NCBI GenBank assembly: GCA_017938245.1
Contig: JAGBBX010000033.1
Coordinates: 1 to 64,000, forward strand
DNA: 64,000 nucleotides
DNA from: Bacteroidaceae bacterium
GTDB taxonomy: Bacteria; Bacteroidota; Bacteroidia; Bacteroidales; Bacteroidaceae
Direction of reading: 5' to 3'
The notes under the pieces were generated by a model. It saw only the letters and a program-made list of their open reading frames with translations, was not told where the DNA came from and searched no databases. Positions within the stretch are counted from its first letter, which is position 1; each line of letters begins with the position of its first letter. This document shows positions 1-64,000 of the stretch, in pieces. Position numbers and translations under genes: made by a program.

Positions 1-60
1 CTTTTTCAGTCTCTCATTTAGGCTTGTTTGCTAAATTCAGCCTTTCATTGTTATTTTTCT

Positions 61-88
61 CCTACTTTTCGTGCCGACGAAAAGTAGG
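61..88. repeat. 12-bp perfect inverted repeat (hairpin) near window start
   Basis: The arms CCTACTTTTCGT and ACGAAAAGTAGG are perfect complements around a 4-nt loop (GCCG). Positions 1-263 hold no convincing gene. The downstream stretch (about 89-190) resembles non-coding repeat DNA that I associate with Bacteroidetes intergenic regions, but only one copy lies in this window, so dispersal cannot be shown here. It may act as a terminator for a gene to the left. Confidence 0.55.
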
Positions 89-263
89 CAAAAGGCTCTG
101 CGCACGAAAATCTTAACGTAAAATGCTCACGATGTTTTTTTGGTGCTGCGAGGATGTTTGAGCGAAGCGAGTTCCGCAATATTAGCTCCGTTAATAGCAC
201 TTCTTGGGATTATTCTATTTTTATCGGACAGTAATATATTATATTTATTTTCCTGAGTCACTA

Positions 264-1238
264 CTACAGCTTGCTCTCTGCCAAGCGTTTACGTTCTGCC
301 AGTTTCTCTTGTCGCTCAATCCAGCCTTGGCGAGTACGTTTCCAACGGTTATGCGTCCACAGCCACATAGAGGGCTGCTCCTTTATGCCATCCTCAAGAA
401 GTTTGTAATACATATTTGTCAGCTCGTTATCTGGTAGCGAGGCTGCATTATCGGCCATAAACTCAAAATGTGCATTATACTTTCCACGCTTCACTCGGCG
501 CACGTGCAGATAGAACACTGCGCTGTTTGTACGCTTGGCAATCTTTTCGGTACCTGTAAAGACTGGAGTATCCTGATTCAGGAAATCGACCCAGTGATGT
601 ATCTCGTTCCACGTTGGCACCTGGTCGGCAATAAAACCTATAATAAACTGCTGCTTCTGCTTTGCAATATCGACGATGCGGCGCAGCGTCGACTTCATTG
701 CAATATTCTCGGAACCATATTGGTTGCGCAGTTTCTTAAAGAAATCATCGAACTGCACATTCTCGAGCGGGTGATAAATCTGTCCAACAACTACATTCTC
801 GTGATTAAACCACAATGGGATAGATGTTACATATTCCCAATTAAAGGAGTGAGCCATATAAACCACTACCGACTTTCCATCACCGAGATACTCATTAACT
901 TTTTCGAGTCCTGTAAACTCAATTCTTCGACGCACCTCCTCTTGGCTCATTCCATAGAGTTTCATCGTCTCTACAAAATAGTCGCACAACGAGTGGTAGA
1001 ACTCCTTCTCCATTTTTTTAATCTCGGCAGCGCTCTTCTCGGGGAAAGAGTTTGTCATATTCTTACGTACCACCTTACGACGGTAACGCACAAGATAATA
1101 AATAGGATAGAAAAGCAAATCCGAGATAAAATATAGCACCTTTAAGGGTAGAAGAGACATCAAGAACCATATACCCTTTACTATGTAGAAACCTACAGCA
1201 GCCATCTTACGTGTTTTAATTTGTTGAACATTCACCAC
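264..1238 (-). CDS. Lipid A biosynthesis type (LpxL/HtrB) lauroyl/myristoyl acyltransferase
   Basis: This is a membrane-associated acyltransferase of the LpxL/HtrB family, expected to add a secondary acyl chain to a lipid A precursor at the inner membrane. A hydrophobic N-terminal segment (about residues 14-50) is followed by the family H-x4-E/D motif as H130-SFNW-E135. The length of 324 residues is normal for the family. The start is uncertain: the first ATG lies only 4 bases from the tRNA gene upstream, and Met12 (position 1205) is an alternative. The acyl donor and position cannot be read from sequence. It is a single gene downstream of tRNA-Arg. Confidence 0.85.
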   Translation of the reverse strand: MVNVQQIKTRKMAAVGFYIVKGIWFLMSLLPLKVLYFISDLLFYPIYYLVRYRRKVVRKNMTNSFPEKSAAEIKKMEKEFYHSLCDYFVETMKLYGMSQEEVRRRIEFTGLEKVNEYLGDGKSVVVYMAHSFNWEYVTSIPLWFNHENVVVGQIYHPLENVQFDDFFKKLRNQYGSENIAMKSTLRRIVDIAKQKQQFIIGFIADQVPTWNEIHHWVDFLNQDTPVFTGTEKIAKRTNSAVFYLHVRRVKRGKYNAHFEFMADNAASLPDNELTNMYYKLLEDGIKEQPSMWLWTHNRWKRTRQGWIERQEKLAERKRLAESKL

Positions 1239-1242
1239 AGAG

Positions 1243-1316
1243 TGACTCCGCTGGGATTCAAACCCAGGACCTTCGGAACCGGAATCCGATGCTCTATTCA
1301 GCTAAGCTACGGAGCC
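1243..1316 (-). tRNA. tRNA-Arg (anticodon CCG)
   Basis: A cloverleaf folds on the minus strand: 7-bp acceptor stem (one G-U pair), 4-bp D stem, 5-bp anticodon stem TCGGA/TCCGA with loop TTCCGGT giving anticodon CCG, a 5-nt variable region and a T stem CTGGG/CCCAG with loop TTTGAAT. The discriminator base is A and the 3' CCA is not encoded. It would read CGG arginine codons. Confidence 0.95.
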
Positions 1317-1439
1317 ATTTCGCAGTGAGATAAAAGATACAAACAGCTATTATCGACGCAAATATACAATTTTTTTCGTCAAAAGCCCTGTTATTCTATC
1401 ACTTTATATCTATCTCACAGAATTACAGCCGACGAATAA

Positions 1440-2198
1440 CTATTTCTTTTCATCCTCGTCACGATACCTTTTTTCCAATATCTTGGCAACTATTATCGCC
1501 TGATAAATTCCTGCCATACAAGACTTTATAAAGCCTCGTCCACCTGACATAAAATAGCCTTCAAGAAAATAGACACGGAAGAAACGCCACAAAGGACGAT
1601 AGAACATAGCACCGACGCCATAGTTCTTTTTTGCCTTGCGCACCATCTCGTTGTCGGTATAGTCGTTCATCTTGCCCACATACTGCTGCACTGTCATATC
1701 GGACAAGTGATACATACACAGTTTTGCCGGAGCACGCTCTACGGTGCCGTTAATCTTTGGGATTGCGTGTATCGTCGATGGCCAATCGGTATTATCGCGC
1801 GAGACGAAACGAAGCAAGAAATTATGATCCCAATTTTTCATAAAACGCCCCATATACATATTCACACGCGATATAAAAAGTCCCTTAGGGCAATCGGGGT
1901 GTTTAATCCTCTCGTAAAGATATTCTCTCAGTTCGGGGGTGACAATTTCGTCGGCATCCACCACTAAAACCCATTCGTGTGTAGCCGATTCGATAGCAAA
2001 ATTACGCGCCGGCTCTACAATGTTACATTTTTCGTAAAAAGTAACAATTTTACAACCATACCTCTTTGCAATAGCTAAAGTATCGTCGGTACTTTGCATA
2101 TCACATATTACAATCTCATCAAAATCCTTGACTGCCTCTAACACCTCGACCAGATGCTCTTGAGCATTATAAGTATTTATAACAACCGAAATAGGCAT
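1440..2198 (-). CDS. Family 2 glycosyltransferase
   Basis: This is a cytoplasmic GT-A glycosyltransferase of family 2. The N-terminus has the nucleotide-binding pattern (ISVVINTYNAQ, residues 3-13), then CDMQSTDDT, and the metal-binding DxD as VVDADE near residue 80. At 252 residues it matches the LPS-core type (WaaE/KdtX-like) enzymes common in Bacteroidetes. A weakly hydrophobic C-terminal part may touch the membrane. Sugar donor and acceptor cannot be deduced. The nearby acyltransferase and lptD agree with a role in lipopolysaccharide, but they are not co-transcribed with it. Confidence 0.85.
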   Translation of the reverse strand: MPISVVINTYNAQEHLVEVLEAVKDFDEIVICDMQSTDDTLAIAKRYGCKIVTFYEKCNIVEPARNFAIESATHEWVLVVDADEIVTPELREYLYERIKHPDCPKGLFISRVNMYMGRFMKNWDHNFLLRFVSRDNTDWPSTIHAIPKINGTVERAPAKLCMYHLSDMTVQQYVGKMNDYTDNEMVRKAKKNYGVGAMFYRPLWRFFRVYFLEGYFMSGGRGFIKSCMAGIYQAIIVAKILEKRYRDEDEKK

Positions 2199-2410
2199 AA
2201 CGTCTCTTAATTTAAATTATAATAAACTGTACAAAGGTAGTGATATTTCATTGAAAACAGAAATAGGATAGAGACGAAATATGTCACAAAATATTATGCT
2301 TTTCTCTTGCAACTATCTTCAAATTGCATTATCTTCGCAAGCAAAACAATGAATACACCAAATTTTAGAAAGCATTTTAACATAAATAACGACAAATTGT
2401 CAGCGAAACA

Positions 2411-3448
2411 ATGAAATTATACACACTCCCGGTTCCTTACCATCCGCTGCTCGACCTAAAGCAAACCGAGCTTGCCATAAAGCAAATTAAGGAGATATTT
2501 CAATTAAACCTCTCATCGACACTGCGACTGCGCCGTGTTACGGCACCGCTTTTCGTTTTACAGGGCACAGGCCTTAACGACGACCTCACAGGACACGAGA
2601 ACGCCGTCAGTTTTCCCATACAGGATATGAATGGGGCTGTTGCCGAGGTTGTGCACTCACTTGCCAAATGGAAACGCGTCACCCTTGCCGATTATGACAT
2701 TCAGGAAGGACGAGGAATATACACCGATATGAATGCTATACGTGCCCACGAGGAGTTGGACAACCTTCACTCGCTGTATGTCGACCAATGGGACTGGGAG
2801 CGCACAATAGGCGAAGAGGAGCGTACAATAAAATTCCTTCGCGGAATAGTAACACGCATATATTCGGCGATACGACGTACCGAGTTCACCATAAGCGAGC
2901 ACTACCCCCAATTGGAACCTACACTCCCAAAAGAGATTTTCTTTATACACTCCGAAGAGTTGCGTCGGAAATACCCCACCCTAACCGCCAAAGAGCGCGA
3001 AGAGGAGATAACACGCGAGCATAAAGCTGTATTCATAATTGGAATAGGAGGAGAATTGGGCGATGGAGAACCGCACGACAACCGCGCCCCCGACTACGAC
3101 GACTACAGCACCCTCAATGAAGAGGGTTACAACGGCCTCAACGGCGACCTGCTCGTATGGTCCGACATATTGGGAAAATCGGTCGAACTCTCATCAATGG
3201 GAATACGAGTCGACAAAAAAGCATTGCTGCGCCAGTTGGAGCTATCAGGAAAAGAGGAGCGCAAGGAATTATATTTTCACCGTCGCCTGCTTAACGACAC
3301 ACTGCCATTGAGCATCGGCGGAGGTATCGGACAGTCACGTCTGTGTATGCTGCTATTGAAAAAGGCACACATTGGCGAGATTCAAGCAAGTATTTGGCCC
3401 GACGAAATGCGTGAAGAGTGCCGAAAAATGAATATACACCTTATATAA
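2411..3448 (+). CDS. asnA: Aspartate-ammonia ligase
   Basis: This is the ammonia-dependent asparagine synthetase AsnA, which makes asparagine from aspartate, ammonia and ATP. It is a class II aminoacyl-tRNA-synthetase-like fold. Characteristic segments include LQGTGLNDDLTGHENAVSF, VHSLAKWKR, YVDQWDWER and the C-terminal SIGGGIGQSRLCMLLL motif. Length 345 residues, slightly longer than the E. coli enzyme. The stop codon overlaps the start of ung by one base (TAATG), so the two are very likely translated from one transcript. Confidence 0.97.
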   Translation: MKLYTLPVPYHPLLDLKQTELAIKQIKEIFQLNLSSTLRLRRVTAPLFVLQGTGLNDDLTGHENAVSFPIQDMNGAVAEVVHSLAKWKRVTLADYDIQEGRGIYTDMNAIRAHEELDNLHSLYVDQWDWERTIGEEERTIKFLRGIVTRIYSAIRRTEFTISEHYPQLEPTLPKEIFFIHSEELRRKYPTLTAKEREEEITREHKAVFIIGIGGELGDGEPHDNRAPDYDDYSTLNEEGYNGLNGDLLVWSDILGKSVELSSMGIRVDKKALLRQLELSGKEERKELYFHRRLLNDTLPLSIGGGIGQSRLCMLLLKKAHIGEIQASIWPDEMREECRKMNIHLI

Positions 3449-4113
3449 TGGACGTAAGAATAGAGAACAGTTGGAAAGAGCAACTTAGAGAGGAGTTCGA
3501 TAAGCCCTATTTCGAAACACTTACTGATTTTGTGCGCAGCGAATATAGTGGCCCCACTCCTATATATCCTCCTGCCCGACTCATTTTTAACGCATTCGAC
3601 CACTGCCCCTTTAACGATGTAAAAGTAGTTATCATCGGACAAGATCCCTATCACGGTGTTGGCCAAGCCAACGGGTTGTGTTTCTCGGTGAACAAAGGTA
3701 TTCCCTTTCCACCATCGTTATTGAATATATTCAAGGAGATAGCAGCTGACACAGGACGTCCAATCCCGACCGATGGCGACCTCACACGTTGGAGCGACCA
3801 AGGCATACTGCTACTTAACGCAACACTAACAGTACGTGCAGCAAGCGCCGGTTCACACCAAAATAAAGGATGGGAGCAGTTTACCGATGCGGTCATACGC
3901 ATCCTTGCCGACAAGAGAGAGAATCTTGTCTTTATTCTTTGGGGAAGCTATGCACAAAAGAAGGGTGCATTCATCAATCGAAACCGCCATCTGGTGCTCA
4001 CATCGCCCCACCCCTCGCCTCTCTCGGCCTATCACGGATTCTTCGGCAACCATCATTTCACACTCACAAACGACTATCTTATCAAACACGGAAAGACCCC
4101 TATTGAGTGGTAA
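3448..4113 (+). CDS. ung: Uracil-DNA glycosylase
   Basis: This is a family 1 uracil-DNA glycosylase, which removes uracil from DNA in base excision repair. The water-activating motif GQDPYHG and the DNA-intercalation motif HPSPLSA are intact. The start at 3448 is chosen because it overlaps the asnA stop (TAATG) and gives the usual length of 221 residues; an upstream in-frame ATG at 3418 lies inside asnA and adds ten unlikely residues. It is followed by a strong bidirectional terminator. Confidence 0.97.
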   Translation: MDVRIENSWKEQLREEFDKPYFETLTDFVRSEYSGPTPIYPPARLIFNAFDHCPFNDVKVVIIGQDPYHGVGQANGLCFSVNKGIPFPPSLLNIFKEIAADTGRPIPTDGDLTRWSDQGILLLNATLTVRAASAGSHQNKGWEQFTDAVIRILADKRENLVFILWGSYAQKKGAFINRNRHLVLTSPHPSPLSAYHGFFGNHHFTLTNDYLIKHGKTPIEW

Positions 4114-4130
4114 GACTTATATAATCATAC

Positions 4131-4165
4131 AAAAAAAAGACAGCCTTTGAAGCTGTCTTTCTTTT
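4131..4165. terminator. Bidirectional terminator between ung and lptD
   Basis: The stem AAAGACAGC/GCTGTCTTT has a 7-nt loop, an A-run on the left and a T-rich run on the right. It serves the two convergent genes. Confidence 0.85.
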
Positions 4166-4177
4166 GTATACCCAACA

Positions 4178-6922
4178 TCAATACCACCACTGCACATTGC
4201 TGCTGCCGCTGCTACGTTTATCAATCTTCAGAGCATCGGCAAGCATCTGCGATGTTGCACGGAAACTGAAGTTAAACGACGTATACGGAGCGAGGACTAT
4301 TCCGCACGACATTTCGAAACAGTGCAGGTCGCGCGAGATATTCATCGTTGTGGTTGTCAGTTTTTTAAACTCGAAATTATATCCCGAGGTAAAATTTATT
4401 TTCCAATTATCCGAGATACTCACATTACCCGAGAAGTTCATATTCTGAGTAAACTTATAAGGATATCTCATAGACTTCAGTCGAATCTGCGCCGATGTGT
4501 TCTCGGCCATTATTATACCATACGATACCGTAAAGTTCCACGGCAGTTTAAATGGCATATATCCATCCTCATCCACCTCGGCACTTTTTTTCTCACTGCT
4601 TCGAGCAGTCATAGAGACTCCTTTGGACTTATTCTTATTTTTTTCGGTACTATCCTCATCATCTGTATCATCCTCCTTCTTTGGAGCATCATCCTTTACA
4701 AAAAGTTTCTTAATCTTCGCAAAAGTCTGGTTATTAAATGTATAAGATAGATTCTGACTCATTCCCTGGAAGCGTCCGAAACGGCCGTATGACCACTCGG
4801 TTTTATCACCTACCACCACCTGACCTCGGTCGTTAAACTCGTAAGCATAAGTAGCCCAAGTGGCATTAAGACTGAATGTATAGCTCTTTGATAGTTTCAA
4901 TCGCAGACGGGTGCTGAGGTTACTCCAAGGCCTTGTCTTTGCTGCCATATTGTATGAAATATTTGCACCAAGTTCGTCGATAAGACTGATTTTCTTCAAT
5001 GAGTCGTTCTTTGTTCGCCATTTCATCTCGACATTATTGCCAATATCGAATGTCACACTACCTGTTTTACCTCTTCCCGGAATTCCATAGAGAGAGCCCT
5101 CATAGGGCGAGTACTGCACCTGGCGAACCTCTCCATCCTCATCGGTATAGACATAAGTATCGTAGTATCCATAATGCTCGGTACCAAAATCGGGAGCATA
5201 GTTAAACGAGATTGATGGTTTAAAGACGTGACGCACCGTGTGTATGCGACTGTTCTTCAGGAACCCGGCAGGCTGATAGAATCCGTAAAGTGTTGTATTC
5301 AGCGAGAGCGATAGGTTATAGTTGTAGACACGATTGAATCCGTACACCGTATCACGTACTTCTTTTCCTGTACGCTCGTCCCAATCGCGGTTCACTTTCT
5401 TGAAATACCAGCGCTCGTTGTAACTGAAACTGGGCGTTACATTTATATAATCGAATAGTTGGAATGTAGCACTGATGGGAATACGATGGCTGAAACCGTT
5501 GCGCCAATCCTTTACAAGATTCGATTTAAATATCTTATCTTCCTTTGTTGTGATGCTGTTGCTCATCTGGCCTGTATACGAGAGTGAGATTTTCTCATAC
5601 CAACGTTCGTCTCCTGCACGCTTTTTACGTTTGAAGGGATATTTCTTCGACAAAGAGACACTTAGGTTGGGCAACGTTAGCGAAACAATAGAATCCTGTA
5701 TGCTCTGCGAGATATTTGTTGTGGCCGATATTGTAAGGCCAATATTGGGGAACGTCTTTGAATAGCTGACACTCGAGGTACGTACGCTCTGTGAATTCAG
5801 CATAGGATCATAAAGACTGTTCAGATTGGAACGTTCATAGCTTGCTGTTGCAAAATTCACGCTTGCCGAGAAGTTACTGTTAGGTACAGCCTTTGCATCC
5901 TGACGGTGACTCCACTGTATGCGAAAGTTCTTACCCACCGAATAGTCGGGCAGATTACGCTCACCCTGTTTTGTAACCAGATAGCTAAAATCGAAACTAC
6001 CCGAGTATTTATATCGTTGAGCATAACGCGAAGCAGCAGCTACACCCCACGAACCTTTTGTAAATATCTCTCCCGTAAGACGCAAATCCATCCTGTCACT
6101 AATGGCAAAATAGTATCCACCGTCACGCAGATAGAAACCACGCTCTGTCTCGTCACCATAAGAGGGCATAATGAATCCCGACGAATAATCGCTTGTAAAT
6201 GGGAAATATCCAAATGGGATGGCAAGCGGCAGCGGTACATCCTCGACAACAAGATAGGTAGGGCCAAATACAATATCCTTCTTGGGGCGTGTCTTGGCAC
6301 GTGTCATCGCTAAGTAGAAATGTGGATGCTCGGCGTCGCAAGTGGTATATTTTCCCCCTTGTATATAAAAGACATTATTGCTGTCTTTTTTGGCATCGTT
6401 ACCAGTCATAAATCCATCGCCCTGCTGTGTGTAAACATTATTAATTTTACCTCGCTTGCTCTTGAAATTATAGCTGATACGATTTGTTTCGTATGGAGTA
6501 CCCGCGTCTGTAAAGACCGGTTGTCCCACAATAGTACCTGTACTGTCGGGACGACCAAGCGCGTGTACCACACTGCTGTCGATGTCCATTGAAATAACAT
6601 CGGCTTTTAGCTCTATCTTTTCATAGTTTACCTGACCGGCACCGTAAAGATAGGCGCTACCCCCACGTGTCCACACGAGTGAATCATTGGCGGTATACCT
6701 TACAGGTGCATCCAAAGCATCTTTTTGTTCTTTTTTGGTAGAATCGGTTACTGTTGTATCCACAGAGACCTCAATAGAGAGAGTATCAATGAAAAAAGCG
6801 TCCTTTGCAAACAGATTATGCAAGGAGACACCCTTTGCCGACAGAGGTACAGAACATACCACCATCAATACAACAAATACCGAATATAATAATCGACTAA
6901 TTCTATTCAACTCCATTGACAA
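4178..6922 (-). CDS. lptD: LptD-like outer-membrane LPS assembly protein
   Basis: This is a large outer-membrane beta-barrel of 914 residues that inserts lipopolysaccharide into the outer leaflet. It has an N-terminal signal region, an OstA/LptA-like beta-jellyroll domain (about residues 75-200), then a long barrel made of alternating aromatic strands. It ends in NVQWWY, an aromatic C-terminal residue typical of BamA-inserted barrels. The segment KTRPKKDIVFGPTYL with VPLPLAIPFGYFPF is typical of the Bacteroidetes LptD family. A low-complexity, highly charged insert (roughly residues 755-805, rich in D, E and K) lies before the last strands. It has its own promoter-leader (see 7021-7104). Confidence 0.88.
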   Translation of the reverse strand: MSMELNRISRLLYSVFVVLMVVCSVPLSAKGVSLHNLFAKDAFFIDTLSIEVSVDTTVTDSTKKEQKDALDAPVRYTANDSLVWTRGGSAYLYGAGQVNYEKIELKADVISMDIDSSVVHALGRPDSTGTIVGQPVFTDAGTPYETNRISYNFKSKRGKINNVYTQQGDGFMTGNDAKKDSNNVFYIQGGKYTTCDAEHPHFYLAMTRAKTRPKKDIVFGPTYLVVEDVPLPLAIPFGYFPFTSDYSSGFIMPSYGDETERGFYLRDGGYYFAISDRMDLRLTGEIFTKGSWGVAAASRYAQRYKYSGSFDFSYLVTKQGERNLPDYSVGKNFRIQWSHRQDAKAVPNSNFSASVNFATASYERSNLNSLYDPMLNSQSVRTSSVSYSKTFPNIGLTISATTNISQSIQDSIVSLTLPNLSVSLSKKYPFKRKKRAGDERWYEKISLSYTGQMSNSITTKEDKIFKSNLVKDWRNGFSHRIPISATFQLFDYINVTPSFSYNERWYFKKVNRDWDERTGKEVRDTVYGFNRVYNYNLSLSLNTTLYGFYQPAGFLKNSRIHTVRHVFKPSISFNYAPDFGTEHYGYYDTYVYTDEDGEVRQVQYSPYEGSLYGIPGRGKTGSVTFDIGNNVEMKWRTKNDSLKKISLIDELGANISYNMAAKTRPWSNLSTRLRLKLSKSYTFSLNATWATYAYEFNDRGQVVVGDKTEWSYGRFGRFQGMSQNLSYTFNNQTFAKIKKLFVKDDAPKKEDDTDDEDSTEKNKNKSKGVSMTARSSEKKSAEVDEDGYMPFKLPWNFTVSYGIIMAENTSAQIRLKSMRYPYKFTQNMNFSGNVSISDNWKINFTSGYNFEFKKLTTTTMNISRDLHCFEMSCGIVLAPYTSFNFSFRATSQMLADALKIDKRSSGSSNVQWWY

Positions 6923-7020
6923 TAAATGTCCTTTTATCCTTATCGCAAAAGCAGCACAAGCTACTTTCGTTCAAAGTCACTTCGATTTTTCGCAACTTGC
7001 GCAATTTAGTGCAAAAATAC

Positions 7021-7104
7021 AAACAAGCGAGCGAAAAAAAATAAAGCTTGCTTTGATTTTTTCACAGCGAGCGCCGTATATCTTCGCTGCATACCGCAAA
7101 GGTA
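7021..7104 (-). promoter_or_regulatory. lptD promoter -7 box and leader, homologous to the mce leader
   Basis: On the minus strand the Bacteroidetes -7 box TACCTTTG lies at 7104-7097, followed by a leader of about 80 nt. The leader aligns closely with 48110-48185 ahead of the methylmalonyl-CoA epimerase gene. Shared blocks include CTTTGCGGTA, GCGAA-ATATA, CTCGCTGTGAAA and CGCTCG. No clear -33 TTTG is seen. The rest of 6923-7212 shows no gene. Confidence 0.6.
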
Positions 7105-7212
7105 CTAAATAAAAAGCAGTTTACGTCTATTTTAGCATAAAAAAAGATTATGCTAATAGAAACATTAATAGTTTTTCACTTAATATAAGGTTTTCATAGC
7201 GGATAAAACAGA

Positions 7213-7752
7213 CTATCCGAATAATTTTTGCCACTCCCCGACCTTCTCGACCGAAGCCTGCGAGATTTTTGCCATACTCGCTTTAACCTGTTCAAAAGAG
7301 CGAGCCTCGTACAGATGTTTCGTTTTTGAATAGAACTTATCGGCAAAGCATATCACCTGCTCTTCGAGCGATTGCGGAGTCATATCAACCTGCGGCAGTG
7401 GCCAGCCTTTCTCGGCTATAAGTTCTTTCGTCAGCCCGGTGCCGGTGTGCCTCTCACACACAAGAGCGTGACGCGGGAAGCCCTCTTTTCGCAACAGTTC
7501 GGCACCAAGAAAACCGTGACATATATAAGGAGCCGAACCGTGACAATGTATTCCGGGAGCATCGGTAAGAAATATCCCTAAATCGTGAAGCATTGCGGCC
7601 TCCTCTATAAACTTGTTATCCATACAAAGTTCGGGATGGCGACGAGAAAAATCGAGAGCAAGCTCGGCCACACGACCTGCGTGAATCATATAAATATTAC
7701 GCAACTCATCGTCACTCGGGTAGTACTTATCAACTATCTGAAGAAAGTTCAT
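7213..7752 (-). CDS. HD-domain phosphohydrolase family protein
   Basis: This is a small HD-superfamily protein of 179 residues with the metal-binding histidine/aspartate pattern: an N-terminal His in MIHAGRVAELAL, the HD pair in MLHDLG, and later histidines in HCHGSAPYICHGFLGAELL and CERHTG. Such proteins are metal-dependent phosphohydrolases; the substrate is unknown. I chose the start at 7752 (MNFLQIVDKYY) because the 18 extra residues upstream are not family-like. Nearest neighbours are divergent (7948 onward) and lptD. Confidence 0.75.
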   Translation of the reverse strand: MNFLQIVDKYYPSDDELRNIYMIHAGRVAELALDFSRRHPELCMDNKFIEEAAMLHDLGIFLTDAPGIHCHGSAPYICHGFLGAELLRKEGFPRHALVCERHTGTGLTKELIAEKGWPLPQVDMTPQSLEEQVICFADKFYSKTKHLYEARSFEQVKASMAKISQASVEKVGEWQKLFG

Positions 7753-7884
7753 ATTGTCTGTTTTTTGATGTAGTACAAAAATAGTGCAAACGTCCCACTT
7801 TCCCACATTTATAGCACAAAATTAACACTGACAAGTTAAATTTTATCAATAATAACAACTTTTATTTAATGAAGCGCTGTTTTC

Positions 7885-7915
7885 TTTGGCAGTTATGTTT
7901 TTTTTAGTACATTTG
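7885..7915 (+). promoter_or_regulatory. Bacteroidetes-type promoter for the VTC operon
   Basis: TTTG (7885-7888) is separated by exactly 19 nt from TACATTTG (7908-7915), the consensus -33/-7 arrangement of the Bacteroidetes primary sigma factor. The ATG follows 33 nt downstream. Confidence 0.75.
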
Positions 7916-7947
7916 CGACAAGTGCGAATATCGATGATATTGCAATA

Positions 7948-8715
7948 ATGGACAACAACAAAATATTGGAATTAATAGAAAAACTTCCGCCAATATCTCT
8001 CGAGGAGATGTCGGGTATAAAGCTTATGAATCGCACAGACACTAAATTTGTTGCGACCGAAGCGCAGTTGTATTCATTTTTGGCAGCGGTAAACGGACAG
8101 TACTATGTTCAACAGATAAATGGCAGACGAATATCATCGTATCATACGATATATTTCGACACTGCCGATTTTCTTATGTACACGATGCATCACAAAGGTA
8201 GAGCACGACGCGAAAAGATAAGAGTACGTACCTATCTCGATAGTTATGACACCTTCCTCGAGGTTAAAAACAAGAACAATCACGGACGTACAAAAAAGAA
8301 GCGTATAGAGGTTAACTGCGCCTATTCACTTAACGAGGAGCGAGAGAGCGTTATACCTTTCCTTGCCAAGCACGCCTGGTACACTCTTGAAGAGATTGCG
8401 CCCGTCACCGAGAATCGTTTCAGCCGCATCACCTTGGTTAATTTTGGCAAGACCGAGCGATTGACCATCGACTTCGGATTATATTTCCACAATCTAAACA
8501 GCAACGAAGAGAACGGACTAAATCACGTTGTAATCATTGAATTAAAGCGTGACGGTAATGTATTCTCGCCTGCGCTTTCCGTTATACGCGACCTACGCAT
8601 TAAGCGTTCGGGGTTCAGCAAATATTGCATTGGCAGCATACTCACAAACAAAGATTTAAAATACAATAATTTCAAAGACAGATTAAGATATATACAACGA
8701 CTCGAAAACAGATAA
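7948..8715 (+). CDS. VTC-domain protein (polyphosphate polymerase type)
   Basis: This is a VTC-domain protein of the triphosphate-tunnel fold, the family of the yeast vacuolar polyphosphate polymerase Vtc4. Tunnel-type basic and acidic residues are visible: MNRTDTKFV, HTIYFDTADF, RRREKIRVRTYLDS, LEVKNKNNHGRTKKKR and a late VIIELKRDG. Length 255 residues. It is first in a run with a DUF4956 membrane protein, a frequent bacterial partner. Polyphosphate synthesis is the family-based guess; no activity is proven for this branch. Confidence 0.8.
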   Translation: MDNNKILELIEKLPPISLEEMSGIKLMNRTDTKFVATEAQLYSFLAAVNGQYYVQQINGRRISSYHTIYFDTADFLMYTMHHKGRARREKIRVRTYLDSYDTFLEVKNKNNHGRTKKKRIEVNCAYSLNEERESVIPFLAKHAWYTLEEIAPVTENRFSRITLVNFGKTERLTIDFGLYFHNLNSNEENGLNHVVIIELKRDGNVFSPALSVIRDLRIKRSGFSKYCIGSILTNKDLKYNNFKDRLRYIQRLENR

Positions 8716-8727
8716 CCTTTCACAAAT

Positions 8728-9492
8728 ATGGAACTACTAACTACACTTTCAGTAATTGACATTCCTTTCCTAAACGCTATTTGGGATTTTGGCAACGACA
8801 TTCTTGCAGGCACAAACGATGCCACCGAACCTGTTAAAGGTGCAATTTTCAATCTGCAAGGAATTATAAACCTGCTTGTTGGTTTTTTCCTTAACCTACT
8901 TTTTGTAGGTATCGTAGTACGTTTCTTCTACTACCCGAAATGCAAGCGCAGTGAATTTTTCTTCACATTCATACTCATTGCTATAAGTATCTTCTTACTT
9001 ATCTACCTATTGGGTGGTGTAAAGCTTAAGACCGGCTTTGCCCTCGGACTGTTTGCAATCTTCAGTATCATACGTTACCGTACCGAGCAGGTAGCCATTC
9101 GCGAAATGACCTACTTGTTCATCATCATCGCAATGAGTGCAATAAACGGCCTTGTTATGGAGGAGTTAAGCTACTCCGAGATGGTAGCAGCCAACCTTCT
9201 GTTCATTGCATCTATTTGGGCCTGCGAGAGCCATCTTTTCATCAAACACTTATCTTATAAAGTCATCAAGTACGATAACATAAACCTTATCACTCCCGAG
9301 AAAGAGCCCGAACTTATCGAAGACCTCAAAAAACGCACAGGATTGAACATTGTAAAAGTAGAGGTTGGCGGAATTGATTTTCTAAAAGATGCAGCTATTA
9401 TAAAAATGTATTATCGTCCCACCGACGATTCAGTTAACACAGTAGACACAATAATTAAAGCTCCAAGTGATGAATTCAAAATTAAAAACTAA
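8728..9492 (+). CDS. DUF4956 membrane protein
   Basis: This is an integral membrane protein of 254 residues with about four hydrophobic helices between residues 45 and 175. The motif GFALGLFAIFSIIRYRTEQVAIREMTYLF is the DUF4956 signature. The C-terminal third is soluble. It starts 12 nt after the VTC gene and overlaps the next gene by about 26 nt, so the three are coupled. DUF4956 proteins are commonly found beside VTC-domain genes and may form a membrane complex; their biochemical role is unknown. Confidence 0.8.
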   Translation: MELLTTLSVIDIPFLNAIWDFGNDILAGTNDATEPVKGAIFNLQGIINLLVGFFLNLLFVGIVVRFFYYPKCKRSEFFFTFILIAISIFLLIYLLGGVKLKTGFALGLFAIFSIIRYRTEQVAIREMTYLFIIIAMSAINGLVMEELSYSEMVAANLLFIASIWACESHLFIKHLSYKVIKYDNINLITPEKEPELIEDLKKRTGLNIVKVEVGGIDFLKDAAIIKMYYRPTDDSVNTVDTIIKAPSDEFKIKN

Positions 9493-10324
9493 GAAAATTA
9501 CGGCCATTGCAGCCGCGTTATTACTATCAGTGATGCCTTCAAGCAGTCTGTTTGCACAGAGCGACGACTTCGGCATCTGGACAAGCCTCGAAGCAAAAAA
9601 GAAACTGACCGAAAAGTTAGACGTTACATTCGAGGGAGAGTTACGTACCATAGACGGCGTTCAGGAGACCGACCGCCGCTCATTCGGCATTGGAATGAGT
9701 TACGAAATTGCCAAATGGCTGAAAGCCGAAGGCGGCTACATCTACATAGAGTCTCATAATCCACAGGAGAAGAGCCTAAAGGAGTATGTAGGCGACGACG
9801 AGTTTGGCAACCCCGTACACAATTACAACATCGACCACGCATATTGGGAGCAGCGCGACCGCTTCGTATTCTCATTAACTGCAAGCCACAAGATTGGACG
9901 CATAAAACTATCGTTGCGTGAACGTCTGCAATATCAGCATACACACAGCGCCCTGACATACGAGGATAAGTATCGCTACGAATTTGATATGTTCGACCCC
10001 AACAATCCCTACCCCTTTCTTCCCGATGATGCACCTAACAGCGATGCCGAGCTCAAAGATGACAAGCATAACACAGTGCTTCGTTCGCGTCTGACTGCAA
10101 AGTGGGACATTAAGAAGTGTAAGATAGAGCCGTTTGCATCGGTAGAGCTATTCACACGCCTCGACGAGTGGCGCGGACACGACAAGCTTCGCTACCGCGT
10201 AGGTGCAAGCTACAAGATTGACAAAGACAACGAAGTATCACTCTACTACTTGTTCCAGGATAACAAATCGAGCAAGAGCCCGGCGCTTCACGCCGTTGGA
10301 GTGGGATATTCATTCGACCTATAA
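9467..10324 (+). CDS. DUF2490-type outer-membrane protein
   Basis: This exported protein of 285 residues has a signal peptide ending near FAQ31 and a barrel-like pattern of amphipathic strands (FGIWTSLEAKKKLTEKLDVTFEGELRT, then RFVFSLTASHKIGRIKLSLRERLQYQ). It closes with GVGYSFDL, a C-terminal aromatic strand. This matches the DUF2490 family. The start overlaps the preceding gene by about 26 nt; ATGATG gives two adjacent candidate starts (9467 or 9470). Role unknown; context places it in a cell-envelope cluster. Confidence 0.78.
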   Translation: MMNSKLKTKKITAIAAALLLSVMPSSSLFAQSDDFGIWTSLEAKKKLTEKLDVTFEGELRTIDGVQETDRRSFGIGMSYEIAKWLKAEGGYIYIESHNPQEKSLKEYVGDDEFGNPVHNYNIDHAYWEQRDRFVFSLTASHKIGRIKLSLRERLQYQHTHSALTYEDKYRYEFDMFDPNNPYPFLPDDAPNSDAELKDDKHNTVLRSRLTAKWDIKKCKIEPFASVELFTRLDEWRGHDKLRYRVGASYKIDKDNEVSLYYLFQDNKSSKSPALHAVGVGYSFDL

Positions 10325-10340
10325 CATATTATATATAAAA

Positions 10341-10808
10341 ATGAGAAGATTATTTCTAATAGCAATATCGGTTCTTCTTGCTCTACCGGCAATTTCACAA
10401 GACATTCGCACTAACCTTATCATAAAGACAAATACAGGCGAACAGACAGTGCAATTCGACGAACTGCGCCGAATAACATTCAGCGGCACTACCGTACAGG
10501 TAGAGAAGTTTAATGGTACTACAATAAGCAATGATATGGCCGACATAATTTATTTTTCGGCCAAACCGGAGAGCACAAATATTGTTACCCCGCAAAATAG
10601 CGGCAATCTTGTCGAGCACATATCAAGTGATGCAATAAGCATAAATGCTAACGCAGGAGCAACCATTGAAATATACAATATGAGTGGCAGCCACATTGTT
10701 ACAAAGCAGCTCGACGCCGAGAACGGAACAATAAGCATTGCAACATTGCCTAAAGGCATATATATATTGCGTGCCGCTGGTAGAACCGCTAAATTCCTGA
10801 AACGATGA
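10341..10808 (+). CDS. Secreted protein with type IX secretion sorting tail
   Basis: This is a short exported protein of 155 residues. A signal peptide (residues 1-20) is followed by a small beta region and then a C-terminal type A sorting domain (about residues 105-155): IEIYNMSGSHIV, an LP-K-GIYILRA turn and a basic end FLKR. Such tails direct cargo through the type IX secretion system to the surface. I chose the start at 10341 because the signal peptide begins there; reading further upstream in frame gives no sensible sequence. Its stop overlaps the next start (ATGA). Confidence 0.75.
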   Translation: MRRLFLIAISVLLALPAISQDIRTNLIIKTNTGEQTVQFDELRRITFSGTTVQVEKFNGTTISNDMADIIYFSAKPESTNIVTPQNSGNLVEHISSDAISINANAGATIEIYNMSGSHIVTKQLDAENGTISIATLPKGIYILRAAGRTAKFLKR

Positions 10809-12496
10809 AAAAAGCACTACTTATAACAGCATTAGCGACAGCAGCAACACTATCGAGTAATGCTCAGTCGCTTTACGTCTGCAACAAGAACGGTACTACA
10901 ATTGAGCTTCCCATAAAGGAGAGCAACGAAATAAGATTCGATGCCGAGCAACACTATGTCAGAGTCACCGATTTAATAAACGAATATTGGTATAGTCACT
11001 ATTTTGCAACAGCAGAGATTGACAGCATAGTACCTCGCAAGCCACTAACCGGCGCCTCATTAGAGACAGATGTTACACCCGAAGTAACCATCGACAGCAA
11101 CACTCCCGAGTTCAGCGAAGTAACAGAGACAATTATCACCGACGAAGCCATCGACGAGGCGGGCGACTTTATAGAGAACTACAGCCCCGAGAAACGCGTG
11201 ACAATCACATTCAGCGAAACAGGGGTAACAGTAATTCCCAATATGGTTAGCGGAGTAACTGTCTCTGTAAGAGAGAATACTCACGTTACTGTTAATTCCA
11301 CAATAGGTAAGGTTCAGTATATAGTAAAGGGTAAATGCAACGATGGTTCTATAAAATTCTACAGTACAAAGAAGTTCCAACTGATGCTTGGTGGTATCGA
11401 CCTTACAAACAACAATGGTCCCGCCATTAACATTCAGACCGGAAAGACCATCTATTTTACCATTGGTGCAGGTACAACAAACAATCTCTGCGATGGCTCA
11501 ACATACGCCGAGCCTACAGTTACAGGCGGCAAGGCAGAGGACCAGAAAGGCACACTGTTTGCCGAGGGACAGATGATATTCAACGGTACAGGCACACTGA
11601 ACATTACCAGCCTTGGTGGACACGGAATATGCAGCGACGACTATTTGCGCATACGCAGCGGAAAGATAAATATTCTCTCGGCAGTTAAGGACGGTTTCCA
11701 CACAAATGAACTTTTCAGAGTGGGACGAACAGCGTCACAACGACCCGAGATTAGCGTATCTTGCGAGGGCGACGCCATCGACTGCGGCAAAGGCAACGTT
11801 CTTATCGAAGCTGGTATTCTCACACTCAACAGTGCAGGAGAGGCTATAAAAGTATCGAACGAGGATGCCAACCTCACTGTAAGCGCATCTGCAACCATAA
11901 ACGGAGGACTGATAAACATCTATACAAGTGAAGCCAAAAGTTCGGCAATAAAATGCGAGGGCGATTATGTGCAGAACGGTGGCGTAGTGAGAGCGCAGAC
12001 CGAGGGTGACGGTTCAAAGATTATCAACTGCGACGGCAGTATGTCATTATTGGCAGGCGAACTCACAGGTATTGCCACAGGCGGCATAAACAAAGCTGAC
12101 ACAACAGCCTCGGCAGGAGTAAAATGTGTAGGAGATATTATTATCAAAGGAGGTTCACTCTCTGTAAAATGTACCGGCGAGGGAGCAAAAGCCATCAACT
12201 GTGACAGCAATGTAACGATAGACGGCGGCAGCATCACTCTCATTGCCGATGGAGAGAACTACTACGACAACGTAGATAACAAAAAGACACGTGCCATAAC
12301 CTGCACTATCCTAACAGTGAATGAAGGAACACTTGTTGCATCATCATCTAAGGATATTGCAATATCGTCCGACCTATTTATCCTGAATGGCGGTATAACA
12401 AAAGCACTATCACCCAACAGCATTTCGCCATTAAATTCCGAATTAGACATCAACGGAGGATGGCTGATGCTAAAATGCTATCCCGACATTCCCTAA
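10805..12496 (+). CDS. Surface carbohydrate-binding domain protein (DUF4353 type)
   Basis: This is an exported protein of 563 residues with a signal peptide (1-22). The body is a right-handed beta-type repeat region built from GG-initiated turns (for example INGGLINIYTSEAKSSAIK, IDGGSITLIADGENYY) and resembles the DUF4353 carbohydrate-binding family. It closes the VTC/DUF4956 run and is joined to the gene before by a 4-nt overlap. Proteins of this family recur beside VTC and DUF4956 genes in other bacteria, often with CotH kinases; no CotH gene is seen here. The ligand is unknown. Confidence 0.72.
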   Translation: MKKALLITALATAATLSSNAQSLYVCNKNGTTIELPIKESNEIRFDAEQHYVRVTDLINEYWYSHYFATAEIDSIVPRKPLTGASLETDVTPEVTIDSNTPEFSEVTETIITDEAIDEAGDFIENYSPEKRVTITFSETGVTVIPNMVSGVTVSVRENTHVTVNSTIGKVQYIVKGKCNDGSIKFYSTKKFQLMLGGIDLTNNNGPAINIQTGKTIYFTIGAGTTNNLCDGSTYAEPTVTGGKAEDQKGTLFAEGQMIFNGTGTLNITSLGGHGICSDDYLRIRSGKINILSAVKDGFHTNELFRVGRTASQRPEISVSCEGDAIDCGKGNVLIEAGILTLNSAGEAIKVSNEDANLTVSASATINGGLINIYTSEAKSSAIKCEGDYVQNGGVVRAQTEGDGSKIINCDGSMSLLAGELTGIATGGINKADTTASAGVKCVGDIIIKGGSLSVKCTGEGAKAINCDSNVTIDGGSITLIADGENYYDNVDNKKTRAITCTILTVNEGTLVASSSKDIAISSDLFILNGGITKALSPNSISPLNSELDINGGWLMLKCYPDIP

Positions 12497-12517
12497 TGAC
12501 AATTGCAAAGGTTATAT

Positions 12518-12557
12518 AAAAAACATAGAGCACCCTCAAAAGTGCTCTATGTTTTTT
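12518..12557. terminator. Bidirectional terminator
   Basis: A perfect 16-bp stem (AAAAAACATAGAGCAC and its complement) with an 8-nt loop ends both the VTC run and pyrH. Confidence 0.9.
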
Positions 12558-12574
12558 ATAATATGCAGTAGAAA

Positions 12575-13285
12575 TCAAGGATGCACAAATGTACCAATCT
12601 CCTCGCCATTCATAACCTTCTTTAGGTTACCTACAACATCCATATTAAAGACATAGATAGGCAGATTATTCTCGCGACACATTGCTGTAGCTGTTATATC
12701 CATTACCTTAAGTCCGCGACTGATAACCTCGTCGTAAGATATATCACTGAATTTTGTTGCAGTGGGGTCCTTCTCGGGGTCGGCAGTGTAGATACCATCG
12801 ACACGTGTACCTTTGAGCATTACATCGGCCTCAATCTCAATACCACGAAGCGAAGAACCTGTATCGGTAGTAAAATAGGGGCTGCCTGTACCTGCAGCCA
12901 TAATAACCACGCGTCCCTCCTTCATTGCATCTATGGCTTTCCACTTTGTATAGAACTCGCCAACAGGTTCCATACGTATAGCTGTGAGCACTTTTGTGGG
13001 CACACCTGCAGCCTCTAGAGCCGAGCTTAGGGCAAGACTGTTTATTACGGTAGCCATCATACCCATCTGGTCACCTTTAACGCGGTCGAATCCCTTACCG
13101 GCACCTGTCAGGCCACGAAAGATATTACCGCCACCAATAACAATACCAATCTGCACGCCCATCTCAGAGACCTCTTTTATCTGTGCTGCATACTCATTCA
13201 AGCGCTTCACATCGATACCATAACCCTGTTCACCCATAAGGCTTTCTCCACTAAGTTTTAGGAGAATACGATTAAATTTTGCCAT
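12575..13285 (-). CDS. pyrH: Uridylate kinase
   Basis: This is bacterial UMP kinase of the amino-acid-kinase fold, which phosphorylates UMP to UDP in the cytoplasm. It has LLKLSGESLMG at the N-terminus, VIGGGNIFRG, DQMGMMATVINSLAL and TDTGSSLRGIEIEADVMLKGTRVDGIYTADP. The length of 236 residues is standard. It is monocistronic here, with a terminator shared with the convergent operon. Confidence 0.97.
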   Translation of the reverse strand: MAKFNRILLKLSGESLMGEQGYGIDVKRLNEYAAQIKEVSEMGVQIGIVIGGGNIFRGLTGAGKGFDRVKGDQMGMMATVINSLALSSALEAAGVPTKVLTAIRMEPVGEFYTKWKAIDAMKEGRVVIMAAGTGSPYFTTDTGSSLRGIEIEADVMLKGTRVDGIYTADPEKDPTATKFSDISYDEVISRGLKVMDITATAMCRENNLPIYVFNMDVVGNLKKVMNGEEIGTFVHP

Positions 13286-13445
13286 ATTTTCTATTTTTAA
13301 AGTTAGTCTTACATTTATTTTGCGAATATATGTTTTTTTTTGCGAAAGTGCAACAAAGGTTAAATAATAGCATCTTTAGCGACTGTTTCAACTAAGATAT
13401 TAAAAAAAAGAGTACCTTAGTGCCGAAATTTAAAAGACGACGATA

Positions 13446-13667
13446 ATGAGATTTCTTAAAAACCCCAATTGGACTATTGCTATACTTTTCGTATACACCA
13501 CTTGTATGTATATCTACTTCTTTCCACGCAATCACGAGATGAGCACCAACGAGAAGTGGGCCATTATTGGTGTATCATACGCAGCTCTCATCTGTCTGTG
13601 GTTTTTGCTACGCCGCCGCCAAAGACTGCGCCGAGAGCGCGAAAATGAGAACAAGAAGCAAGGTTAA
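13446..13667 (+). CDS. Small two-helix membrane protein
   Basis: This 73-residue protein has two hydrophobic segments (about 8-26 and 38-54) followed by a very basic, Arg-rich tail (RRRQRLRRERENENKKQ). I do not recognise a family. The start is preceded by an A-rich leader and the coding pattern is good. It faces the birA group convergently. Predicted inner-membrane topology would leave the basic tail in the cytoplasm. Confidence 0.6.
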   Translation: MRFLKNPNWTIAILFVYTTCMYIYFFPRNHEMSTNEKWAIIGVSYAALICLWFLLRRRQRLRRERENENKKQG

Positions 13668-13718
13668 CCTCCTTGACAGGCAACTGTTCAGCAAATGGTA
13701 ATCCAACACTGCGAGCAT

Positions 13719-14477
13719 TTACAAACAGAGTTCTACCTCTTTAAAAGCATAACGTCGCAGCCTGCCGTCGTCGCTACGCAACAGAAGATGTCCATCGGGC
13801 TCTACATCCTCTATGACCGCATTGAAAAAGCCCGATGCATCTTTATAATGCAGCAATACCCCCCACCCCAACAGTGATTGCTTATACTCATCGGACAACG
13901 ATGAATCGCACTCCTCTATCTGCGAATAACGTTTGGCAAAGGCGCACAAAATAGAGTCGGTCACTTCATTTACATTAAAATCGTGGTTTATGAGTCTTTT
14001 CATTGATGTAGGAATACGTTCCATTGGTACAAACCGAGTTTGATTAACATTGAGCCCTACCCCTATAATTGCTCTTGCAATATTGTCGCTCCCACAGTCA
14101 AGTTCTATAAGAATACCTGCGAGTTTACCCTTATCGACATAAATATCATTTGGCCATTTGAGCTGTACCGTAATGTCATATTGCAACATTGCATCGCGTA
14201 CAGCCAAAGCAATAGCCTGCGACAAAGCAAACTGACGTATAGGTACAAGAAAATGCGGTTCAACAAAAATCGTGAGCAACACATTTTCCCCGGCACTCGA
14301 CAGCCATTTGTTACCCCTTTGCCCACGCCCTGCAGTCTGGTTGTCAGCGGTAACAGCTATAATTGTTGCATCGCCCGCCGATGCTTTAAGCAAATAGGCC
14401 TCGTCGCGTACATAACGGTTGGTTGAATCTACGACGTCGAGATGTACCCTGAATATTTTCCTCAACTTATCGGCCAT
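13719..14477 (-). CDS. birA: Biotin-[acetyl-CoA-carboxylase] ligase
   Basis: This biotin protein ligase makes biotinyl-AMP and attaches biotin to carrier lysines. The catalytic domain shows VDSTNRYVRDE, the GRGQRGNKW loop that binds biotinyl-AMP, and KWPNDIYVDKGKLAGILIEL. It lacks the N-terminal DNA-binding domain of E. coli BirA (252 residues, monofunctional type). A likely client is the biotin carrier encoded at 50401. It overlaps the yjbR-type gene by 11 nt. Confidence 0.93.
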   Translation of the reverse strand: MADKLRKIFRVHLDVVDSTNRYVRDEAYLLKASAGDATIIAVTADNQTAGRGQRGNKWLSSAGENVLLTIFVEPHFLVPIRQFALSQAIALAVRDAMLQYDITVQLKWPNDIYVDKGKLAGILIELDCGSDNIARAIIGVGLNVNQTRFVPMERIPTSMKRLINHDFNVNEVTDSILCAFAKRYSQIEECDSSLSDEYKQSLLGWGVLLHYKDASGFFNAVIEDVEPDGHLLLRSDDGRLRRYAFKEVELCL

Positions 14478-14814
14478 ATTTATTCCTTATTTTCTTTGGT
14501 AGTTTCTTTAGCACCTCATCGTATGAGTGCACAATGCAGTCACACACAAGTTCGTCGGAAAGATGTTCTATGTCCAGCTGATTCCAGTATTTCTTGTTCC
14601 AATGCCACGCAGGAGCAATCTGCTCGTACCGTTCACGCAGTTCAATAGCGCGTTCGGGGTCGCATTTGACACAGAACCAGGATGTATTCAGCAGGTCGAC
14701 ACAGGCAAAAATTTTACCCTCTATACGAAAAACAAGCGTTGTCTCGTCAAAAGGAAAATCTTCGGTTGCCCCCTGCATACTAAGGCAGAAAAGGCGTGCA
14801 TCCTCTATATTCAT
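14467..14814 (-). CDS. MmcQ/YjbR family protein
   Basis: This is a small protein of 115 residues in the MmcQ/YjbR (CyaY-like fold) family: start MNIEDARLFCLSMQGATEDFPFDETTLVFRIEGKIFAC, then SWFCVKCDPERAIELRERY and HWNKKYWNQLDI. Often annotated as a DNA-binding protein, but function is not established. It overlaps both neighbours (yraN upstream, birA downstream), so the three form one transcript. Confidence 0.85.
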   Translation of the reverse strand: MNIEDARLFCLSMQGATEDFPFDETTLVFRIEGKIFACVDLLNTSWFCVKCDPERAIELRERYEQIAPAWHWNKKYWNQLDIEHLSDELVCDCIVHSYDEVLKKLPKKIRNKYGR

Positions 14815-15176
14815 AACAATTGCGGATAAAATGCGTCACGTATATGCTCTATTTTATGACTATCGTCGCTGCCAACCACTGTAACAATATCGAATCGGGT
14901 CTCAAGGTCAATTTTCTTTGCTTTCACGTATGCCTCTGCTGCAAGAACAAGGCGACGTTGTTTAAGCGGAGTAACAGCATCACGGGCATCACCAAAGGCT
15001 TCGCTGCTACGTGTTTTCACCTCGACAAAGACAAGCACATCGCGTTCTTGCGCCACAAGGTCAATCTCTTTGTGACCACTGCGCCAATTATATTCACGGA
15101 TAGCAAACCCTTGCTCCATAAGATAGCGAGCAGCCAACATCTCACCTTTGTTTCCAAGTAAATTATGTTCGGCCAT
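14811..15176 (-). CDS. yraN: YraN family (UPF0102) nuclease-fold protein
   Basis: This 121-residue protein has the restriction-endonuclease-like core of the YraN family: NKGEMLAARYLMEQGF, then EIDLVAQERDVLVFVEVKTR, where the D and the E-x-K triad sit. The family is widely conserved, with a proposed link to Holliday-junction or DNA processing; the role is unproven. First gene of the yraN-yjbR-birA transcript. Confidence 0.9.
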   Translation of the reverse strand: MAEHNLLGNKGEMLAARYLMEQGFAIREYNWRSGHKEIDLVAQERDVLVFVEVKTRSSEAFGDARDAVTPLKQRRLVLAAEAYVKAKKIDLETRFDIVTVVGSDDSHKIEHIRDAFYPQLL

Positions 15177-15296
15177 AAAAAAGCATAATTAATTATGCGA
15201 AGATAGGCAATCCAATAGCAAAAGTCAACAAAAAAGTTTGTTTTTAGAGCAACTTAAATGTAATTTTGCACAAGATACCTATTAGCACACAGAAAA

Positions 15297-15533
15297 ATGG
15301 CTACTAAAAAAAAGACACTTAAGGCAACCACTGCTCGCATACAACCTGTACGCCACAAACGCGTTGTATGCCTTGTCAGCGACGAGGAGAACAGAATCAT
15401 TGACGAATATCTTAAAAAACACAAGATAAGCAACAAAAGCAATTGGATGCGCGAGACACTGCTTGCATTCATATATAAAAAAATTGACGAGGATTATCCC
15501 ACCCTCTTCAACGAACACGAAATGCGAAGATAA
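15297..15533 (+). CDS. Small ribbon-helix-helix-like protein
   Basis: This is a basic 78-residue protein with the pattern RHKRVVCLVSDEENRIIDEYLKKHKISNKSNWMRETLLAFIYKKI. That is one beta strand followed by two helices, as in ribbon-helix-helix DNA-binding proteins and the MobC/DUF3408-like group. It could be a small regulator. It precedes tadA by 35 nt in the same direction. The family assignment is from pattern only. Confidence 0.55.
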   Translation: MATKKKTLKATTARIQPVRHKRVVCLVSDEENRIIDEYLKKHKISNKSNWMRETLLAFIYKKIDEDYPTLFNEHEMRR

Positions 15534-15567
15534 ACTTTACTAATAACTTCTAAACAATTAAAGAACT

Positions 15568-16008
15568 ATGGAGATTAATCAGGATATACATTATATGAAA
15601 CAGGCCATTGCCGAGGCACGTAAAGCATACGACCTTGGCGAGGTTCCGGTAGGCGCTGTTGTGGTGTGTAACGGGCGCATAATAGCACGTTGCCACAACC
15701 TTACAGAGACACTTAACGACGTTACAGCACACGCCGAGATGCAGGCTATAACAGCTGCATCATCGCACATTGGCGGAAAATATCTTAACGATTGCACACT
15801 TTATGTCAGCGTAGAGCCCTGCCCTATGTGCGCAGGCGCCATTGGTTGGGCACAACTTGGACGCCTTGTTTATGGAGCCGATGATGAGAAAAGAGGATAC
15901 CGTCGTTTGGCACCCGATGTACTTCACCCAAAGACCGAGGTTGTAAATGGTGTATGCGCCGAGGAGGCTGCCGAACTTATGAAATCATTCTTTAAGGAGA
16001 AGAGATAA
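15568..16008 (+). CDS. tadA: tRNA-specific adenosine deaminase
   Basis: This zinc-dependent deaminase converts A34 to inosine in tRNA-Arg(ACG). The HAEMQ motif (His ligand and catalytic Glu) and PCPMCAGA (two Cys ligands) are intact. Length 146 residues. It ends ahead of a very long hairpin terminator. Confidence 0.95.
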   Translation: MEINQDIHYMKQAIAEARKAYDLGEVPVGAVVVCNGRIIARCHNLTETLNDVTAHAEMQAITAASSHIGGKYLNDCTLYVSVEPCPMCAGAIGWAQLGRLVYGADDEKRGYRRLAPDVLHPKTEVVNGVCAEEAAELMKSFFKEKR

Positions 16009-16031
16009 TTAAATATCTCCAAAAACTAAAT

Positions 16032-16089
16032 AACATATATGTAGAGAGCAACAAAAAAACATTTTTTTGTTGCTCTCTACATATATGTT
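16032..16089. terminator. 28-bp perfect hairpin terminator after tadA
   Basis: The arms 16032-16059 and 16062-16089 are perfectly complementary over 28 bp with only two bases between them. The inner part is A7/T7, so a T-run sits inside the stem. Much longer than a usual terminator. Confidence 0.75.
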
Positions 16090-16166
16090 GTGTGCACAAA
16101 TTTTATCTTTTATTGTATTAAGTCCAATGACTTTTGTTATAGAAAAACACATCTACATTATTTATA

Positions 16167-16481
16167 TTATTTTACCTCTTCAAAATCGACATACTCGCCC
16201 TCGTTAGCCTCGAAAATCTTTTTACGTTTCCTTCTTTTTTGCTCTGCCTCGGGCGAATAGTGCCACCCCGAGGTGGTTGCCTCTTGCTGACGAGTGTTAT
16301 TATATTGCTGCCGGTGATATTCTGTTCTACTTGTCTGCTGACTTGTATTATAATAACTGCTGCTGTTTTTTTTACCCAGGCCTAAAAAAGAGAGTATTCC
16401 ACGTATTATGGATGCAAGAAAAGAGAGTCCTATCAAAAATAGAACTACTATAAATAAAATTATAAATAATATTATGCTCAT
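16167..16481 (-). CDS. DUF4834 family small membrane protein
   Basis: This 104-residue protein begins with a strong membrane helix (MSIILFIILFIVVLFLIGLSF) and continues with a Ser/Gln/Tyr-rich linker, a basic RRKRKKIF patch and an acidic end YVDFEEVK. This is the Bacteroidetes DUF4834 layout. I use the start at 16481 because an upstream start only adds a non-conserved stretch. Located after psd-pssA as in other Bacteroidales; function unknown. Confidence 0.7.
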   Translation of the reverse strand: MSIILFIILFIVVLFLIGLSFLASIIRGILSFLGLGKKNSSSYYNTSQQTSRTEYHRQQYNNTRQQEATTSGWHYSPEAEQKRRKRKKIFEANEGEYVDFEEVK

Positions 16482-16601
16482 ACCTTTAATATAAATGTAG
16501 TTATGAAAAGTTGAACTTTTCATTTATAATACACTAAGGGTACTGCAAAAATAGTGCCAAAGGGGTAGCAGTGCAAAAGAAATGAGACAAAATTTCTTAA
16601 A

Positions 16602-17300
16602 TCACTTTTTTAACGACAAATATACCGACAAAATGACATACCAAGCAATGATAGGCACAGCTGCAACCAAGCCAAGTGAAAGCATAGGAAGAGCCACTAT
16701 CAAGAATATATAACGACGACGGTTGGCACGCCAAGCGAGACGCTTGAACTTAAGAGAGAACATCTTTATCTCGCTGACAAGAAGATAAGACGAAAGAATT
16801 ATGAGTGCCAACATCAAAAACCAACCTGCATTCAGACTCAGCACCCAATCTCCTGCGCCTGCCACAAGTGAAGCCCAAAAAAGAGCATTGGCCGGTGTAG
16901 GCAAACCAATAAAAGATGTTGTCTGTCGTGTATCAATATTGAATTTAGCCAAACGTACTGCCGAAAATACGGCTATAAGGAATGCTGCGTAAGGCAGAAG
17001 AGCTGCAATGGGTCCAAGATAAGTAGGATACGATAGCTGATGCATAAAATTAAATACTACAGCTGCAGGAGCGAATCCAAATGTCACATCATCGGCAAGA
17101 GAGTCCATCTGAACACCCATAGGAGAGCTAACGTGCAAAAGACGGGCTGCCATTCCATCAAAAAAGTCGAAAACTGCACCTAAAACAATAAATGTAAGTG
17201 CCCATACATATTGACCTTCAAACGCCATAGTACACGCTATACAACCCGAAAACAGGTTACAGCAAGTTATTGAATTTGGTATATGCTTCTTGATGGACAT
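16602..17300 (-). CDS. pssA: CDP-diacylglycerol-serine O-phosphatidyltransferase
   Basis: This is an inner-membrane enzyme making phosphatidylserine from CDP-diacylglycerol and serine. The CDP-alcohol phosphatidyltransferase motif D-G-x2-A-R-x8-G-x3-D-x3-D is seen in FFDGMAARLLHVSSPMGVQMDSLADD. Several membrane helices follow. I chose the start at 17300 (MSIKKHIPNSITCCNLFSG). Its product is the substrate of the psd gene upstream, so the two form the phosphatidylethanolamine pathway. Confidence 0.95.
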   Translation of the reverse strand: MSIKKHIPNSITCCNLFSGCIACTMAFEGQYVWALTFIVLGAVFDFFDGMAARLLHVSSPMGVQMDSLADDVTFGFAPAAVVFNFMHQLSYPTYLGPIAALLPYAAFLIAVFSAVRLAKFNIDTRQTTSFIGLPTPANALFWASLVAGAGDWVLSLNAGWFLMLALIILSSYLLVSEIKMFSLKFKRLAWRANRRRYIFLIVALPMLSLGLVAAVPIIAWYVILSVYLSLKK

Positions 17301-17464
17301 AGCCTTCTTTTTTTTACAACTGCGCAAACTACACTTATATATAAGAGCGTGTATGACACAGCTATTGATTATTCATTAAACAAAGACTCTCTTAGAAGTT
17401 ATTTAAATTTATACTACAAAACAAACGACTTCTATATAAAACTTTTTTTAGAATCTTCAAATTC

Positions 17465-18151
17465 TTATTTCAATTTTGCAATTACAGTCTCGTTACCAAC
17501 AGTCTTTTGCTCAAGATCGACTAAAATCTCGGCATCTAAAGGAAGATAAACATCGACACGCGAACCAAATTTAATAAATCCCATATGTTCGTCGATGTAG
17601 CACTCCTCGCCAACCTCTGCATACGTAACAATGCGTCGTGCCATAGCACCTGCTACCTGACGCACAAGTACATCTGTGCCATCTTCGGTACGTATAACAA
17701 CCAATGAGCGCTCGTTCTCGGTGCTAGCCTTAGGCAGCCAAGCTTTATGAAAACGGCCGTTCATGTGCTCGACACGCGTAACTGTTCCCTCAACAGGATA
17801 CCAATTTGCGTGCACATTCATCGGACTCATAAATATTGAGACCATAATTCTGTAATCTTTAAAATGGTCGGGCTCGAACACCTTCTCGGCAACAACAATC
17901 CTACCATCGGCCGGCGCCACTACAATTTTATCGGTATCACCCTCGAAAACCCTCTTGGGACTGCGGAAGAAATTCACCATTAGAAGGTAAACAAAAAGTG
18001 ATATACCCGAAACTGCGGTATTTATTATCTCGGAAGGTATAAAATACCAACACAATGCATTAATAAGCAGAAAAATCACACAAGAAGTTACAAGGATACT
18101 TGTTCCCTCCCTGTGAATACGCATTTTTTTAATTTTTCTTATTCGTTTCAT
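17465..18151 (-). CDS. psd: Phosphatidylserine decarboxylase
   Basis: This pyruvoyl-dependent decarboxylase converts phosphatidylserine to phosphatidylethanolamine. The self-cleavage site is [13 protein letters not shown] near the C-terminus, in the Gly-Ser form. An N-terminal pair of membrane segments is followed by [11 protein letters not shown] and the [13 protein letters not shown] segment. Starting at 18151 gives 228 residues, the usual size of the short (archaeal-type) family. About 165 nt separate it from pssA; this gap is A+T-rich without a gene. Confidence 0.95.
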
Positions 18152-18342
18152 TGATTGTAGGTTGAGATTGCAAGGACAAAAATAGTCAGAATTTGTTAAA
18201 TTCCCAACAAAAAAGGACAAAAACAGAATTTTAATTGCACTTAAAGGCACATTTTATACGATTGACAGCATATTAAGCTCTGTTTTCGCTATACAGACAT
18301 TCTTTTCAGTATAAATGTTAATAACTTTTTTTTGAAAAGAAT

Positions 18343-18373
18343 TGTGCAATATGGCCGATTGCTATTATCTTTG
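18343..18373 (+). promoter_or_regulatory. Predicted dnaE promoter
   Basis: TTG (18343-18345) and TATCTTTG (18366-18373) are separated by 20 nt, close to the Bacteroidetes -33/-7 pattern, about 60 nt before the dnaE start. Confidence 0.55.
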
Positions 18374-18434
18374 CTACCTACCCCGTTGCAGGCTTCTATG
18401 AATTTTAAAAAAAGATTTTAAGAAACAGACATAT

Positions 18435-21400
18435 ATGCAAGATTTTGTTCATCTACACGTACACACACAATACTCGATTCTTGATGGTCAGGCATCGGTA
18501 GTACGTCTCGTCGACAAAGCTATTGCCGACGGAATGAAAGGTATTGCCGTTACCGACCACGGCAATATGATGGCCATAAAAGAGTTCTACAACTATGTAA
18601 ATAAGGTGAACAAAGGAAAAGCGGATGAAGAGAAGTTTAAGCCGATAATAGGTTGCGAAGTTTATGTAGCCGAAAGACGACTCTTTAACCGTGAGTCAAA
18701 GGAGGATATGCGCGGACATCACCTCGTGCTGTTGGCAAAAAACAAACAAGGCTACCACAATCTTATTAAAATAGTATCGAAAGGTTGGTCCGAAGGTTAT
18801 TACTACACCCCTAGAACCGATAAAGTTGAGTTAGAGAAATACAAAGAGGGACTTATTGTCTGCTCGGCCTGTTTAGGAGGAGAGATTCCCCAACTTATAA
18901 TACAGGGTAAACTGCAGGAGGCCGAGGAGTCGGTAAATTGGTTCAAGAGCATCTTCGGCGAGGATTATTATCTTGAGCTGCAATTGCATAAAGCCACAGT
19001 CGAGCATGCCAACCACGAGGTCTACGGAATTCAGTTGGATGTTAACAGGCACATTATAGAGCTAAGCAAGAAATGCGGAGTCAAACTAGTGTGTACCAAC
19101 GACGTACACTTTGTCGACGAAGAGAACGCCGAGGCACACGACCGCCTTATATGCCTTAGCACAGGAAAAGACCTTGACGACCCCAAGCGTATGCTCTACT
19201 CCAAGCAGGAGTGGATGAAAACAAAAGAGGAGATGAATGCCATTTTCGGCGACATCCCCGAAAGCCTCAGCAACACAGTCGAGGTGTGCGACAAGGTTGA
19301 ATTTTACAGCATAGACAATGCCCCCATTATGCCCAACTTTGCAATCCCCGAAGAGTTTGGCACCGAGGAAGGCTACCGACAAAAATTCACCCATCAAGAC
19401 CTCTTCGACGAATTTACACGCGATGAGAAAGGCAACGTAGTCCTATCGCAAGAAGATGCCGAGAAAAAAATAAAGAAATTAGGCGGATATGACAAGCTCT
19501 ATCGCATAAAGCTTGAAGGCGACTATCTGCGCAAGCTTACCTACGACGGAGCAAAAAAATGCTACCCCGAGCCATTCTCGCAAGAGCTCACCGACCGCAT
19601 AGATTTTGAACTTCACATTATGAAGACAATGGGATTCCCCGGATACTTCCTTATTGTTCAGGACTTTATCCGAGCGGCACGCGAGCAGTTAGGCGTTGCC
19701 GTAGGCCCCGGGCGTGGTTCAGCCGCCGGTAGCGTCGTTGCCTACTGCCTCGAGATAACACGTGTCGACCCTATAAAATATGACCTGCTGTTCGAGCGTT
19801 TCCTGAATCCCGACCGAATATCACTACCCGATATCGACGTCGACTTTGACGACGACGGTCGTGGCGAGGTGCTCAAATGGGTTACCGAAAAATATGGTCA
19901 GGAGAAGGTTGCCCACATTATCACATACGGTACTATGGCAACCAAATTGGCCATCAAAGATGTTGCCCGCGTACAAAAGGTGCCATTGGAGATCTCGAAC
20001 CGTCTGTGCAAGGCAATCCCCGACCGTCTACCCGACGGCAAAAAGATGAACCTGCCCAACGCAATAGCCGCAGTGCCCGAGTTACGCGAAGCCGAGGCTT
20101 CGCCCGACCCTCTGCTACGTGACACCATCCGATTTGCAAAGATGCTCGAAGGCAATGTGCGCAACACCGGCGTACACGCCTGCGGAACAATCATCTGCCG
20201 CGACGATATTACCGACCACGTACCCATAAGCATTGCCGAGGACAAGGAGACCGGCGAGAAACTTCTCGTAACACAATACGAGGGTAGCGTTATCGAGGAG
20301 ACAGGCCTCATAAAAATGGACTTTTTGGGTCTAAAGACCCTTTCGGTAATTAATGAGGCTCTTGAAAATATCAAGCAGAGTTTAGGCGAGGAGGTAAACA
20401 TCGACAAAATACCCATTGACGACGAACTGACATACTCGTTATACTGTAAGGGAAACACCATAGGAACATTCCAGTTCGAGTCCCCGGGTATGCAAAAATA
20501 CCTGCGCGAACTACAACCCAGTACATTCGAGGATTTGATTGCGATGAATGCCCTCTATCGTCCCGGCCCGATGGATTATATCCCCGACTTCATTCAGCGT
20601 AAACATAACCCCGAGCTTGTAAAGTACGACCTCCCCTGTATGGAGAAGTACCTTAAAGATACATACGGAATCACTGTCTATCAGGAGCAGGTGATGCTTC
20701 TCTCGCGTCTGCTTGCAAATTTCACCCGAGGTGAGAGCGACACACTGCGTAAAGCAATGGGTAAGAAGCTGAAAGAGAAACTCGACGAGCTTAAGCCTAA
20801 ATTCATCAAGGGAGGACAGTCGAACGGGCATCCTGCCGAGACACTCGAAAAAATATGGGCCGACTGGGAGAAATTCGCCTCATACGCATTTAACAAGTCG
20901 CACGCCACCTGTTACTCGTGGGTAGCCTATCAGACAGCATACCTAAAGGCGCACTACCCCTCGCAATATATGGCAGGAGCGCTTAGTCGCAACCTATCGA
21001 ATATAACCGAAATTACCAAGCTGATGCAGGAGTGCACAGCAATGGGAATAAAGGTTCTTGGTCCCGATGTAAACGAGTCGCGTCGCAAGTTTAGCGTAAA
21101 CAAGCACGGACACATCCGCTTCGGACTGTGCGCAGTAAAAGGCGTAGGAGAAAACGCCGTGCAAAGTATCATAGACGAGCGCGAGGCAAACGGCCCCTTC
21201 ACAAGCATCTTCGATTTTGTAGAGCGTGTGAACCTGACAGCCTGCAACCGCAAGAACTTAGAGTGCCTTGCGCTACCGGGAGCATTCGACGAGCTGGCGG
21301 GTGGCATAGAGCGCGAACAATATATGGGAACCAACAGCAAAGGCGAACAGTTTCTCGAGGCGCTTGTTAAATATGGTAACCGCTTTCAGATGGATAAGAA

Positions 21401-22130
21401 TATGTCGCAGATGTCACTCTTTGGCGACGAAGAGATGGCCGAGATTCCTCACCCCGAGGTTCCCGAAGGCGGTAATTGGAGCAGCCTTGAGAGGTTGAAT
21501 CGCGAGCGTGAGCTCGTGGGCATCTACCTGTCGGCACACCCTCTCGACGAGTATGCACTTATTCTCAACGAATTCTGTAATACAAAAGCCGAAGAGTTTG
21601 CCAACATTGATAATCTAAAGAACCGCAAGGTAACTTTCGGAGGAATTGTGAGTGAGGCGCCACGCACAGGACAGACAAAACGCGGCAATCCATTTGGCAT
21701 CGTAAAGATAGAGGATTTCAGCGGTACAGCCGAATTCCCCTTCTTTGGCGACGACTGGATACAAAAATCTTCCTACTTTGTGCCCGGCACATTCCTCTAT
21801 CTGACAGGCAGTTGCCAACCCAAACGTTGGAAGCCCGAGGAGATAGAATTTGCAATAAACAGCATACAGCTTCTCGCCGATGTAAAGGAGCAGATAGTAA
21901 AGAGCATTACACTAACATTTGAAGTAATGAGTTTTACCCAGGAGATATATGAGTATATTGCCGACTACGTAGTACAACACCCCGGAAACTGCAAATTGCA
22001 GTTCAACATAAAAGATGCAGAGAACGGTTTCTCACTGGAGCTTGTGTCTCGTAAAAACGGCATAACGGTAGAACAGGAATTTATCGACTACATAAAGTCG
22101 TTACCAAATATTGAATATAAACTTAATTGA
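18435..22130 (+). CDS. dnaE: DNA polymerase III alpha subunit
   Basis: This is the replicative polymerase catalytic subunit of 1231 residues. The N-terminal PHP domain starts with HLHVHTQYSILDG and ITDHGNM-type metal residues (VTDHGNMMAI). The palm carries VGPGRGSAAGS and PDIDVDFDDDGRG with catalytic aspartates. A helix-hairpin-helix region (LCAVKGVGENAV) and an OB-fold domain (VTFGGIVSEAPRTGQTKRGNPFGI) follow. It is about 70 residues longer than E. coli DnaE. trxA lies 22 nt downstream, probably on the same transcript. Confidence 0.98.
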   Translation: MQDFVHLHVHTQYSILDGQASVVRLVDKAIADGMKGIAVTDHGNMMAIKEFYNYVNKVNKGKADEEKFKPIIGCEVYVAERRLFNRESKEDMRGHHLVLLAKNKQGYHNLIKIVSKGWSEGYYYTPRTDKVELEKYKEGLIVCSACLGGEIPQLIIQGKLQEAEESVNWFKSIFGEDYYLELQLHKATVEHANHEVYGIQLDVNRHIIELSKKCGVKLVCTNDVHFVDEENAEAHDRLICLSTGKDLDDPKRMLYSKQEWMKTKEEMNAIFGDIPESLSNTVEVCDKVEFYSIDNAPIMPNFAIPEEFGTEEGYRQKFTHQDLFDEFTRDEKGNVVLSQEDAEKKIKKLGGYDKLYRIKLEGDYLRKLTYDGAKKCYPEPFSQELTDRIDFELHIMKTMGFPGYFLIVQDFIRAAREQLGVAVGPGRGSAAGSVVAYCLEITRVDPIKYDLLFERFLNPDRISLPDIDVDFDDDGRGEVLKWVTEKYGQEKVAHIITYGTMATKLAIKDVARVQKVPLEISNRLCKAIPDRLPDGKKMNLPNAIAAVPELREAEASPDPLLRDTIRFAKMLEGNVRNTGVHACGTIICRDDITDHVPISIAEDKETGEKLLVTQYEGSVIEETGLIKMDFLGLKTLSVINEALENIKQSLGEEVNIDKIPIDDELTYSLYCKGNTIGTFQFESPGMQKYLRELQPSTFEDLIAMNALYRPGPMDYIPDFIQRKHNPELVKYDLPCMEKYLKDTYGITVYQEQVMLLSRLLANFTRGESDTLRKAMGKKLKEKLDELKPKFIKGGQSNGHPAETLEKIWADWEKFASYAFNKSHATCYSWVAYQTAYLKAHYPSQYMAGALSRNLSNITEITKLMQECTAMGIKVLGPDVNESRRKFSVNKHGHIRFGLCAVKGVGENAVQSIIDEREANGPFTSIFDFVERVNLTACNRKNLECLALPGAFDELAGGIEREQYMGTNSKGEQFLEALVKYGNRFQMDKNMSQMSLFGDEEMAEIPHPEVPEGGNWSSLERLNRERELVGIYLSAHPLDEYALILNEFCNTKAEEFANIDNLKNRKVTFGGIVSEAPRTGQTKRGNPFGIVKIEDFSGTAEFPFFGDDWIQKSSYFVPGTFLYLTGSCQPKRWKPEEIEFAINSIQLLADVKEQIVKSITLTFEVMSFTQEIYEYIADYVVQHPGNCKLQFNIKDAENGFSLELVSRKNGITVEQEFIDYIKSLPNIEYKLN

Positions 22131-22152
22131 TAACTTTTAAAAATTCAGAAAA

Positions 22153-22470
22153 ATGGAAGTAATTGTAACAGACAGCAATGCAAAGGAGTTTTTGGCATCG
22201 GAATTGCCTATTGTAATTGATTTCAGCGCAACTTGGTGCGGTCCCTGCCGTCAGCTTGCCCCTATCATCGACGAGCTTGCAAAGGAGTATGATGGACGCA
22301 TCGCAGTTGGTAAGTGCGACATCGAGGAGGCTGTTGACCTCACCGACGAGTTCAACATCCGCAACGTGCCCACCGTGCTTTTCATCAAGAACGGTCAAGT
22401 AGTGAACAAGTTCGTCGGTTCAAAATCTAAGGGCGACGTTCAGAAGCTCTTCGATGCTCTTTTGGCATAA
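22153..22470 (+). CDS. trxA: Thioredoxin
   Basis: This cytoplasmic dithiol oxidoreductase of 105 residues has the canonical redox site WCGPC in FSATWCGPCRQLAP and the cis-proline in NVPTVLF. No signal peptide. It lies between dnaE and a small conserved acidic protein, all in one direction. Confidence 0.96.
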   Translation: MEVIVTDSNAKEFLASELPIVIDFSATWCGPCRQLAPIIDELAKEYDGRIAVGKCDIEEAVDLTDEFNIRNVPTVLFIKNGQVVNKFVGSKSKGDVQKLFDALLA

Positions 22471-22485
22471 TAAAACCATTACAGT

Positions 22486-22806
22486 ATGCAGAACGATGAG
22501 TTCGCAATGGAAGACCTCGATGATGAGAAGACCATTGCATATATACGTGAGCACCTGCCACAGGAGTTGAAAGAGAAATACAGTGACGACGACTTCTATT
22601 ACATTCTCGATACCATCTACGACTATTACGACAAGAGTGGTATCCTTGACTCGGGCAACGAATATATCGACATTGATATTAATGAAATAGCAAAATTCGT
22701 AGCAAAAGAGGCTAAGAAAAATGGAATAGGAGAGTACGACCCCGAGGAGCTTTTCTTTGTAATTGAGGGCGAACTCGAATACAACGGAATTATCGACGAG
22801 GAGTAA
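22486..22806 (+). CDS. Conserved small acidic protein
   Basis: This is a very acidic 106-residue protein (many D, E and Y), with no signal peptide or membrane segment and a helical pattern (DDEKTIAYIREHLPQELKEKY, DDFYYILDTIYDYYDKSG). I do not recognise a named family; genes of this type follow trxA in other Bacteroidales, to my recollection. Starts 15 nt after trxA and ends at a strong palindrome. Confidence 0.7.
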   Translation: MQNDEFAMEDLDDEKTIAYIREHLPQELKEKYSDDDFYYILDTIYDYYDKSGILDSGNEYIDIDINEIAKFVAKEAKKNGIGEYDPEELFFVIEGELEYNGIIDEE

Positions 22807-22848
22807 TTTTCACCTTGACAATAATAAAACTCCGCTGATAACAAGCGA

Positions 22849-22890
22849 TTAACAAATGCCCCGACCAGGCCTGGTCGGGGCATTTGTTAA
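22849..22890. terminator. Bidirectional terminator, 42-nt perfect palindrome
   Basis: Two 21-nt arms, centred between 22869 and 22870, are perfectly self-complementary with no spacer; the GC-rich core is CCCCGACCAGG. It separates the trxA transcript from the convergent GH35 gene. Confidence 0.85.
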
Positions 22891-22901
22891 TCAGATATTT
22901 T

Positions 22902-24761
22902 TTAGAGTATAGGAGTTTTAAAGCCCTCGACCACAGGCTGTGTCGGGCCTACATAATCGAGGATAAGAAGCTCGTTCTCTTTCTCTTTCAACCAACATCC
23001 CGGAACGTAAAGCGTCTTTTGCGCACCTCGGCTCCAGAAACGTCCTAACGAGTGACCATTTATCCACATTTCACCACGTCCCCAACTACCTGTAAAGAGA
23101 AAGAAGTCACCCTCTCCGGGTGCATCAAAGGTAGTGCGGTAATACCCCGGTTCCCCTGTTTTAGACAAATTGCCAAAAGCACGTGCCGATACCTTCGAGT
23201 AATCGGCAGGAAGAGGAGTATTTTTCCAGTTTATCAGATTGGTACATATACCTTTGGAATCTACCACAGAGACTGTACCGACAATACCCTTATAATCTTT
23301 ATATTTAAACAGATTCGACACACGACCGAAAGCATCTACAAGTATCTGAATTGTTGCCCCCGAGGCCTCCTCGGGCAAAGATATAATAGTATCACCATCG
23401 ACCCTGCTGAGCATCGCTACCCGTTTGCCACCAATAAAAATCTGTGCATTATCGCGCAGTGCTTCGAAAGAGAGTTTGCTACCCTTTTTTACCTCCGGAA
23501 GCGTAGTTGTATAAAGCACTGCTCCATAGCCTACGCCACACTGCTCAAAAGTAAGCGGTTGCTGCGAGGATATCGCCTGCGGGAGACTATCAAATAGCGA
23601 TGAGTATGATGTAACAGCCGTCTCGGGGAACATATTCATCTCGAAAATCTCTACCGAATCGGTATTTGCAGGCAACACCTGCGTAGCCGAACGGTGAAAA
23701 GCCTCACGAAACATTGTTATCGCCTCACGGTAGCGTCCACTCTCATTGAAGATAGAGTTGTTATCGTAAGCGGTAGAGAACGCGCGGAAACGACCATCTC
23801 TAATCTCGGCTCCGGCAAGATGCCCGAAAGAGGTTCCACCAAGAGCCACACTCACATTCGCCGAACCCGAGCCCTCGAACACCTCGAAGAGACGAGCAAA
23901 AGACTTATCGAGGTTGCGCAGAGGCACCCTCTCACCCCACACGTGCCAACAACTGCGGGCAACATCAAAACAGAGAACAGGCGAATTGGGGTTATGCTTC
24001 CTTGCACCTGCAAAATTTGACATTGCCGATTGCTTATCGTCAATCGAATAGGCAGCAAGAGCCTTATCAACAGGCACCTGATGCACATTCTCTTTTGTTG
24101 TGACAACCGTCAACAGTGTCTCGTCGAAGCCTGCACTTCGCACCGAATCGCATAGTGCTGCAAGGTAAGACTTGTGGTTAGGTTGCAGCCCATCGGGTTC
24201 CTCTATGTGTATTAGGGCAATATTACCGCCTCGCGACAGCTGTCTGTCAGCGAGCTGCGATGCAAGAGCACGATAGAACCGTCCCACCTTATCCATAAAA
24301 AGTTTCTGTCGCGAACGCAGATTCAGATTTTCATCCTTTAGCAACCACCACGGCATTCCACCCATATCGAGGTGAGCGTCGACGTAAGGGCCTACGTGCA
24401 ACCACACAAGCAGTCCATTTTCTTGTGCAATAGAGCAGAACTCACGAACATCACATTCGCCATCGAAGCGAAAAACGCCCTCCTCGGGCTCGTGCAGCAT
24501 CCAGGGAACACGTACCATAATAGTGTTTACACCCAACCCTTTGATTAGTTGAATACGCTGCTCCCAATAGCCACGTGGTAGTCGCGCATAGTCCAACGAC
24601 ACCGAACCTATCTTAAAAGGAATACTATCGAAGAAGAAAGCACCACTCACTACATCAAGCGAATGCTTCTCTTCTTTACGGTTGTCGCACCCCGTAAAAA
24701 GGGGTGCGAGCAACATTAGAACAAACAAAGAGAGAGATACTCTTTGTATTATTTTTCTCAT
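22902..24761 (-). CDS. GH35-like lipoprotein with altered active site
   Basis: This 619-residue lipoprotein (signal peptide, lipobox ending FTGC25) is related to family 35 beta-galactosidases. The TIM-barrel landmarks HEPEEGVFRFDGECDV, GPYVDAHLDMGGMPWWL and C-terminal jelly-roll segments (GRGEMWINGHSLGRFW) are present. However, the acid/base motif ENE appears as E187-E-P189, the nucleophile of the TE motif appears as D266 (VLCFDVAR), and the AEW glutamate is H130. Catalysis may be lost or altered. It ends an operon with sulfatase, maturase and deaminase genes; a glycan-binding role is possible. Last gene, 14 nt after 24776-26707. Confidence 0.78.
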   Translation of the reverse strand: MRKIIQRVSLSLFVLMLLAPLFTGCDNRKEEKHSLDVVSGAFFFDSIPFKIGSVSLDYARLPRGYWEQRIQLIKGLGVNTIMVRVPWMLHEPEEGVFRFDGECDVREFCSIAQENGLLVWLHVGPYVDAHLDMGGMPWWLLKDENLNLRSRQKLFMDKVGRFYRALASQLADRQLSRGGNIALIHIEEPDGLQPNHKSYLAALCDSVRSAGFDETLLTVVTTKENVHQVPVDKALAAYSIDDKQSAMSNFAGARKHNPNSPVLCFDVARSCWHVWGERVPLRNLDKSFARLFEVFEGSGSANVSVALGGTSFGHLAGAEIRDGRFRAFSTAYDNNSIFNESGRYREAITMFREAFHRSATQVLPANTDSVEIFEMNMFPETAVTSYSSLFDSLPQAISSQQPLTFEQCGVGYGAVLYTTTLPEVKKGSKLSFEALRDNAQIFIGGKRVAMLSRVDGDTIISLPEEASGATIQILVDAFGRVSNLFKYKDYKGIVGTVSVVDSKGICTNLINWKNTPLPADYSKVSARAFGNLSKTGEPGYYRTTFDAPGEGDFFLFTGSWGRGEMWINGHSLGRFWSRGAQKTLYVPGCWLKEKENELLILDYVGPTQPVVEGFKTPIL

Positions 24762-24775
24762 TTATCCTCTATTTT

Positions 24776-26707
24776 TCAAAGAAGTTTCACAAACATCTCA
24801 ATTGCCTGATACTCGGGCAGACCTATCTTATCGAACATCTGCGCTGTGCCCTGCATACGATCTTCGGCACGCTGCCAGAACTCACGTGAATCCTCGCCGG
24901 GGAAGGGAACAATATCCTTCTGCGAGAGGTGACGGAATATAGCGTGACGCTTGCGAATCATCTCCTCTGGACTAAGGGGAACTGCCATATCGGCAACAGC
25001 AAGATCCCACTCCTGCCAAGCACCGCGATAAAGCCATATATGACACTCCTTTGCCCAATCCTCGTCCTTAACCTCCTCGAATGCGCGAAGCACAGCCTCG
25101 ATACATACGCGGTGTGTGCCGTGAGGGTCGGTAAGGTCGCCCGCAGCATAAATCTGATGGGGTTTGATGCGACGCATAAGTTCCTTTGTTATCTCGATAT
25201 CGTCGTCCGAGAGTTTACCTTTCTTAATTCCTCCCGTCTCGTAGAAAGGAAGATTAAGGAAGTGAGCATTGGTACGGTCATCGAGACCTATTGAGCGACA
25301 AGCTGCGCGAGCCTCGGCACGACGAATTGCACCTTTAAAACGCAACAGTTCGGCAGGCTCGGGAAGACCGGGAACCTTTGAGGCGATAATCTCGCGAATC
25401 TCGTCGAAGAGGTCGCCAAGATGTCCGAATCCCATCTCGCGGGCTGTGTCGATATTCTGCAACACAACGTCGTCGTTTACGGCAACGTTACCCGATGTCT
25501 GATAGGCAACGTGAACATCGTGTCCCTGCTCTATGAGTCGGTTGAAGGTACCGCCCATTGATATTACATCGTCGTCGGGGTGCGGCGAGAAGATTATCAC
25601 GCGCTTGGGATAGGGCGATGAGGGAACGGGACGTGTCGAATCGTCGGCATTGGGCTTTCCGCCCGGCCAACCCGAAATTATATGCTGGACATCGTTGAAT
25701 ACACGAATGTTAATCTGGTCGTAGCGGTCGACACGGTCGAGCAGGTCGGAGAGTGAATTACTGATATAATCCTGGAATGTTAGTTTCAGAATTGGTTTAT
25801 TAACCACACCGCATAGCCACAGAACAGCTTTACGAATGAGTTTGGGAGTCCACTCCTCGGGAGGTGAAATAAGCCAGGGCTGTTTCACACGTGTAAGTTC
25901 CTGGGCTGCCGCCTCATCGATAATAATCTGCATATTAGGATGTGACTGCAGGTTGGTCGAAGGAAGACTCTCGGTCACATTGCCTTCGATAAGGTCGCGA
26001 GCAATCTTTGCCTTATCTTCGCCCCACATCATAAGCACAATTCTCTTTGCACTGCGAATTGTCTCAAGACCCATTGTGATAGCCATCTTAGGCACATCGT
26101 TGGGGTTAGAGAAGAATTGGAACTGAGTTTTGCGGCTGTTATATGTCAACTGCACCAGACGTGTTGTCGATTTTCCGTAGCTACCGGGCTCATTAAATCC
26201 AACCTGTCCAAGTTCGCCGACACCCATAATCATTAGGTCAATATTACCGTGCACCATCTGCTCATACTCCTTACAGTACTCTTTAACCTTTTCTGCAGGT
26301 ACTGTGCCATCGGGGAAGTGAACATTCTCGGGAGAAATATCAATATAGTTCAGCAACTCTTCATAAACGCGGTGGTTACGGCTCTGTGGGTTGGTAGGCT
26401 CGATAGGATAGAACTCATCAAGGCTGAACACCTCGACATTCTTGAAACTTACCTCACCTGCTTTATATCTCTTTACAAGTTCGTTATATAATCCAAGAGG
26501 AGTACGGCCTGTAGAGAGACCGAGCGCGAATTTACGTTCGCCTTTATGATTGTTTATGGCCGACACAACAATATCTGCGGCAGCTTTTGCTCCCTCGGCA
26601 GCATTCTCGCACACCTGTGTAGGGACTTTCTCGAACTTACAGATGCTCTCTATTGAAGCAAGCACAGGCAGTTCACCAATTTTAGGAAGTACAAAATTCT
26701 TATTCAT
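24776..26707 (-). CDS. Glucosamine-6-phosphate deaminase-like / PIG-L fusion protein
   Basis: This 643-residue protein joins an N-terminal NagB/6-phosphogluconolactonase-type domain (about 1-290; STGRTP, SLDEFYPI) to a C-terminal PIG-L/LmbE deacetylase domain (about 365-640; PHPDDD at 375-380). Bacteroidetes have this fusion. Where NagB has G-x-D-G-H, this protein has G-E-L166-G-Q168, so the ring-opening His and its Asp partner are absent, while FNEPG is kept. Possibly only the deacetylase half is active, or the deaminase acts on another substrate. It sits between the GH35-like gene and the sulfatase maturase, consistent with amino-sugar catabolism. Confidence 0.82.
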   Translation of the reverse strand: MNKNFVLPKIGELPVLASIESICKFEKVPTQVCENAAEGAKAAADIVVSAINNHKGERKFALGLSTGRTPLGLYNELVKRYKAGEVSFKNVEVFSLDEFYPIEPTNPQSRNHRVYEELLNYIDISPENVHFPDGTVPAEKVKEYCKEYEQMVHGNIDLMIMGVGELGQVGFNEPGSYGKSTTRLVQLTYNSRKTQFQFFSNPNDVPKMAITMGLETIRSAKRIVLMMWGEDKAKIARDLIEGNVTESLPSTNLQSHPNMQIIIDEAAAQELTRVKQPWLISPPEEWTPKLIRKAVLWLCGVVNKPILKLTFQDYISNSLSDLLDRVDRYDQINIRVFNDVQHIISGWPGGKPNADDSTRPVPSSPYPKRVIIFSPHPDDDVISMGGTFNRLIEQGHDVHVAYQTSGNVAVNDDVVLQNIDTAREMGFGHLGDLFDEIREIIASKVPGLPEPAELLRFKGAIRRAEARAACRSIGLDDRTNAHFLNLPFYETGGIKKGKLSDDDIEITKELMRRIKPHQIYAAGDLTDPHGTHRVCIEAVLRAFEEVKDEDWAKECHIWLYRGAWQEWDLAVADMAVPLSPEEMIRKRHAIFRHLSQKDIVPFPGEDSREFWQRAEDRMQGTAQMFDKIGLPEYQAIEMFVKLL

Positions 26708-26752
26708 ATAGTTCTTTTTTAGATTAGTTATTATTTATAATTTCATTTATTT

Positions 26753-28006
26753 TTATTCTCTTTTCCATTGCATTATCTTAGAGGCAGGCTCGCCACGCTC
26801 TATGAGCGTTTTCATCTGCCTCATATATGGGTCGGTGTGGATAAAGAATTTCTTGTATCCTTCACACAGGACGTTTTTATAAGGCTCACCATTCTTGGCA
26901 TAATCGAAGCGATGTTTGGGACACTCGCCACGACACAGGAAATAGTAACTGCAGCGTTTACACTCTATTGGAAGAGCCTCGCGCTTATCGCGTCCGAATG
27001 CCTGTTGCTCGCTGCTTGTATACATCTGTTGTATACTCTTTTCCATAATATTTCCCAAACGGTACTCGGGGTAGACAAAGTGGTCGCACGAATATACGTC
27101 TCCATTATGCTCTACCACCAATCCATCACCACAAGTCTCGCAGAACGAGCATACTCCCGGCTGCACTCCGCACCAATTGGCAAGCGTGGCATCGAACAGC
27201 TGCACAAAGCGATAGCCCACATCGTATTTTACCCACTCGTCGAATACATCGCACATAAACTCACCGTACGTTTTTGAAGATACCGACCAGGGAGCCTCAA
27301 CAGCATCCTCTTCGTCGGGCGAGACTATGAGCGGACGTTTACCCTCATTCTCGCGCGTACGGACATACTCGACCACAGGCAGGAACTGCATATAATTTCC
27401 GAGTGTTCCCAAGAAACGATAGACCTCGGCACCACGACCCTCGCTGCGTTTATTCACCGTTGCAAGCAGATTATACTCTACTCCCGAGGCTGCCATCTTC
27501 TCGGCAGCTTTGACCACCTTTGCAAATGTGGGCGCTCCGCCACAATCGCGTCGGAAAGCATCGTGAATATCTTGCGGTCCGTCGAGCGAAAGCCCTATAA
27601 GGAAGTTATTTTCCTTAAAAAAGCCACACCACTCATCGCTAAGCAACACGCCGTTTGTTTGCAGTGTATTCTCAATAATTTTATCGCCACAATATTTCTG
27701 CTGCAGCTCCACCGCCTTGCGATAGAAAGGAATACCTGCCAATAGAGGCTCGCCACCGTGCCAACAGAACGTTATCTGCTGCTGGCTCGCCCCTTGCAGA
27801 TACTGCTTTATATACTCCTCGAGGAGCTGCTCGCTCATTCGTGGCATCAACCCCGCGTAAATCTCGGACTTATCGCGGTAGTAGCAATAATTGCAATCGA
27901 GATTACAAGCCGAGCCTATGGGTTTTACCATCGTCGCAAAAGTAGGCTGTCGCCTCATCTTTGCAACATCCGTCAAGCTGTAATTGTTTTTTTTATTGCT
28001 TTTCAT
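26753..28006 (-). CDS. Anaerobic sulfatase-maturating enzyme (radical SAM/SPASM)
   Basis: This radical SAM enzyme oxidises the active-site Cys or Ser of sulfatases to formylglycine without oxygen. The cluster motif is C34-NLD-C38-NY-C41. A SPASM-type Cys-rich C-terminus follows (CGVQPGVCSFCETCGDGL, CDHFVYPEYRLGNI, CKRCSYYFLCRGECPKHR). Length 417 residues. It directly follows the serine-type sulfatase gene (27 nt apart), its obvious client. Confidence 0.95.
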   Translation of the reverse strand: MKSNKKNNYSLTDVAKMRRQPTFATMVKPIGSACNLDCNYCYYRDKSEIYAGLMPRMSEQLLEEYIKQYLQGASQQQITFCWHGGEPLLAGIPFYRKAVELQQKYCGDKIIENTLQTNGVLLSDEWCGFFKENNFLIGLSLDGPQDIHDAFRRDCGGAPTFAKVVKAAEKMAASGVEYNLLATVNKRSEGRGAEVYRFLGTLGNYMQFLPVVEYVRTRENEGKRPLIVSPDEEDAVEAPWSVSSKTYGEFMCDVFDEWVKYDVGYRFVQLFDATLANWCGVQPGVCSFCETCGDGLVVEHNGDVYSCDHFVYPEYRLGNIMEKSIQQMYTSSEQQAFGRDKREALPIECKRCSYYFLCRGECPKHRFDYAKNGEPYKNVLCEGYKKFFIHTDPYMRQMKTLIERGEPASKIMQWKRE

Positions 28007-28033
28007 TGCTACTCTTTTTTACCGACTCCAAGA

Positions 28034-29626
28034 TTACATCTCGATAAATTTCTCCTCGCCATACTGTACCTGTAGCTCCTTAAGCAGGCTCTTCAGGCTG
28101 TCGGCAAGTTGCTCGGTACCCTCTTTACCATAAATATTATTAAGTTCGTTGGGGTCCTCTTGCAAGTCGAACAGTTCCCAACTGCCTTGCAGCTGCTTAC
28201 CCTGGAACTCGGTCGGTACTATGCGAATGAGTTTATAGCGCTCGGTGCGCACACCAAGATGCGGACGTACTGTGTGCTCATCGGGGAATTCGTAGTAGTG
28301 GTAGTAGAGAGCCTTGCGGTTCGCACTCCACTCTTTACCCTTGAGCAGAGGCAGAAGTGAACATCCGTGAATATCCTCGGGAACCTCTACGCCTGCAGCC
28401 TCAAGAATTGTGGGTGCATAGTCGATATTCTGCACAAGCTGTGTAATGTCGCCTTTCACGCCACCGGGCAGACGCATCAACAACGGGGTACGGAACGACT
28501 CCTCGTACATAAATCGCTTGTCGAACCATCCGTGCTCGCCCATATAAAATCCCTGGTCCGATGTATAGACGATGAGAGTATTATCCATAAGACCCTCGGC
28601 CTCGAGATAGTCGAGTACCTGTCCGATGTTCCTGTCGACCGAGTTAATCACGCGCAGATAGTCGCGCATATATTGCTGGAATTTCCAAGCGTCAAGGTCT
28701 TTGCCTTTGGGGTTCTTCTTTTTAAACTCGGCAATGACGCGGTCGTAGTGAGCATCCCAAGCAGCTTTTTGAGCCGAATCCATACGGCTGTATATTCTGC
28801 GACCGGCTGCTTCGAGGTCGGGACGCGAATGTATCTCATTCTCCTTATCGGCGAGTTTAAGGTCGTATACAAGGTCCATATCCTTTGATATAGACATATG
28901 CTGTGCAAGAGCAGCCTCGCGTCCCTCGTAGCTATCGTAGAATGTCTCGGGCAATGGGAAATTCGAGTCGCTGAAGAGTTCAAGGTCGCAGGTGTCGGGC
29001 ATCCAGGTACGATGAGGCGCCTTGTGGTGCAGAAGCAAACAGAATGGTTTGTTGGCATCACGCCCATTCTCTAACCAATCCAGAGCGAGCTCGGTTGTCA
29101 CATTTGTAGCATAACCTTTTCGTTGCACCTTCTCGCCATTGCATATAAATGTAGGATTGTAATAGTCGCCCTGACCAATGAGAATATCCCAATGGTTAAA
29201 GCCTGTAGGTTCGGATGTAAGATGCCACTTTCCAATTACGGCAGTCTCGTATCCCTGTGCCTGAAGCAGTTTGGGGAATGTCTGCTGCGAGCCATCGAAC
29301 TCGGAGCTGTTATCGGTAAATCCGTTTGCAAGGCTGTGCTTTCCTGTAAGCATACAGGCACGACTGGGGCCGCTTATCGAATTGGCAACAAAACTGTTAG
29401 TGAAGCGCACTCCGTCGGCAGCAATTCTGTCAATATTAGGAGTGTTTATGTAACGAGTATCGTAAGCACTGATAGTCTGATACGAGTGGTCGTCACACAT
29501 AATATAGAGGATATTCATTGGTTTTGTTTCCTCTTTTTTCTCTTGACAGGCACCTAATGAAAGCGCAGCTGTTCCCACCAGTGAAAGGCAAGCAATCTGT
29601 CTGATTTTACCGTTTGTGTAATCCAT
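28034..29626 (-). CDS. Serine-type sulfatase lipoprotein
   Basis: This 530-residue family S1 sulfatase has a lipoprotein signal peptide (lipobox LGAC27). Metal residues appear in MCDDHSY. The maturation motif is S85-G-P-S-R89, with Ser rather than Cys, which needs the anaerobic maturase encoded next. The segments FDLQEDPNELNNIYG, HGWFDKRFMYEESFRTPLLMR and WHLTSEPTGFNHW are typical of the S1_11 (N-acetylglucosamine-6-sulfatase-like) group. It probably acts in the periplasm or at the outer membrane on sulfated host glycans. Promoter-proximal gene of the four-gene operon. Confidence 0.92.
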   Translation of the reverse strand: MDYTNGKIRQIACLSLVGTAALSLGACQEKKEETKPMNILYIMCDDHSYQTISAYDTRYINTPNIDRIAADGVRFTNSFVANSISGPSRACMLTGKHSLANGFTDNSSEFDGSQQTFPKLLQAQGYETAVIGKWHLTSEPTGFNHWDILIGQGDYYNPTFICNGEKVQRKGYATNVTTELALDWLENGRDANKPFCLLLHHKAPHRTWMPDTCDLELFSDSNFPLPETFYDSYEGREAALAQHMSISKDMDLVYDLKLADKENEIHSRPDLEAAGRRIYSRMDSAQKAAWDAHYDRVIAEFKKKNPKGKDLDAWKFQQYMRDYLRVINSVDRNIGQVLDYLEAEGLMDNTLIVYTSDQGFYMGEHGWFDKRFMYEESFRTPLLMRLPGGVKGDITQLVQNIDYAPTILEAAGVEVPEDIHGCSLLPLLKGKEWSANRKALYYHYYEFPDEHTVRPHLGVRTERYKLIRIVPTEFQGKQLQGSWELFDLQEDPNELNNIYGKEGTEQLADSLKSLLKELQVQYGEEKFIEM

Positions 29627-29833
29627 TGCAATTGTATTATTTAGTTATTATTTGTTTTTCCACACCTATGAGACAATAAAAAGGGCCGATTTGCTCTCAT
29701 CAATCTCTAACATTGCATATTTATCTGCAAAAATAGAATAATCTGTTAAAAAAGCACTATGCTGCACTGTTTTTTTCACTCTATTTTTATTTTTTAAAGA
29801 TTATTATATAAAAATAGGTACACGTAAAATAAT

Positions 29834-29873
29834 ATCATCGGTTGACGACTCGTTTGGGTCGTCAACCGATGAT
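29834..29873. terminator. Terminator after the ROK kinase gene
   Basis: The 16-bp perfect stem ATCATCGGTTGACGAC with its complement has an 8-nt loop. It lies just past the ROK stop and before the sulfatase operon. The remaining gap 29640-29830 is A+T-rich with no gene. Confidence 0.8.
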
Positions 29874-29894
29874 ACATATAGAAATATTCCTGTA

Positions 29895-30848
29895 TTACTT
29901 CCAGCCAAGAGCCGATGCGCCAAGCACGGCAGCGTCGGCACCGGGAAGAGAAGACTTTAGAACCTTCACCTTATCTTTCCACAAGAATACGACATTCTCG
30001 TTCATTCTCTTGCGGATAGGTTCGAGGAGCAGTTCGCCTGCATTTGCAAGACCACCGAAAAGGATAATAGCCTCGGGAGCCGAGAAGGCGATGAAATTAC
30101 AGAAAGCATCACCAAGAACAGCACCTGTAAAGTCGAAAATCTCTTTCGCGAGTTTATCGCCGGCAATAGCTGCATCGAACAACATTTTTGATGTAAGCTT
30201 GTCGCACTCAATATTGCGCAACACGCTCTCGTCGGTGCGTGTACCCAACCATATTTTTGCTGTGCGCACAATACCTGTAGCCGATGCGTATGTCTCGAGA
30301 CAGTCAGCACGACCGCAACCACAAGCACGTCCCTCAAGAACGGGAGCTGTAACGTGACCAAGCTCGCCTGCAAAACCATCGTGACCATATATAAGCTGAC
30401 CGTTAGCAACGATACCGCTTCCTACACCTGTACCCAAAGTAATTACAATAAAGTCCTTCATACCCTGAGCCACACCATACTTCATCTCGCCTATTGCAGC
30501 AGCATTGGCGTCATTTGTCACCTTTGTAGGCAGACCGGTTTTCTTCTCGATTAACCAGCCCAGAGGTACAATACCCTTCCAGGGAAGATTGGCAGCATTC
30601 ACAATCTCGCCTGTGTAGTAGTTTGCCATAGGAGCACCTATACCTACACCTTCGATTTTACCCTCGCAACCATTCTCCTTTGCCAGCCTTGCAATAACCT
30701 GAGCCACCGCGTCGGTATACTCCTCTATTTCGCGATAAGCCTGTGTCTTTACAGAGTCATCCTTAGCAAGGATGTGTCCTTTTACGTCTACAAGACCAAT
30801 AACGGTATTAGTTCCGCCAAGGTCGATTCCTATTACATAGCTTTCCAT
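29895..30848 (-). CDS. ROK family sugar kinase
   Basis: This cytoplasmic ROK kinase of 317 residues acts on glucose or N-acetyl-amino sugars. An N-terminal ATP loop GIDLGGTNT, the catalytic GIGAPMANY and TNDANAAAIGE region, and a zinc motif GRACGCGRADCLETYAS are present. Substrate choice between glucose, GlcNAc and ManNAc cannot be fixed by sight. Nearby amino-sugar genes make an N-acetylglucosamine role plausible. Separate transcription from the sulfatase operon is suggested by the hairpin at 29834. Confidence 0.9.
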   Translation of the reverse strand: MESYVIGIDLGGTNTVIGLVDVKGHILAKDDSVKTQAYREIEEYTDAVAQVIARLAKENGCEGKIEGVGIGAPMANYYTGEIVNAANLPWKGIVPLGWLIEKKTGLPTKVTNDANAAAIGEMKYGVAQGMKDFIVITLGTGVGSGIVANGQLIYGHDGFAGELGHVTAPVLEGRACGCGRADCLETYASATGIVRTAKIWLGTRTDESVLRNIECDKLTSKMLFDAAIAGDKLAKEIFDFTGAVLGDAFCNFIAFSAPEAIILFGGLANAGELLLEPIRKRMNENVVFLWKDKVKVLKSSLPGADAAVLGASALGWK

Positions 30849-31073
30849 AAAAAACTTTTAAATATTTGGTTAGTTAGTATTTCTATTCCAATGATTCCGC
30901 GAATGTATATATTTTTTTTTATTTTCCGAGCTAATAATGCTAAAAATACAAAAAAAGAGATAAAATAGTTTTAATCTTCAAAATAGTTACTTACCTTTGT
31001 AATCGTAAACAAGCAAAAAAAACGGTTCCTAACAAAATAAACACATATAAACCTAATTAATAACTTTATCACA

Positions 31074-32753
31074 ATGAACTTTAAGAAATTTTTAGTTTCT
31101 GCATTTGTTGCAGTAATGGCTTTTGCCGCTACCACAGCACAGGCACAGTCATTGTCCCCCTCTACCAAATGGCATTGGGACAAAGGTACCATCGTTGTTG
31201 AGACTCCCGAGCGTCCTGCCGGCCAGGAGCACGTATTGAATCTTGCAACTGCTCCTATCAAGACTGTACGTGTAGCTTTCGTAGGTCTTGGAATGCGTGG
31301 TCCTTGGGCCGTTATGCGTTTCTGCCGCATCCCCGGTGTTGAGATTGTAGCTCTTTGCGACTATGAGGAGGCTCGCGCTGAGGCTCTTCAGAAGGAGTTG
31401 CGTCAAGCAGGCCTTGCTCCCGCCGATATATACTATGGCGAGAAAGGTTACGAGGAACTTTGCAAGCGTCCCGACATTGACCTTGTTTACATTGCCACAG
31501 ATTGGAACCACCACTATCCCGTAGCAAAGTTTGCGATGGAGAATGGCAAGCACGCTGCTATCGAGGTGCCCTCGGCTATGAACCTCGAGCAGTGCTGGAG
31601 CCTTATCGACCTTGCCGAGAAGACACGTCTACACTGCTTCATCCTTGAGAACTGCTGCTACGACGAGTACGAGATGAATGCACTTGCAATGGCACAGGAC
31701 GGTATCTTCGGTGAGATTATCCGCGCCGAGGGTGCTTACATCCACGCTCTTGATATGTTCTGGAAGGACTATTGGAAAGATCCCAATGACAACGATGTTG
31801 ACAACCTTCACTGGCGTCTGAAATACAATATGGAGAACCGTGGCGACCTTTACGCTACACACGGCCTTGGCCCCGTTGCACAGTGTATGAACATTCACCG
31901 TGGTGACCGCTTCACAACACTTGTTGCTATGGACACCGAGAGCTTCTTTGGAAAAGATTACGTTAAGAATTTGACCGGCAAAGAGTGCAAGGAGTTCCGC
32001 AACGGCGACCACACAACAACTCTTATGCGTACAGCACAGGGTAAGGTTGTCGAGATTCAGCACAACGTAATGACTCCCCAGCCCTACAACCGTCTCTTTA
32101 AGCTCACAGGTACAAAGGGTTACGCTACAAAGTATCCCACACCTGCATTTGCTCTCTCGGGCGAGGCTCTCAAGGGCACAGGTGCTCCCCAAATGGACAA
32201 CCTCAATGCACACGGCTTTATGAACCCAGCTCAGAAACAGGCTCTTGAGAAGAAATACTACCACCCCATCCTCACCAAGTATGTCGAGAAGGGTCGCGAG
32301 CTTGGCCACGGTGGTATGGACTTCGTAATGGACTCTCGTCTTGTTTACTGCTTGCAGAATGGTCTTCCCCTTGATATGGACGTATACGATATGGCTGAGT
32401 GGTGCTGCCTTGGCGAGCTCGGCACATTATCAATGGATAACAACTGTGCAGCAGTTACATTCCCCGACTTTACACGCGGACACTGGAACGACCAAAAGGG
32501 TTACAAGCACGCATATGCTTCAGCTGAGCAGGAGGCTGCTACAGAGGCTGAGGCTGAGGCTTACAGTGCTGCACATAAAGAGGTAACTGCTAAGAAGAAC
32601 CTTTGGGCTCTCTACGATGCAGTAAAGGCTGCTAAGGCTGCCGGCGATGCAAAGGCAGAGGCTAAGGCACAGAAGAAGCTCAACTCAGCTAAGGCATCAG
32701 CCAAGAAGGATATTGCAAAGGCTGTAAAGAAGGCTCTTGCTGCAAAGAAGTAA
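31074..32753 (+). CDS. Gfo/Idh/MocA family protein, GH109-like, with Ala/Lys-rich tail
   Basis: This exported protein of 559 residues has a signal peptide (1-24), then a Rossmann domain (VAFVGLGMRGPWAVMRF, VEIVALCDYEEARAEAL) and a C-terminal oxidoreductase domain (about 190-470). It resembles family GH109 NAD-dependent alpha-N-acetylgalactosaminidases. Beyond about residue 480 it carries an 80-residue tail rich in Ala, Lys and Glu (a likely helix or coiled coil) that the family does not usually have. Catalytic residues cannot be assigned by eye. A -7-like TACCTTTG lies at 30992-30999. Confidence 0.78.
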   Translation: MNFKKFLVSAFVAVMAFAATTAQAQSLSPSTKWHWDKGTIVVETPERPAGQEHVLNLATAPIKTVRVAFVGLGMRGPWAVMRFCRIPGVEIVALCDYEEARAEALQKELRQAGLAPADIYYGEKGYEELCKRPDIDLVYIATDWNHHYPVAKFAMENGKHAAIEVPSAMNLEQCWSLIDLAEKTRLHCFILENCCYDEYEMNALAMAQDGIFGEIIRAEGAYIHALDMFWKDYWKDPNDNDVDNLHWRLKYNMENRGDLYATHGLGPVAQCMNIHRGDRFTTLVAMDTESFFGKDYVKNLTGKECKEFRNGDHTTTLMRTAQGKVVEIQHNVMTPQPYNRLFKLTGTKGYATKYPTPAFALSGEALKGTGAPQMDNLNAHGFMNPAQKQALEKKYYHPILTKYVEKGRELGHGGMDFVMDSRLVYCLQNGLPLDMDVYDMAEWCCLGELGTLSMDNNCAAVTFPDFTRGHWNDQKGYKHAYASAEQEAATEAEAEAYSAAHKEVTAKKNLWALYDAVKAAKAAGDAKAEAKAQKKLNSAKASAKKDIAKAVKKALAAKK

Positions 32754-32776
32754 TACTCGGTTAAGATATTACATAC

Positions 32777-32815
32777 AAAATAGACAGGTTCAGGGCGAAC
32801 CTGTCTATTTTTTTA
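32777..32815. terminator. Terminator after the GH109-like gene
   Basis: The 15-bp stem AAAATAGACAGGTTC and its complement has a 5-nt loop and T-run. The stretch 32820-33015 has no gene. Confidence 0.85.
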
Positions 32816-33015
32816 TACTCCTTTAAGAGATAAGAACTTACGTTATCGCAGACTAATTCAGACCTATTGGAACATTACGAGCACAGCGAGTACTACACCT
32901 ACAGGCGAATATTTTATTCATTAATCACTATTGATTTTCTTCGGACACCATCAATAAATAAACGACGTGAGAACAACAAAGTTCCACGCCGTTTGTTTAT
33001 ATCCAAAAGACTAAT

Positions 33016-34206
33016 TTACTTAATAACGCCAAGCTCTTTTCCTACCTTGATAAAGGCTGCTATCGCACGGTCGAGGTGCTCGGTCTCATGTCCTGCCGAA
33101 AGCTGAACGCGTATACGTGCCTGTCCCTTAGGAACAACAGGATAATAGAATCCTGTTACGAAGATACCCTCCTCGGCCATTTTAGATGCAAACACCTGCG
33201 AGAGCTTTGCATCGTAGAGCATCACTGCACAGATAGCCGACTGTGTAGGCTTGATATCGAATCCCGCAGCCATCATCTTATCGCGGAAATAGTTTACATT
33301 GGCCTGCAGCTTATCGTGCAGAGCATCGCTCTCGCCAAGCATCTTGAACATCTCGATAGATGCACCAACCACCGAAGGAGGCAGTGAATTTGAGAAGAGA
33401 TAGGGACGCGAACGCTGACGAAGCATATCAATAATCTCCTTGCGGCCTGTTGTAAAGCCGCCCACAGCACCACCAAATGCCTTACCGAGTGTTCCTGTAA
33501 ATATATCGATGCGGCCATAGCAATCGAACTGCTCGGCAACACCACGACCTGTTGCACCAACCACACCGGCCGAGTGACTCTCGTCGACCATTACAAGGGC
33601 ATCGTATTTCTCGGCAAGGTCGCAAATCTTATCCATAGGAGCCACATTACCATCCATAGAGAATACACCATCGGTAACGATAATGCGGAAACGCTGAGCC
33701 TGAGCCTCTTGCAAACGACGCTCCAGGTCGGCCATATCGGCATTGGCATAACGGTAACGCTGGGCCTTGCAAAGACGTACACCATCGATAATGGACGCGT
33801 GATTCAATGAGTCGGAGATAATGGCATCTTCGGCTGTAAAGAGCGGTTCGAACACACCACCGTTAGCATCGAAGCAAGCTGCATAAAGGATTGTATCATC
33901 GGTCTTGAAATAGTCGGCAATAGCCTTCTCCAATACCTTATGCCGGTCTTGAGTACCACAGATGAAGCGCACCGATGACATACCGAAGCCACGCTCACGC
34001 ATAGCCTCCTCGGCAGCCTTTATAAGACGAGGATTGTTTGCCAATCCAAGATAGTTATTCGCGCAGAAATTAAGCGCCTTAGAACCATCTTCAAGGGTAA
34101 TCTCGGCAGCCTGCTGCGAAGCAATATTACGTTCTCTCTTGTAAAGACCCGCCTCATCTATTGCAGCGAGTTCATTCTGTAGATGCTGTTGAAATTTTCC
34201 GTACAT
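33016..34206 (-). CDS. kbl: 2-amino-3-ketobutyrate CoA ligase
   Basis: This PLP enzyme of the alpha-oxoamine synthase family splits 2-amino-3-oxobutanoate with CoA into glycine and acetyl-CoA. The PLP lysine lies in FTGTLGKAFGGAVGG, with DESHSAGVVG (PLP-binding Asp) before it. I chose the start at 34206 (MYGKFQQHL, 396 residues), the standard length. It is divergent from the threonine dehydrogenase gene; together they form the threonine-to-glycine path. The -7-like TATATTCG on the minus strand is at 34263-34256. Confidence 0.95.
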   Translation of the reverse strand: MYGKFQQHLQNELAAIDEAGLYKRERNIASQQAAEITLEDGSKALNFCANNYLGLANNPRLIKAAEEAMRERGFGMSSVRFICGTQDRHKVLEKAIADYFKTDDTILYAACFDANGGVFEPLFTAEDAIISDSLNHASIIDGVRLCKAQRYRYANADMADLERRLQEAQAQRFRIIVTDGVFSMDGNVAPMDKICDLAEKYDALVMVDESHSAGVVGATGRGVAEQFDCYGRIDIFTGTLGKAFGGAVGGFTTGRKEIIDMLRQRSRPYLFSNSLPPSVVGASIEMFKMLGESDALHDKLQANVNYFRDKMMAAGFDIKPTQSAICAVMLYDAKLSQVFASKMAEEGIFVTGFYYPVVPKGQARIRVQLSAGHETEHLDRAIAAFIKVGKELGVIK

Positions 34207-34461
34207 AGTTGTATAATAATTTATGGGTTGTTTATAAATACTATCATTCAATTTGCGAATATACTCTTTTTTAAAAAAAGTAGGATATTTTTTCACATAA
34301 AAAAACAATGTTTTTATAATGTTTCATATAATTAAAAAATTATTCAAAAAAATGCTAAAAGGGATGTAAATAAAGAAAAAATAGATGTATATTCGCAAAG
34401 ACTATATTAAAGTCTAAACAGACAAACTAACAGAATTACGAATCTAAAACTCTGATACCAA

Positions 34462-35418
34462 ATGAAAAATGTTCTTATCATCGGTTCAACCGGTCAAATC
34501 GGTTCCGAGCTTACAATGACATTACGCAAACAGATTCCCGACGGGAACGTAGTAGCAGGTTACATTCGCGGAGCAGAGCCTAAAGGCGAACTTCTTGAGA
34601 GCGGTCCCTCGGCCGTTGCAAATGTTTGCGATGCAGCACAACTCGCCGAAGTTGTTTCTAAATATAAGATAGACACAATCTACAATCTTGCAGCGCTTCT
34701 CTCGGCTGTTGCCGAGGCAAAGCCTCTGCTTGCCTGGGATATCCAGATGAACGGACTCATTAACATCCTGGAGATTGCACGTGAGAAGAAGTGTGCGGTG
34801 TTTACCCCAAGTTCAATAGGTTCATTCGGCCCCAACACGCCTCGCGTCAACACCCCACAGGATACTATACAGCGTCCCCGTACAATGTATGGTGTTACAA
34901 AAGTGGCAACCGAGCTTCTTAGCGACTACTACCACACAAAATATGGTGTAGACACACGCGCTGTACGTTTCCCGGGACTTATATCTAATGTAACCCTCCC
35001 CGGCGGTGGAACAACAGACTATGCTGTTGAAATTTACTACGCCGCAGTAAAGGGTGAGGATTTTGCCTGCCCCATCAAGGCCGGAACATTTATGGATATG
35101 ATGTATATGCCCGACGCACTTAAGGCTGCAATTGACATTATGAATGCCGACCCCTCGCGTCTCGTTCACCGCAATGCATTTAACGTTGCTTCTATGAGTT
35201 TCGACCCCGAGATTATAAAAAATGCCATCCTAAAATATATTCCCGACTTTAAGATGCACTACGTCGACGACCCCGTTCGCCAGGCTATTGCCGAGTCGTG
35301 GCCCGACAAGATGGACGACAGTTGTGCACGCGAGGAGTGGGATTGGGCTCCCAGCTACGACCTCGACAGTATGACTGTGGATATGATAAAAGTGCTACGC
35401 GAACGTTACGGAAAGTAA
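34462..35418 (+). CDS. L-threonine 3-dehydrogenase (SDR/epimerase type)
   Basis: This NAD-dependent extended SDR of 318 residues starts with VLIIGSTGQIGSEL (Rossmann motif) and has the catalytic S...YxxxK in TPSSIGSFGPNTP and TMYGVTKVATE. This family oxidises threonine to 2-amino-3-oxobutanoate, the substrate of the adjacent kbl product. It differs from the zinc-dependent E. coli Tdh. The divergent arrangement with kbl supports the assignment. The -7-like TATATTCG is at 34388-34395. Confidence 0.92.
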   Translation: MKNVLIIGSTGQIGSELTMTLRKQIPDGNVVAGYIRGAEPKGELLESGPSAVANVCDAAQLAEVVSKYKIDTIYNLAALLSAVAEAKPLLAWDIQMNGLINILEIAREKKCAVFTPSSIGSFGPNTPRVNTPQDTIQRPRTMYGVTKVATELLSDYYHTKYGVDTRAVRFPGLISNVTLPGGGTTDYAVEIYYAAVKGEDFACPIKAGTFMDMMYMPDALKAAIDIMNADPSRLVHRNAFNVASMSFDPEIIKNAILKYIPDFKMHYVDDPVRQAIAESWPDKMDDSCAREEWDWAPSYDLDSMTVDMIKVLRERYGK

Positions 35419-35434
35419 ACAATATATTTCTTTA

Positions 35435-35482
35435 TACAAACAACAAGGACTAACCGGTGCAGGTTAGTCCTTGTTGTTTGTA
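35435..35482. terminator. Bidirectional terminator
   Basis: The perfect 21-bp stem (35435-35455 with 35462-35482) and 6-nt loop lie between tdh and the convergent nadA. Confidence 0.9.
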
Positions 35483-35491
35483 TGCTATTAT

Positions 35492-36484
35492 TTACTTTTT
35501 AATCTTCGCAGAAATTTCGAGCATTCTTTCGATAGGCAATTTTGCTCTCTCGCGCAGCTGCTCGTCGAGTTCCACAAAAGGCCACTCATATTTAAGACAG
35601 TTATAAAGCTTTTCCAGGGTATTCAGACGCATATAGGCACACTCGTTGCAGGCGCAGCTGCCACTCATCGGAGGCACAGGAATAAAATTCTTCTCGGGGC
35701 AGCGTTTCTGCATCTCGTGCAAGATGCCGCTCTCGGTCGCCACAATAAATGTATTACATTCATCTTTCTGTGCAAATGAGAGTATTGCTGCTGTAGAGCC
35801 TACATAATCGGCAAGTGCAAGCACACTGTTCTTACACTCGGGATGAGCAAGTACCTTAGCACCGGGATTAGCAGCCTTCAGCCCGACAATCTTCTCGACC
35901 GAGAATTGTTCGTGAACGTGACATCCACCATTCCACAATAGCATATTGCGTCCTGTAACGGCATTCAGATAACCTCCGAGATTCTTGTCGGGAGCAAAGA
36001 TTATCTTTTCGTCGGCAGGCAGGCTGTCGACAATCTCGCGAGCATTGGACGATGTAACAACAATATCGGTGTGCGCCTTTACCGCTGCCGAGGTATTTAC
36101 GTAGGCAAGCACTTTATATCCCGGATGCTCCTCTTTGAACTTTGCAAGTTCATCGGCGGGACAGCTGTCGGCAAGTGAACAACCGGCATTAAGGTCGGGA
36201 AGAAGCACTTTTTTGTCGGGGCAAAGAATCTTGTTTGTCTCGGCCATAAAATGCACACCGCACATTACGATTATATCGGCTGTGGTCTTTGCTGCCTGCT
36301 GAGCAAGGGCAAGGCTGTCGCCCACAAAATCGGCAACATCCTGAATCTCATTGCGAGTATAATAGTGCCCCATTATAACAGCATTCTTCTCGGCGCACAG
36401 ACGGCGTATCTCTTTCTTAAGGTCAATCTCGGCGGGAATAGGCTCGTCGATGTAACCTTTCTCTTTCCATTCACTCTTTATCAT
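35492..36484 (-). CDS. nadA: Quinolinate synthase A
   Basis: This [4Fe-4S] enzyme condenses iminoaspartate with dihydroxyacetone phosphate to quinolinate, in NAD synthesis. It has IMGHYYTRNEIQDVADFVGDSL, MCGVHFMAETNKIL, and cluster cysteines in CGVHFM, NGGCHVHEQF and SCACNECAYM. I chose the start at 36484 (MIKSEWKEKG), giving 330 residues, close to the usual size. nadB and nadC are not in the window. Confidence 0.95.
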   Translation of the reverse strand: MIKSEWKEKGYIDEPIPAEIDLKKEIRRLCAEKNAVIMGHYYTRNEIQDVADFVGDSLALAQQAAKTTADIIVMCGVHFMAETNKILCPDKKVLLPDLNAGCSLADSCPADELAKFKEEHPGYKVLAYVNTSAAVKAHTDIVVTSSNAREIVDSLPADEKIIFAPDKNLGGYLNAVTGRNMLLWNGGCHVHEQFSVEKIVGLKAANPGAKVLAHPECKNSVLALADYVGSTAAILSFAQKDECNTFIVATESGILHEMQKRCPEKNFIPVPPMSGSCACNECAYMRLNTLEKLYNCLKYEWPFVELDEQLRERAKLPIERMLEISAKIKK

Positions 36485-36564
36485 TATGACTATTATTTTA
36501 TTCGTTAGTATTTGTCGCAAAGTTAGTGATTTTCCTGCACAACAATTCTTCTCATTAATTTTTT

Positions 36565-37110
36565 TTACAGATTCATCGAAAAATGTACTCCGCAACCGCC
36601 ATCGGGTGTAGCAAAGGGAGACAACGAGATATTATGTTTGCGAGCGTATGGCGTTGTAAGCAACACTGCGCTCGCAGTGCCTATTGCTGCACCCGCCAAC
36701 ACATCCCAAGCATCGTGCTGCTTGCAGTAGACACGCCCCCACCCCACGTATGCCGCAACAGCGTATGCTGGAGCACCCCACTTCCAGCCGTAGCGTTGCT
36801 GCAAAAAAGAAGCACCCACAAAGGCAACGCCCGTGTGGTTAGACGGGAAAGAGTGGTTATCGCTTCCGTCGGGACGGCGTTTCTTCACCGTATATTTCAG
36901 CAGATAGGTTGTTGCAACCGTCAATGCCCCCGACTCGAGGTGCTGCAAAAGGCCTTTATAATCGCCCTCGGCAAGCGAGACTACTCCACCCACCCCCGAA
37001 GGCAGGAACATAAGAATATCGGTAGAGGTCTCTACTACGCTTCGGCTCTGCGCCCTGGAGCATACAGGCAACACCGCAAACAGGATTAATATATAAATTA
37101 TTTTCTTCAT
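36565..37110 (-). CDS. PAP2 family phosphatase
   Basis: This 181-residue exported or membrane PAP2-type acid phosphatase has a signal peptide (1-20, ending CSRA). The three phosphatase motifs are KKRRPDGSDNHSFPSNHTG (K-x-R-P and PSNH) and GWGRVYCKQHDAWDV (R-x5-H-x3-D). Possible substrates are lipid phosphates, including lipid A or undecaprenyl diphosphate. The gene lies 81 nt upstream of nadA with no terminator between them, so they could be co-transcribed. Confidence 0.88.
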   Translation of the reverse strand: MKKIIYILILFAVLPVCSRAQSRSVVETSTDILMFLPSGVGGVVSLAEGDYKGLLQHLESGALTVATTYLLKYTVKKRRPDGSDNHSFPSNHTGVAFVGASFLQQRYGWKWGAPAYAVAAYVGWGRVYCKQHDAWDVLAGAAIGTASAVLLTTPYARKHNISLSPFATPDGGCGVHFSMNL

Positions 37111-37204
37111 TATAAATGAATACGATTTACCGCAAAGGTATAATATTTAGATTCATAAGCAAAAGAGAAACAGAGGATTTTAAATACCCCCCGGCCAAAA
37201 ACAC

Positions 37205-37238
37205 GAAAACAGACCGATGTGCAATCGACCTGTTTTCA
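37205..37238. terminator. Stem-loop in the gap before feoAB
   Basis: GAAAACAG pairs with CTGTTTTC, with more pairs inside (CCGAT with ATCG). It lies between PAP2 and feoAB. The rest of 37111-37679 has no gene apart from the promoter region reported separately; an open frame at 37116-37331 looks random. Confidence 0.5.
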
Positions 37239-37563
37239 TATAAAGCTAAAGATAACAATTCTTTGCCCTCGGATGTCTCACGACAGCCTTTTGGTTGGAT
37301 AATACCCCGGGCGCTATTTAAAATTTACTAACATCACTTATGGTTACTCACTTTGTGGACAAAAGCAATACGACAAAAGCAGCATATCATCCACATTGCA
37401 AAATTACATTGTATATTACTGCAAAAAAATCGTCATAAATAATTATTTTAGCATTAAAGCAGTAGCAACATATTGGTAAAATGAGTAATTTTATGCACTT
37501 TGCAACATATCATAAATAACAACAAGTGACTATTATACTATAATAATTAACACCATATAGCTA

Positions 37564-37606
37564 TTGCCGAAAACAGCTACAAATGTTAATTTTGCAAAGC
37601 AAAATT
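37564..37606 (+). promoter_or_regulatory. feoAB promoter with overlapping palindrome
   Basis: TTG (37564-37566) is separated by 20 nt from TAATTTTG (37587-37594), a Bacteroidetes -7 box. The -7 box lies inside the palindrome AATTTTGC-AAA-GCAAAATT (37588-37606). A repressor bound there would cover the promoter; an iron-responsive regulator is a guess from the gene served. Confidence 0.5.
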
Positions 37607-37679
37607 TTCGACGGCGCTAAAAAGTGACACAAACAAGACGATTAACAGTGCCGGCGAACAGACAAAAAGAGTCTAAAGA

Positions 37680-40064
37680 ATGAAACTATCGGAGCTAAAA
37701 AATGGAGAGACCGCCGTAATTGTCCGCTTGTCGGGTCACGGTGGATTCCGTAAACGCATAATGGAAATGGGGTTCATAAGAGGCGAGAAGGTTAAATCGG
37801 TTCTCGACTCTCCTATGCACGACCCGGTAAAATATCACGTAATGGGGTACGATGTCTCGCTGCGACGCAACGAGGCAGCAATGATTGAGGTACTGCCCGA
37901 AGAGGAGGCGCGCAAAGAGCTTACTCCCGCGCATTCGTTTGGTTGTATGTCGGCGTGTGAGAACTGCAACAGCAGCTTCGGATGCAACTGCATCTACCGT
38001 CCCGCATCCACAAAACGCAATAATGTAATTGAGGTGGCTCTCGTGGGTAATCCCAACAGCGGCAAAACCTCGTTGTTCAATGCCCTATCGGGCAGCAGCG
38101 AGCACGTAGGCAACTACAGCGGTGTAACGGTAGACGCAAAGACCGGCAATCTTAACTACAAAGGCTACCGCATTAACCTTACCGACCTGCCGGGGACCTA
38201 CTCAATCTCGGCATATTCGCCCGAAGAGCGTTTCGTGCGTCGTCACCTGTTCGAGAAGCAACCCGACGTGATAATAAACGCAGTGGTAGCATCGAACATA
38301 GAGCGTAACCTCTACCTCACCACCGAACTTATCGATATGAACCTGCGCACTGTAGTAGCACTGAATATGTTCGACGAACTTGAGGCAAGCGGTGCCAAGA
38401 TTGACTATGAGCATCTTGGTGGAATGATGGGTATACCAATGATTCCCACAGTGGCAAAAGCCTCAAAGGGACTCGACCGACTTTTAGACACTGTCATTGA
38501 ACTGTTCGAGGGAGAGAACAAGACCATACGACACATACACATAAACTATGGCAGCACAATAGAGACCGAGATTACTCCACTATCACAGGAGCTGCACAAG
38601 GCCGAAGACCTCCCGCAGCAGTTCCCTGTTCGCTACTGGGCCCTGAAACTGCTTGAGCAGGACAAGGAAGCAATAGCACTTCTGAAAAATTGCAAAGACC
38701 TGGAGCTGTGGAACAATCTTGCACAGAGTGCAGCAAAAAAGGTACACACACGTCTGAAGGTAGATGTAGAGACTGCACTGAGCGATGCAAAATATGGTTT
38801 TATCAATGGAGCATTACAGGAGACCTTTACCCCAGGCGACCGCGACACACAACGCAAGACACGCCGCATCGACCGCTTGGTGGCTAACAAATGGTTAGGT
38901 TTTCCGCTTTTCTTATCGCTTATGTGGCTGATGTTCACAGCAGTATTCTATTTAGGCGCCTATCCGCAAGACTGGATAGACTCGGCATTCGGATGGTTGG
39001 GCGACCGCGTCACCGAGCTTATGCCCACAGGCGCTCTGCAAGACCTTATCGTTAACGGTATAATAGGTGGTGTAGGCAGCGTGGCAGTATTCTTGCCTCA
39101 GATACTGATACTCTACCTGTTTATTTCGCTTATGGAAGATTCGGGATATATGGCACGCGCCGCGTTCATTATGGACCGCATAATGCACAAAATGGGACTA
39201 CACGGAAAATCGTTTATCCCGATGCTTATGGGATTCGGATGCAATGTGCCCGCCATAATAGCCACACGCACCATAGAGAGCCACAGCAGCCGCATAATAA
39301 CGGTACTCATTACCCCCTTTATGTCGTGCAGCGCCCGTCTGCCGGTACTCATTTTGTTTGCCGGCACATTCTTTCCAAAATATGCTGCAACCGTGTTGAT
39401 AGGACTATATATTTTAGGAATACTGGTGGCAGCCGTTACAGCCCGTCTGCTAAGAAAGACAAAGTTCAAAGCCGACGAGACACCATTTGTAATGGAGCTT
39501 CCCCCCTACCGTATGCCAAGCGCAATAACCACACTGCGTCATATGTGGGAGAAGTGCGAACAGTATCTGCGTAAGATAGGAACAGTTGTTCTTACAGCCA
39601 CCATAATAATATGGTTCCTAAGCTATTATCCACGTCCCGAGGATAACTCGGTTACAACCGAGAGTGCAACTGTTGTAAACAGTTACGAGGGTTCGTATAT
39701 AGGAATGATTGGCAAAGCTATTGAGCCTGTGATGCAACCGTTGGGACTCAACTGGCGCGCCACAATAGGTATTATCACAAGTATCCCTGCAAAGGAACTT
39801 GTTGTCAGCACATTAGGAGTGCTATACAGCAGCGACAACGAAGAGAGTCTGCAAGAGACACTTGCAACATCGGGCGATTTTACACCACGCTCGGCAGCAT
39901 CGTTCCTTGTGTTCATCCTACTTTTCTTCCCCTGTATAGCCACAATCGCCGCCATTGCCGACGAGACGCGCAGCCGCCGATGGGCACTTTTCTCGGTGGT
40001 ATACAACACAGCTGTAGCGTGGTTGCTTGCCTTCCTCGTCTATCAAATAGGAGGATTATTCTAA
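37680..40064 (+). CDS. feoB: Ferrous iron transporter FeoA-FeoB fusion
   Basis: This 794-residue protein carries an FeoA SH3-like domain at residues 1-75, a Cys-rich linker (C89, C93, C96, C102, C104), and a cytoplasmic G domain with G1 GNPNSGKTS (123-131), DLPGTYS (G3) and NMFD (G4-like). About eight membrane helices form the Fe(II) permease (core gate motifs, including GFGCNVPAI and SCSARLPVL). The FeoA-FeoB fusion is normal in Bacteroidetes. A hemerythrin gene follows after 33 nt. Confidence 0.96.
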   Translation: MKLSELKNGETAVIVRLSGHGGFRKRIMEMGFIRGEKVKSVLDSPMHDPVKYHVMGYDVSLRRNEAAMIEVLPEEEARKELTPAHSFGCMSACENCNSSFGCNCIYRPASTKRNNVIEVALVGNPNSGKTSLFNALSGSSEHVGNYSGVTVDAKTGNLNYKGYRINLTDLPGTYSISAYSPEERFVRRHLFEKQPDVIINAVVASNIERNLYLTTELIDMNLRTVVALNMFDELEASGAKIDYEHLGGMMGIPMIPTVAKASKGLDRLLDTVIELFEGENKTIRHIHINYGSTIETEITPLSQELHKAEDLPQQFPVRYWALKLLEQDKEAIALLKNCKDLELWNNLAQSAAKKVHTRLKVDVETALSDAKYGFINGALQETFTPGDRDTQRKTRRIDRLVANKWLGFPLFLSLMWLMFTAVFYLGAYPQDWIDSAFGWLGDRVTELMPTGALQDLIVNGIIGGVGSVAVFLPQILILYLFISLMEDSGYMARAAFIMDRIMHKMGLHGKSFIPMLMGFGCNVPAIIATRTIESHSSRIITVLITPFMSCSARLPVLILFAGTFFPKYAATVLIGLYILGILVAAVTARLLRKTKFKADETPFVMELPPYRMPSAITTLRHMWEKCEQYLRKIGTVVLTATIIIWFLSYYPRPEDNSVTTESATVVNSYEGSYIGMIGKAIEPVMQPLGLNWRATIGIITSIPAKELVVSTLGVLYSSDNEESLQETLATSGDFTPRSAASFLVFILLFFPCIATIAAIADETRSRRWALFSVVYNTAVAWLLAFLVYQIGGLF

Positions 40065-40097
40065 ACAACTTATAAACTATAAAAACAAAAAAGAATT

Positions 40098-40796
40098 ATG
40101 AACAAGACAATATACACACGAAGAATGAAGCTCGCCCAACTTATTGCCGACAATAACGAGCTTCTATCGCTGCTACAGCGCCTTGATATAAAATTGGGAT
40201 TCGGCGAAGCTACAGTAGAGGATATTTGCCGCCGCTACAATCTATCGACCGAGCTGTTTCTTATGATATGCAATATCTATTCGTTCCGCGACTACGAGCC
40301 ACAGACCGATATTCTCACAAAGGATGATATAACGCACATCACAAACTATCTTCAGGCATCGCACAATTACTACAAACAGGTGTGCTTCCCCTCGATACAC
40401 GATAAGATTCACTCCCTTGTGAGTACACTCGATGACGTGAGCCGCCATCTGATAGACAAATTCTACGACGACTACGACTGCGAAGTACGCAACCATTTTA
40501 AATATGAAGAGAGCATTGTATTTCCTTATATCGAGTCGTTATTGGCAGGCACACAGCCCAAAGACAGCAAATACAATATATCTAAATTCGAGAAGAGTCA
40601 CAGCTACATAGGCGAGAAGCTGAACGACCTGAAGAATATTATAATAAAGTATCTGCCCGAGGAGTCGTGCTCGCCCTTGCACTTCGAGATTCTTAAGGAG
40701 ATATACATTACCGAAAGCGACCTGCAGAAACACTCACTAATAGAGAACAGATTGCTTGTTTCACTTGTAGAAAAATTGGAAAAAAACAATGAGTAG
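40098..40796 (+). CDS. Hemerythrin-domain protein
   Basis: This 232-residue helical protein has a hemerythrin-like HHE domain: H-rich iron ligands include CFPSIHDKIHSLV, the HFKYEES motif (H-x3-E) and KSHSYIGEKL, and a C-terminal H in KHSLIENRLL. The N-terminal 80 residues resemble the RIC/ScdA type domain. It may bind di-iron and respond to oxygen or nitric oxide. It follows feoAB and overlaps the LuxR gene by 8 nt, so it is part of an iron or redox stress operon. Confidence 0.82.
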   Translation: MNKTIYTRRMKLAQLIADNNELLSLLQRLDIKLGFGEATVEDICRRYNLSTELFLMICNIYSFRDYEPQTDILTKDDITHITNYLQASHNYYKQVCFPSIHDKIHSLVSTLDDVSRHLIDKFYDDYDCEVRNHFKYEESIVFPYIESLLAGTQPKDSKYNISKFEKSHSYIGEKLNDLKNIIIKYLPEESCSPLHFEILKEIYITESDLQKHSLIENRLLVSLVEKLEKNNE

Positions 40797-41388
40797 ACAA
40801 AAGAAACAGAAAATAGTACTCATTGAACCTTCGGAGATTATTGCCGCAGGGTTCAAGCAGATTGTAGACAAAAGTTTCGAGTTCGAGGTTGCAAATACGC
40901 TACCCGACCCCGGATTCTACAATGCGACACAAATGAAGTGCGATATTATTGTCATAAATCCGACGGTGATAAACTACAACGAACGCTTCGACATACGCAC
41001 CTACTTCTGCGCAGGTGGCGAAAGCACCTGTATCGTTGCACTCACAAGCAACAGCATCGAAGAGAGGGTAATTCGTCAGTACGATGGTTGCATAAGTATA
41101 TACGACCCCTCGACACGCATAATACAGAAGTTACAGAGTGCTATCGAAGAGGCACAACAGAACCCCAAAGGCGAACACAACGAACTATCGTCACGCGAAC
41201 GCGACATTCTTGTAGCAGTGGCAAAAGGCAAGACAAACAAAGAGATTGCCGACGAGTTTAACCTCTCGGTATACACTGTAATATCGCACCGACGCAATAT
41301 TTCGCGTAAATTAGGCATTAACAGTATCCCGGGACTTACGGTATATGCCATTATGAATAAGTTGGTTGATATGTCCGATTTTAATTAA
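40789..41388 (+). CDS. LuxR/NarL family regulator with degenerate receiver
   Basis: This 199-residue protein has an N-terminal receiver-like fold in which the phospho-accepting Asp is apparently replaced (CDIIVINPTV carries Asn). The C-terminal LuxR HTH runs from about residue 130 (LSSRERDILVAVAKGKTNKEIADEFNLSVYTVISHRRNIS). Phosphorylation is therefore unlikely; activity may be controlled by its partner or another signal. It overlaps the hemerythrin gene by 8 nt and is probably co-expressed with it. Confidence 0.85.
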   Translation: MSRQKKQKIVLIEPSEIIAAGFKQIVDKSFEFEVANTLPDPGFYNATQMKCDIIVINPTVINYNERFDIRTYFCAGGESTCIVALTSNSIEERVIRQYDGCISIYDPSTRIIQKLQSAIEEAQQNPKGEHNELSSRERDILVAVAKGKTNKEIADEFNLSVYTVISHRRNISRKLGINSIPGLTVYAIMNKLVDMSDFN

Positions 41389-41395
41389 GCATACT

Positions 41396-41869
41396 ATGGC
41401 CGAAGAGTTAATTATATCAGAGGGCAGCAAAGAGGAGAAATATTCTCTGCTATACAAACAGATAGCTTCGCTCATCGAGGGCGAGAGCGACACTATTGCC
41501 AATATGGCAAATATTGCAGCGATGATTCAAGAGACATTCCACTTCTGGTGGACAGGTTTTTATCGCGTCCTTGATGGGCAACTTATCCTAGGCCCCTTTC
41601 AAGGGCCACTCGCCTGTTCGCGAATAGCATACGGTCGCGGCGTCTGCGGAACAGCGTGGAAAGAACGCCGTACACAGCTTGTTCCCGACGTAGATAAATT
41701 CCCCGGGCACATTGCTTGCAGCAGTCTCTCGCGCAGCGAGATTGTTGTTCCCGTGTTCGACGAGGATGGCACCGTCACAGCCGTATTAGATATTGACAGT
41801 GAACATATTGCCACATTCGACGAGTGTGATAAAGAGTGGTTAGAGAAAATCGTATCACTGATAAAATAG
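41396..41869 (+). CDS. GAF-domain free methionine-(R)-sulfoxide reductase
   Basis: This 157-residue GAF protein of the fRMsr type reduces free methionine-R-sulfoxide. Cysteines for catalysis are seen at GPLACSRIAYGRGVCGTAW and HIACSS. I chose the start at 41396 (MAEELIISEG) by the family start and because it lies just 7 nt after the LuxR stop. Ends at a strong hairpin. The oxidant-repair role fits the iron and redox setting of this operon. Confidence 0.9.
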   Translation: MAEELIISEGSKEEKYSLLYKQIASLIEGESDTIANMANIAAMIQETFHFWWTGFYRVLDGQLILGPFQGPLACSRIAYGRGVCGTAWKERRTQLVPDVDKFPGHIACSSLSRSEIVVPVFDEDGTVTAVLDIDSEHIATFDECDKEWLEKIVSLIK

Positions 41870-41904
41870 GCTTGCAGAGCAGCCGTCCACGAGCAACGGT
41901 TCAC

Positions 41905-41948
41905 AGTAAACAATTATGGCGACCTTGTGGTAGCCATAATTGTTTACT
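41905..41948. terminator. Terminator after fRMsr
   Basis: A perfect 16-bp stem (AGTAAACAATTATGGC) and 12-nt loop lie between convergent genes. Confidence 0.85.
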
Positions 41949-41960
41949 ATACTCTTTTCT

Positions 41961-42446
41961 TTATTTCATTTCCTTTTTTACATCTTTGCCACGGGCAGCA
42001 CCTTTTGCATTTTTATTATTGAATCTCTTGCCCTGCTGCTTGGCGAAACGGTTCTTACCCTGCGAACCACTCTTGCTCATAACCTTCTCGACCTGTGGTG
42101 CAGTCAGAATCTTAGAGAACTTACCGACATACTCTTTATTCACATTGGCAATCTTTGCCTGTGTCTCGTACCTCTTTTGCAGACGTTCGATACGCTGTGC
42201 ATCTGTCGGTTCCCCCTTCTGCTTATTCATTTCGGGATGCGTCGCTTTTAGCGCTGCCACATACTCTTTATAAAGAGTTACAAATTTAGCCGATGTCTTC
42301 TCGTCGAGCAAAAGTTCTTTACTCAGTTTCTTTGCTCTAAACTCCACTCTCTGTTCGGGTGTAATTTTACCCTTATGCTCCTGCGCATTAGCAGCAAATG
42401 ATAATACAAATGCCAAAAGCACCAATACAAATAAATTCTTTCTCAT
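41961..42446 (-). CDS. Periplasmic helical protein, Spy/CpxP-like
   Basis: This 161-residue exported protein has a signal peptide (1-21, AANAQ) and a helical, highly charged body (ITPEQRVEFRAKKLSKELLLDEKTSAKFVTLYKEYVAALKA). The pattern resembles LTxxQ/Spy-type periplasmic proteins. The C-terminal 40 residues are a basic Gly/Asn/Lys-rich tail. Function unknown; likely envelope chaperone or stress protein. Confidence 0.6.
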   Translation of the reverse strand: MRKNLFVLVLLAFVLSFAANAQEHKGKITPEQRVEFRAKKLSKELLLDEKTSAKFVTLYKEYVAALKATHPEMNKQKGEPTDAQRIERLQKRYETQAKIANVNKEYVGKFSKILTAPQVEKVMSKSGSQGKNRFAKQQGKRFNNKNAKGAARGKDVKKEMK

Positions 42447-42555
42447 TTTTACTCTTTTTTTGTTGTTATACTCAACTATTTGACTCAGAGTAAAGTATTT
42501 GGTTTAATTGTAAATCTTTTTTAACAAAATCACAGTTCTTGTAGTTCATAAAAAC

Positions 42556-42586
42556 GACGTGTCAACCGTCCTGCGGTTGACACGTC
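42556..42586. terminator. Terminator after the acetyltransferase gene
   Basis: The 13-bp stem GACGTGTCAACCG and complement with a 5-nt loop ends the minus-strand gene pair 43224-44255 and 42601-43227. Confidence 0.75.
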
Positions 42587-42600
42587 TTATCATCGATACA

Positions 42601-43227
42601 TCAATGTTTTAATTTCGTTTCTGCAAATATTATCTCTAATTGCTCACGAGTGAAACGCTCCTCCTCGGGGTACAAAATTCTTTCGTGCTCAAGAATCTCG
42701 TCGATAGTCCATTTGAATTTAATGGGCTTTGCAGGTACTCCGCCTGCAACACAATAGGGTGGCAGACTTTTTGTTACGACAGAGCCGGCAGCAACTGTCG
42801 AACCTCTGCCAATCACTGCACCCGATAATAGAACCACGTTCATTCCTATCCAAACATCCTCTTCCACAACAACATCCTTATCAAATCCTTTTGGTTTCTC
42901 GGCCTCGGTAATTTCTATAAAATTTCTACCAATAATCATTGCGTGATTCCCCGTTGCAACCTTTAAACCTTGCGTGGCCACTGAATACTTTTTCATAATA
43001 AACTTTGCATTCGTTGCTAATACAACCGCATTATCCAATTTATTATTGCCGTATAGATATATATTCCTTGTATTTAAAAGAGTAAGCGGCGGATTAAGAG
43101 TTACATTATCACCTATATATCCAAATTTTTTTCTTGAGAATCCAAAATATGTTCGATAGAAAAACAACAATCCTCTTAAAAAAACATTCTCTTGTATTTT
43201 TTTAAATAATTTTTGTTTTATGTTCAT
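42601..43227 (-). CDS. Hexapeptide-repeat acetyltransferase
   Basis: This 208-residue left-handed beta-helix acyltransferase has hexapeptide repeats (about 70-180) with IEITEAEKPKGFDKDVVVEEDVWIGMNVVLLSGAVIGRGSTVAAGSVVTKSLPPYCVAGGVPAK, the CatB/WbbJ type pattern with a late GGVPAKPI motif. It probably acetylates a surface glycan. It overlaps the glycosyltransferase gene by 4 nt and is translationally coupled. Confidence 0.85.
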   Translation of the reverse strand: MNIKQKLFKKIQENVFLRGLLFFYRTYFGFSRKKFGYIGDNVTLNPPLTLLNTRNIYLYGNNKLDNAVVLATNAKFIMKKYSVATQGLKVATGNHAMIIGRNFIEITEAEKPKGFDKDVVVEEDVWIGMNVVLLSGAVIGRGSTVAAGSVVTKSLPPYCVAGGVPAKPIKFKWTIDEILEHERILYPEEERFTREQLEIIFAETKLKH

Positions 43228-44255
43228 TGCAAAACTTTTTTAATTGAGTATAGGAGTGATACAAAATAGTAATTTTTAGTAATGCAACCAAAGAAGAAGA
43301 GGCGAGGATATAATGGCAGTTTCTTCCAACAGTATTTTAAAGCAAGCTCTTTCCATATAGGCATTTTACATTTTAGCCTAAACCATTCCATTTTTTCTGT
43401 TAGCGTTTTATCGGACTGAAGAGTGTGTGATATCGTACTGCGTGAGTTGCCTATGAATAGTCTGTCGTTCCTCTCCTCGGCTAAATCCTTGCTTAGATTC
43501 CAAGAGTTTATATTCTCTTTAATATAGTTATATAGAATAAGATTCTTCTCCATCCTATCGGTGCGAATTGTACCTGTAAGCGATGCCGGATTTATTCTAT
43601 AGTGATAATACTCGCCATTATTATATGCCACAGATTTTGCATATTTCAGATAGTCGAGGTTAAAAACCACATCCTCGCTAATAAGTTCCCTTTCGCTATG
43701 GAATCTCACATTATGCTCTTGGATAATTGCCATACGATACATTGCCGTACAGGCCGAGCATTGTATTTTGTGGTCGACCTTTGCCGAGGGTTCTGATGCA
43801 ATTATATCGAGCATAAGTCCCTTAACCGCATCATCTTTGTACAGAGTTATTTTGTCGATGGGCTCTGCCGGCGCAGCCTCAGCCTCGTTGGTGAAGCGTC
43901 GGAATTTATAATAGAGTGCGTCTAACGCATTATCCTTGGCCAGATTATATAGGTGCTCGTATGTATAAAGGTCGATAAAATCGTCGCTATCGAGGAATGT
44001 TACATACTCCCCGGTGGCAATTTCCAATCCGCTGTTACGCGCAAATCCTAAACCGCCATTCTCTTTGTGTACTACTTTTATGCGACTGTCGCGTCGAGCA
44101 TACTCGTCGCACTTCTGCGGACAATTATCGGGCGATTGGTCATCGACAAGAATTATCTCAATGTCGTGCAGTGTCTGGTTTATTACCGACGACAGACATT
44201 TATCGAGATATCTCTCGACGTTATATACAGGGATTATAACTGATAGTTTTTTCAT
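43224..44255 (-). CDS. Family 2 glycosyltransferase
   Basis: This GT-A glycosyltransferase of 343 residues has KLSVIIPVYNVERYLDKCL at the N-terminus, ILVDDQSPDNCPQ, GGLGFARNSGLE, and TFLDSDDFI (DxD region) near residue 93. The C-terminal part is predicted helical. It is paired with the acetyltransferase, suggesting a surface polysaccharide or lipopolysaccharide modification; acceptor unknown. Confidence 0.85.
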   Translation of the reverse strand: MKKLSVIIPVYNVERYLDKCLSSVINQTLHDIEIILVDDQSPDNCPQKCDEYARRDSRIKVVHKENGGLGFARNSGLEIATGEYVTFLDSDDFIDLYTYEHLYNLAKDNALDALYYKFRRFTNEAEAAPAEPIDKITLYKDDAVKGLMLDIIASEPSAKVDHKIQCSACTAMYRMAIIQEHNVRFHSERELISEDVVFNLDYLKYAKSVAYNNGEYYHYRINPASLTGTIRTDRMEKNLILYNYIKENINSWNLSKDLAEERNDRLFIGNSRSTISHTLQSDKTLTEKMEWFRLKCKMPIWKELALKYCWKKLPLYPRLFFFGCITKNYYFVSLLYSIKKVLQ

Positions 44256-44410
44256 ATCTTCGGCAGAGGATGCATATTCTAAACATTCTTATCTGTAATA
44301 AGAGACTGCCTGCAAGAAACTTAAAATATTAATTACAAATTCTTACAGGACAGTCACTTATCTTTTCATCAACACTCTCTTACCTCTATATAAGGATAGA
44401 AAGCTGAAGA

Positions 44411-45478
44411 TTATTTTGTATGCTTAACGTCGATAAGTTCTACCTCGAACTTAAGAGCATCGTTGGGACCGATAAGGTTCGAAGCGCCACGCTCGCCGTA
44501 TGCAAGTTCTGAAGGAATCCACAAGATAATCTTACCACCTTTGCCTACAAGCTGCATACCCTCGGTCCAACCCTTGATAACTCGATTAAGAGGAAACTCA
44601 ATGGGATTATCGTTCATATAGGTATCGGGCTGATAACGTTTGAGCATCTCCTGACGCTCGGCGGGCATATCGGCGAAACGAGATGCATCGAACACCTGCT
44701 CTTTTCTTGTAGTACCTTTATAGTGTACCTTTACTGTATCTGTAGGAGCTGTAGCCTTAGCCGACATATCACCCTCGCTAACAATCTTGTATAGCAATCC
44801 GCTCTCTGTCTTTTTAACACCCGACTCCTTCTCTACCTGAGCAAGCCACTCTTCAGACTCTTTTTTATTCTTCTGAGGAATAACCACTGTAAAATAGTTG
44901 TTCATAAATGCCTCGGCCTGCTCAATAGTAACCCTTACATTGGCGCTGTTTGCCTCATCATATCCCATAAGCAACCAATATGTCTGCAATGGAAGCTGGC
45001 TCTTAATAAGGTCGGCACCTGTAGCAAAACCAATTGCCGACGAAATGAGATTCTGCTCCTCCTCTGATGCAAACATTGTCTCGGGGTTAAAATCGAGTTC
45101 TATAGGAGCTGCTGTACTATCACTCTTTGCCAACTCCTGAGCACGCAATTTCTTTACACGCTCACCATACTTTGTCATAAAGAACTCGCTCAACTGATTA
45201 GGAGCTGTCTCGGCAGTAATCTCGGTTTCACCGCTCTTGATTGCTTTCTCACCAAGCGCAGCTGCCTCAAGAGCTTTCTTGAAAAGCTCTGTATTCAACT
45301 TCATAGGACCAAGATCGCGGCTCATTCCCTGTGAAAGGTTTGTACCGAGTATGTATGAGAGGGTATCAAGTTTCGACTTATTGCCTTTTACAATACCATC
45401 TACACTCTTGCCGCTACCGCAAGAGATTACGAATGCGGCAAACAAAGAAAATGCCGCTGTAAGGAAGATTTTTTTCAT
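44411..45478 (-). CDS. FKBP-type peptidyl-prolyl isomerase lipoprotein
   Basis: This 355-residue lipoprotein (lipobox ends VISC20) has an N-terminal helical dimer region, then an FKBP domain (about 250-352) with VKVHYKGTTRKEQVFDAS, EFPLNRVIKGWTEGMQLVGKGGKIILWIPSELAYGERGA and LKFEVELIDV. It is expected to work as a folding helper in the periplasm or at the outer membrane. Single gene with its own terminator. Confidence 0.92.
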   Translation of the reverse strand: MKKIFLTAAFSLFAAFVISCGSGKSVDGIVKGNKSKLDTLSYILGTNLSQGMSRDLGPMKLNTELFKKALEAAALGEKAIKSGETEITAETAPNQLSEFFMTKYGERVKKLRAQELAKSDSTAAPIELDFNPETMFASEEEQNLISSAIGFATGADLIKSQLPLQTYWLLMGYDEANSANVRVTIEQAEAFMNNYFTVVIPQKNKKESEEWLAQVEKESGVKKTESGLLYKIVSEGDMSAKATAPTDTVKVHYKGTTRKEQVFDASRFADMPAERQEMLKRYQPDTYMNDNPIEFPLNRVIKGWTEGMQLVGKGGKIILWIPSELAYGERGASNLIGPNDALKFEVELIDVKHTK

Positions 45479-45628
45479 AAGTTTTATGTTTTAATTTAGA
45501 AGTTTTATTGCAAAACGGCCATAAAGGTACTCATTTTATGCGAATTAAGCACTATCTCGAGTCAAAATCATCATCATTTTAAAAAACTTAACAATTTAAC
45601 CAAATCTACGTGGTAGAAAAGAGAGCAA

Positions 45629-45663
45629 AAAAAAGGCTGCGAGTAAAAATCGCAGCCTTTTTT
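45629..45663. terminator. Hairpin downstream of the acyl-CoA ligase, in the ligase-FKBP gap
   Basis: AAAAAAGGCTGCGA pairs with TCGCAGCCTTTTTT over 14 bp with a 7-nt loop. Both flanking genes read leftward, so the minus-strand ligase (45871-47778) is the gene ended here. Confidence 0.8.
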
Positions 45664-45674
45664 ACAAGCTATTA

Positions 45675-45862
45675 GAAGCTGTTTAAATTTATATCGTTAA
45701 GTTTTTTATAGGTCAAAAATAGAATGTTTTATTATTTTTTGAGGGCGCGTAGCGGGCTACGTAACCGAGAAAAAGAGAAAAACAGGCATTTTTGAACATA
45801 AAAGACAACGAAATAGCAACTTCCAATATAATAAAACTTTTTTTAGAAATTTAAACAGCTTC
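45675..45862. mobile_element. 188-bp MITE with 16-bp terminal inverted repeats
   Basis: The ends GAAGCTGTTTAAATTT (45675) and AAATTTAAACAGCTTC (45862) are perfect inverted repeats. Flanking trinucleotides TTA on both sides (45672-45674 and 45863-45865) are a plausible target duplication. There is no coding sequence inside. A small inner hairpin (GTAGC/GCTAC) is present. This is typical of miniature inverted-repeat elements mobilised by an IS5-like transposase (subgroups duplicating TNA), though the parent IS is not in this window. Confidence 0.7.
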
Positions 45863-45870
45863 TTATTTTA

Positions 45871-47778
45871 TCACTTAAGCGAAGCAATATTCTTCTCGTT
45901 AAGAATTACCTTACCCTCGGGAGTGTATAGATGGGCGATTCTATCGCTGTAGAACTTCTCGACCTTTCCACGCACCACTTTCATAGTACTGTTCATCATA
46001 CCATTCTGCTCGGTGAATGCCTCGGGAAGCACTGCGAATGTGCTGGGCAACCAACGCTCGGGGAACATACCCTCGAGGTCACCACCCTTTTTGAAACGCT
46101 CAACGTCGGCCTTGATAAGCTCGACACCGGCCTTGCATCCCTCGTCGGTTGTAAGGTCGAGGTTCTTGGCTGCAAGCGCACGCTTGATATTATCCTTATT
46201 GGGAACAATAAGTGCTGTGGTGTAAGGCGACTGATTGTTATAGAGAATAACCTGGTCGATTGTGCTGCAATAGCTTACCAGTGCCTCCTCGATACCCTCG
46301 GGGCTGTACTTCTCGCCGTCGCTCGAGATAAGCAGACTTTTGAAGCGTCCCATTACATATAGCAGGCCCTCTTTGGACATATATCCAAGGTCGCCTGTGT
46401 AGAGGTAACCGTCACGCACCGTCTCAGCTGTTGAGGTGGGATTCTTCCAGTATCCTGCCATCACATTCTCACCCTTAACCACAATCTCACCCTGCTCGCC
46501 AACAGGCAACTCCTTACCCTCAGAGTCGCAAATCTTCAACTCGATGGGTTTAACAAGTTTACCGCTCGAGCCGAAACGATAGAGGTCGGGACCATTTGAA
46601 GAGATAACGGGAGTAGCCTCGCTAAGACCGTAACCCTGGAACATAGGCATACCAACACCGATATAGAAATTCTGAAGCTCCTTGTCGAGAAGTGCGCCAC
46701 CACCGATAAAGAAACGAAGCTCGCCACCGAAGTTTTCACGAATCTTATCAAAAATAAGTTTATCGAAGAGAGCAACAAGAGGTTTCAAGAATATACGCAG
46801 ACCCTTAGAATCGAGGTTGCTCTCGCCAAAATAGCTCTGACGAATCTTCAGACCCAAATTGAACAGTTTCTCTGTGGTAGCACCCTTTGCACGGATGGCT
46901 CCCTCAATATTTTTCTTGAATGTCTTGGCAAGCGAAGGCACCGAAAGGATAAAGTGAGGGCGAACCTCCTTGATATTTCCGGGGATATTCTTAAGAGTCT
47001 CAAGACCTGTGCGACCAACCTGAACAGTAGCCGCTGTAGCACCCTTAGACATCATAATATAGAATCCCACAACGTGTGCAAAGCAGTGGTCGAGAGGCAG
47101 AATGATGAGTGTACGCCAAGTCTGGTCGATATTAACCAAAGTACAAGCCTGCTCAACGTTAGATGTGTAGTTGCGGTGTGTCAGCACAACACCCTTGGGG
47201 TCGGCTGTTGTACCGCTGGTGTATGTGATAGTTGCAATGTCATTATTCTGCAAAGAACGACCTATCGCAAGGAACTCGTCCATAGAGTGGTTGGCGAGGA
47301 ACTCGTCACCCTTCTTAAGAACCTCCTCTATTGCAATCTCGCGTTCCTGCAACTCACCACAGTCGCCAAATACAATAATCTTCTCTACCGCCTCGAGTTT
47401 ATCCTTTATAGCACGAATTTTCTTAAGCTGATAGTTTGATACAAGGATATACTTTACATCACCGTGATGCAGACGGAAGTAGAGGTCGTTGCTCTCCTCC
47501 AACTTAATAGAAAGAGGAACGTTTACAGCACCTGCATAGAACATTGCAAGCTCGCCGATAATCCACATATTACAACCCTCGCTAAGAAGAGCCATATTAT
47601 CACCCTTCTTAACACCCAGCGCCTGATAACCTGCACCCAAACGGTAAACCTGCTCTTTCACCTGTGTGTAAGTAGTAGGCTTAAAACCCTCTTTTTTGTC
47701 TTTCTTTTCGAGAAGGAATGTATTGTTGGGATATAACTTTACCGACTCCTCAAAAAGATCTACAAGTGTTTTTTTCAT
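45871..47778 (-). CDS. Long-chain fatty acid-CoA ligase (AMP-binding)
   Basis: This adenylate-forming enzyme of 635 residues has ITYTSGTTADPKGVVLTH (A3 motif), FQGYGLSEATPV and GYLYTGDLGYMSKEGLLYVMGRFKSLLISSDGEKYSPEGIEE. It activates long-chain fatty acids to acyl-CoA, or free acids for another path. It is monocistronic. The upstream gap 47779-48242 holds the promoter-leader of the divergent mce gene and nothing else. Confidence 0.9.
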   Translation of the reverse strand: MKKTLVDLFEESVKLYPNNTFLLEKKDKKEGFKPTTYTQVKEQVYRLGAGYQALGVKKGDNMALLSEGCNMWIIGELAMFYAGAVNVPLSIKLEESNDLYFRLHHGDVKYILVSNYQLKKIRAIKDKLEAVEKIIVFGDCGELQEREIAIEEVLKKGDEFLANHSMDEFLAIGRSLQNNDIATITYTSGTTADPKGVVLTHRNYTSNVEQACTLVNIDQTWRTLIILPLDHCFAHVVGFYIMMSKGATAATVQVGRTGLETLKNIPGNIKEVRPHFILSVPSLAKTFKKNIEGAIRAKGATTEKLFNLGLKIRQSYFGESNLDSKGLRIFLKPLVALFDKLIFDKIRENFGGELRFFIGGGALLDKELQNFYIGVGMPMFQGYGLSEATPVISSNGPDLYRFGSSGKLVKPIELKICDSEGKELPVGEQGEIVVKGENVMAGYWKNPTSTAETVRDGYLYTGDLGYMSKEGLLYVMGRFKSLLISSDGEKYSPEGIEEALVSYCSTIDQVILYNNQSPYTTALIVPNKDNIKRALAAKNLDLTTDEGCKAGVELIKADVERFKKGGDLEGMFPERWLPSTFAVLPEAFTEQNGMMNSTMKVVRGKVEKFYSDRIAHLYTPEGKVILNEKNIASLK

Positions 47779-48088
47779 TTTTGATTATGTTTTTTGCCAC
47801 TACCCTCGGCACACGGAATACCTTTTGGGCAAGCAGCTGTTAGACCAATACAGAAGCATCTATAAAAAAGCCATCTTCTGCAAAAACTGTGCAAAGTTAA
47901 CGAAAAACTTTTTACTCGGCAACAGTTTTCACATTGTTCCGCATTCTTGGTGTTTTTAAGCACTTAACAATCACAATTTACACCATTTTTGCAAAATATT
48001 CTACTGCAGTATAGAATAACGACGGAGTAATTTTTTACACCTTTTTTGTGTCAACCGTTGCACATTTTAAAAATTTTGTGAAAAAGCA

Positions 48089-48200
48089 TTGAATATCCAT
48101 TTTAATATGTATCTTTGCGGTAAACCGCGAAAATATATTGCACTCGCTGTGAAATAACAAAATAATGTTTCGTTATCTCGCTCGTTTGTGCGCTAAAGCG
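48089..48200 (+). promoter_or_regulatory. mce promoter and leader, homologous to the lptD leader
   Basis: TTG (48089-48091) is 18 nt before TATCTTTG (48110-48117). The next 80 nt are closely similar to the lptD leader on the other strand (7104-7021): shared CTTTGCGGTA, CGCGAA-type, ATATA, CTCGCTGTGAAA and TCGCTCG blocks. It may be a shared regulatory 5' region. Confidence 0.6.
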
Positions 48201-48242
48201 CGAAAAAAGTAAAGTATTTAACCTTATTTTAAATTAAGTACT

Positions 48243-48647
48243 ATGAAAATTTCAAAAATTGAACATTTAGGCATTGCGGTACCAAGCATCGAGGAGGCGC
48301 TCCCCTACTACGAGCAGGTACTTGGATTCGAGTGTTACAACATAGAGACTGTCGAGGAGCAGAAAGTGCGTACAGCTTTTCTAAAGGTTGGCGAGACTAA
48401 GATTGAACTTCTTGAACCCACATCACCCGACAGCACAATAGCAAAATTCCTTGAAACGCGCGGACAAGGCATTCACCACATTGCCTATAAGGTAGAGGAT
48501 GGCGTTGCCAATGCTCTTGCCGAGTGCGACGAGAAAGGTGTGCGCACAATAGACAAGGCTCCACGCGGCGGCGCCGAGGGTCTGCACATTGCATTCCTGC
48601 ACCCAAAGGCAACACAGGGAGTACTCACCGAGCTTTGTGAAGAATAA
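48243..48647 (+). CDS. mce: Methylmalonyl-CoA epimerase
   Basis: This is a VOC-fold metal enzyme of 134 residues that interconverts (R)- and (S)-methylmalonyl-CoA. Key parts are IEHLGIAVPSIEEALPYYEQVLGF, GETKIELLEPT, GIHHIAYKVED and the C-terminal VLTELCE with the metal Glu. First gene of the methylmalonyl-CoA cluster, with mmdA 32 nt downstream. Confidence 0.96.
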   Translation: MKISKIEHLGIAVPSIEEALPYYEQVLGFECYNIETVEEQKVRTAFLKVGETKIELLEPTSPDSTIAKFLETRGQGIHHIAYKVEDGVANALAECDEKGVRTIDKAPRGGAEGLHIAFLHPKATQGVLTELCEE

Positions 48648-48679
48648 AACACTAACAATCAACAAAACATAAGAACATT

Positions 48680-50233
48680 ATGAGCAAGCAATTTGAAAAA
48701 ATCAAAGAGCTGGTAGCAATGAGAGCCAAAGCTCGTTTGGGCGGTGGCGAGAAAGCTATTGAAAAACAGCACGAGCGTGGTAAATACACTGCACGTGAGC
48801 GCATCGATATGCTGCTCGACAAAGGCAGTTTCGAGGAGTTTGATATGTTCGTAACCCATCGTTGTACCAACTTCGGACAAGAGAAAAAGCAGTTCCTCGG
48901 CGATGGTGTCGTAACAGGATGCGGTACAATTGAGGGACGCTTGGTATATATCTTCGCACAAGATTTTACCGTGACCGGTGGTTCGCTCTCCGAGACTATG
49001 GCACAGAAGATATGCAAGGTAATGGATATGGCAATGAAGGTTGGCGCTCCCGTTATTGGTATCAATGACAGCGGTGGTGCTCGCATTCAGGAGGGAATAA
49101 ACGCTCTTGCCGGTTACGCCGAGATTTTCGAGCGTAATATTTTGGCATCGGGTGTTGTACCTCAGATTTCGGGTATATTCGGCCCCTGCGCAGGAGGCGC
49201 AGTTTACTCTCCCGCGCTCACCGATTTTACAATTATGACCGAAGGAACATCATATATGTTCCTCACAGGGCCTAAGGTGGTAAAAACAGTGCTTGGCGAG
49301 GTTGTCACACAGGAGGAGCTTGGTGGTGCCAGCGTACACGCAAGTAAATCGGGTGTAACACATTTCACAGCGCAGAGTGAGGAGGATGGACTTATGCTCA
49401 TTCGCAAGCTTTTCAGCTACATACCTCAGAACAACCGCGAGACAGTGCCCGATGTTCCCTGCACCGACCCCATCGACCGCAAGAGCGACCTTTTGAACAG
49501 CATCATCCCCGACAACCCCAATCAGGCATATAATATGTACGAGGTAATCGGTGAGATTGTCGACAATGGCGAATTCCTCGAGGTACACCGTGACTATGCA
49601 CAGAATATAATCGTAGGCTTTGCACGAATGAACGGAAAATCGGTGGGTGTGGTAGCCAACCAGCCTTGCCGCTACGCCGGCGTACTCGACTGCAACGCAT
49701 CGCGCAAAGGCGCACGTTTCGTACGTTTCTGCGACGCATTCAATATTCCTCTTGTAACACTTGTCGACGTTCCGGGATTCCTTCCCGGCACAGCACAGGA
49801 GTACAATGCCGTTATTCTACACGGAGCAAAATTGCTCTATGCCTACGGCGAGGCAACAGTGCCTAAGGTAACCGTTACCCTGCGTAAGTCGTATGGAGGT
49901 TCACACATTGTGATGGCCTGCAAGCAGCTACGCGCCGACCTCAACTACGCTTGGCCCAGCGCCGAGATTGCAGTTATGGGTGCAGCAGGAGCAGCCGAGG
50001 TACTATATGCCAAGGAGGCAAAAGAGGCAGCCGACCCCAAGGCATTCATTGCCGAGAAAGAGGCCGAGTACAACAAACTCTTTGCCAACCCCTATCAGGC
50101 CGCAAAATATGGTTACATCGACGATGTCATCGAGCCACGCAACACCCGCTTCCGCGTGATACGCGCCCTTGCACAACTCGAGAGCAAACGTCAGGGTCTG
50201 CCCCAGAAGAAACACGGAAATATACCTCTTTAA
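48680..50233 (+). CDS. mmdA: Methylmalonyl-CoA decarboxylase alpha / propionyl-CoA carboxyltransferase
   Basis: This biotin-dependent carboxyltransferase of 517 residues (crotonase-like twin fold) has [18 protein letters not shown]-type start, [49 protein letters not shown] and a second-half oxyanion loop [18 protein letters not shown]. It transfers CO2 between methylmalonyl-CoA and biotin. The family is shared by sodium-pumping decarboxylases and acyl-CoA carboxylases. No membrane beta subunit or biotin carboxylase is visible in the window. Confidence 0.93.
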
Positions 50234-50245
50234 ACAATAACGCAT

Positions 50246-50386
50246 ATGAAAGAGAAAAACGATGCAGCAATAGCAGCAATAGCAATGGCGCTGAGCAGCT
50301 ATTTGGGCGACAACATTCACGACGAAGAGAGCGGCATCCTCACAATCCGCTACGTCAACAAACATTGGAACAACTTGTGTAACTAA
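50246..50386 (+). CDS. 46-residue protein between mmdA and the biotin carrier
   Basis: This tiny gene starts 13 nt after mmdA and ends 15 nt before the biotin-carrier gene. The product begins with MKEKNDAAIAAIAMALSSYLG and continues with a charged region (DNIHDEESGILTIRYVNKHWN). It sits where the small delta subunit of decarboxylases is often found, but lacks the long membrane anchor and Pro-rich linker of OadG. Good codon pattern and tight spacing support it being real; function unknown. Confidence 0.65.
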   Translation: MKEKNDAAIAAIAMALSSYLGDNIHDEESGILTIRYVNKHWNNLCN

Positions 50387-50400
50387 CAGCATCTAAAATT

Positions 50401-50832
50401 ATGAAAGAGTATAAATATACCATCAACGGCGACAAATACGAAGTAGTAATAAACGAAGTTGCCGAGACAACAGCAAACGTAACAGTTAACGGAACCGAGT
50501 ATACCGTAGAGTGGGAAAAGCCCGAGGAGAAGAAACCCGCAGTAGTTGTTAAGCCTGTTGTCAAACCCGCTGCCCCCGTAGCGGCAGCAGCACCTGCGGC
50601 AGCGGCAGCACCCGTTAACGGACACCCCATAAAGACCCCTCTGCCAGGTGTAATCATCGACGTTAAAGTAAACGTTGGCGACACCGTAGCCAAAGGACAG
50701 ACAGTGGTTCTTCTGGAGGCAATGAAGATGGAGAACAACATCAATGCCGACCGCGACGGAAAGGTAGCCTCAATCTCGGTAGCCAAAGGCGACACAGTAG
50801 CCGACGGTGCAGTGCTTGTAGTACTCGAATAA
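50401..50832 (+). CDS. Biotin carboxyl carrier protein
   Basis: This 143-residue biotin carrier has an N-terminal hammerhead-like strand region, an Ala/Pro-rich linker (about 60-78, APVAAAAPAAAAAPV) and a biotinyl domain with the acceptor lysine in EAMKMEN. It would be biotinylated by BirA (13719) and carry CO2 for the mmdA product. The linker is typical for gamma subunits of decarboxylases. Confidence 0.93.
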   Translation: MKEYKYTINGDKYEVVINEVAETTANVTVNGTEYTVEWEKPEEKKPAVVVKPVVKPAAPVAAAAPAAAAAPVNGHPIKTPLPGVIIDVKVNVGDTVAKGQTVVLLEAMKMENNINADRDGKVASISVAKGDTVADGAVLVVLE

Positions 50833-51023
50833 AGCTATAATAATAACGTCAATATTGCTACAATCTTGTAAAGATTGCAAGCAATATTGTCGTTTATACA
50901 AAACACCCGACAACAAACCAGCAGGATAATAACATTTATTTGTACAATTCATTAACCCCCAATGTTTTTTGAACGATGTTCAAGTGACACAAAACTTTAT
51001 TTAACCTACTAAAATTCAAAACT

Positions 51024-51749
51024 ATGAAAAAGATTCAGATTATACTTTTATTGTTATTATTCTCGACATGTGCCTATCCACAGTTTTCGGGTTTAAAGAA
51101 AGGTTTGAAAGGTATTGCCAAAAAGGTGCTCACAACCGAGCAAACGTCAACAGACGAAACCACAAGCGAAGCACCCGCCGAGGAGCAAGCCACGCCATTT
51201 ATCCCCAATAAAGATCTCACATTTACCCCTGCCGAAGCTATCGACCTTGGCCTGCCCAGCGGCACAAAATGGGCCTCATATAATATTGGAGCATCAAAGC
51301 CCGAAGAATTCGGCGGTTACTATGCTTGGGGCGAGACCGAGGTAAAAGAGGTATATAGCGAGGCGACCCATACATTCAAAAGCGAAAAAACAGACCTCGA
51401 CCTTGAAGATGACGTTGCAAACATCAAGTGGGGCGCCGGCTGGAGAATACCCACAAGAGAAGAAATACAAGAACTCTTAGACAAGTGCGAATGGACATTA
51501 GACACACTAAACGGAGTTAAAGGACAGCAAGTAACAGGCCCAAACGGCAACAGTATCTTTCTGCCCGCAGCAGGCGAATACATAGATTCCGAAGTTACCG
51601 AAATAGGAATAAGAGCCTCATTTTGGTCGAGCACACGCAACAGATACACATACAACGCCGTTTTACGTTTATATCTTGAGAATAGAATGGAGGGCTGTGC
51701 ACACTTTAACCGTTGGAACGGCAGCACAATACGTCCCGTAACAAAGTAA
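51024..51749 (+). CDS. FISUMP-domain exported protein
   Basis: This 241-residue exported protein has a signal peptide (1-20) and a FISUMP-type (DUF1566-related) domain from about residue 70 (IDLGLPSGTKWASYNIGASKPEEFGGYYAWGE, GAGWRIPTREEIQELLD, FLPAAGEY, FWSST). This family forms surface or secreted proteins with a C-type lectin-like fold; role unknown. Weak or no link with the carrier gene upstream (190 nt gap). Confidence 0.78.
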   Translation: MKKIQIILLLLLFSTCAYPQFSGLKKGLKGIAKKVLTTEQTSTDETTSEAPAEEQATPFIPNKDLTFTPAEAIDLGLPSGTKWASYNIGASKPEEFGGYYAWGETEVKEVYSEATHTFKSEKTDLDLEDDVANIKWGAGWRIPTREEIQELLDKCEWTLDTLNGVKGQQVTGPNGNSIFLPAAGEYIDSEVTEIGIRASFWSSTRNRYTYNAVLRLYLENRMEGCAHFNRWNGSTIRPVTK

Positions 51750-51798
51750 ATTTAAAACAAAAAAACCAATTATAATCAAAATCTAAACAAACAAAAGT

Positions 51799-53796
51799 AT
51801 GAGAAAAACACTTTTCCTTCTGTTGGCAGCAATGGGCCTCTTTATAGCATCGCCCGCATTTGCACAGAAAAACGAAAAACCCTTTGTTATACCCGAGCTT
51901 CGCGAGTGGAAAGGCGGTAACGGAGCATTTGCCATTGGTGATGCTACACGCATTGTTTATCCCAAGAACAACTCTCAGTTGGAGCAGATTGCCAAGCAGT
52001 TTGCAGCCGACTACAAAGAGATGTTCGGCAAGGAGCTTGCAACAGCCGAGGGCAGCGCAAAGAAAGGCGACATTTCACTCGCTATCAAGAAAGACAAAAA
52101 GTTGGGTGACGAGGGTTACCAGATTGTAATCGGCAATAAAGTACAGATTACAGCGCCCACAGCAACCGGAGCATTCTGGGCAACACGTACCATCCTTCAG
52201 ATGACCGAGCAGAGCGATGCACGTGAGCTTGCTTGCGGTACAATACGCGACTGGCCCGACTACCCCTTGCGTGGCTTTATGCTCGACTGCGGTCGTAAGT
52301 TCATCCCCCTACACATGCTTCAGGACTATGTAAAGTTCATGTCTTACTACAAGATGAACACATTCCAGATTCACCTTAACGACAACTCTTTCAAGCAGTA
52401 CTTTGCTAACGATTGGAACAAGACACAGAGCGCGTTCCGCCTCGAGAGCGAGTACTTCCCCGGCCTCACTGCACGCGACGGTCACTACACAAAGAAAGAG
52501 TTCATCGAGCTTCAGAAGCTGGCCGAAGGCCTGTGCGTAGAGATTATCCCCGAGATTGACGCCCCTGCACACGCATTGGCATTCACAAAGTTCCGTCCCG
52601 AGCTCGGCAGCAAGGAGTATGGAATGGACCACCTCGACCTCTTCAAGCCCGAGACCTACACATTCATCGACTCACTCTACGACGAGTACCTTAAGGGTGA
52701 CGAACCCGTATTCCGTGGCAAGCGCGTACACGTTGGTACCGACGAGTACTCGAACCGCGACAAGGCAGTTGTAGAGAAGTTCCGTTACTTTACCGACTAT
52801 TGCTTCCGTCTTGTAGAGAAATATGGCAAGCAGCCTTGTGCTTGGGGCGCCCTTACACACGCAAAGGGCGAGACACCCGTTAAGGCCGAGAACGTACTTC
52901 TGGGTGCCTGGTACAACGGTTACGCTAACCCCAAGGATATGATTGACCTCGGCTACGACCTCATCAGCATCCCCGACGGATATCTTTACATCGTACCCGC
53001 CGCAGGTTACTACTACGACTACCTCAACTGCAAGTTCTTGTACGAGTCTTGGACACCTGCACAGATTGGCGACCAGAAATTCGAGGAGTGTCATCCCCAG
53101 ATTAAGGGAGGTATGTTCGCTGTTTGGAACGACCACGCAGGCAATGGTATCAGCTATCAGGATATCCACTACCGCGTATTCCCCGCAATGCAGACAATGG
53201 CAGTAAAGATGTGGACAGGCGCAAAGCCCTCAGTTGCTTTTGAGCAGTTCGACAAGGCACGTATCGGCATCAGCGAGGCTCCCGGTGTAAACGTTGCAGG
53301 CCGTCAGGTAAGCAATGGTCAGGAACCTATCCTGGCACTCGATGTTGTTAAGCCCGGACAGGAGACAAACGTTAAGGAAATTGGTTGGGACTACAGCGTA
53401 TCGTTCGACATCGAGGCAGCAAGCGAGAGAAAGGGTACAGCACTCTTCCGTTCGAAAAACGCTACATTCTACCTGAGCGACCCCGTTGAGGGAAAATTAG
53501 GTTTCTCACGCGACGGATACCTTAACACATTCAACTACCGTTTCTTCCCCGGCGAGAAAGCAAAGGTTACAATCAGCGGTAACCAGAGCGTTACACGTCT
53601 CTATGTAAACGGCAAGCTCGTCGAGGAACTCGACAAGCAGACACAGTACCACCACAATAGCGCAAGCGACAAATACGACAAGATGTACTATGTACGCACA
53701 CTCGTATTCCCCTTGAGCAAAGCAGGTCGTTTCAAGAGCAAGGTAACAAACCTCACAGTTTATCCTTTTATGGAGACTCCCATAATGCCTCGCTAA
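51799..53796 (+). CDS. Family 20 beta-N-acetylhexosaminidase
   Basis: This 665-residue exported GH20 enzyme removes terminal GlcNAc or GalNAc. It has a signal peptide (1-24, ASPAFAQ), the N-terminal GH20b domain, the catalytic TIM barrel (LRGFMLDCGRKFIPL, IPEIDAPAHALAF) with the D315-E316 pair in HVGTDEYSN, and W-rich substrate residues. A C-terminal lectin-like region (about 520-660) follows. A host-glycan role fits the sulfatase/ROK genes elsewhere in the window. Confidence 0.93.
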   Translation: MRKTLFLLLAAMGLFIASPAFAQKNEKPFVIPELREWKGGNGAFAIGDATRIVYPKNNSQLEQIAKQFAADYKEMFGKELATAEGSAKKGDISLAIKKDKKLGDEGYQIVIGNKVQITAPTATGAFWATRTILQMTEQSDARELACGTIRDWPDYPLRGFMLDCGRKFIPLHMLQDYVKFMSYYKMNTFQIHLNDNSFKQYFANDWNKTQSAFRLESEYFPGLTARDGHYTKKEFIELQKLAEGLCVEIIPEIDAPAHALAFTKFRPELGSKEYGMDHLDLFKPETYTFIDSLYDEYLKGDEPVFRGKRVHVGTDEYSNRDKAVVEKFRYFTDYCFRLVEKYGKQPCAWGALTHAKGETPVKAENVLLGAWYNGYANPKDMIDLGYDLISIPDGYLYIVPAAGYYYDYLNCKFLYESWTPAQIGDQKFEECHPQIKGGMFAVWNDHAGNGISYQDIHYRVFPAMQTMAVKMWTGAKPSVAFEQFDKARIGISEAPGVNVAGRQVSNGQEPILALDVVKPGQETNVKEIGWDYSVSFDIEAASERKGTALFRSKNATFYLSDPVEGKLGFSRDGYLNTFNYRFFPGEKAKVTISGNQSVTRLYVNGKLVEELDKQTQYHHNSASDKYDKMYYVRTLVFPLSKAGRFKSKVTNLTVYPFMETPIMPR

Positions 53797-53812
53797 TAAT
53801 TAAGGCATAATG

Positions 53813-53866
53813 CTATAAAATAATAGATGCACGCTTCATTCGCAGCGTGCATCTATTATTTTATAG
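53813..53866. terminator. 23-bp hairpin terminator after GH20
   Basis: Perfect arms 53813-53835 and 53844-53866 with an 8-nt loop. This is near the left end of the accessory island; nothing else is seen up to about 54010. Confidence 0.85.
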
Positions 53867-54015
53867 ATATTTGTATACAATAAAAGTTTATAATCTTCAC
53901 CTTTGTCAGGTAAAAGAACTATTAAATAAAAAATTGTGTGCATTCATTTATATATAAGATATATAAGATTATTAGTAAGGTCGGGAACAAGAGAAAATAA
54001 TATTTTTATTTTTAG

Positions 54016-54045
54016 TTGCAATTTAATTTTATTTTAGTACATTTG
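54016..54045 (+). promoter_or_regulatory. Promoter of the structured RNA region
   Basis: TTG (54016-54018) is 19 nt before TACATTTG (54038-54045), matching the Bacteroidetes -33/-7 form. Confidence 0.6.
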
Positions 54046-54049
54046 CCAT

Positions 54050-54330
54050 TGACAAGTTGGCCCACAAGGGTTGGCGGGTCATAAAAAAAATGTAATAGGA
54101 CGTTTACGTAACGTTATCTTCTACGTACAAATCTCGCAAATTTGAACCATTCAAGAAGATAAAGCAACGAAACGTTCGCGTTGGGTGTATTATATCCGTT
54201 TACTATTTAGGTAGTAGAGTCTATAATATTCACGGCGTGGGCTGACTGCGTTGCTTATCCTTGAGTGGGGGCAATGCGAGAGCCTGTACGTGGGATGAGC
54301 GAGAAGTAGAATCTCCCACGTCTTTTTTTT
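54050..54330 (+). ncRNA. Candidate structured non-coding RNA
   Basis: An intergenic region of about 280 nt lies between a good promoter and a GTGGGA/TCCCAC stem with a T8 tail (54300-54335). It has several paired elements: GGCCCAC (54058) with GTGGGCT (54237), ATCTTCT (54117-54123) with AGAAGAT (54154-54160), GTGTATTATA with TATAATATTCAC, and CGTTGC with GCAATG. No good reading frame. It may be a 6S-like or Bacteroidales-1-type RNA, or a leader for the island; I do not recognise the family. A further small hairpin (GCAGCC/GGCTGC) lies at about 54345-54377. Confidence 0.45.
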
Positions 54331-54505
54331 GTGTTTATTACAAGCAGCCTTAATTGGGGAGTTCTTTGGCTGCAGAAAACAATATTAGTAAATATTCAGA
54401 ACAATTAGAACTATTTAAAGCTTAAAACTACTGAAGTATTTTAAGCATGCAAACGATATATTCACTTGTTGCAAGTTTTTAATTATTATATAGACATTGT
54501 GGTTT

Positions 54506-55690
54506 ATGATAGAATGTACCAAACTGATTTACTATATAGGCATCGCTATAGCGGTATATTGTATTATTCGTTATTTATGCAATGAATTTCAACATAAAAA
54601 ATCGCAATATGATAAAAACAACAACTCAAATATAAACAATCGAAGTATGGACAATGGTTTTTTCAAAAAAGGGAATGATAGCAATATGCATCGCACATCT
54701 TATCACCGGAATTATCGTGAAGAGAACTTTTCATCTCGACAACAAGCTCATAGAACAGCTATAGTTGATGAAAAGAGAACGGCTCCTTATGCTATAATCT
54801 ATCAAAGCGAATTTGATTACATAAGCCGATGCATATTAGATTATCCAAACATAGAGACCGGCGGGCAGTTGTTTGGTTTTCTCACAGAGTATGGTGTACC
54901 TGTCGTATGCTATGCTTTAGGACCCGGACCAAGATCCAACCATCAAACCGCTTTTTTTAATCAGGATACCGACTATCTGCAGATGGTATATAATGAGATA
55001 AATAGAAGATATGGTTTAAGATATATTGGTGAATGGCATTCGCATCATCAGTTAGGATTGGCCAAGCCTAGCGGACACGATGCCTCAACTATCGTTCATG
55101 GAATGGAGCGTAGTAGCTTTAGGCATTTTCTATTATGTATCGGTAATTGTGATCGCGGAAATCATTCTACTTTGAATGCCTTTACTTTTCATATTAACGA
55201 TGTATATAATTACAGGCATGCTCCGTGGGATATTATTAAAATTGAAAGTCCCTACAGACGAATTATTGATAATGAATTAGCTTCAGTACTATGTCATCCT
55301 AATACAAGAGTTGCGTCTCATGGAAGTAACTATTTCGTAAATAGAGATAGTTGTACCCCTGTTTCTGTGGTGCCTGATTATAGCAGTGAATATTGGCTTA
55401 ACTCAAAAGCCAATAATACTGTGCTCAAGCAGATTATTGATTTTGTATCTTCAGTTGGAGAGAATGCAAGTGTTAAAGCGCAATTGGATGAGCGAAAGCA
55501 TGTTCATCTTTTTGTAAATAGAGCAACAGTAAGCGAACACATTGTCTTTGGAGAAAAATTCCCAAATGAACCTCCAATAATAATATCGGATATTAGTGGT
55601 GGTTTGACAGATAATATTCAGTGGGTATATAATGGAGACATCTTTAATTCATTTAAAGAGTACTATTTACAAGTAATAAGATTGCAATAA
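54506..55690 (+). CDS. Membrane-anchored JAB/JAMM-domain protein
   Basis: This 394-residue protein has a single N-terminal helix (about residues 7-23), a low-complexity linker (30-85), and a JAB metalloprotease domain (about 95-240) with E117 (ETGGQLFG), then H178-S-H180-x8-S189-x2-D192 in GEWHSHHQLGLAKPSGHD; the spacer is one longer than the common x7. The C-terminal part (about 305-390) looks like a UBC/RWD-type fold (FPNEPPIII, then NSFKEYYLQVI), but without a Cys at the expected place. JAMM proteins trim ubiquitin-like modifiers. First gene of the island run. ATG 54506 is chosen over a TTG nine bases upstream. Confidence 0.78.
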   Translation: MIECTKLIYYIGIAIAVYCIIRYLCNEFQHKKSQYDKNNNSNINNRSMDNGFFKKGNDSNMHRTSYHRNYREENFSSRQQAHRTAIVDEKRTAPYAIIYQSEFDYISRCILDYPNIETGGQLFGFLTEYGVPVVCYALGPGPRSNHQTAFFNQDTDYLQMVYNEINRRYGLRYIGEWHSHHQLGLAKPSGHDASTIVHGMERSSFRHFLLCIGNCDRGNHSTLNAFTFHINDVYNYRHAPWDIIKIESPYRRIIDNELASVLCHPNTRVASHGSNYFVNRDSCTPVSVVPDYSSEYWLNSKANNTVLKQIIDFVSSVGENASVKAQLDERKHVHLFVNRATVSEHIVFGEKFPNEPPIIISDISGGLTDNIQWVYNGDIFNSFKEYYLQVIRLQ

Positions 55691-55711
55691 CATATTAAAA
55701 AAAATAGAAGT

Positions 55712-56137
55712 ATGACATCAGAGAGATTAAACGCAGAGAAACAGGTTTTGTCGAGATATTTGCCGCCAAATACCTATTTATTTAAAGATTTAGGAACAAG
55801 TTGCCCATACATATTGATGGCTGCAAAAACCAATCGAGGCAATGTCTACACAATAAGAATTGATTTGCGCGATTTTCCCAATTCCTTGCCTCACGCATTT
55901 GTAACTAAAATGCTGAAGACCAAAACCGGTGAGGTTATGGATAGTCCCAGCGCCTCAATGCACACATTGACATCCGAGTATGGGTATACCCGTATATGCC
56001 ATTATGGGTTCAACTCTTGGGGGCCAAAAGTGTCATTATATAAAGTCTTTATTAAATGTCGATTGTGGCTCGAAATGTATGAGCAGCATTTGAAAACCGG
56101 CAAACCAATGGATTATTATCTGAATCACCAAGCATAA
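55712..56137 (+). CDS. E2-like (UBC-fold) protein
   Basis: This 141-residue protein matches the order of E2 conjugating enzyme features: a beta meander (YTIRIDLRDFPNSLPHAFV, like the FP-x-x-PP strand), an HPN-like site MHTL (83-86), a Cys in RIC96H at the E2 catalytic position, NSWGP (103-105; like the WSP of E2s) and a C-terminal helix (IKCRLWLEMYEQHL). The Cys is the likely thioester residue. It follows the JAB gene by 21 nt. This is an assignment by pattern; remote homology needs a profile search. Confidence 0.62.
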   Translation: MTSERLNAEKQVLSRYLPPNTYLFKDLGTSCPYILMAAKTNRGNVYTIRIDLRDFPNSLPHAFVTKMLKTKTGEVMDSPSASMHTLTSEYGYTRICHYGFNSWGPKVSLYKVFIKCRLWLEMYEQHLKTGKPMDYYLNHQA

Positions 56138-56202
56138 CAATTAAGGTACAGCCAATAATCGCATTAAAGTATTATTATAAATCAATATTAAAAATCATCA
56201 TT

Positions 56203-56397
56203 ATGGCAAGTGAAAGAGAATTAAACAAAATGGCAGAAGATGTACGTGTACAAGGTGGTCAAGGAACCGGCTCAATGAACGAACTTGTTTACAATAATGA
56301 AACAGGAGAGTTCGAGACTGTTGCATCAACATCGGCAAACATTGATAGAAATGGGCTAATTGTTACAGATATGACTAAAGAAGGGTTTGCTTTTTAA
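56203..56397 (+). CDS. Small protein with TGEFE motif
   Basis: This 64-residue protein has no signal peptide or membrane helix. The centre reads ELVYNNETGEFETVAS, closely like the N-terminal motif of the small membrane proteins at 60694 and 61202. It is Gly-rich around residues 18-24 and ends in GFAF, so no diglycine tail is present. It lies between the E2-like and E1-like genes, the place where a modifier or peptide substrate would be expected. Confidence 0.6.
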   Translation: MASERELNKMAEDVRVQGGQGTGSMNELVYNNETGEFETVASTSANIDRNGLIVTDMTKEGFAF

Positions 56398-56437
56398 AGT
56401 ACTTCAAGAAAAACGTTCTCAATAAAAATCTTATTTT

Positions 56438-57691
56438 ATGAGAAAAATAATATATATTGATAGCGAAGAACTGCACTCCTTTTTACAGTCAGCGAATGAT
56501 GAAGTATTGGGCTATGGGTATGAATGGGAGAATGAGAATGTAATCCATCTGCATACAAAACCATTATTACATTCATTTGGAATAGCACATACAGTATTAT
56601 TCAGAAAAGGAGATGCGTGTGCGAATTGCGAGACTGCGCAAGATTATATTGTAGAAGTCAACAAGAATAATAGCGACATTACTGTTAATGTAATCGGTTG
56701 TGACGAATATGACATTAATTATATTCCCGCTAAGAATGAACTGTATTCCCGCAACAAGGGAATATTAGAACTAAATATCTTAGAAGGTAAAAGAGTTATG
56801 ATTGTAGGTTTGGGTAGTTTCGGTTCTCAAATCGCAATTGAGTTAGCAAAAGCCGGTGTCGGCAATTTTGCTTTATTCGATTTTGATAGAGTAGAGTTAC
56901 ATAATCTAGCTCGTCACACATCTACGACTAAAGACTTGGGCAGATTAAAGACCGATGTATTATATGAATCCATATTAGGCAAGAATCCTTATGCAAAAGT
57001 AGATTTGTTCCCCATTAATATAAATGAGCATTTGGATTTAATGGAGGAGGAGGTTGGTAAAGCGGATATTGTTATTTGTGGAACAGATAATAATGAGAGC
57101 CGTTTCAATCTTTCAACAGTTCTCGTCCACCAGCAAAAGATTGGTATATTTGGAAGAGCTGTTACCCGTGCCGAAGGCGGAGATGTATTTCGATACCGTC
57201 CAGGCGGGCCGTGTTATTGCTGCCTCATCGGTAATCAATGGTTTGGACAATCGCAAGAAGAGATTACGAGTAGAGAACAGTTACCCGCATATATGTCGCA
57301 AAGTGACGTGGATGCCAATATACAGGTTGGGCTTTCGGCTGATATAGAGCCTATATGCAATATGATGATAAAGATAACTCTGATGGAGTTGTCAAGAGGA
57401 ACAAATTCGGGTATTTCTTGTTTGGAAGATGAATTGGTTTACGACTATTATATGTGGGCTAATAGAAGGGAACGCAGACATCATAATTGGGCACCTATGC
57501 CCGGAGCAGGTTCAAAGCCTACTATTATGAGATGGTATGGAGCTCATATAAAAAGGAATGAGAACTGTAGTTTGTGTTCAAATTCAGCTCAGATGGATTT
57601 GGATGACGGTGGTGATATCATTGCCGGATATTCAGAACATCTTAAAGTGGTAGATATGTCGGATGTCTCTTTGAATGATTTAGAAGAATAA
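56438..57691 (+). CDS. ThiF/E1-like adenylating enzyme
   Basis: This 417-residue protein carries an E1-type Rossmann domain: VMIVGLGSFGSQIAIELAKAGVGNFALFDFDRVELHNLARH (residues 120-160), then VICGTDNNESR. Two CxxC pairs (C259-Y-C-C262 region and C377-SL-C380) resemble the zinc knuckle of ThiF/MoeB. The N-terminal 110 residues are an extra domain with C61 and C64 (CANC). It would adenylate a C-terminal carboxylate and could hand it on to the E2-like protein. It lies 40 nt after the tiny gene. Confidence 0.78.
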   Translation: MRKIIYIDSEELHSFLQSANDEVLGYGYEWENENVIHLHTKPLLHSFGIAHTVLFRKGDACANCETAQDYIVEVNKNNSDITVNVIGCDEYDINYIPAKNELYSRNKGILELNILEGKRVMIVGLGSFGSQIAIELAKAGVGNFALFDFDRVELHNLARHTSTTKDLGRLKTDVLYESILGKNPYAKVDLFPININEHLDLMEEEVGKADIVICGTDNNESRFNLSTVLVHQQKIGIFGRAVTRAEGGDVFRYRPGGPCYCCLIGNQWFGQSQEEITSREQLPAYMSQSDVDANIQVGLSADIEPICNMMIKITLMELSRGTNSGISCLEDELVYDYYMWANRRERRHHNWAPMPGAGSKPTIMRWYGAHIKRNENCSLCSNSAQMDLDDGGDIIAGYSEHLKVVDMSDVSLNDLEE

Positions 57692-57713
57692 CAAATTACT
57701 TGTAATAATATCT

Positions 57714-57761
57714 TAATATTGAGTCTGCTATAAAGATAAATCAATAGTAGGCTCAATATTA
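57714..57761. other. Stem-loop between E1-like and Clp_N/DnaJ genes
   Basis: The arms 57714-57731 and 57744-57761 pair over 18 bp, with two G-U wobbles, around a 12-nt loop. It may be an attenuator or processing site inside the run. A similar small stem lies at 59978-60012 (GGTTCATT with AATGAACC). Confidence 0.5.
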
Positions 57762-57809
57762 GGTTATATAAGTTCTTGATTTTTTTCAAAAATAGTATAA
57801 AATAGTTTT

Positions 57810-58892
57810 ATGAATATCAATTTTTCCAGATTCACGATTAAGTCCAGAAATGCAATAACACGCGCTTTTACACTTACAAAGCAATGTCAGTATGCTGAGA
57901 TAGAGCCACAAGTATTGATGGTCGCAATTTTGCAAGAGAGTGACGAGATGGTGTCGTACGTTTTAAATAAAATGAGGGTAGACAAGAATTCATTTTGCAG
58001 TGCCATCAGCAACTCTATGAGATTGATAAATCGTAGAATTACATCAGAGCACGACTTTTCATTATCACTGCAATTGGTCTTTCGTAAGTCTATAGAACTG
58101 TCCTCTATGGTTGGTTCTGATATGGTATCCTTAGAGCATATCTTTTGGGCATTAGGTACGGTGGATAATCCCGTAAGGACTATCTTGAATAGTCACGGAG
58201 TTACCCCCGAGATGTTAAGACTCGCTATAAATGCCTATATACATAGAGGGTCAGAGATACATCGAGCACCAGAGGTAAATAGAATTCCAGAGATACGTAG
58301 AACACCAGAGGTGCAAGATAATTTATCGTCAGATTCAGATGAATTTGAAAGTACAGTGACCTCTTTTGTTGATAAACTTAAGAACATTTTTAATTCAAAA
58401 TTTTTTATTACAATTTGTGTTATATTGGTTATACTGGGTATTATATCGGAATTTAACGATAATAGTAGCTCGAATAACAGTCAAAGTGGTAGTTCCTATA
58501 GTAATAAAGAGACAATGATTACCTGCCCTATCTGTGGTGGTTCGGGTAGATATAATTCTTTTGACATTTTTAAGTCACAGATGCCGTGTACAGGTTGTGG
58601 AGGTAGTGGCAGAGTGGCAAGTTCTCAAGCTATGGGTATTATGAAAATGCATACCCCCTCAACACCGTCCAATCAGTCGAACTCACAACGTAATAACTCA
58701 AGCAGACAATTAAAGGACTGTCCCCATTGTTTAGGAAGCGGTATCTGTAAGTCTTGTGATGGCGATGGAATTATAGAAAATAGCCCTTATGCTTATAGTC
58801 TCGACCCGATAGTATGCCCCAACTGTCTTAGCAAACACGGCGTAGGCAAAGGTAAATGTAAATGGTGTCATGGAACAGGGAAAAGAAAATAA
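57810..58892 (+). CDS. Clp_N domain - membrane helix - DnaJ-type zinc-finger fusion
   Basis: This 360-residue protein has a Clp N-terminal (double repeat) domain at about 1-145, close to that of the ClpB-like protein in the island, a short repeat region (residues 149-169, six-residue R-x-PE-type units), a membrane helix (about 198-213) and a C-terminal set of Cys motifs of DnaJ type: CPICGGSG (239), CTGCGGSG (260), CPHCLGSG (304), CKSCDGDG (313), CPNC (336), CKWCHGTG (350). No AAA domain. It may recruit clients or the ClpB-like protein to the membrane. Confidence 0.72.
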   Translation: MNINFSRFTIKSRNAITRAFTLTKQCQYAEIEPQVLMVAILQESDEMVSYVLNKMRVDKNSFCSAISNSMRLINRRITSEHDFSLSLQLVFRKSIELSSMVGSDMVSLEHIFWALGTVDNPVRTILNSHGVTPEMLRLAINAYIHRGSEIHRAPEVNRIPEIRRTPEVQDNLSSDSDEFESTVTSFVDKLKNIFNSKFFITICVILVILGIISEFNDNSSSNNSQSGSSYSNKETMITCPICGGSGRYNSFDIFKSQMPCTGCGGSGRVASSQAMGIMKMHTPSTPSNQSNSQRNNSSRQLKDCPHCLGSGICKSCDGDGIIENSPYAYSLDPIVCPNCLSKHGVGKGKCKWCHGTGKRK

Positions 58893-58910
58893 CACCAAAC
58901 AAACAATTAA

Positions 58911-59978
58911 ATGGATAATCTGCAATATTATATTGATCGAGAATTGGCATTTTTAGATACCGAGAAACTAAAAAGATTGCATCCATTAAGGCAACTCTTT
59001 TGGGAATGTACTCTTAACTGTAATTTATCTTGCCTTCATTGCGGGAGCGATTGCAAGAAAGAATCTAGAACTAACGAAATGCCATTAGCAGATTTTCTGC
59101 CTGTATTAGATATGATTAAACTAAATCAACCTAATCAGCCGACAATGGTAAATACGGTTGGAGGAGAGCCGTTAGTCAGGAGTGATATTTTGGAATGTGG
59201 TAGAGCAATAACTGATAAAGGATTTTTCTGGGGAACAGTGACGAATGGATATTTGTTAGATGCTTCTTTGATGAAGGAATTAATGAAATCGGGACTTCGC
59301 TCAATATCCATAGATATTGATGGAACAAAAGAGGAACACAACTGGCTTCGGAATAACGCAAATAGTTTTGACAGAGCATACAATGCTTTGGTTTGTATAA
59401 AAAATACCCCTCGATTGGTTTGGGATGTTATTACTTGCGTTAATAAAAGGAACTTTAATTCATTGAATGATATAAAAGAGTTACTAATAGATGCAGGTGT
59501 TAAACGGTGGAGATGTTTTACAATAACCCCAATGGGACGAGCAAGAGATAACGAGGAAATGATACTCTCTGATGAAGAGTTTAATATACTGATGGACTTT
59601 ATCGTCAAAACTCGCGAGGAGGGTAAAATTATCTTGTCATATGGATGTGAAGGTTATCTCGGACAATATGAAGGGAAAGTACGCGACTATTATTATTCTT
59701 GTAGAGCAGGACTTACTGTTGCATCTATTCTGAATGACGGAGGTATATCGGGATGTTTGAGTATTCGGAATGATTATAAACAAGGGAATATTTACACCGA
59801 TAATTTCTGGGATGTATGGAATAACCGTTTCAATTTATATCGCAATCGCGAGTGGATGAGAACAGGACAATGTGAATCTTGTGATGTATTCAAATATTGT
59901 CAAGGGAATGGAATGCATTTAAGAGATGAGAAAGGGGAATTAATGCTGTGTCATTATAGTAAGTTACAACAATCGTAG
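58911..59978 (+). CDS. Radical SAM/SPASM protein
   Basis: This 355-residue radical SAM enzyme has the cluster motif C37-NLS-C41-LH-C44, GGEP (84-87) and a C-terminal SPASM-like cysteine set (C264, C282, C321, C324, C330, C347). Such enzymes usually modify ribosomal peptides or proteins. The TIM-barrel segment CFTITPMGRARDN resembles radical SAM enzymes that modify lipoproteins or peptides in Bacteroidetes, but the substrate here is not known. It lies inside the ubiquitin-like gene run; a tiny protein of the island is the best candidate substrate. Confidence 0.82.
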   Translation: MDNLQYYIDRELAFLDTEKLKRLHPLRQLFWECTLNCNLSCLHCGSDCKKESRTNEMPLADFLPVLDMIKLNQPNQPTMVNTVGGEPLVRSDILECGRAITDKGFFWGTVTNGYLLDASLMKELMKSGLRSISIDIDGTKEEHNWLRNNANSFDRAYNALVCIKNTPRLVWDVITCVNKRNFNSLNDIKELLIDAGVKRWRCFTITPMGRARDNEEMILSDEEFNILMDFIVKTREEGKIILSYGCEGYLGQYEGKVRDYYYSCRAGLTVASILNDGGISGCLSIRNDYKQGNIYTDNFWDVWNNRFNLYRNREWMRTGQCESCDVFKYCQGNGMHLRDEKGELMLCHYSKLQQS

Positions 59979-60091
59979 GTTCATTTATCTTCTTAAATAT
60001 TATGAATGAACCAATAAGGAATATTTGTACAATCAGGTCTTAATGAATACTTAGAAGCAGAGTCGATAATTTTATTATAATATTAATATCT

Positions 60092-60676
60092 ATGGAAATT
60101 GATTATTCAAAATTTACAGACAGATCGAAAAATGCGATATCAAGAGCACTGTCTTTGACCAAGAGGTGTCAATATGCAGAAGTAGAGCCTCAAGTAATGT
60201 TGGTTGCAATATTACAAGAGAGCCGCTATATGATACCGTTTATGCTACACGAGATGAATGTTGACAAAGATTCGTTTCTTACTTCTGTAAGTAATTCTAT
60301 GAGTTCAATAAGTCATCGTATCTCTCAAGAGCATCATTTGTCACAATCTCTCAGGCTCGTCCTTCAAAAGTCGTGTGATTTGGCACAGCAAGATGGAAAT
60401 GACGACGTAGCTTTAGAGTATATATTCCAGGCATTAGGTGAGGTTAACAACCCAGTTAAGGATATTATGGTCGAGTATGGAATAAACCCGGTAAAGTTGA
60501 GACAGGTTGTCAACTTGTTTAGGATTTATAGGAATAATGATACTATGGAGGAGCTGGTCTATGATACTGATACCAATGATTTTATTATACTTGATAGGTA
60601 TGATAAGGATTTCCAGAAGATAGATACAATTAATACCGTTTATGGTCCGTATCCTGGATGGACAGAAGGGCTCTAA
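60092..60676 (+). CDS. Stand-alone Clp_N domain protein
   Basis: This 194-residue protein is almost entirely a Clp_N domain (about 1-140), highly similar in sequence and even in DNA to the N-domain of the ClpB-like gene (61522). The C-terminal tail reads EELVYDTDTNDFIIL, a weaker form of the TGEFE motif. With no ATPase part it may act as an adaptor or competitor of the ClpB-like protein. Confidence 0.72.
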   Translation: MEIDYSKFTDRSKNAISRALSLTKRCQYAEVEPQVMLVAILQESRYMIPFMLHEMNVDKDSFLTSVSNSMSSISHRISQEHHLSQSLRLVLQKSCDLAQQDGNDDVALEYIFQALGEVNNPVKDIMVEYGINPVKLRQVVNLFRIYRNNDTMEELVYDTDTNDFIILDRYDKDFQKIDTINTVYGPYPGWTEGL

Positions 60677-60693
60677 TCATAAAAATATTTATT

Positions 60694-60957
60694 ATGGCAA
60701 TCAAATATAATGAAAGAACAGGGGAGTTTGAGGAAGTTTCTACCCAAAGCAATAATTATGGACATAAAAAAGAAACAAACACATCTGATAAGAAAAAAGG
60801 TATTAGCGGTCCAATAAAGAGTCTGCTGATAACCTTATTAGTATGTAATCTGTTATTCGGTTTAATACTTGGTGCATATAGTGATGACGGGCTCTTGATG
60901 GGAGTGCTTGGATCTAGTTTTCTAGGATTGTATATCTGGTTTTTTTATGTAAGATAG
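60694..60957 (+). CDS. Small membrane protein with TGEFE motif (1)
   Basis: This 87-residue protein starts MAIKYNERTGEFEEVSTQ, then a hydrophilic charged stretch and two hydrophobic segments (about 44-58 and 68-84). I place the start at 60694, not 36 nt upstream, because the paralogue at 61202 starts the same way. The shared N-terminal motif suggests a common binding partner. Confidence 0.65.
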   Translation: MAIKYNERTGEFEEVSTQSNNYGHKKETNTSDKKKGISGPIKSLLITLLVCNLLFGLILGAYSDDGLLMGVLGSSFLGLYIWFFYVR

Positions 60958-61002
60958 CTTACCTATTTTATAAATAATATAATTTTTTAAAATATATAAT
61001 TT

Positions 61003-61167
61003 ATGGGTGCTTTTGTGAAATTAATAGCTTTGTTGCTATTTATGAATTTTTTCGGTTTTTTGACAACCGAGGGGTATGTTGAATCTTCTGCCGATATTAT
61101 ATTATGTAATATTATTGCAGTAGGTGGTTGGATATATATCATTGTCAAAGGTGACAACGAATCGTAA
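61003..61167 (+). CDS. 54-residue small membrane protein
   Basis: This tiny gene, between two small membrane-protein genes, encodes two hydrophobic segments (MGAFVKLIALLLFMNFFGF and ADIILCNIIAVGGWIYIIV) and ends in DNES. It lacks the TGEFE motif. Supported by tight spacing and reading frame; no known family. Confidence 0.5.
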   Translation: MGAFVKLIALLLFMNFFGFLTTEGYVESSADIILCNIIAVGGWIYIIVKGDNES

Positions 61168-61201
61168 TGTTTGCAAGGAAAATATTAAAAAAGCAATAAT
61201 T

Positions 61202-61477
61202 ATGGCAATCAAATATAATGAAAGAACGGGGGAGTTCGAGGAAGACTCCTCGCAAAAGTCTAAAGATAAAATAAGTAACCCCAATAGTCAGAATTCAGAA
61301 TCTGAAAGCCTATCTGAACGTATTATGTGGCAAATTGTAAAATTTGTGGCCCCTATAGTTTTGGGTTGCGTATATGCATATTTTAACTATAAAGGTGAAA
61401 GTTTCTGGGGGTCAGTAGATTTTTATTGCGGTATCATCACTGGTGTGATTGTGTGGTTGATGTTTAAATTTACATAA
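61202..61477 (+). CDS. Small membrane protein with TGEFE motif (2)
   Basis: This 91-residue protein starts MAIKYNERTGEFEEDSSQ, nearly identical at the start to the protein at 60694, followed by a polar stretch and two hydrophobic segments (about 48-60 and 72-88, with FVAPIVLGCVYAYF and IITGVIVWLMF). I chose the start at 61202 over one 78 nt upstream by comparison with the paralogue. Confidence 0.65.
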   Translation: MAIKYNERTGEFEEDSSQKSKDKISNPNSQNSESESLSERIMWQIVKFVAPIVLGCVYAYFNYKGESFWGSVDFYCGIITGVIVWLMFKFT

Positions 61478-61521
61478 AACCAGTCAAAAAAAATAGTATT
61501 GATAACTTATTAATTTTTCTA

Positions 61522-64000
61522 ATGGAAGTCGATTATTCAAAATTTACAAATAAATCGAGAGATGCTATATCTAAAGCTTTCTCTTTAACCAAACAATGCC
61601 AATACGCAGAAGTGGAACCTCAACTTATGATGGTTGCGATATTGCAGGAAGGTAATGAAATGATACCATTTATGCTAAACAATATGAATGTTGATAAAGG
61701 TTCATTTCTTACTTCTGTAAGTAATTCTATGAGGATGATAAGGCATCGTGCCTCAGAAGAACATCATTTGTCACAGTCTCTTCAGCAAGTCTTACAAAAG
61801 TCGTGTGATTTGGCATTGTCAGATGGTAATAATGTAGTTGCCTTAGAGTATATATTCTGGGCATTAGGTGAGGTTGATAACCCCATTAAAGATATTATGA
61901 CTGAGTTTGGAATAAACTCGGAGAAGTTGAGGCAAGCAGTTCATCTGTTTAGAAGCGGAACACCGGAATCGCCTTCAATTAACAATGTAGACGAGGAGAA
62001 CATCCCAAATCTGTATAAGTATGGCAGAAATTTAATCCTTGCAGCCGAAAATGGAGAAATAGAGGCTGTAATAGGAAGAGATGAAGAAATAAGACGCATT
62101 CTTCAAATTATATCCAGAAAGACAAAAAACAATCCGGTGCTTATAGGTGAACCTGGAACCGGAAAAACTGCAATAGTAGAAGGACTAGCCAATAGAATTA
62201 CACGCGGTGAAGTTCCACAAGAACTTAAGGAACTTAAGCTTTTTAGTGTAGATATAGCGTCTCTTATTGCAGGAGCCCAAATGCAAGGAGAATTTGAAAA
62301 TAGGTTGAAGAAAGTCATAGAAGAGGCTAAATCTGACCCGAATGTAATACTATTCATAGATGAGATACACTTATTAATGGGAGCTGGCAAATCCGGTGGA
62401 GCGATGGATGCAGCCAACATTCTAAAGCCAGAGATGGCACGAGGTGTATTGAAGATAATAGGTGCAACAACGGTTGATGAATATAGACAATATATCGAGA
62501 AGGATAAAGCTTTTGAACGTCGTTTCCAAAAGGTTAATGTAGAAGAGCCCGATATAGCCTCAGCAGTTTCTATAATGAGAGGTATTAAGAGCAGATTCGA
62601 GAATCATCATCATATTAAGATTCTAGATGAGGCTATTGTTGCAGCAGTAAATTTGTCGCATAGATACATTACAAATCGTTTCTTGCCGGATAAGGCGATA
62701 GACCTTGTAGATGAGGCTGCTTCAAATATGAGAATAAACCAATCTTCCTTACCTCATGATATTGAACTTTTAAAAGCTCAAATCAGATATAAAGAAGTTG
62801 AGCGGGAATCACTCATTCAAGATGGTTCAAGTACATCACTGCCTAATATACAGGAACTTGAGCAGGAGATTGAAAATCTAAAGGAGCAAGAAAATGTTCT
62901 TTATGCAAAATGGCAAAATGAGAGAAGAGCACTTGACATATTACAAGAATTAATGTCACAGCTCCAAAGATTATCGATTAATCGTGAAACTGCCGAACTA
63001 CAGGGTCGTTATGCTGATGCAGTTGAACTTCAGCGACAAGAGACTGCAATTAAAACACAAATTGATAGCATTACAACTGAAATTAACAGTAATTCTTCTT
63101 CATTATTAAAAACAGCGCTAGATGAAAAGGATATTATGAAGGTTGTTACTGTCTGGACTGGAATTCCAATGACCAATATGACTGAAGATGACAATGAGAA
63201 ATTACTACATATTGAAGAAGCACTGCACGCTTCAGTAGTAGGTCAGGAGTCTGCGGTAAAAGCTGTATCAGATGCAATCAGAAGGAATCGTTTGGGACTA
63301 AATGACCCAGGAAAGCCTATTGGCACTTTTCTATTTCTAGGAACAACAGGAGTTGGAAAAACAGAGCTATGTAAAGCATTGGCCGGATATTTATTTAATA
63401 GCCGAGATATGATAATCAGGATTGATATGAGCGAATATCAGCAAGAGCATTCAGTATCACGTCTATTTGGTGCTCCTCCCGGCTATGTAGGCTATGATGC
63501 AGGTGGGCAGTTGACCGAGGCTGTGAGAAGAAAGCCGTATAGTGTCGTACTTTTTGATGAAATTGAAAAAGCACATCCAAAAGTGTTTGAGACCCTGCTG
63601 CAGGTTCTCGATGATGGACGTATGACAGATGGACAAGGAAGGGTCATAGATTTCAAAAATACAATTATTGTTATGACTTCCAATATGGGACAGGATATCA
63701 TAAATCAGAACTTAATAGGTTGTTCTATTAACCAAGAGAAGATTAGTGCAACATCCAATTTGGTGATTATGCAACTGAAACAGCGTGTGGCACCTGAATT
63801 TTTGAATAGGATAGATGACATTATAATGTTTCTACCTCTTACACCTGAGGATATTAAACATATCGTAACAATCCAATTGTCGGCCTTTAAAGATAAGTTA
63901 AACAAGAATAATATTAATATAAATTTTGATGATTCAGTTATAGCATTACTATCCATTAAAGGCTATAAGCCTGAATATGGAGGAAGACCTGTCAAAAGAG
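61522..64000 (+). CDS. ClpB-like AAA+ disaggregase (partial, runs off window)
   Basis: This frame of 826 residues to the window end has a Clp_N domain (1-145), D1 AAA+ (Walker A GEPGTGKT 209-216, Walker B VILFIDE 275-281, Arg fingers R333-R334), a ClpB-type coiled-coil middle domain (about 420-520) and D2 (Walker A GTTGVGKT near 607, GAPPGYVGYD near 652, Walker B VVLFDE near 675). The D1 pore loop reads AGAQMQGEFE where ClpB has an aromatic residue (KYRG). No ClpP-binding loop is evident. It is the unfoldase of the island. The true end lies beyond the window. Confidence 0.88.
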   Translation, partial: MEVDYSKFTNKSRDAISKAFSLTKQCQYAEVEPQLMMVAILQEGNEMIPFMLNNMNVDKGSFLTSVSNSMRMIRHRASEEHHLSQSLQQVLQKSCDLALSDGNNVVALEYIFWALGEVDNPIKDIMTEFGINSEKLRQAVHLFRSGTPESPSINNVDEENIPNLYKYGRNLILAAENGEIEAVIGRDEEIRRILQIISRKTKNNPVLIGEPGTGKTAIVEGLANRITRGEVPQELKELKLFSVDIASLIAGAQMQGEFENRLKKVIEEAKSDPNVILFIDEIHLLMGAGKSGGAMDAANILKPEMARGVLKIIGATTVDEYRQYIEKDKAFERRFQKVNVEEPDIASAVSIMRGIKSRFENHHHIKILDEAIVAAVNLSHRYITNRFLPDKAIDLVDEAASNMRINQSSLPHDIELLKAQIRYKEVERESLIQDGSSTSLPNIQELEQEIENLKEQENVLYAKWQNERRALDILQELMSQLQRLSINRETAELQGRYADAVELQRQETAIKTQIDSITTEINSNSSSLLKTALDEKDIMKVVTVWTGIPMTNMTEDDNEKLLHIEEALHASVVGQESAVKAVSDAIRRNRLGLNDPGKPIGTFLFLGTTGVGKTELCKALAGYLFNSRDMIIRIDMSEYQQEHSVSRLFGAPPGYVGYDAGGQLTEAVRRKPYSVVLFDEIEKAHPKVFETLLQVLDDGRMTDGQGRVIDFKNTIIVMTSNMGQDIINQNLIGCSINQEKISATSNLVIMQLKQRVAPEFLNRIDDIIMFLPLTPEDIKHIVTIQLSAFKDKLNKNNININFDDSVIALLSIKGYKPEYGGRPVKR

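Follow-up and report, generated by a model that had tools for sequence, protein, structure and literature searches.

Organization of the operon and its putative conjugation enzymes

The window analyzed in this study is a stretch of 64,000 nucleotides from a Bacteroidaceae bacterium (assembly GCA_017938245.1, contig JAGBBX010000033.1, positions 1 to 64,000 of the forward strand). An operon was found at 54506–64128, with all genes on the plus strand and the last gene extending beyond the window. It encodes a JAMM protease, an E2, an E1, a Clp_N/DnaJ-finger protein and a lone Clp_N protein, a radical SAM protein, small membrane proteins and a ClpB-class Hsp100. The original prediction had listed this gene content correctly but had overlooked a gene for a 64-aa protein (s64; 56203–56397) between the E2 and E1 genes. 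For comparison, 25 loci with this E1/E2 family were used, mostly from Bacteroidota, Fibrobacterota and Kiritimatiellota, with two distant members.

The first gene (54506–55690) encodes a 394-aa protein with an N-terminal hydrophobic stretch, which matched PF14464 (E = 5e-4) and the PADLOC JAB model (4e-14). Its metal-site residues Glu, HxH, Ser and Asp (HxH...SxxD) were invariant in 21 of 21 aligned sequences, placing it in the JAMM/JAB family. The C-terminal region of approximately 100 aa is possibly RWD/E2-like. Matches to this region were weak (VPS37A, E = 0.11), and comparison with the E2 by hhalign gave 3.5% probability, so that the RWD-like assignment is kept as tentative.

The second gene (55712–56137) encodes a 141-aa E2-like conjugating enzyme, in which H84, C96 and W103 are invariant in 23 of 23 aligned loci. 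Predicted structure and alignment indicated an E2/UBC fold with the catalytic Cys in conserved surroundings. The structure model was needed because the E2 profile gave nothing significant against the PDB; Pfam matches of single members were weak (DUF7665 in 2 of 22, best 0.001; RWD in 1 of 22, 0.006). Foldseek alone returned no match for the model at E ≤ 0.001 (best 0.016). The best structural match was the CBASS CdnG-E2 complex, with matches within 1 Z counted as tied.

The E1-like (ThiF-type) adenylating enzyme (56438–57691; 417 aa) was recognized from sequence and structure prediction. It has an extra N-domain of about 108 aa, and its Gly-rich loop, Asp, Arg, Lys and paired CxxC motifs place it in the E1/ThiF superfamily, close to MccB and MoeB alike. 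The E1, E2 and JAMM proteins were shown by sequence or predicted structure to possess conserved active-site residues. The proposed co-directional E1-E2-JAB set with a ClpB-class protein was real, the E2 and E1 folds being supported by structure prediction and the protease by its invariant metal-site residues.

The ClpB-class unfoldase and the intervening genes

The last gene starts at 61522 and ends at 64128 on the contig, past the end of the window at 64000. Its 868-aa product has the Pfam architecture of a ClpB-class Hsp100, with Clp_N, two AAA+ rings and an M-domain. Both Walker A/B pairs are intact, and IGC occupies the position of the ClpP loop, so that by the tripeptide rule no ClpP loop is recognized. 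The score against the ClpB equivalog TIGR03346 was 1020.9 bits, below the cut-off of 1232.1, marking the protein as ClpB-class but divergent. The host genome also encodes a separate ClpB and a ClpC-like protein. By sequence, the operon Hsp100 is a second unfoldase of the ClpB class, divergent and with no recognizable ClpP-docking tripeptide, and it is probably non-proteolytic.

The proposed linkage of E1-E2-JAB to a ClpB-class protein recurred in other genomes: ClpB lay downstream in 13 of the 25 loci, and none was seen in 12. The ATPase motifs were kept in 13/13 of these ClpBs and the M-domain in 10/13. In the window, ClpB is 3.8 kb beyond E1 with other genes between, whereas in the 12 other ClpB loci, belonging to three phyla, no more than approximately 50 bp separates the start of ClpB from a gene of the same orientation, either E1 or a small gene with the hairpin tag.

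Two of the intervening genes had been regarded as parts of the general system, and neither could be retained as such. The 360-aa product of 57810–58892 is a fusion of Clp_N (Pfam, 6e-8), a transmembrane segment (hydrophobic stretch at residues 190–208) and a DnaJ-type zinc finger (DnaJ_CXXCXGXG, 4e-8); it is not core. The radical SAM/SPASM protein (58911–59978) is a member of TIGR04133, a family defined in its own right (500.6 bits; cut-off, 425). By BLAST over the 25 loci, a close relative was present in 2, the window and L049; in L049 its gene follows E1 at a distance of about 4.7 kb and has lipoprotein-like ORFs as neighbors. The radical SAM protein of L046 is only 27% identical. This enzyme is a probable passenger.

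The remaining intervening genes encode a stand-alone Clp_N protein of 194 aa (60092–60676; Pfam Clp_N, 1e-4), a small two-pass membrane protein (60691–60957), a 54-aa membrane protein (61003–61167) and another small membrane protein (61199–61477). The first 145 aa of the stand-alone Clp_N protein are 74% identical to the N-domain of the operon ClpB.

The 64-aa protein and the shared hairpin

The s64 protein consists of an N-terminal segment, a Gly-rich linker, the hairpin LVYNNETGEFETV and the tail VTDMTKEGFA-F; the motif YNxxTGEFE is a probable beta-hairpin. Family and profile searches returned no convincing known family. A PDB profile match to the SAKe designed proteins (7pvp, E = 1.4e-8, about 22 residues) was taken as chance likeness between repeated beta-hairpins. 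With the window s64 as the sole query, BLAST (E < 1e-3) detected a counterpart in the E2–E1 interval of 12 other loci. In all, 23 of the 25 loci had a candidate small protein, either encoded in that interval or forming a fusion with E1, four of them (L050, L053, L076 and L077) assigned by position and missed by the s64 profile. The profile was built from 17 sequences aligned apart from E1, since joint alignment with E1 mis-aligned the small proteins; it added one non-member, L043 (4e-21), the other 17 of the 18 strong matches being its own members. No Cys is conserved in the 17 sequences.

The motif G[FY]A was found in 17 of the 23 candidates. It forms the very end in L038–L041; elsewhere it is followed by 1–5 residues, by 47 in L043, or by E1 itself in L042 and L084. 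Two of the 23 candidates have GFF, and the four assigned by position have neither. A fixed Ala end was therefore rejected as a universal feature of these candidates. In both L042 and L084, s64 is fused to the N-terminus of E1 (the L084 E1 also lacks the N-domain), which could mean that s64 works as a subunit of E1 and not as a free tag. GFA is retained at the joint of both fusions and between the two hairpin modules of L043, as expected of a processing site. The operon gave no match to a Ubl (beta-grasp) family, and s64 was modeled solely within L042, where its portion had low confidence. A search for a diglycine-tailed modifier downstream of the operon had been suggested; none was found there, where ClpB is followed by a single gene for a 108-aa hydrophobic protein and then panD/panC, and the candidate modifier instead lies between E2 and E1 with a GFA tail.

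Two of the small membrane proteins (60691–60957 and 61199–61477) carry an N-terminal hairpin tag, MAIKYNERTGEFEE, and larger accessory proteins in other loci also bear the hairpin close to the N-terminus. The C-terminal part of the stand-alone Clp_N protein contains a degenerate s64-like stretch (MEELVYDTDTNDF), judged by eye. Within operon spans, 32 of 801 ORFs had the motif close to the N-terminus, against 1 of 1575 outside, the motif having been drawn from these same proteins, small proteins included, and the spans set by eye. Likeness between tag and accessory hairpins of the same locus exceeded permutation (20,000 permutations; p = 0.0003 for 11 loci, 5e-5 for 9 and 0.005 for 7 type-1 loci), but little weight is placed on these values because the compared segments had been selected by eye, with no control for common ancestry.

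Transfer, defence neighbors and proposed function

The operon block is an insertion adjoining panD and was present in 2 of 44 genomes of the genus (its own included); the insertion site is uninterrupted in the genomes of relatives, and phyla are intermingled in the E1 tree. The transfer originally suspected is supported by these three observations. Presence was also sporadic at higher ranks, in 4 of 393 genomes of the order and 2 of 395 of the class (own included in both), counts that may be low because for many genomes scoring covered only 10 of the initial candidates. No relative was found among viral contigs searched with E1 and the E2 profile, and phage records gave no E2 match; among plasmids, three E2 queries returned only the same two Bradyrhizobium records.

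Several related loci adjoin known defence genes. PtuA-like (2e-66) and PtuB-like (5e-6) proteins, a Septu-like pair, neighbor the enzymes in L075, and LeoA, a dynamin-like protein (2e-123), does so in L037. The distant Bradyrhizobium member L083 is next to a CBASS SAVED/endonuclease effector (1e-243) and SMODS (4e-7). In L075 and L083 the enzyme module lacks ClpB. Apart from the enzymes, PADLOC matched the window ClpB to PDC-M37B (4e-39) and DolB (1e-30) and the radical SAM protein to viperin models (6e-20, taken as superfamily likeness); since these are matches of superfamily type, no accepted effector was recognized. The genes neighboring some related loci favor defence over quality control as the probable role.

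A ClpB-linked E1-E2-JAB operon was not found in searches of open-licence PMC papers. In the Pup-proteasome pathway, a small non-beta-grasp tag is coupled to an AAA+ unfoldase, as may be the case for the candidate tag here, but the Pup ligase is not E1/E2 and a protease acts after the unfoldase. The operon resembles type II CBASS with Cap2 (E2-E1) and Cap3 (JAB) in having E1, E2 and JAMM; in CBASS the C-terminal Gly or Ala of cGAS, which has no beta-grasp fold, is conjugated (PMC10097602), and s64 is a candidate for such a protein. L083 also resembles CBASS in its neighbors, which include a CD-NTase-like gene and one for a SAVED nuclease. Unlike Cap2, the window E1, E2 and JAB are separate genes, accompanied by a dedicated 64-aa hairpin-tail protein, a ClpB-class Hsp100 and tagged membrane proteins that distinguish the operon from CBASS; no nucleotidyltransferase match was obtained among ten window ORFs scanned for the CD-NTase of type II CBASS. 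In Bil (BilABCD), the beta-grasp protein has two domains and the E2 is of the CEHH type (PMC11354881). The window operon differs from Bil/Bub in having no recognized beta-grasp protein and an E2 in which, as in classical E2s, a conserved His precedes the Cys. Classes 6a-6e of Iyer, Burroughs and Aravind 2006 are likewise sporadic E1, E2 and JAB clusters, with RWD-like inactive E2 domains in 6e. Section 14 of that work names no Hsp100 partner for them, a ClpS link being given for another class, 4d; the small protein of class 6d ends in glycine with a predicted beta-grasp fold, unlike the hairpin-tail protein here.

Our leading explanation, to which we give slightly less than an even chance, is a horizontally acquired defence-type protein-conjugation operon with a short non-beta-grasp peptide tag and a ClpB-class unfoldase; we infer the processing, conjugation, tag identity and defence role. 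JAMM would trim the small protein after the GFA motif, and E1 would adenylate the exposed C-terminal Ala and hand the peptide to Cys96 of E2, which, by analogy with the conjugation of cGAS in CBASS, may attach it to target proteins. The hairpin on the tag, the small membrane proteins and the accessory proteins of other loci could be a shared docking tag gathering targets and partners. ClpB would then thread or disaggregate tagged assemblies without degradation, and JAMM would take the tag off again. As Septu-like, dynamin-like or CBASS genes lie beside the same enzymes, ClpB probably acts as the effector arm, and phage probably provide the trigger. The complete pathway, in which a short, non-beta-grasp, Ala-terminated hairpin peptide is conjugated by a eukaryote-like E1-E2 pair, removed by JAMM and read by the dedicated ClpB through the hairpin that its membrane partners also carry, is less likely than not. 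It would be to prokaryotes what ubiquitin-p97/Cdc48 is to eukaryotes, but with a modifier of a new type and with antiviral effectors that can be exchanged.

It is unlikely, though worth weighing, that s64 is instead a detached N-terminal segment of E1 that serves it as an adaptor or activator and is not itself conjugated, and that E1/E2 conjugate another operon protein in the manner of Cap2 and cGAS. The natural fusions in L042 and L084 agree with this, as do the variable tail residue in divergent loci, the similar N-terminal extension (by eye) of the Bradyrhizobium E1 in L083 and the FGA end of its adjoining CD-NTase-like gene. The retention of GFA at both joints and within L043 argues against it, and, by eye, no other operon protein was seen to have a C-terminus conserved across loci. 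Protein quality control or envelope stress, with damaged proteins tagged for ClpB-DnaK disaggregation and no phage role, would suit the conserved ATPase motifs and M-domain of the Hsp100s, and also the presence in the window of a DnaJ-type zinc finger and additional Clp_N proteins. We consider it improbable: the genome already has ClpB and a ClpC-like protein, the block is sporadic from genus to class, and the module occurs without ClpB beside defence genes in L075 and L083.

Maturation of a microcin C-like peptide, with E1 modifying its C-terminus, the radical SAM enzyme altering it and the membrane proteins serving immunity or export, is suggested by the nearness of E1 to MccB as well as MoeB and by the radical SAM/SPASM enzyme in the window. 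This is very improbable given an E2 with conserved active-site residues in all 23 aligned loci, the lack of a transporter in a scan of ten window ORFs, a close radical SAM relative in only 2 of the 25 loci, once 4.7 kb off, and a small peptide with no conserved Cys. The least probable explanation, which we hardly credit, is chance neighborhood in an accretion island, where the conjugation module and ClpB work separately. The 12 loci without ClpB, the several non-conserved window genes and the 3.8-kb distance in the window are in its favor; the close, same-strand ClpB of the 12 other loci and the hairpin common to several parts speak against it.

If s64 is the tag, ubiquitin-style conjugation would operate without a beta-grasp modifier even with separate E1, E2 and JAMM proteins. 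The preferred conjugation-and-unfolding explanation, if true, would mean that such tagging became linked with an Hsp100 unfoldase in bacteria, much as ubiquitin became linked with p97 in eukaryotes. The hairpin common to the tag and accessory proteins would offer a handle for finding further members and partners, and the varying neighbors (ClpB, dynamin-like, Septu-like and CBASS) make the possible modular antiviral design directly testable.

Operon layout and genomic setting

The window (positions 1-64000) is part of a 75.7-kb contig in a 2.70-Mb draft genome (85.95% complete). A co-directional gene block extends from 54506 to contig position 64495 and encodes, in order, a JAMM protease (54506-55690), E2 (55712-56137), a 64-aa protein (56203-56397), E1 (56438-57691), a Clp_N-TM-DnaJ-finger protein, a radical SAM enzyme (58911-59978), a stand-alone Clp_N protein, three small membrane proteins, ClpB (868 aa, from 61522 to contig position 64128) and a 108-aa hydrophobic protein, with intergenic gaps of 14-118 bp. 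GC contents of the block genes were 0.296-0.400, compared with a mean of 0.464 (sd 0.034) for the 26 ORFs of at least 250 aa in positions 1-54000, and GC skew switches to positive at approximately 54 kb. A second A+T-rich patch, at 42601-44255, holds an ORF that by eye is glycosyltransferase-like and a neighbouring ORF.

The panD gene was found in 14 of 15 genus genomes searched. With the own genome excluded, it adjoins the hexosaminidase gene in 5 of 13 (L090, L091, L092, L094, and L095) and the biotin-carrier gene of the hexosaminidase block in 3 (L096, L097, and L099), and its surroundings differ or end in the remaining 5. Therefore, the block is best read as a ~10.8-kb insertion between hexosaminidase and panD. 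In L054 (1-1531), another genome of the genus, a reduced E1 remnant lies next to a hairpin-tagged protein (MALVFNPRTGMFEE); as judged from sequence, this is a decayed copy of the system.

Counting the own or query genome, the E2 profile was matched in 2 of 44 genus genomes, in 4 of 393 order and 2 of 395 class genomes (not all candidates scored in either), and in 3 of 150, 1 of 247 and 3 of 240 genomes from the phyla of a Fibrobacter, the Treponema and a Kiritimatiellae locus, respectively. In the E1 tree, Kiritimatiellota, Fibrobacterota and Bacteroidota sequences share one supported clade, Treponema groups with two members of the window's order, and the nearest relative of the window E1 is a sequence other than the same-genus copy (L053).

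A small protein between E2 and E1

The 64-aa ORF was overlooked in the original prediction. BLAST with the window copy as the lone query detected a small protein at the same site in 12 other loci (E<1e-3; L037-L041, L043, L045, L047-L049, L051, and L080). A profile built from 17 relatives scored its own members, matched L043 independently (4e-21) and L046 weakly (0.002), and missed the candidates in L050, L053, L076, and L077, which are divergent 59-69-aa ORFs assigned by position only. Across 23 genomes, its sole other match below 1e-4 was a second, degenerate copy at L039:3027-3200 (1.4e-6). Family and profile searches gave no convincing match to any known family.

The protein consists of an N-terminal segment, an LVYNxxTGEFExV stretch modelled with low confidence as a hairpin, and a tail, TxMTxxGFA; many members have a Gly-rich linker. 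Among 23 candidates, 17 carry G[FY]A, 2 GFF and 4 neither. GFA forms the very end in L038-L041; ten other members have 1-5 residues after it. In L043 (9690-10001), a tandem arrangement, it precedes a second hairpin module ending in Gly-Gly. Fibrobacter-type proteins (L048:9777-10004, L051:9765-10013, and L080:12561-12830) have an extra GFA near the N-terminus besides the C-terminal one. By analogy to ubiquitin precursors, GFA resembles a processing site, where a precursor would be trimmed or released. In L042 and L084, GFA runs straight into E1; such small protein-E1 fusions are also compatible with an adaptor role, which would fit as an alternative to the small protein being a conjugated tag.

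The hairpin of this candidate tag recurs at the N-termini of accessory proteins. Small membrane proteins and proteins of 336-355 aa begin with it in the form MA(x)(x)YNxxTGxFE; among the latter, that of L041 gave weak Cadherin-like/PKD matches, and that of L037 gave no such match. An SH3 protein in L044 starts with the hairpin in another style, and a degenerate form of it lies in the C-terminal part of the window's lone Clp_N protein. Among ORFs of at least 50 aa, one motif for the hairpin occurred near the N-terminus in 32 of 801 inside operon spans set by eye versus 1 of 1575 outside; the small proteins that gave the motif are counted among the 32. A hairpin-tagged protein adjoining the module in L050 (1736-3232) has, by eye, an FGE-like (sulfatase-modifying) C-terminus.

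ClpB and genes outside the core

Of the 25 loci with this E1/E2 family (the window, L037-L051, L053, L075-L078, L080, and L083-L085, of which L083 and L085 are distant members), 13 have ClpB downstream of E1, namely the window, L037, L039-L047, L051, and L053; none is shown in the other 12. Draft metagenome assemblies supplied most of the loci, and L078 extends only 1 kb past E1. In 12 of the 13, the distance from E1 or a small tagged gene to the start of ClpB is no more than ~50 bp; the window is the exception, with ClpB 3.8 kb past E1 and extra genes intervening. All 13 have intact Walker A and B motifs; 10 have the M-domain and 3 lack it. The hydrophobic-G-F/L tripeptide, which we take as the rule for recognising a ClpP loop, was at the corresponding position in none of the 13 (IGC in the window, RGL in L045 and L047); the host ClpC-like protein does carry it. 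The host also encodes its own ClpB, 49% identical to that of the operon. The operon ClpB is thus a second and divergent unfoldase, and probably a non-proteolytic one. At the sequence level, the lone Clp_N protein is a local duplication of the operon ClpB N-domain, with which it shares 74% identity.

The radical SAM enzyme belongs to TIGR04133 (500.6 bits against a cut-off of 425). BLAST of the 25 loci found a close relative elsewhere only in L049, ~4.7 kb past E1, and one of 27% identity in L046. In L049 (15260-17047), two lipoprotein-like ORFs precede the relative, and the window enzyme is without a lipoprotein partner, which suggests a distinct cassette that occasionally inserts close to this operon. 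The Clp_N-DnaJ fusion was absent from all other loci by BLAST; a separate CxxC-rich protein in L039 weakly matches its finger part. Neither the radical SAM enzyme nor the fusion is core to the system.

Neighbours in related loci and proposed function

The enzymes stand directly ahead of PtuA-like (2e-66) and PtuB-like (5e-6) genes in L075. In L037, enzymes and ClpB are followed by DUF4407 and LeoA-type dynamin genes (LeoA 2e-123), and in L048 and L080, enzymes without ClpB precede dynamin-like GTPases. A dynamin-FGE (sulfatase-modifying) fusion by Pfam adjoins the module in L048 (15374-17377). On a Bradyrhizobium plasmid (L083:7697-14067), JAB, E2 and E1 are separate genes in a CBASS-like context, followed by a SMODS nucleotidyltransferase piece, a SAVED/endonuclease CBASS effector and a TIR-domain gene; the CD-NTase-like gene, apparently in two reading frames, ends in FGA. 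The distant JAB/E2/E1 set of L085 (8150-18645) precedes a HerA-like ATPase and several unrecognised proteins, and no small hairpin protein was seen between its E2 and E1.

For Bub operons, protection against phage is stated not to have been shown (PMC13373217), and this caution extends to the present operon. What is demonstrated for it is the gene content, the protein folds, the conservation of active-site residues, the co-occurrence of the genes and the insertion. In CBASS, Cap2 conjugates cGAS via a C-terminal Gly or Ala, and cGAS is without a beta-grasp fold (PMC10097602). From this precedent and the neighbours in related loci, we infer that the 64-aa protein may play the part of the cGAS tail, in a pathway of processing, conjugation and tag reading by ClpB that may serve defence. 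The JAMM enzyme would trim the 64-aa protein at GFA, E1 would activate the trimmed form, E2 would transfer it, and ClpB would be the effector acting on tagged assemblies.
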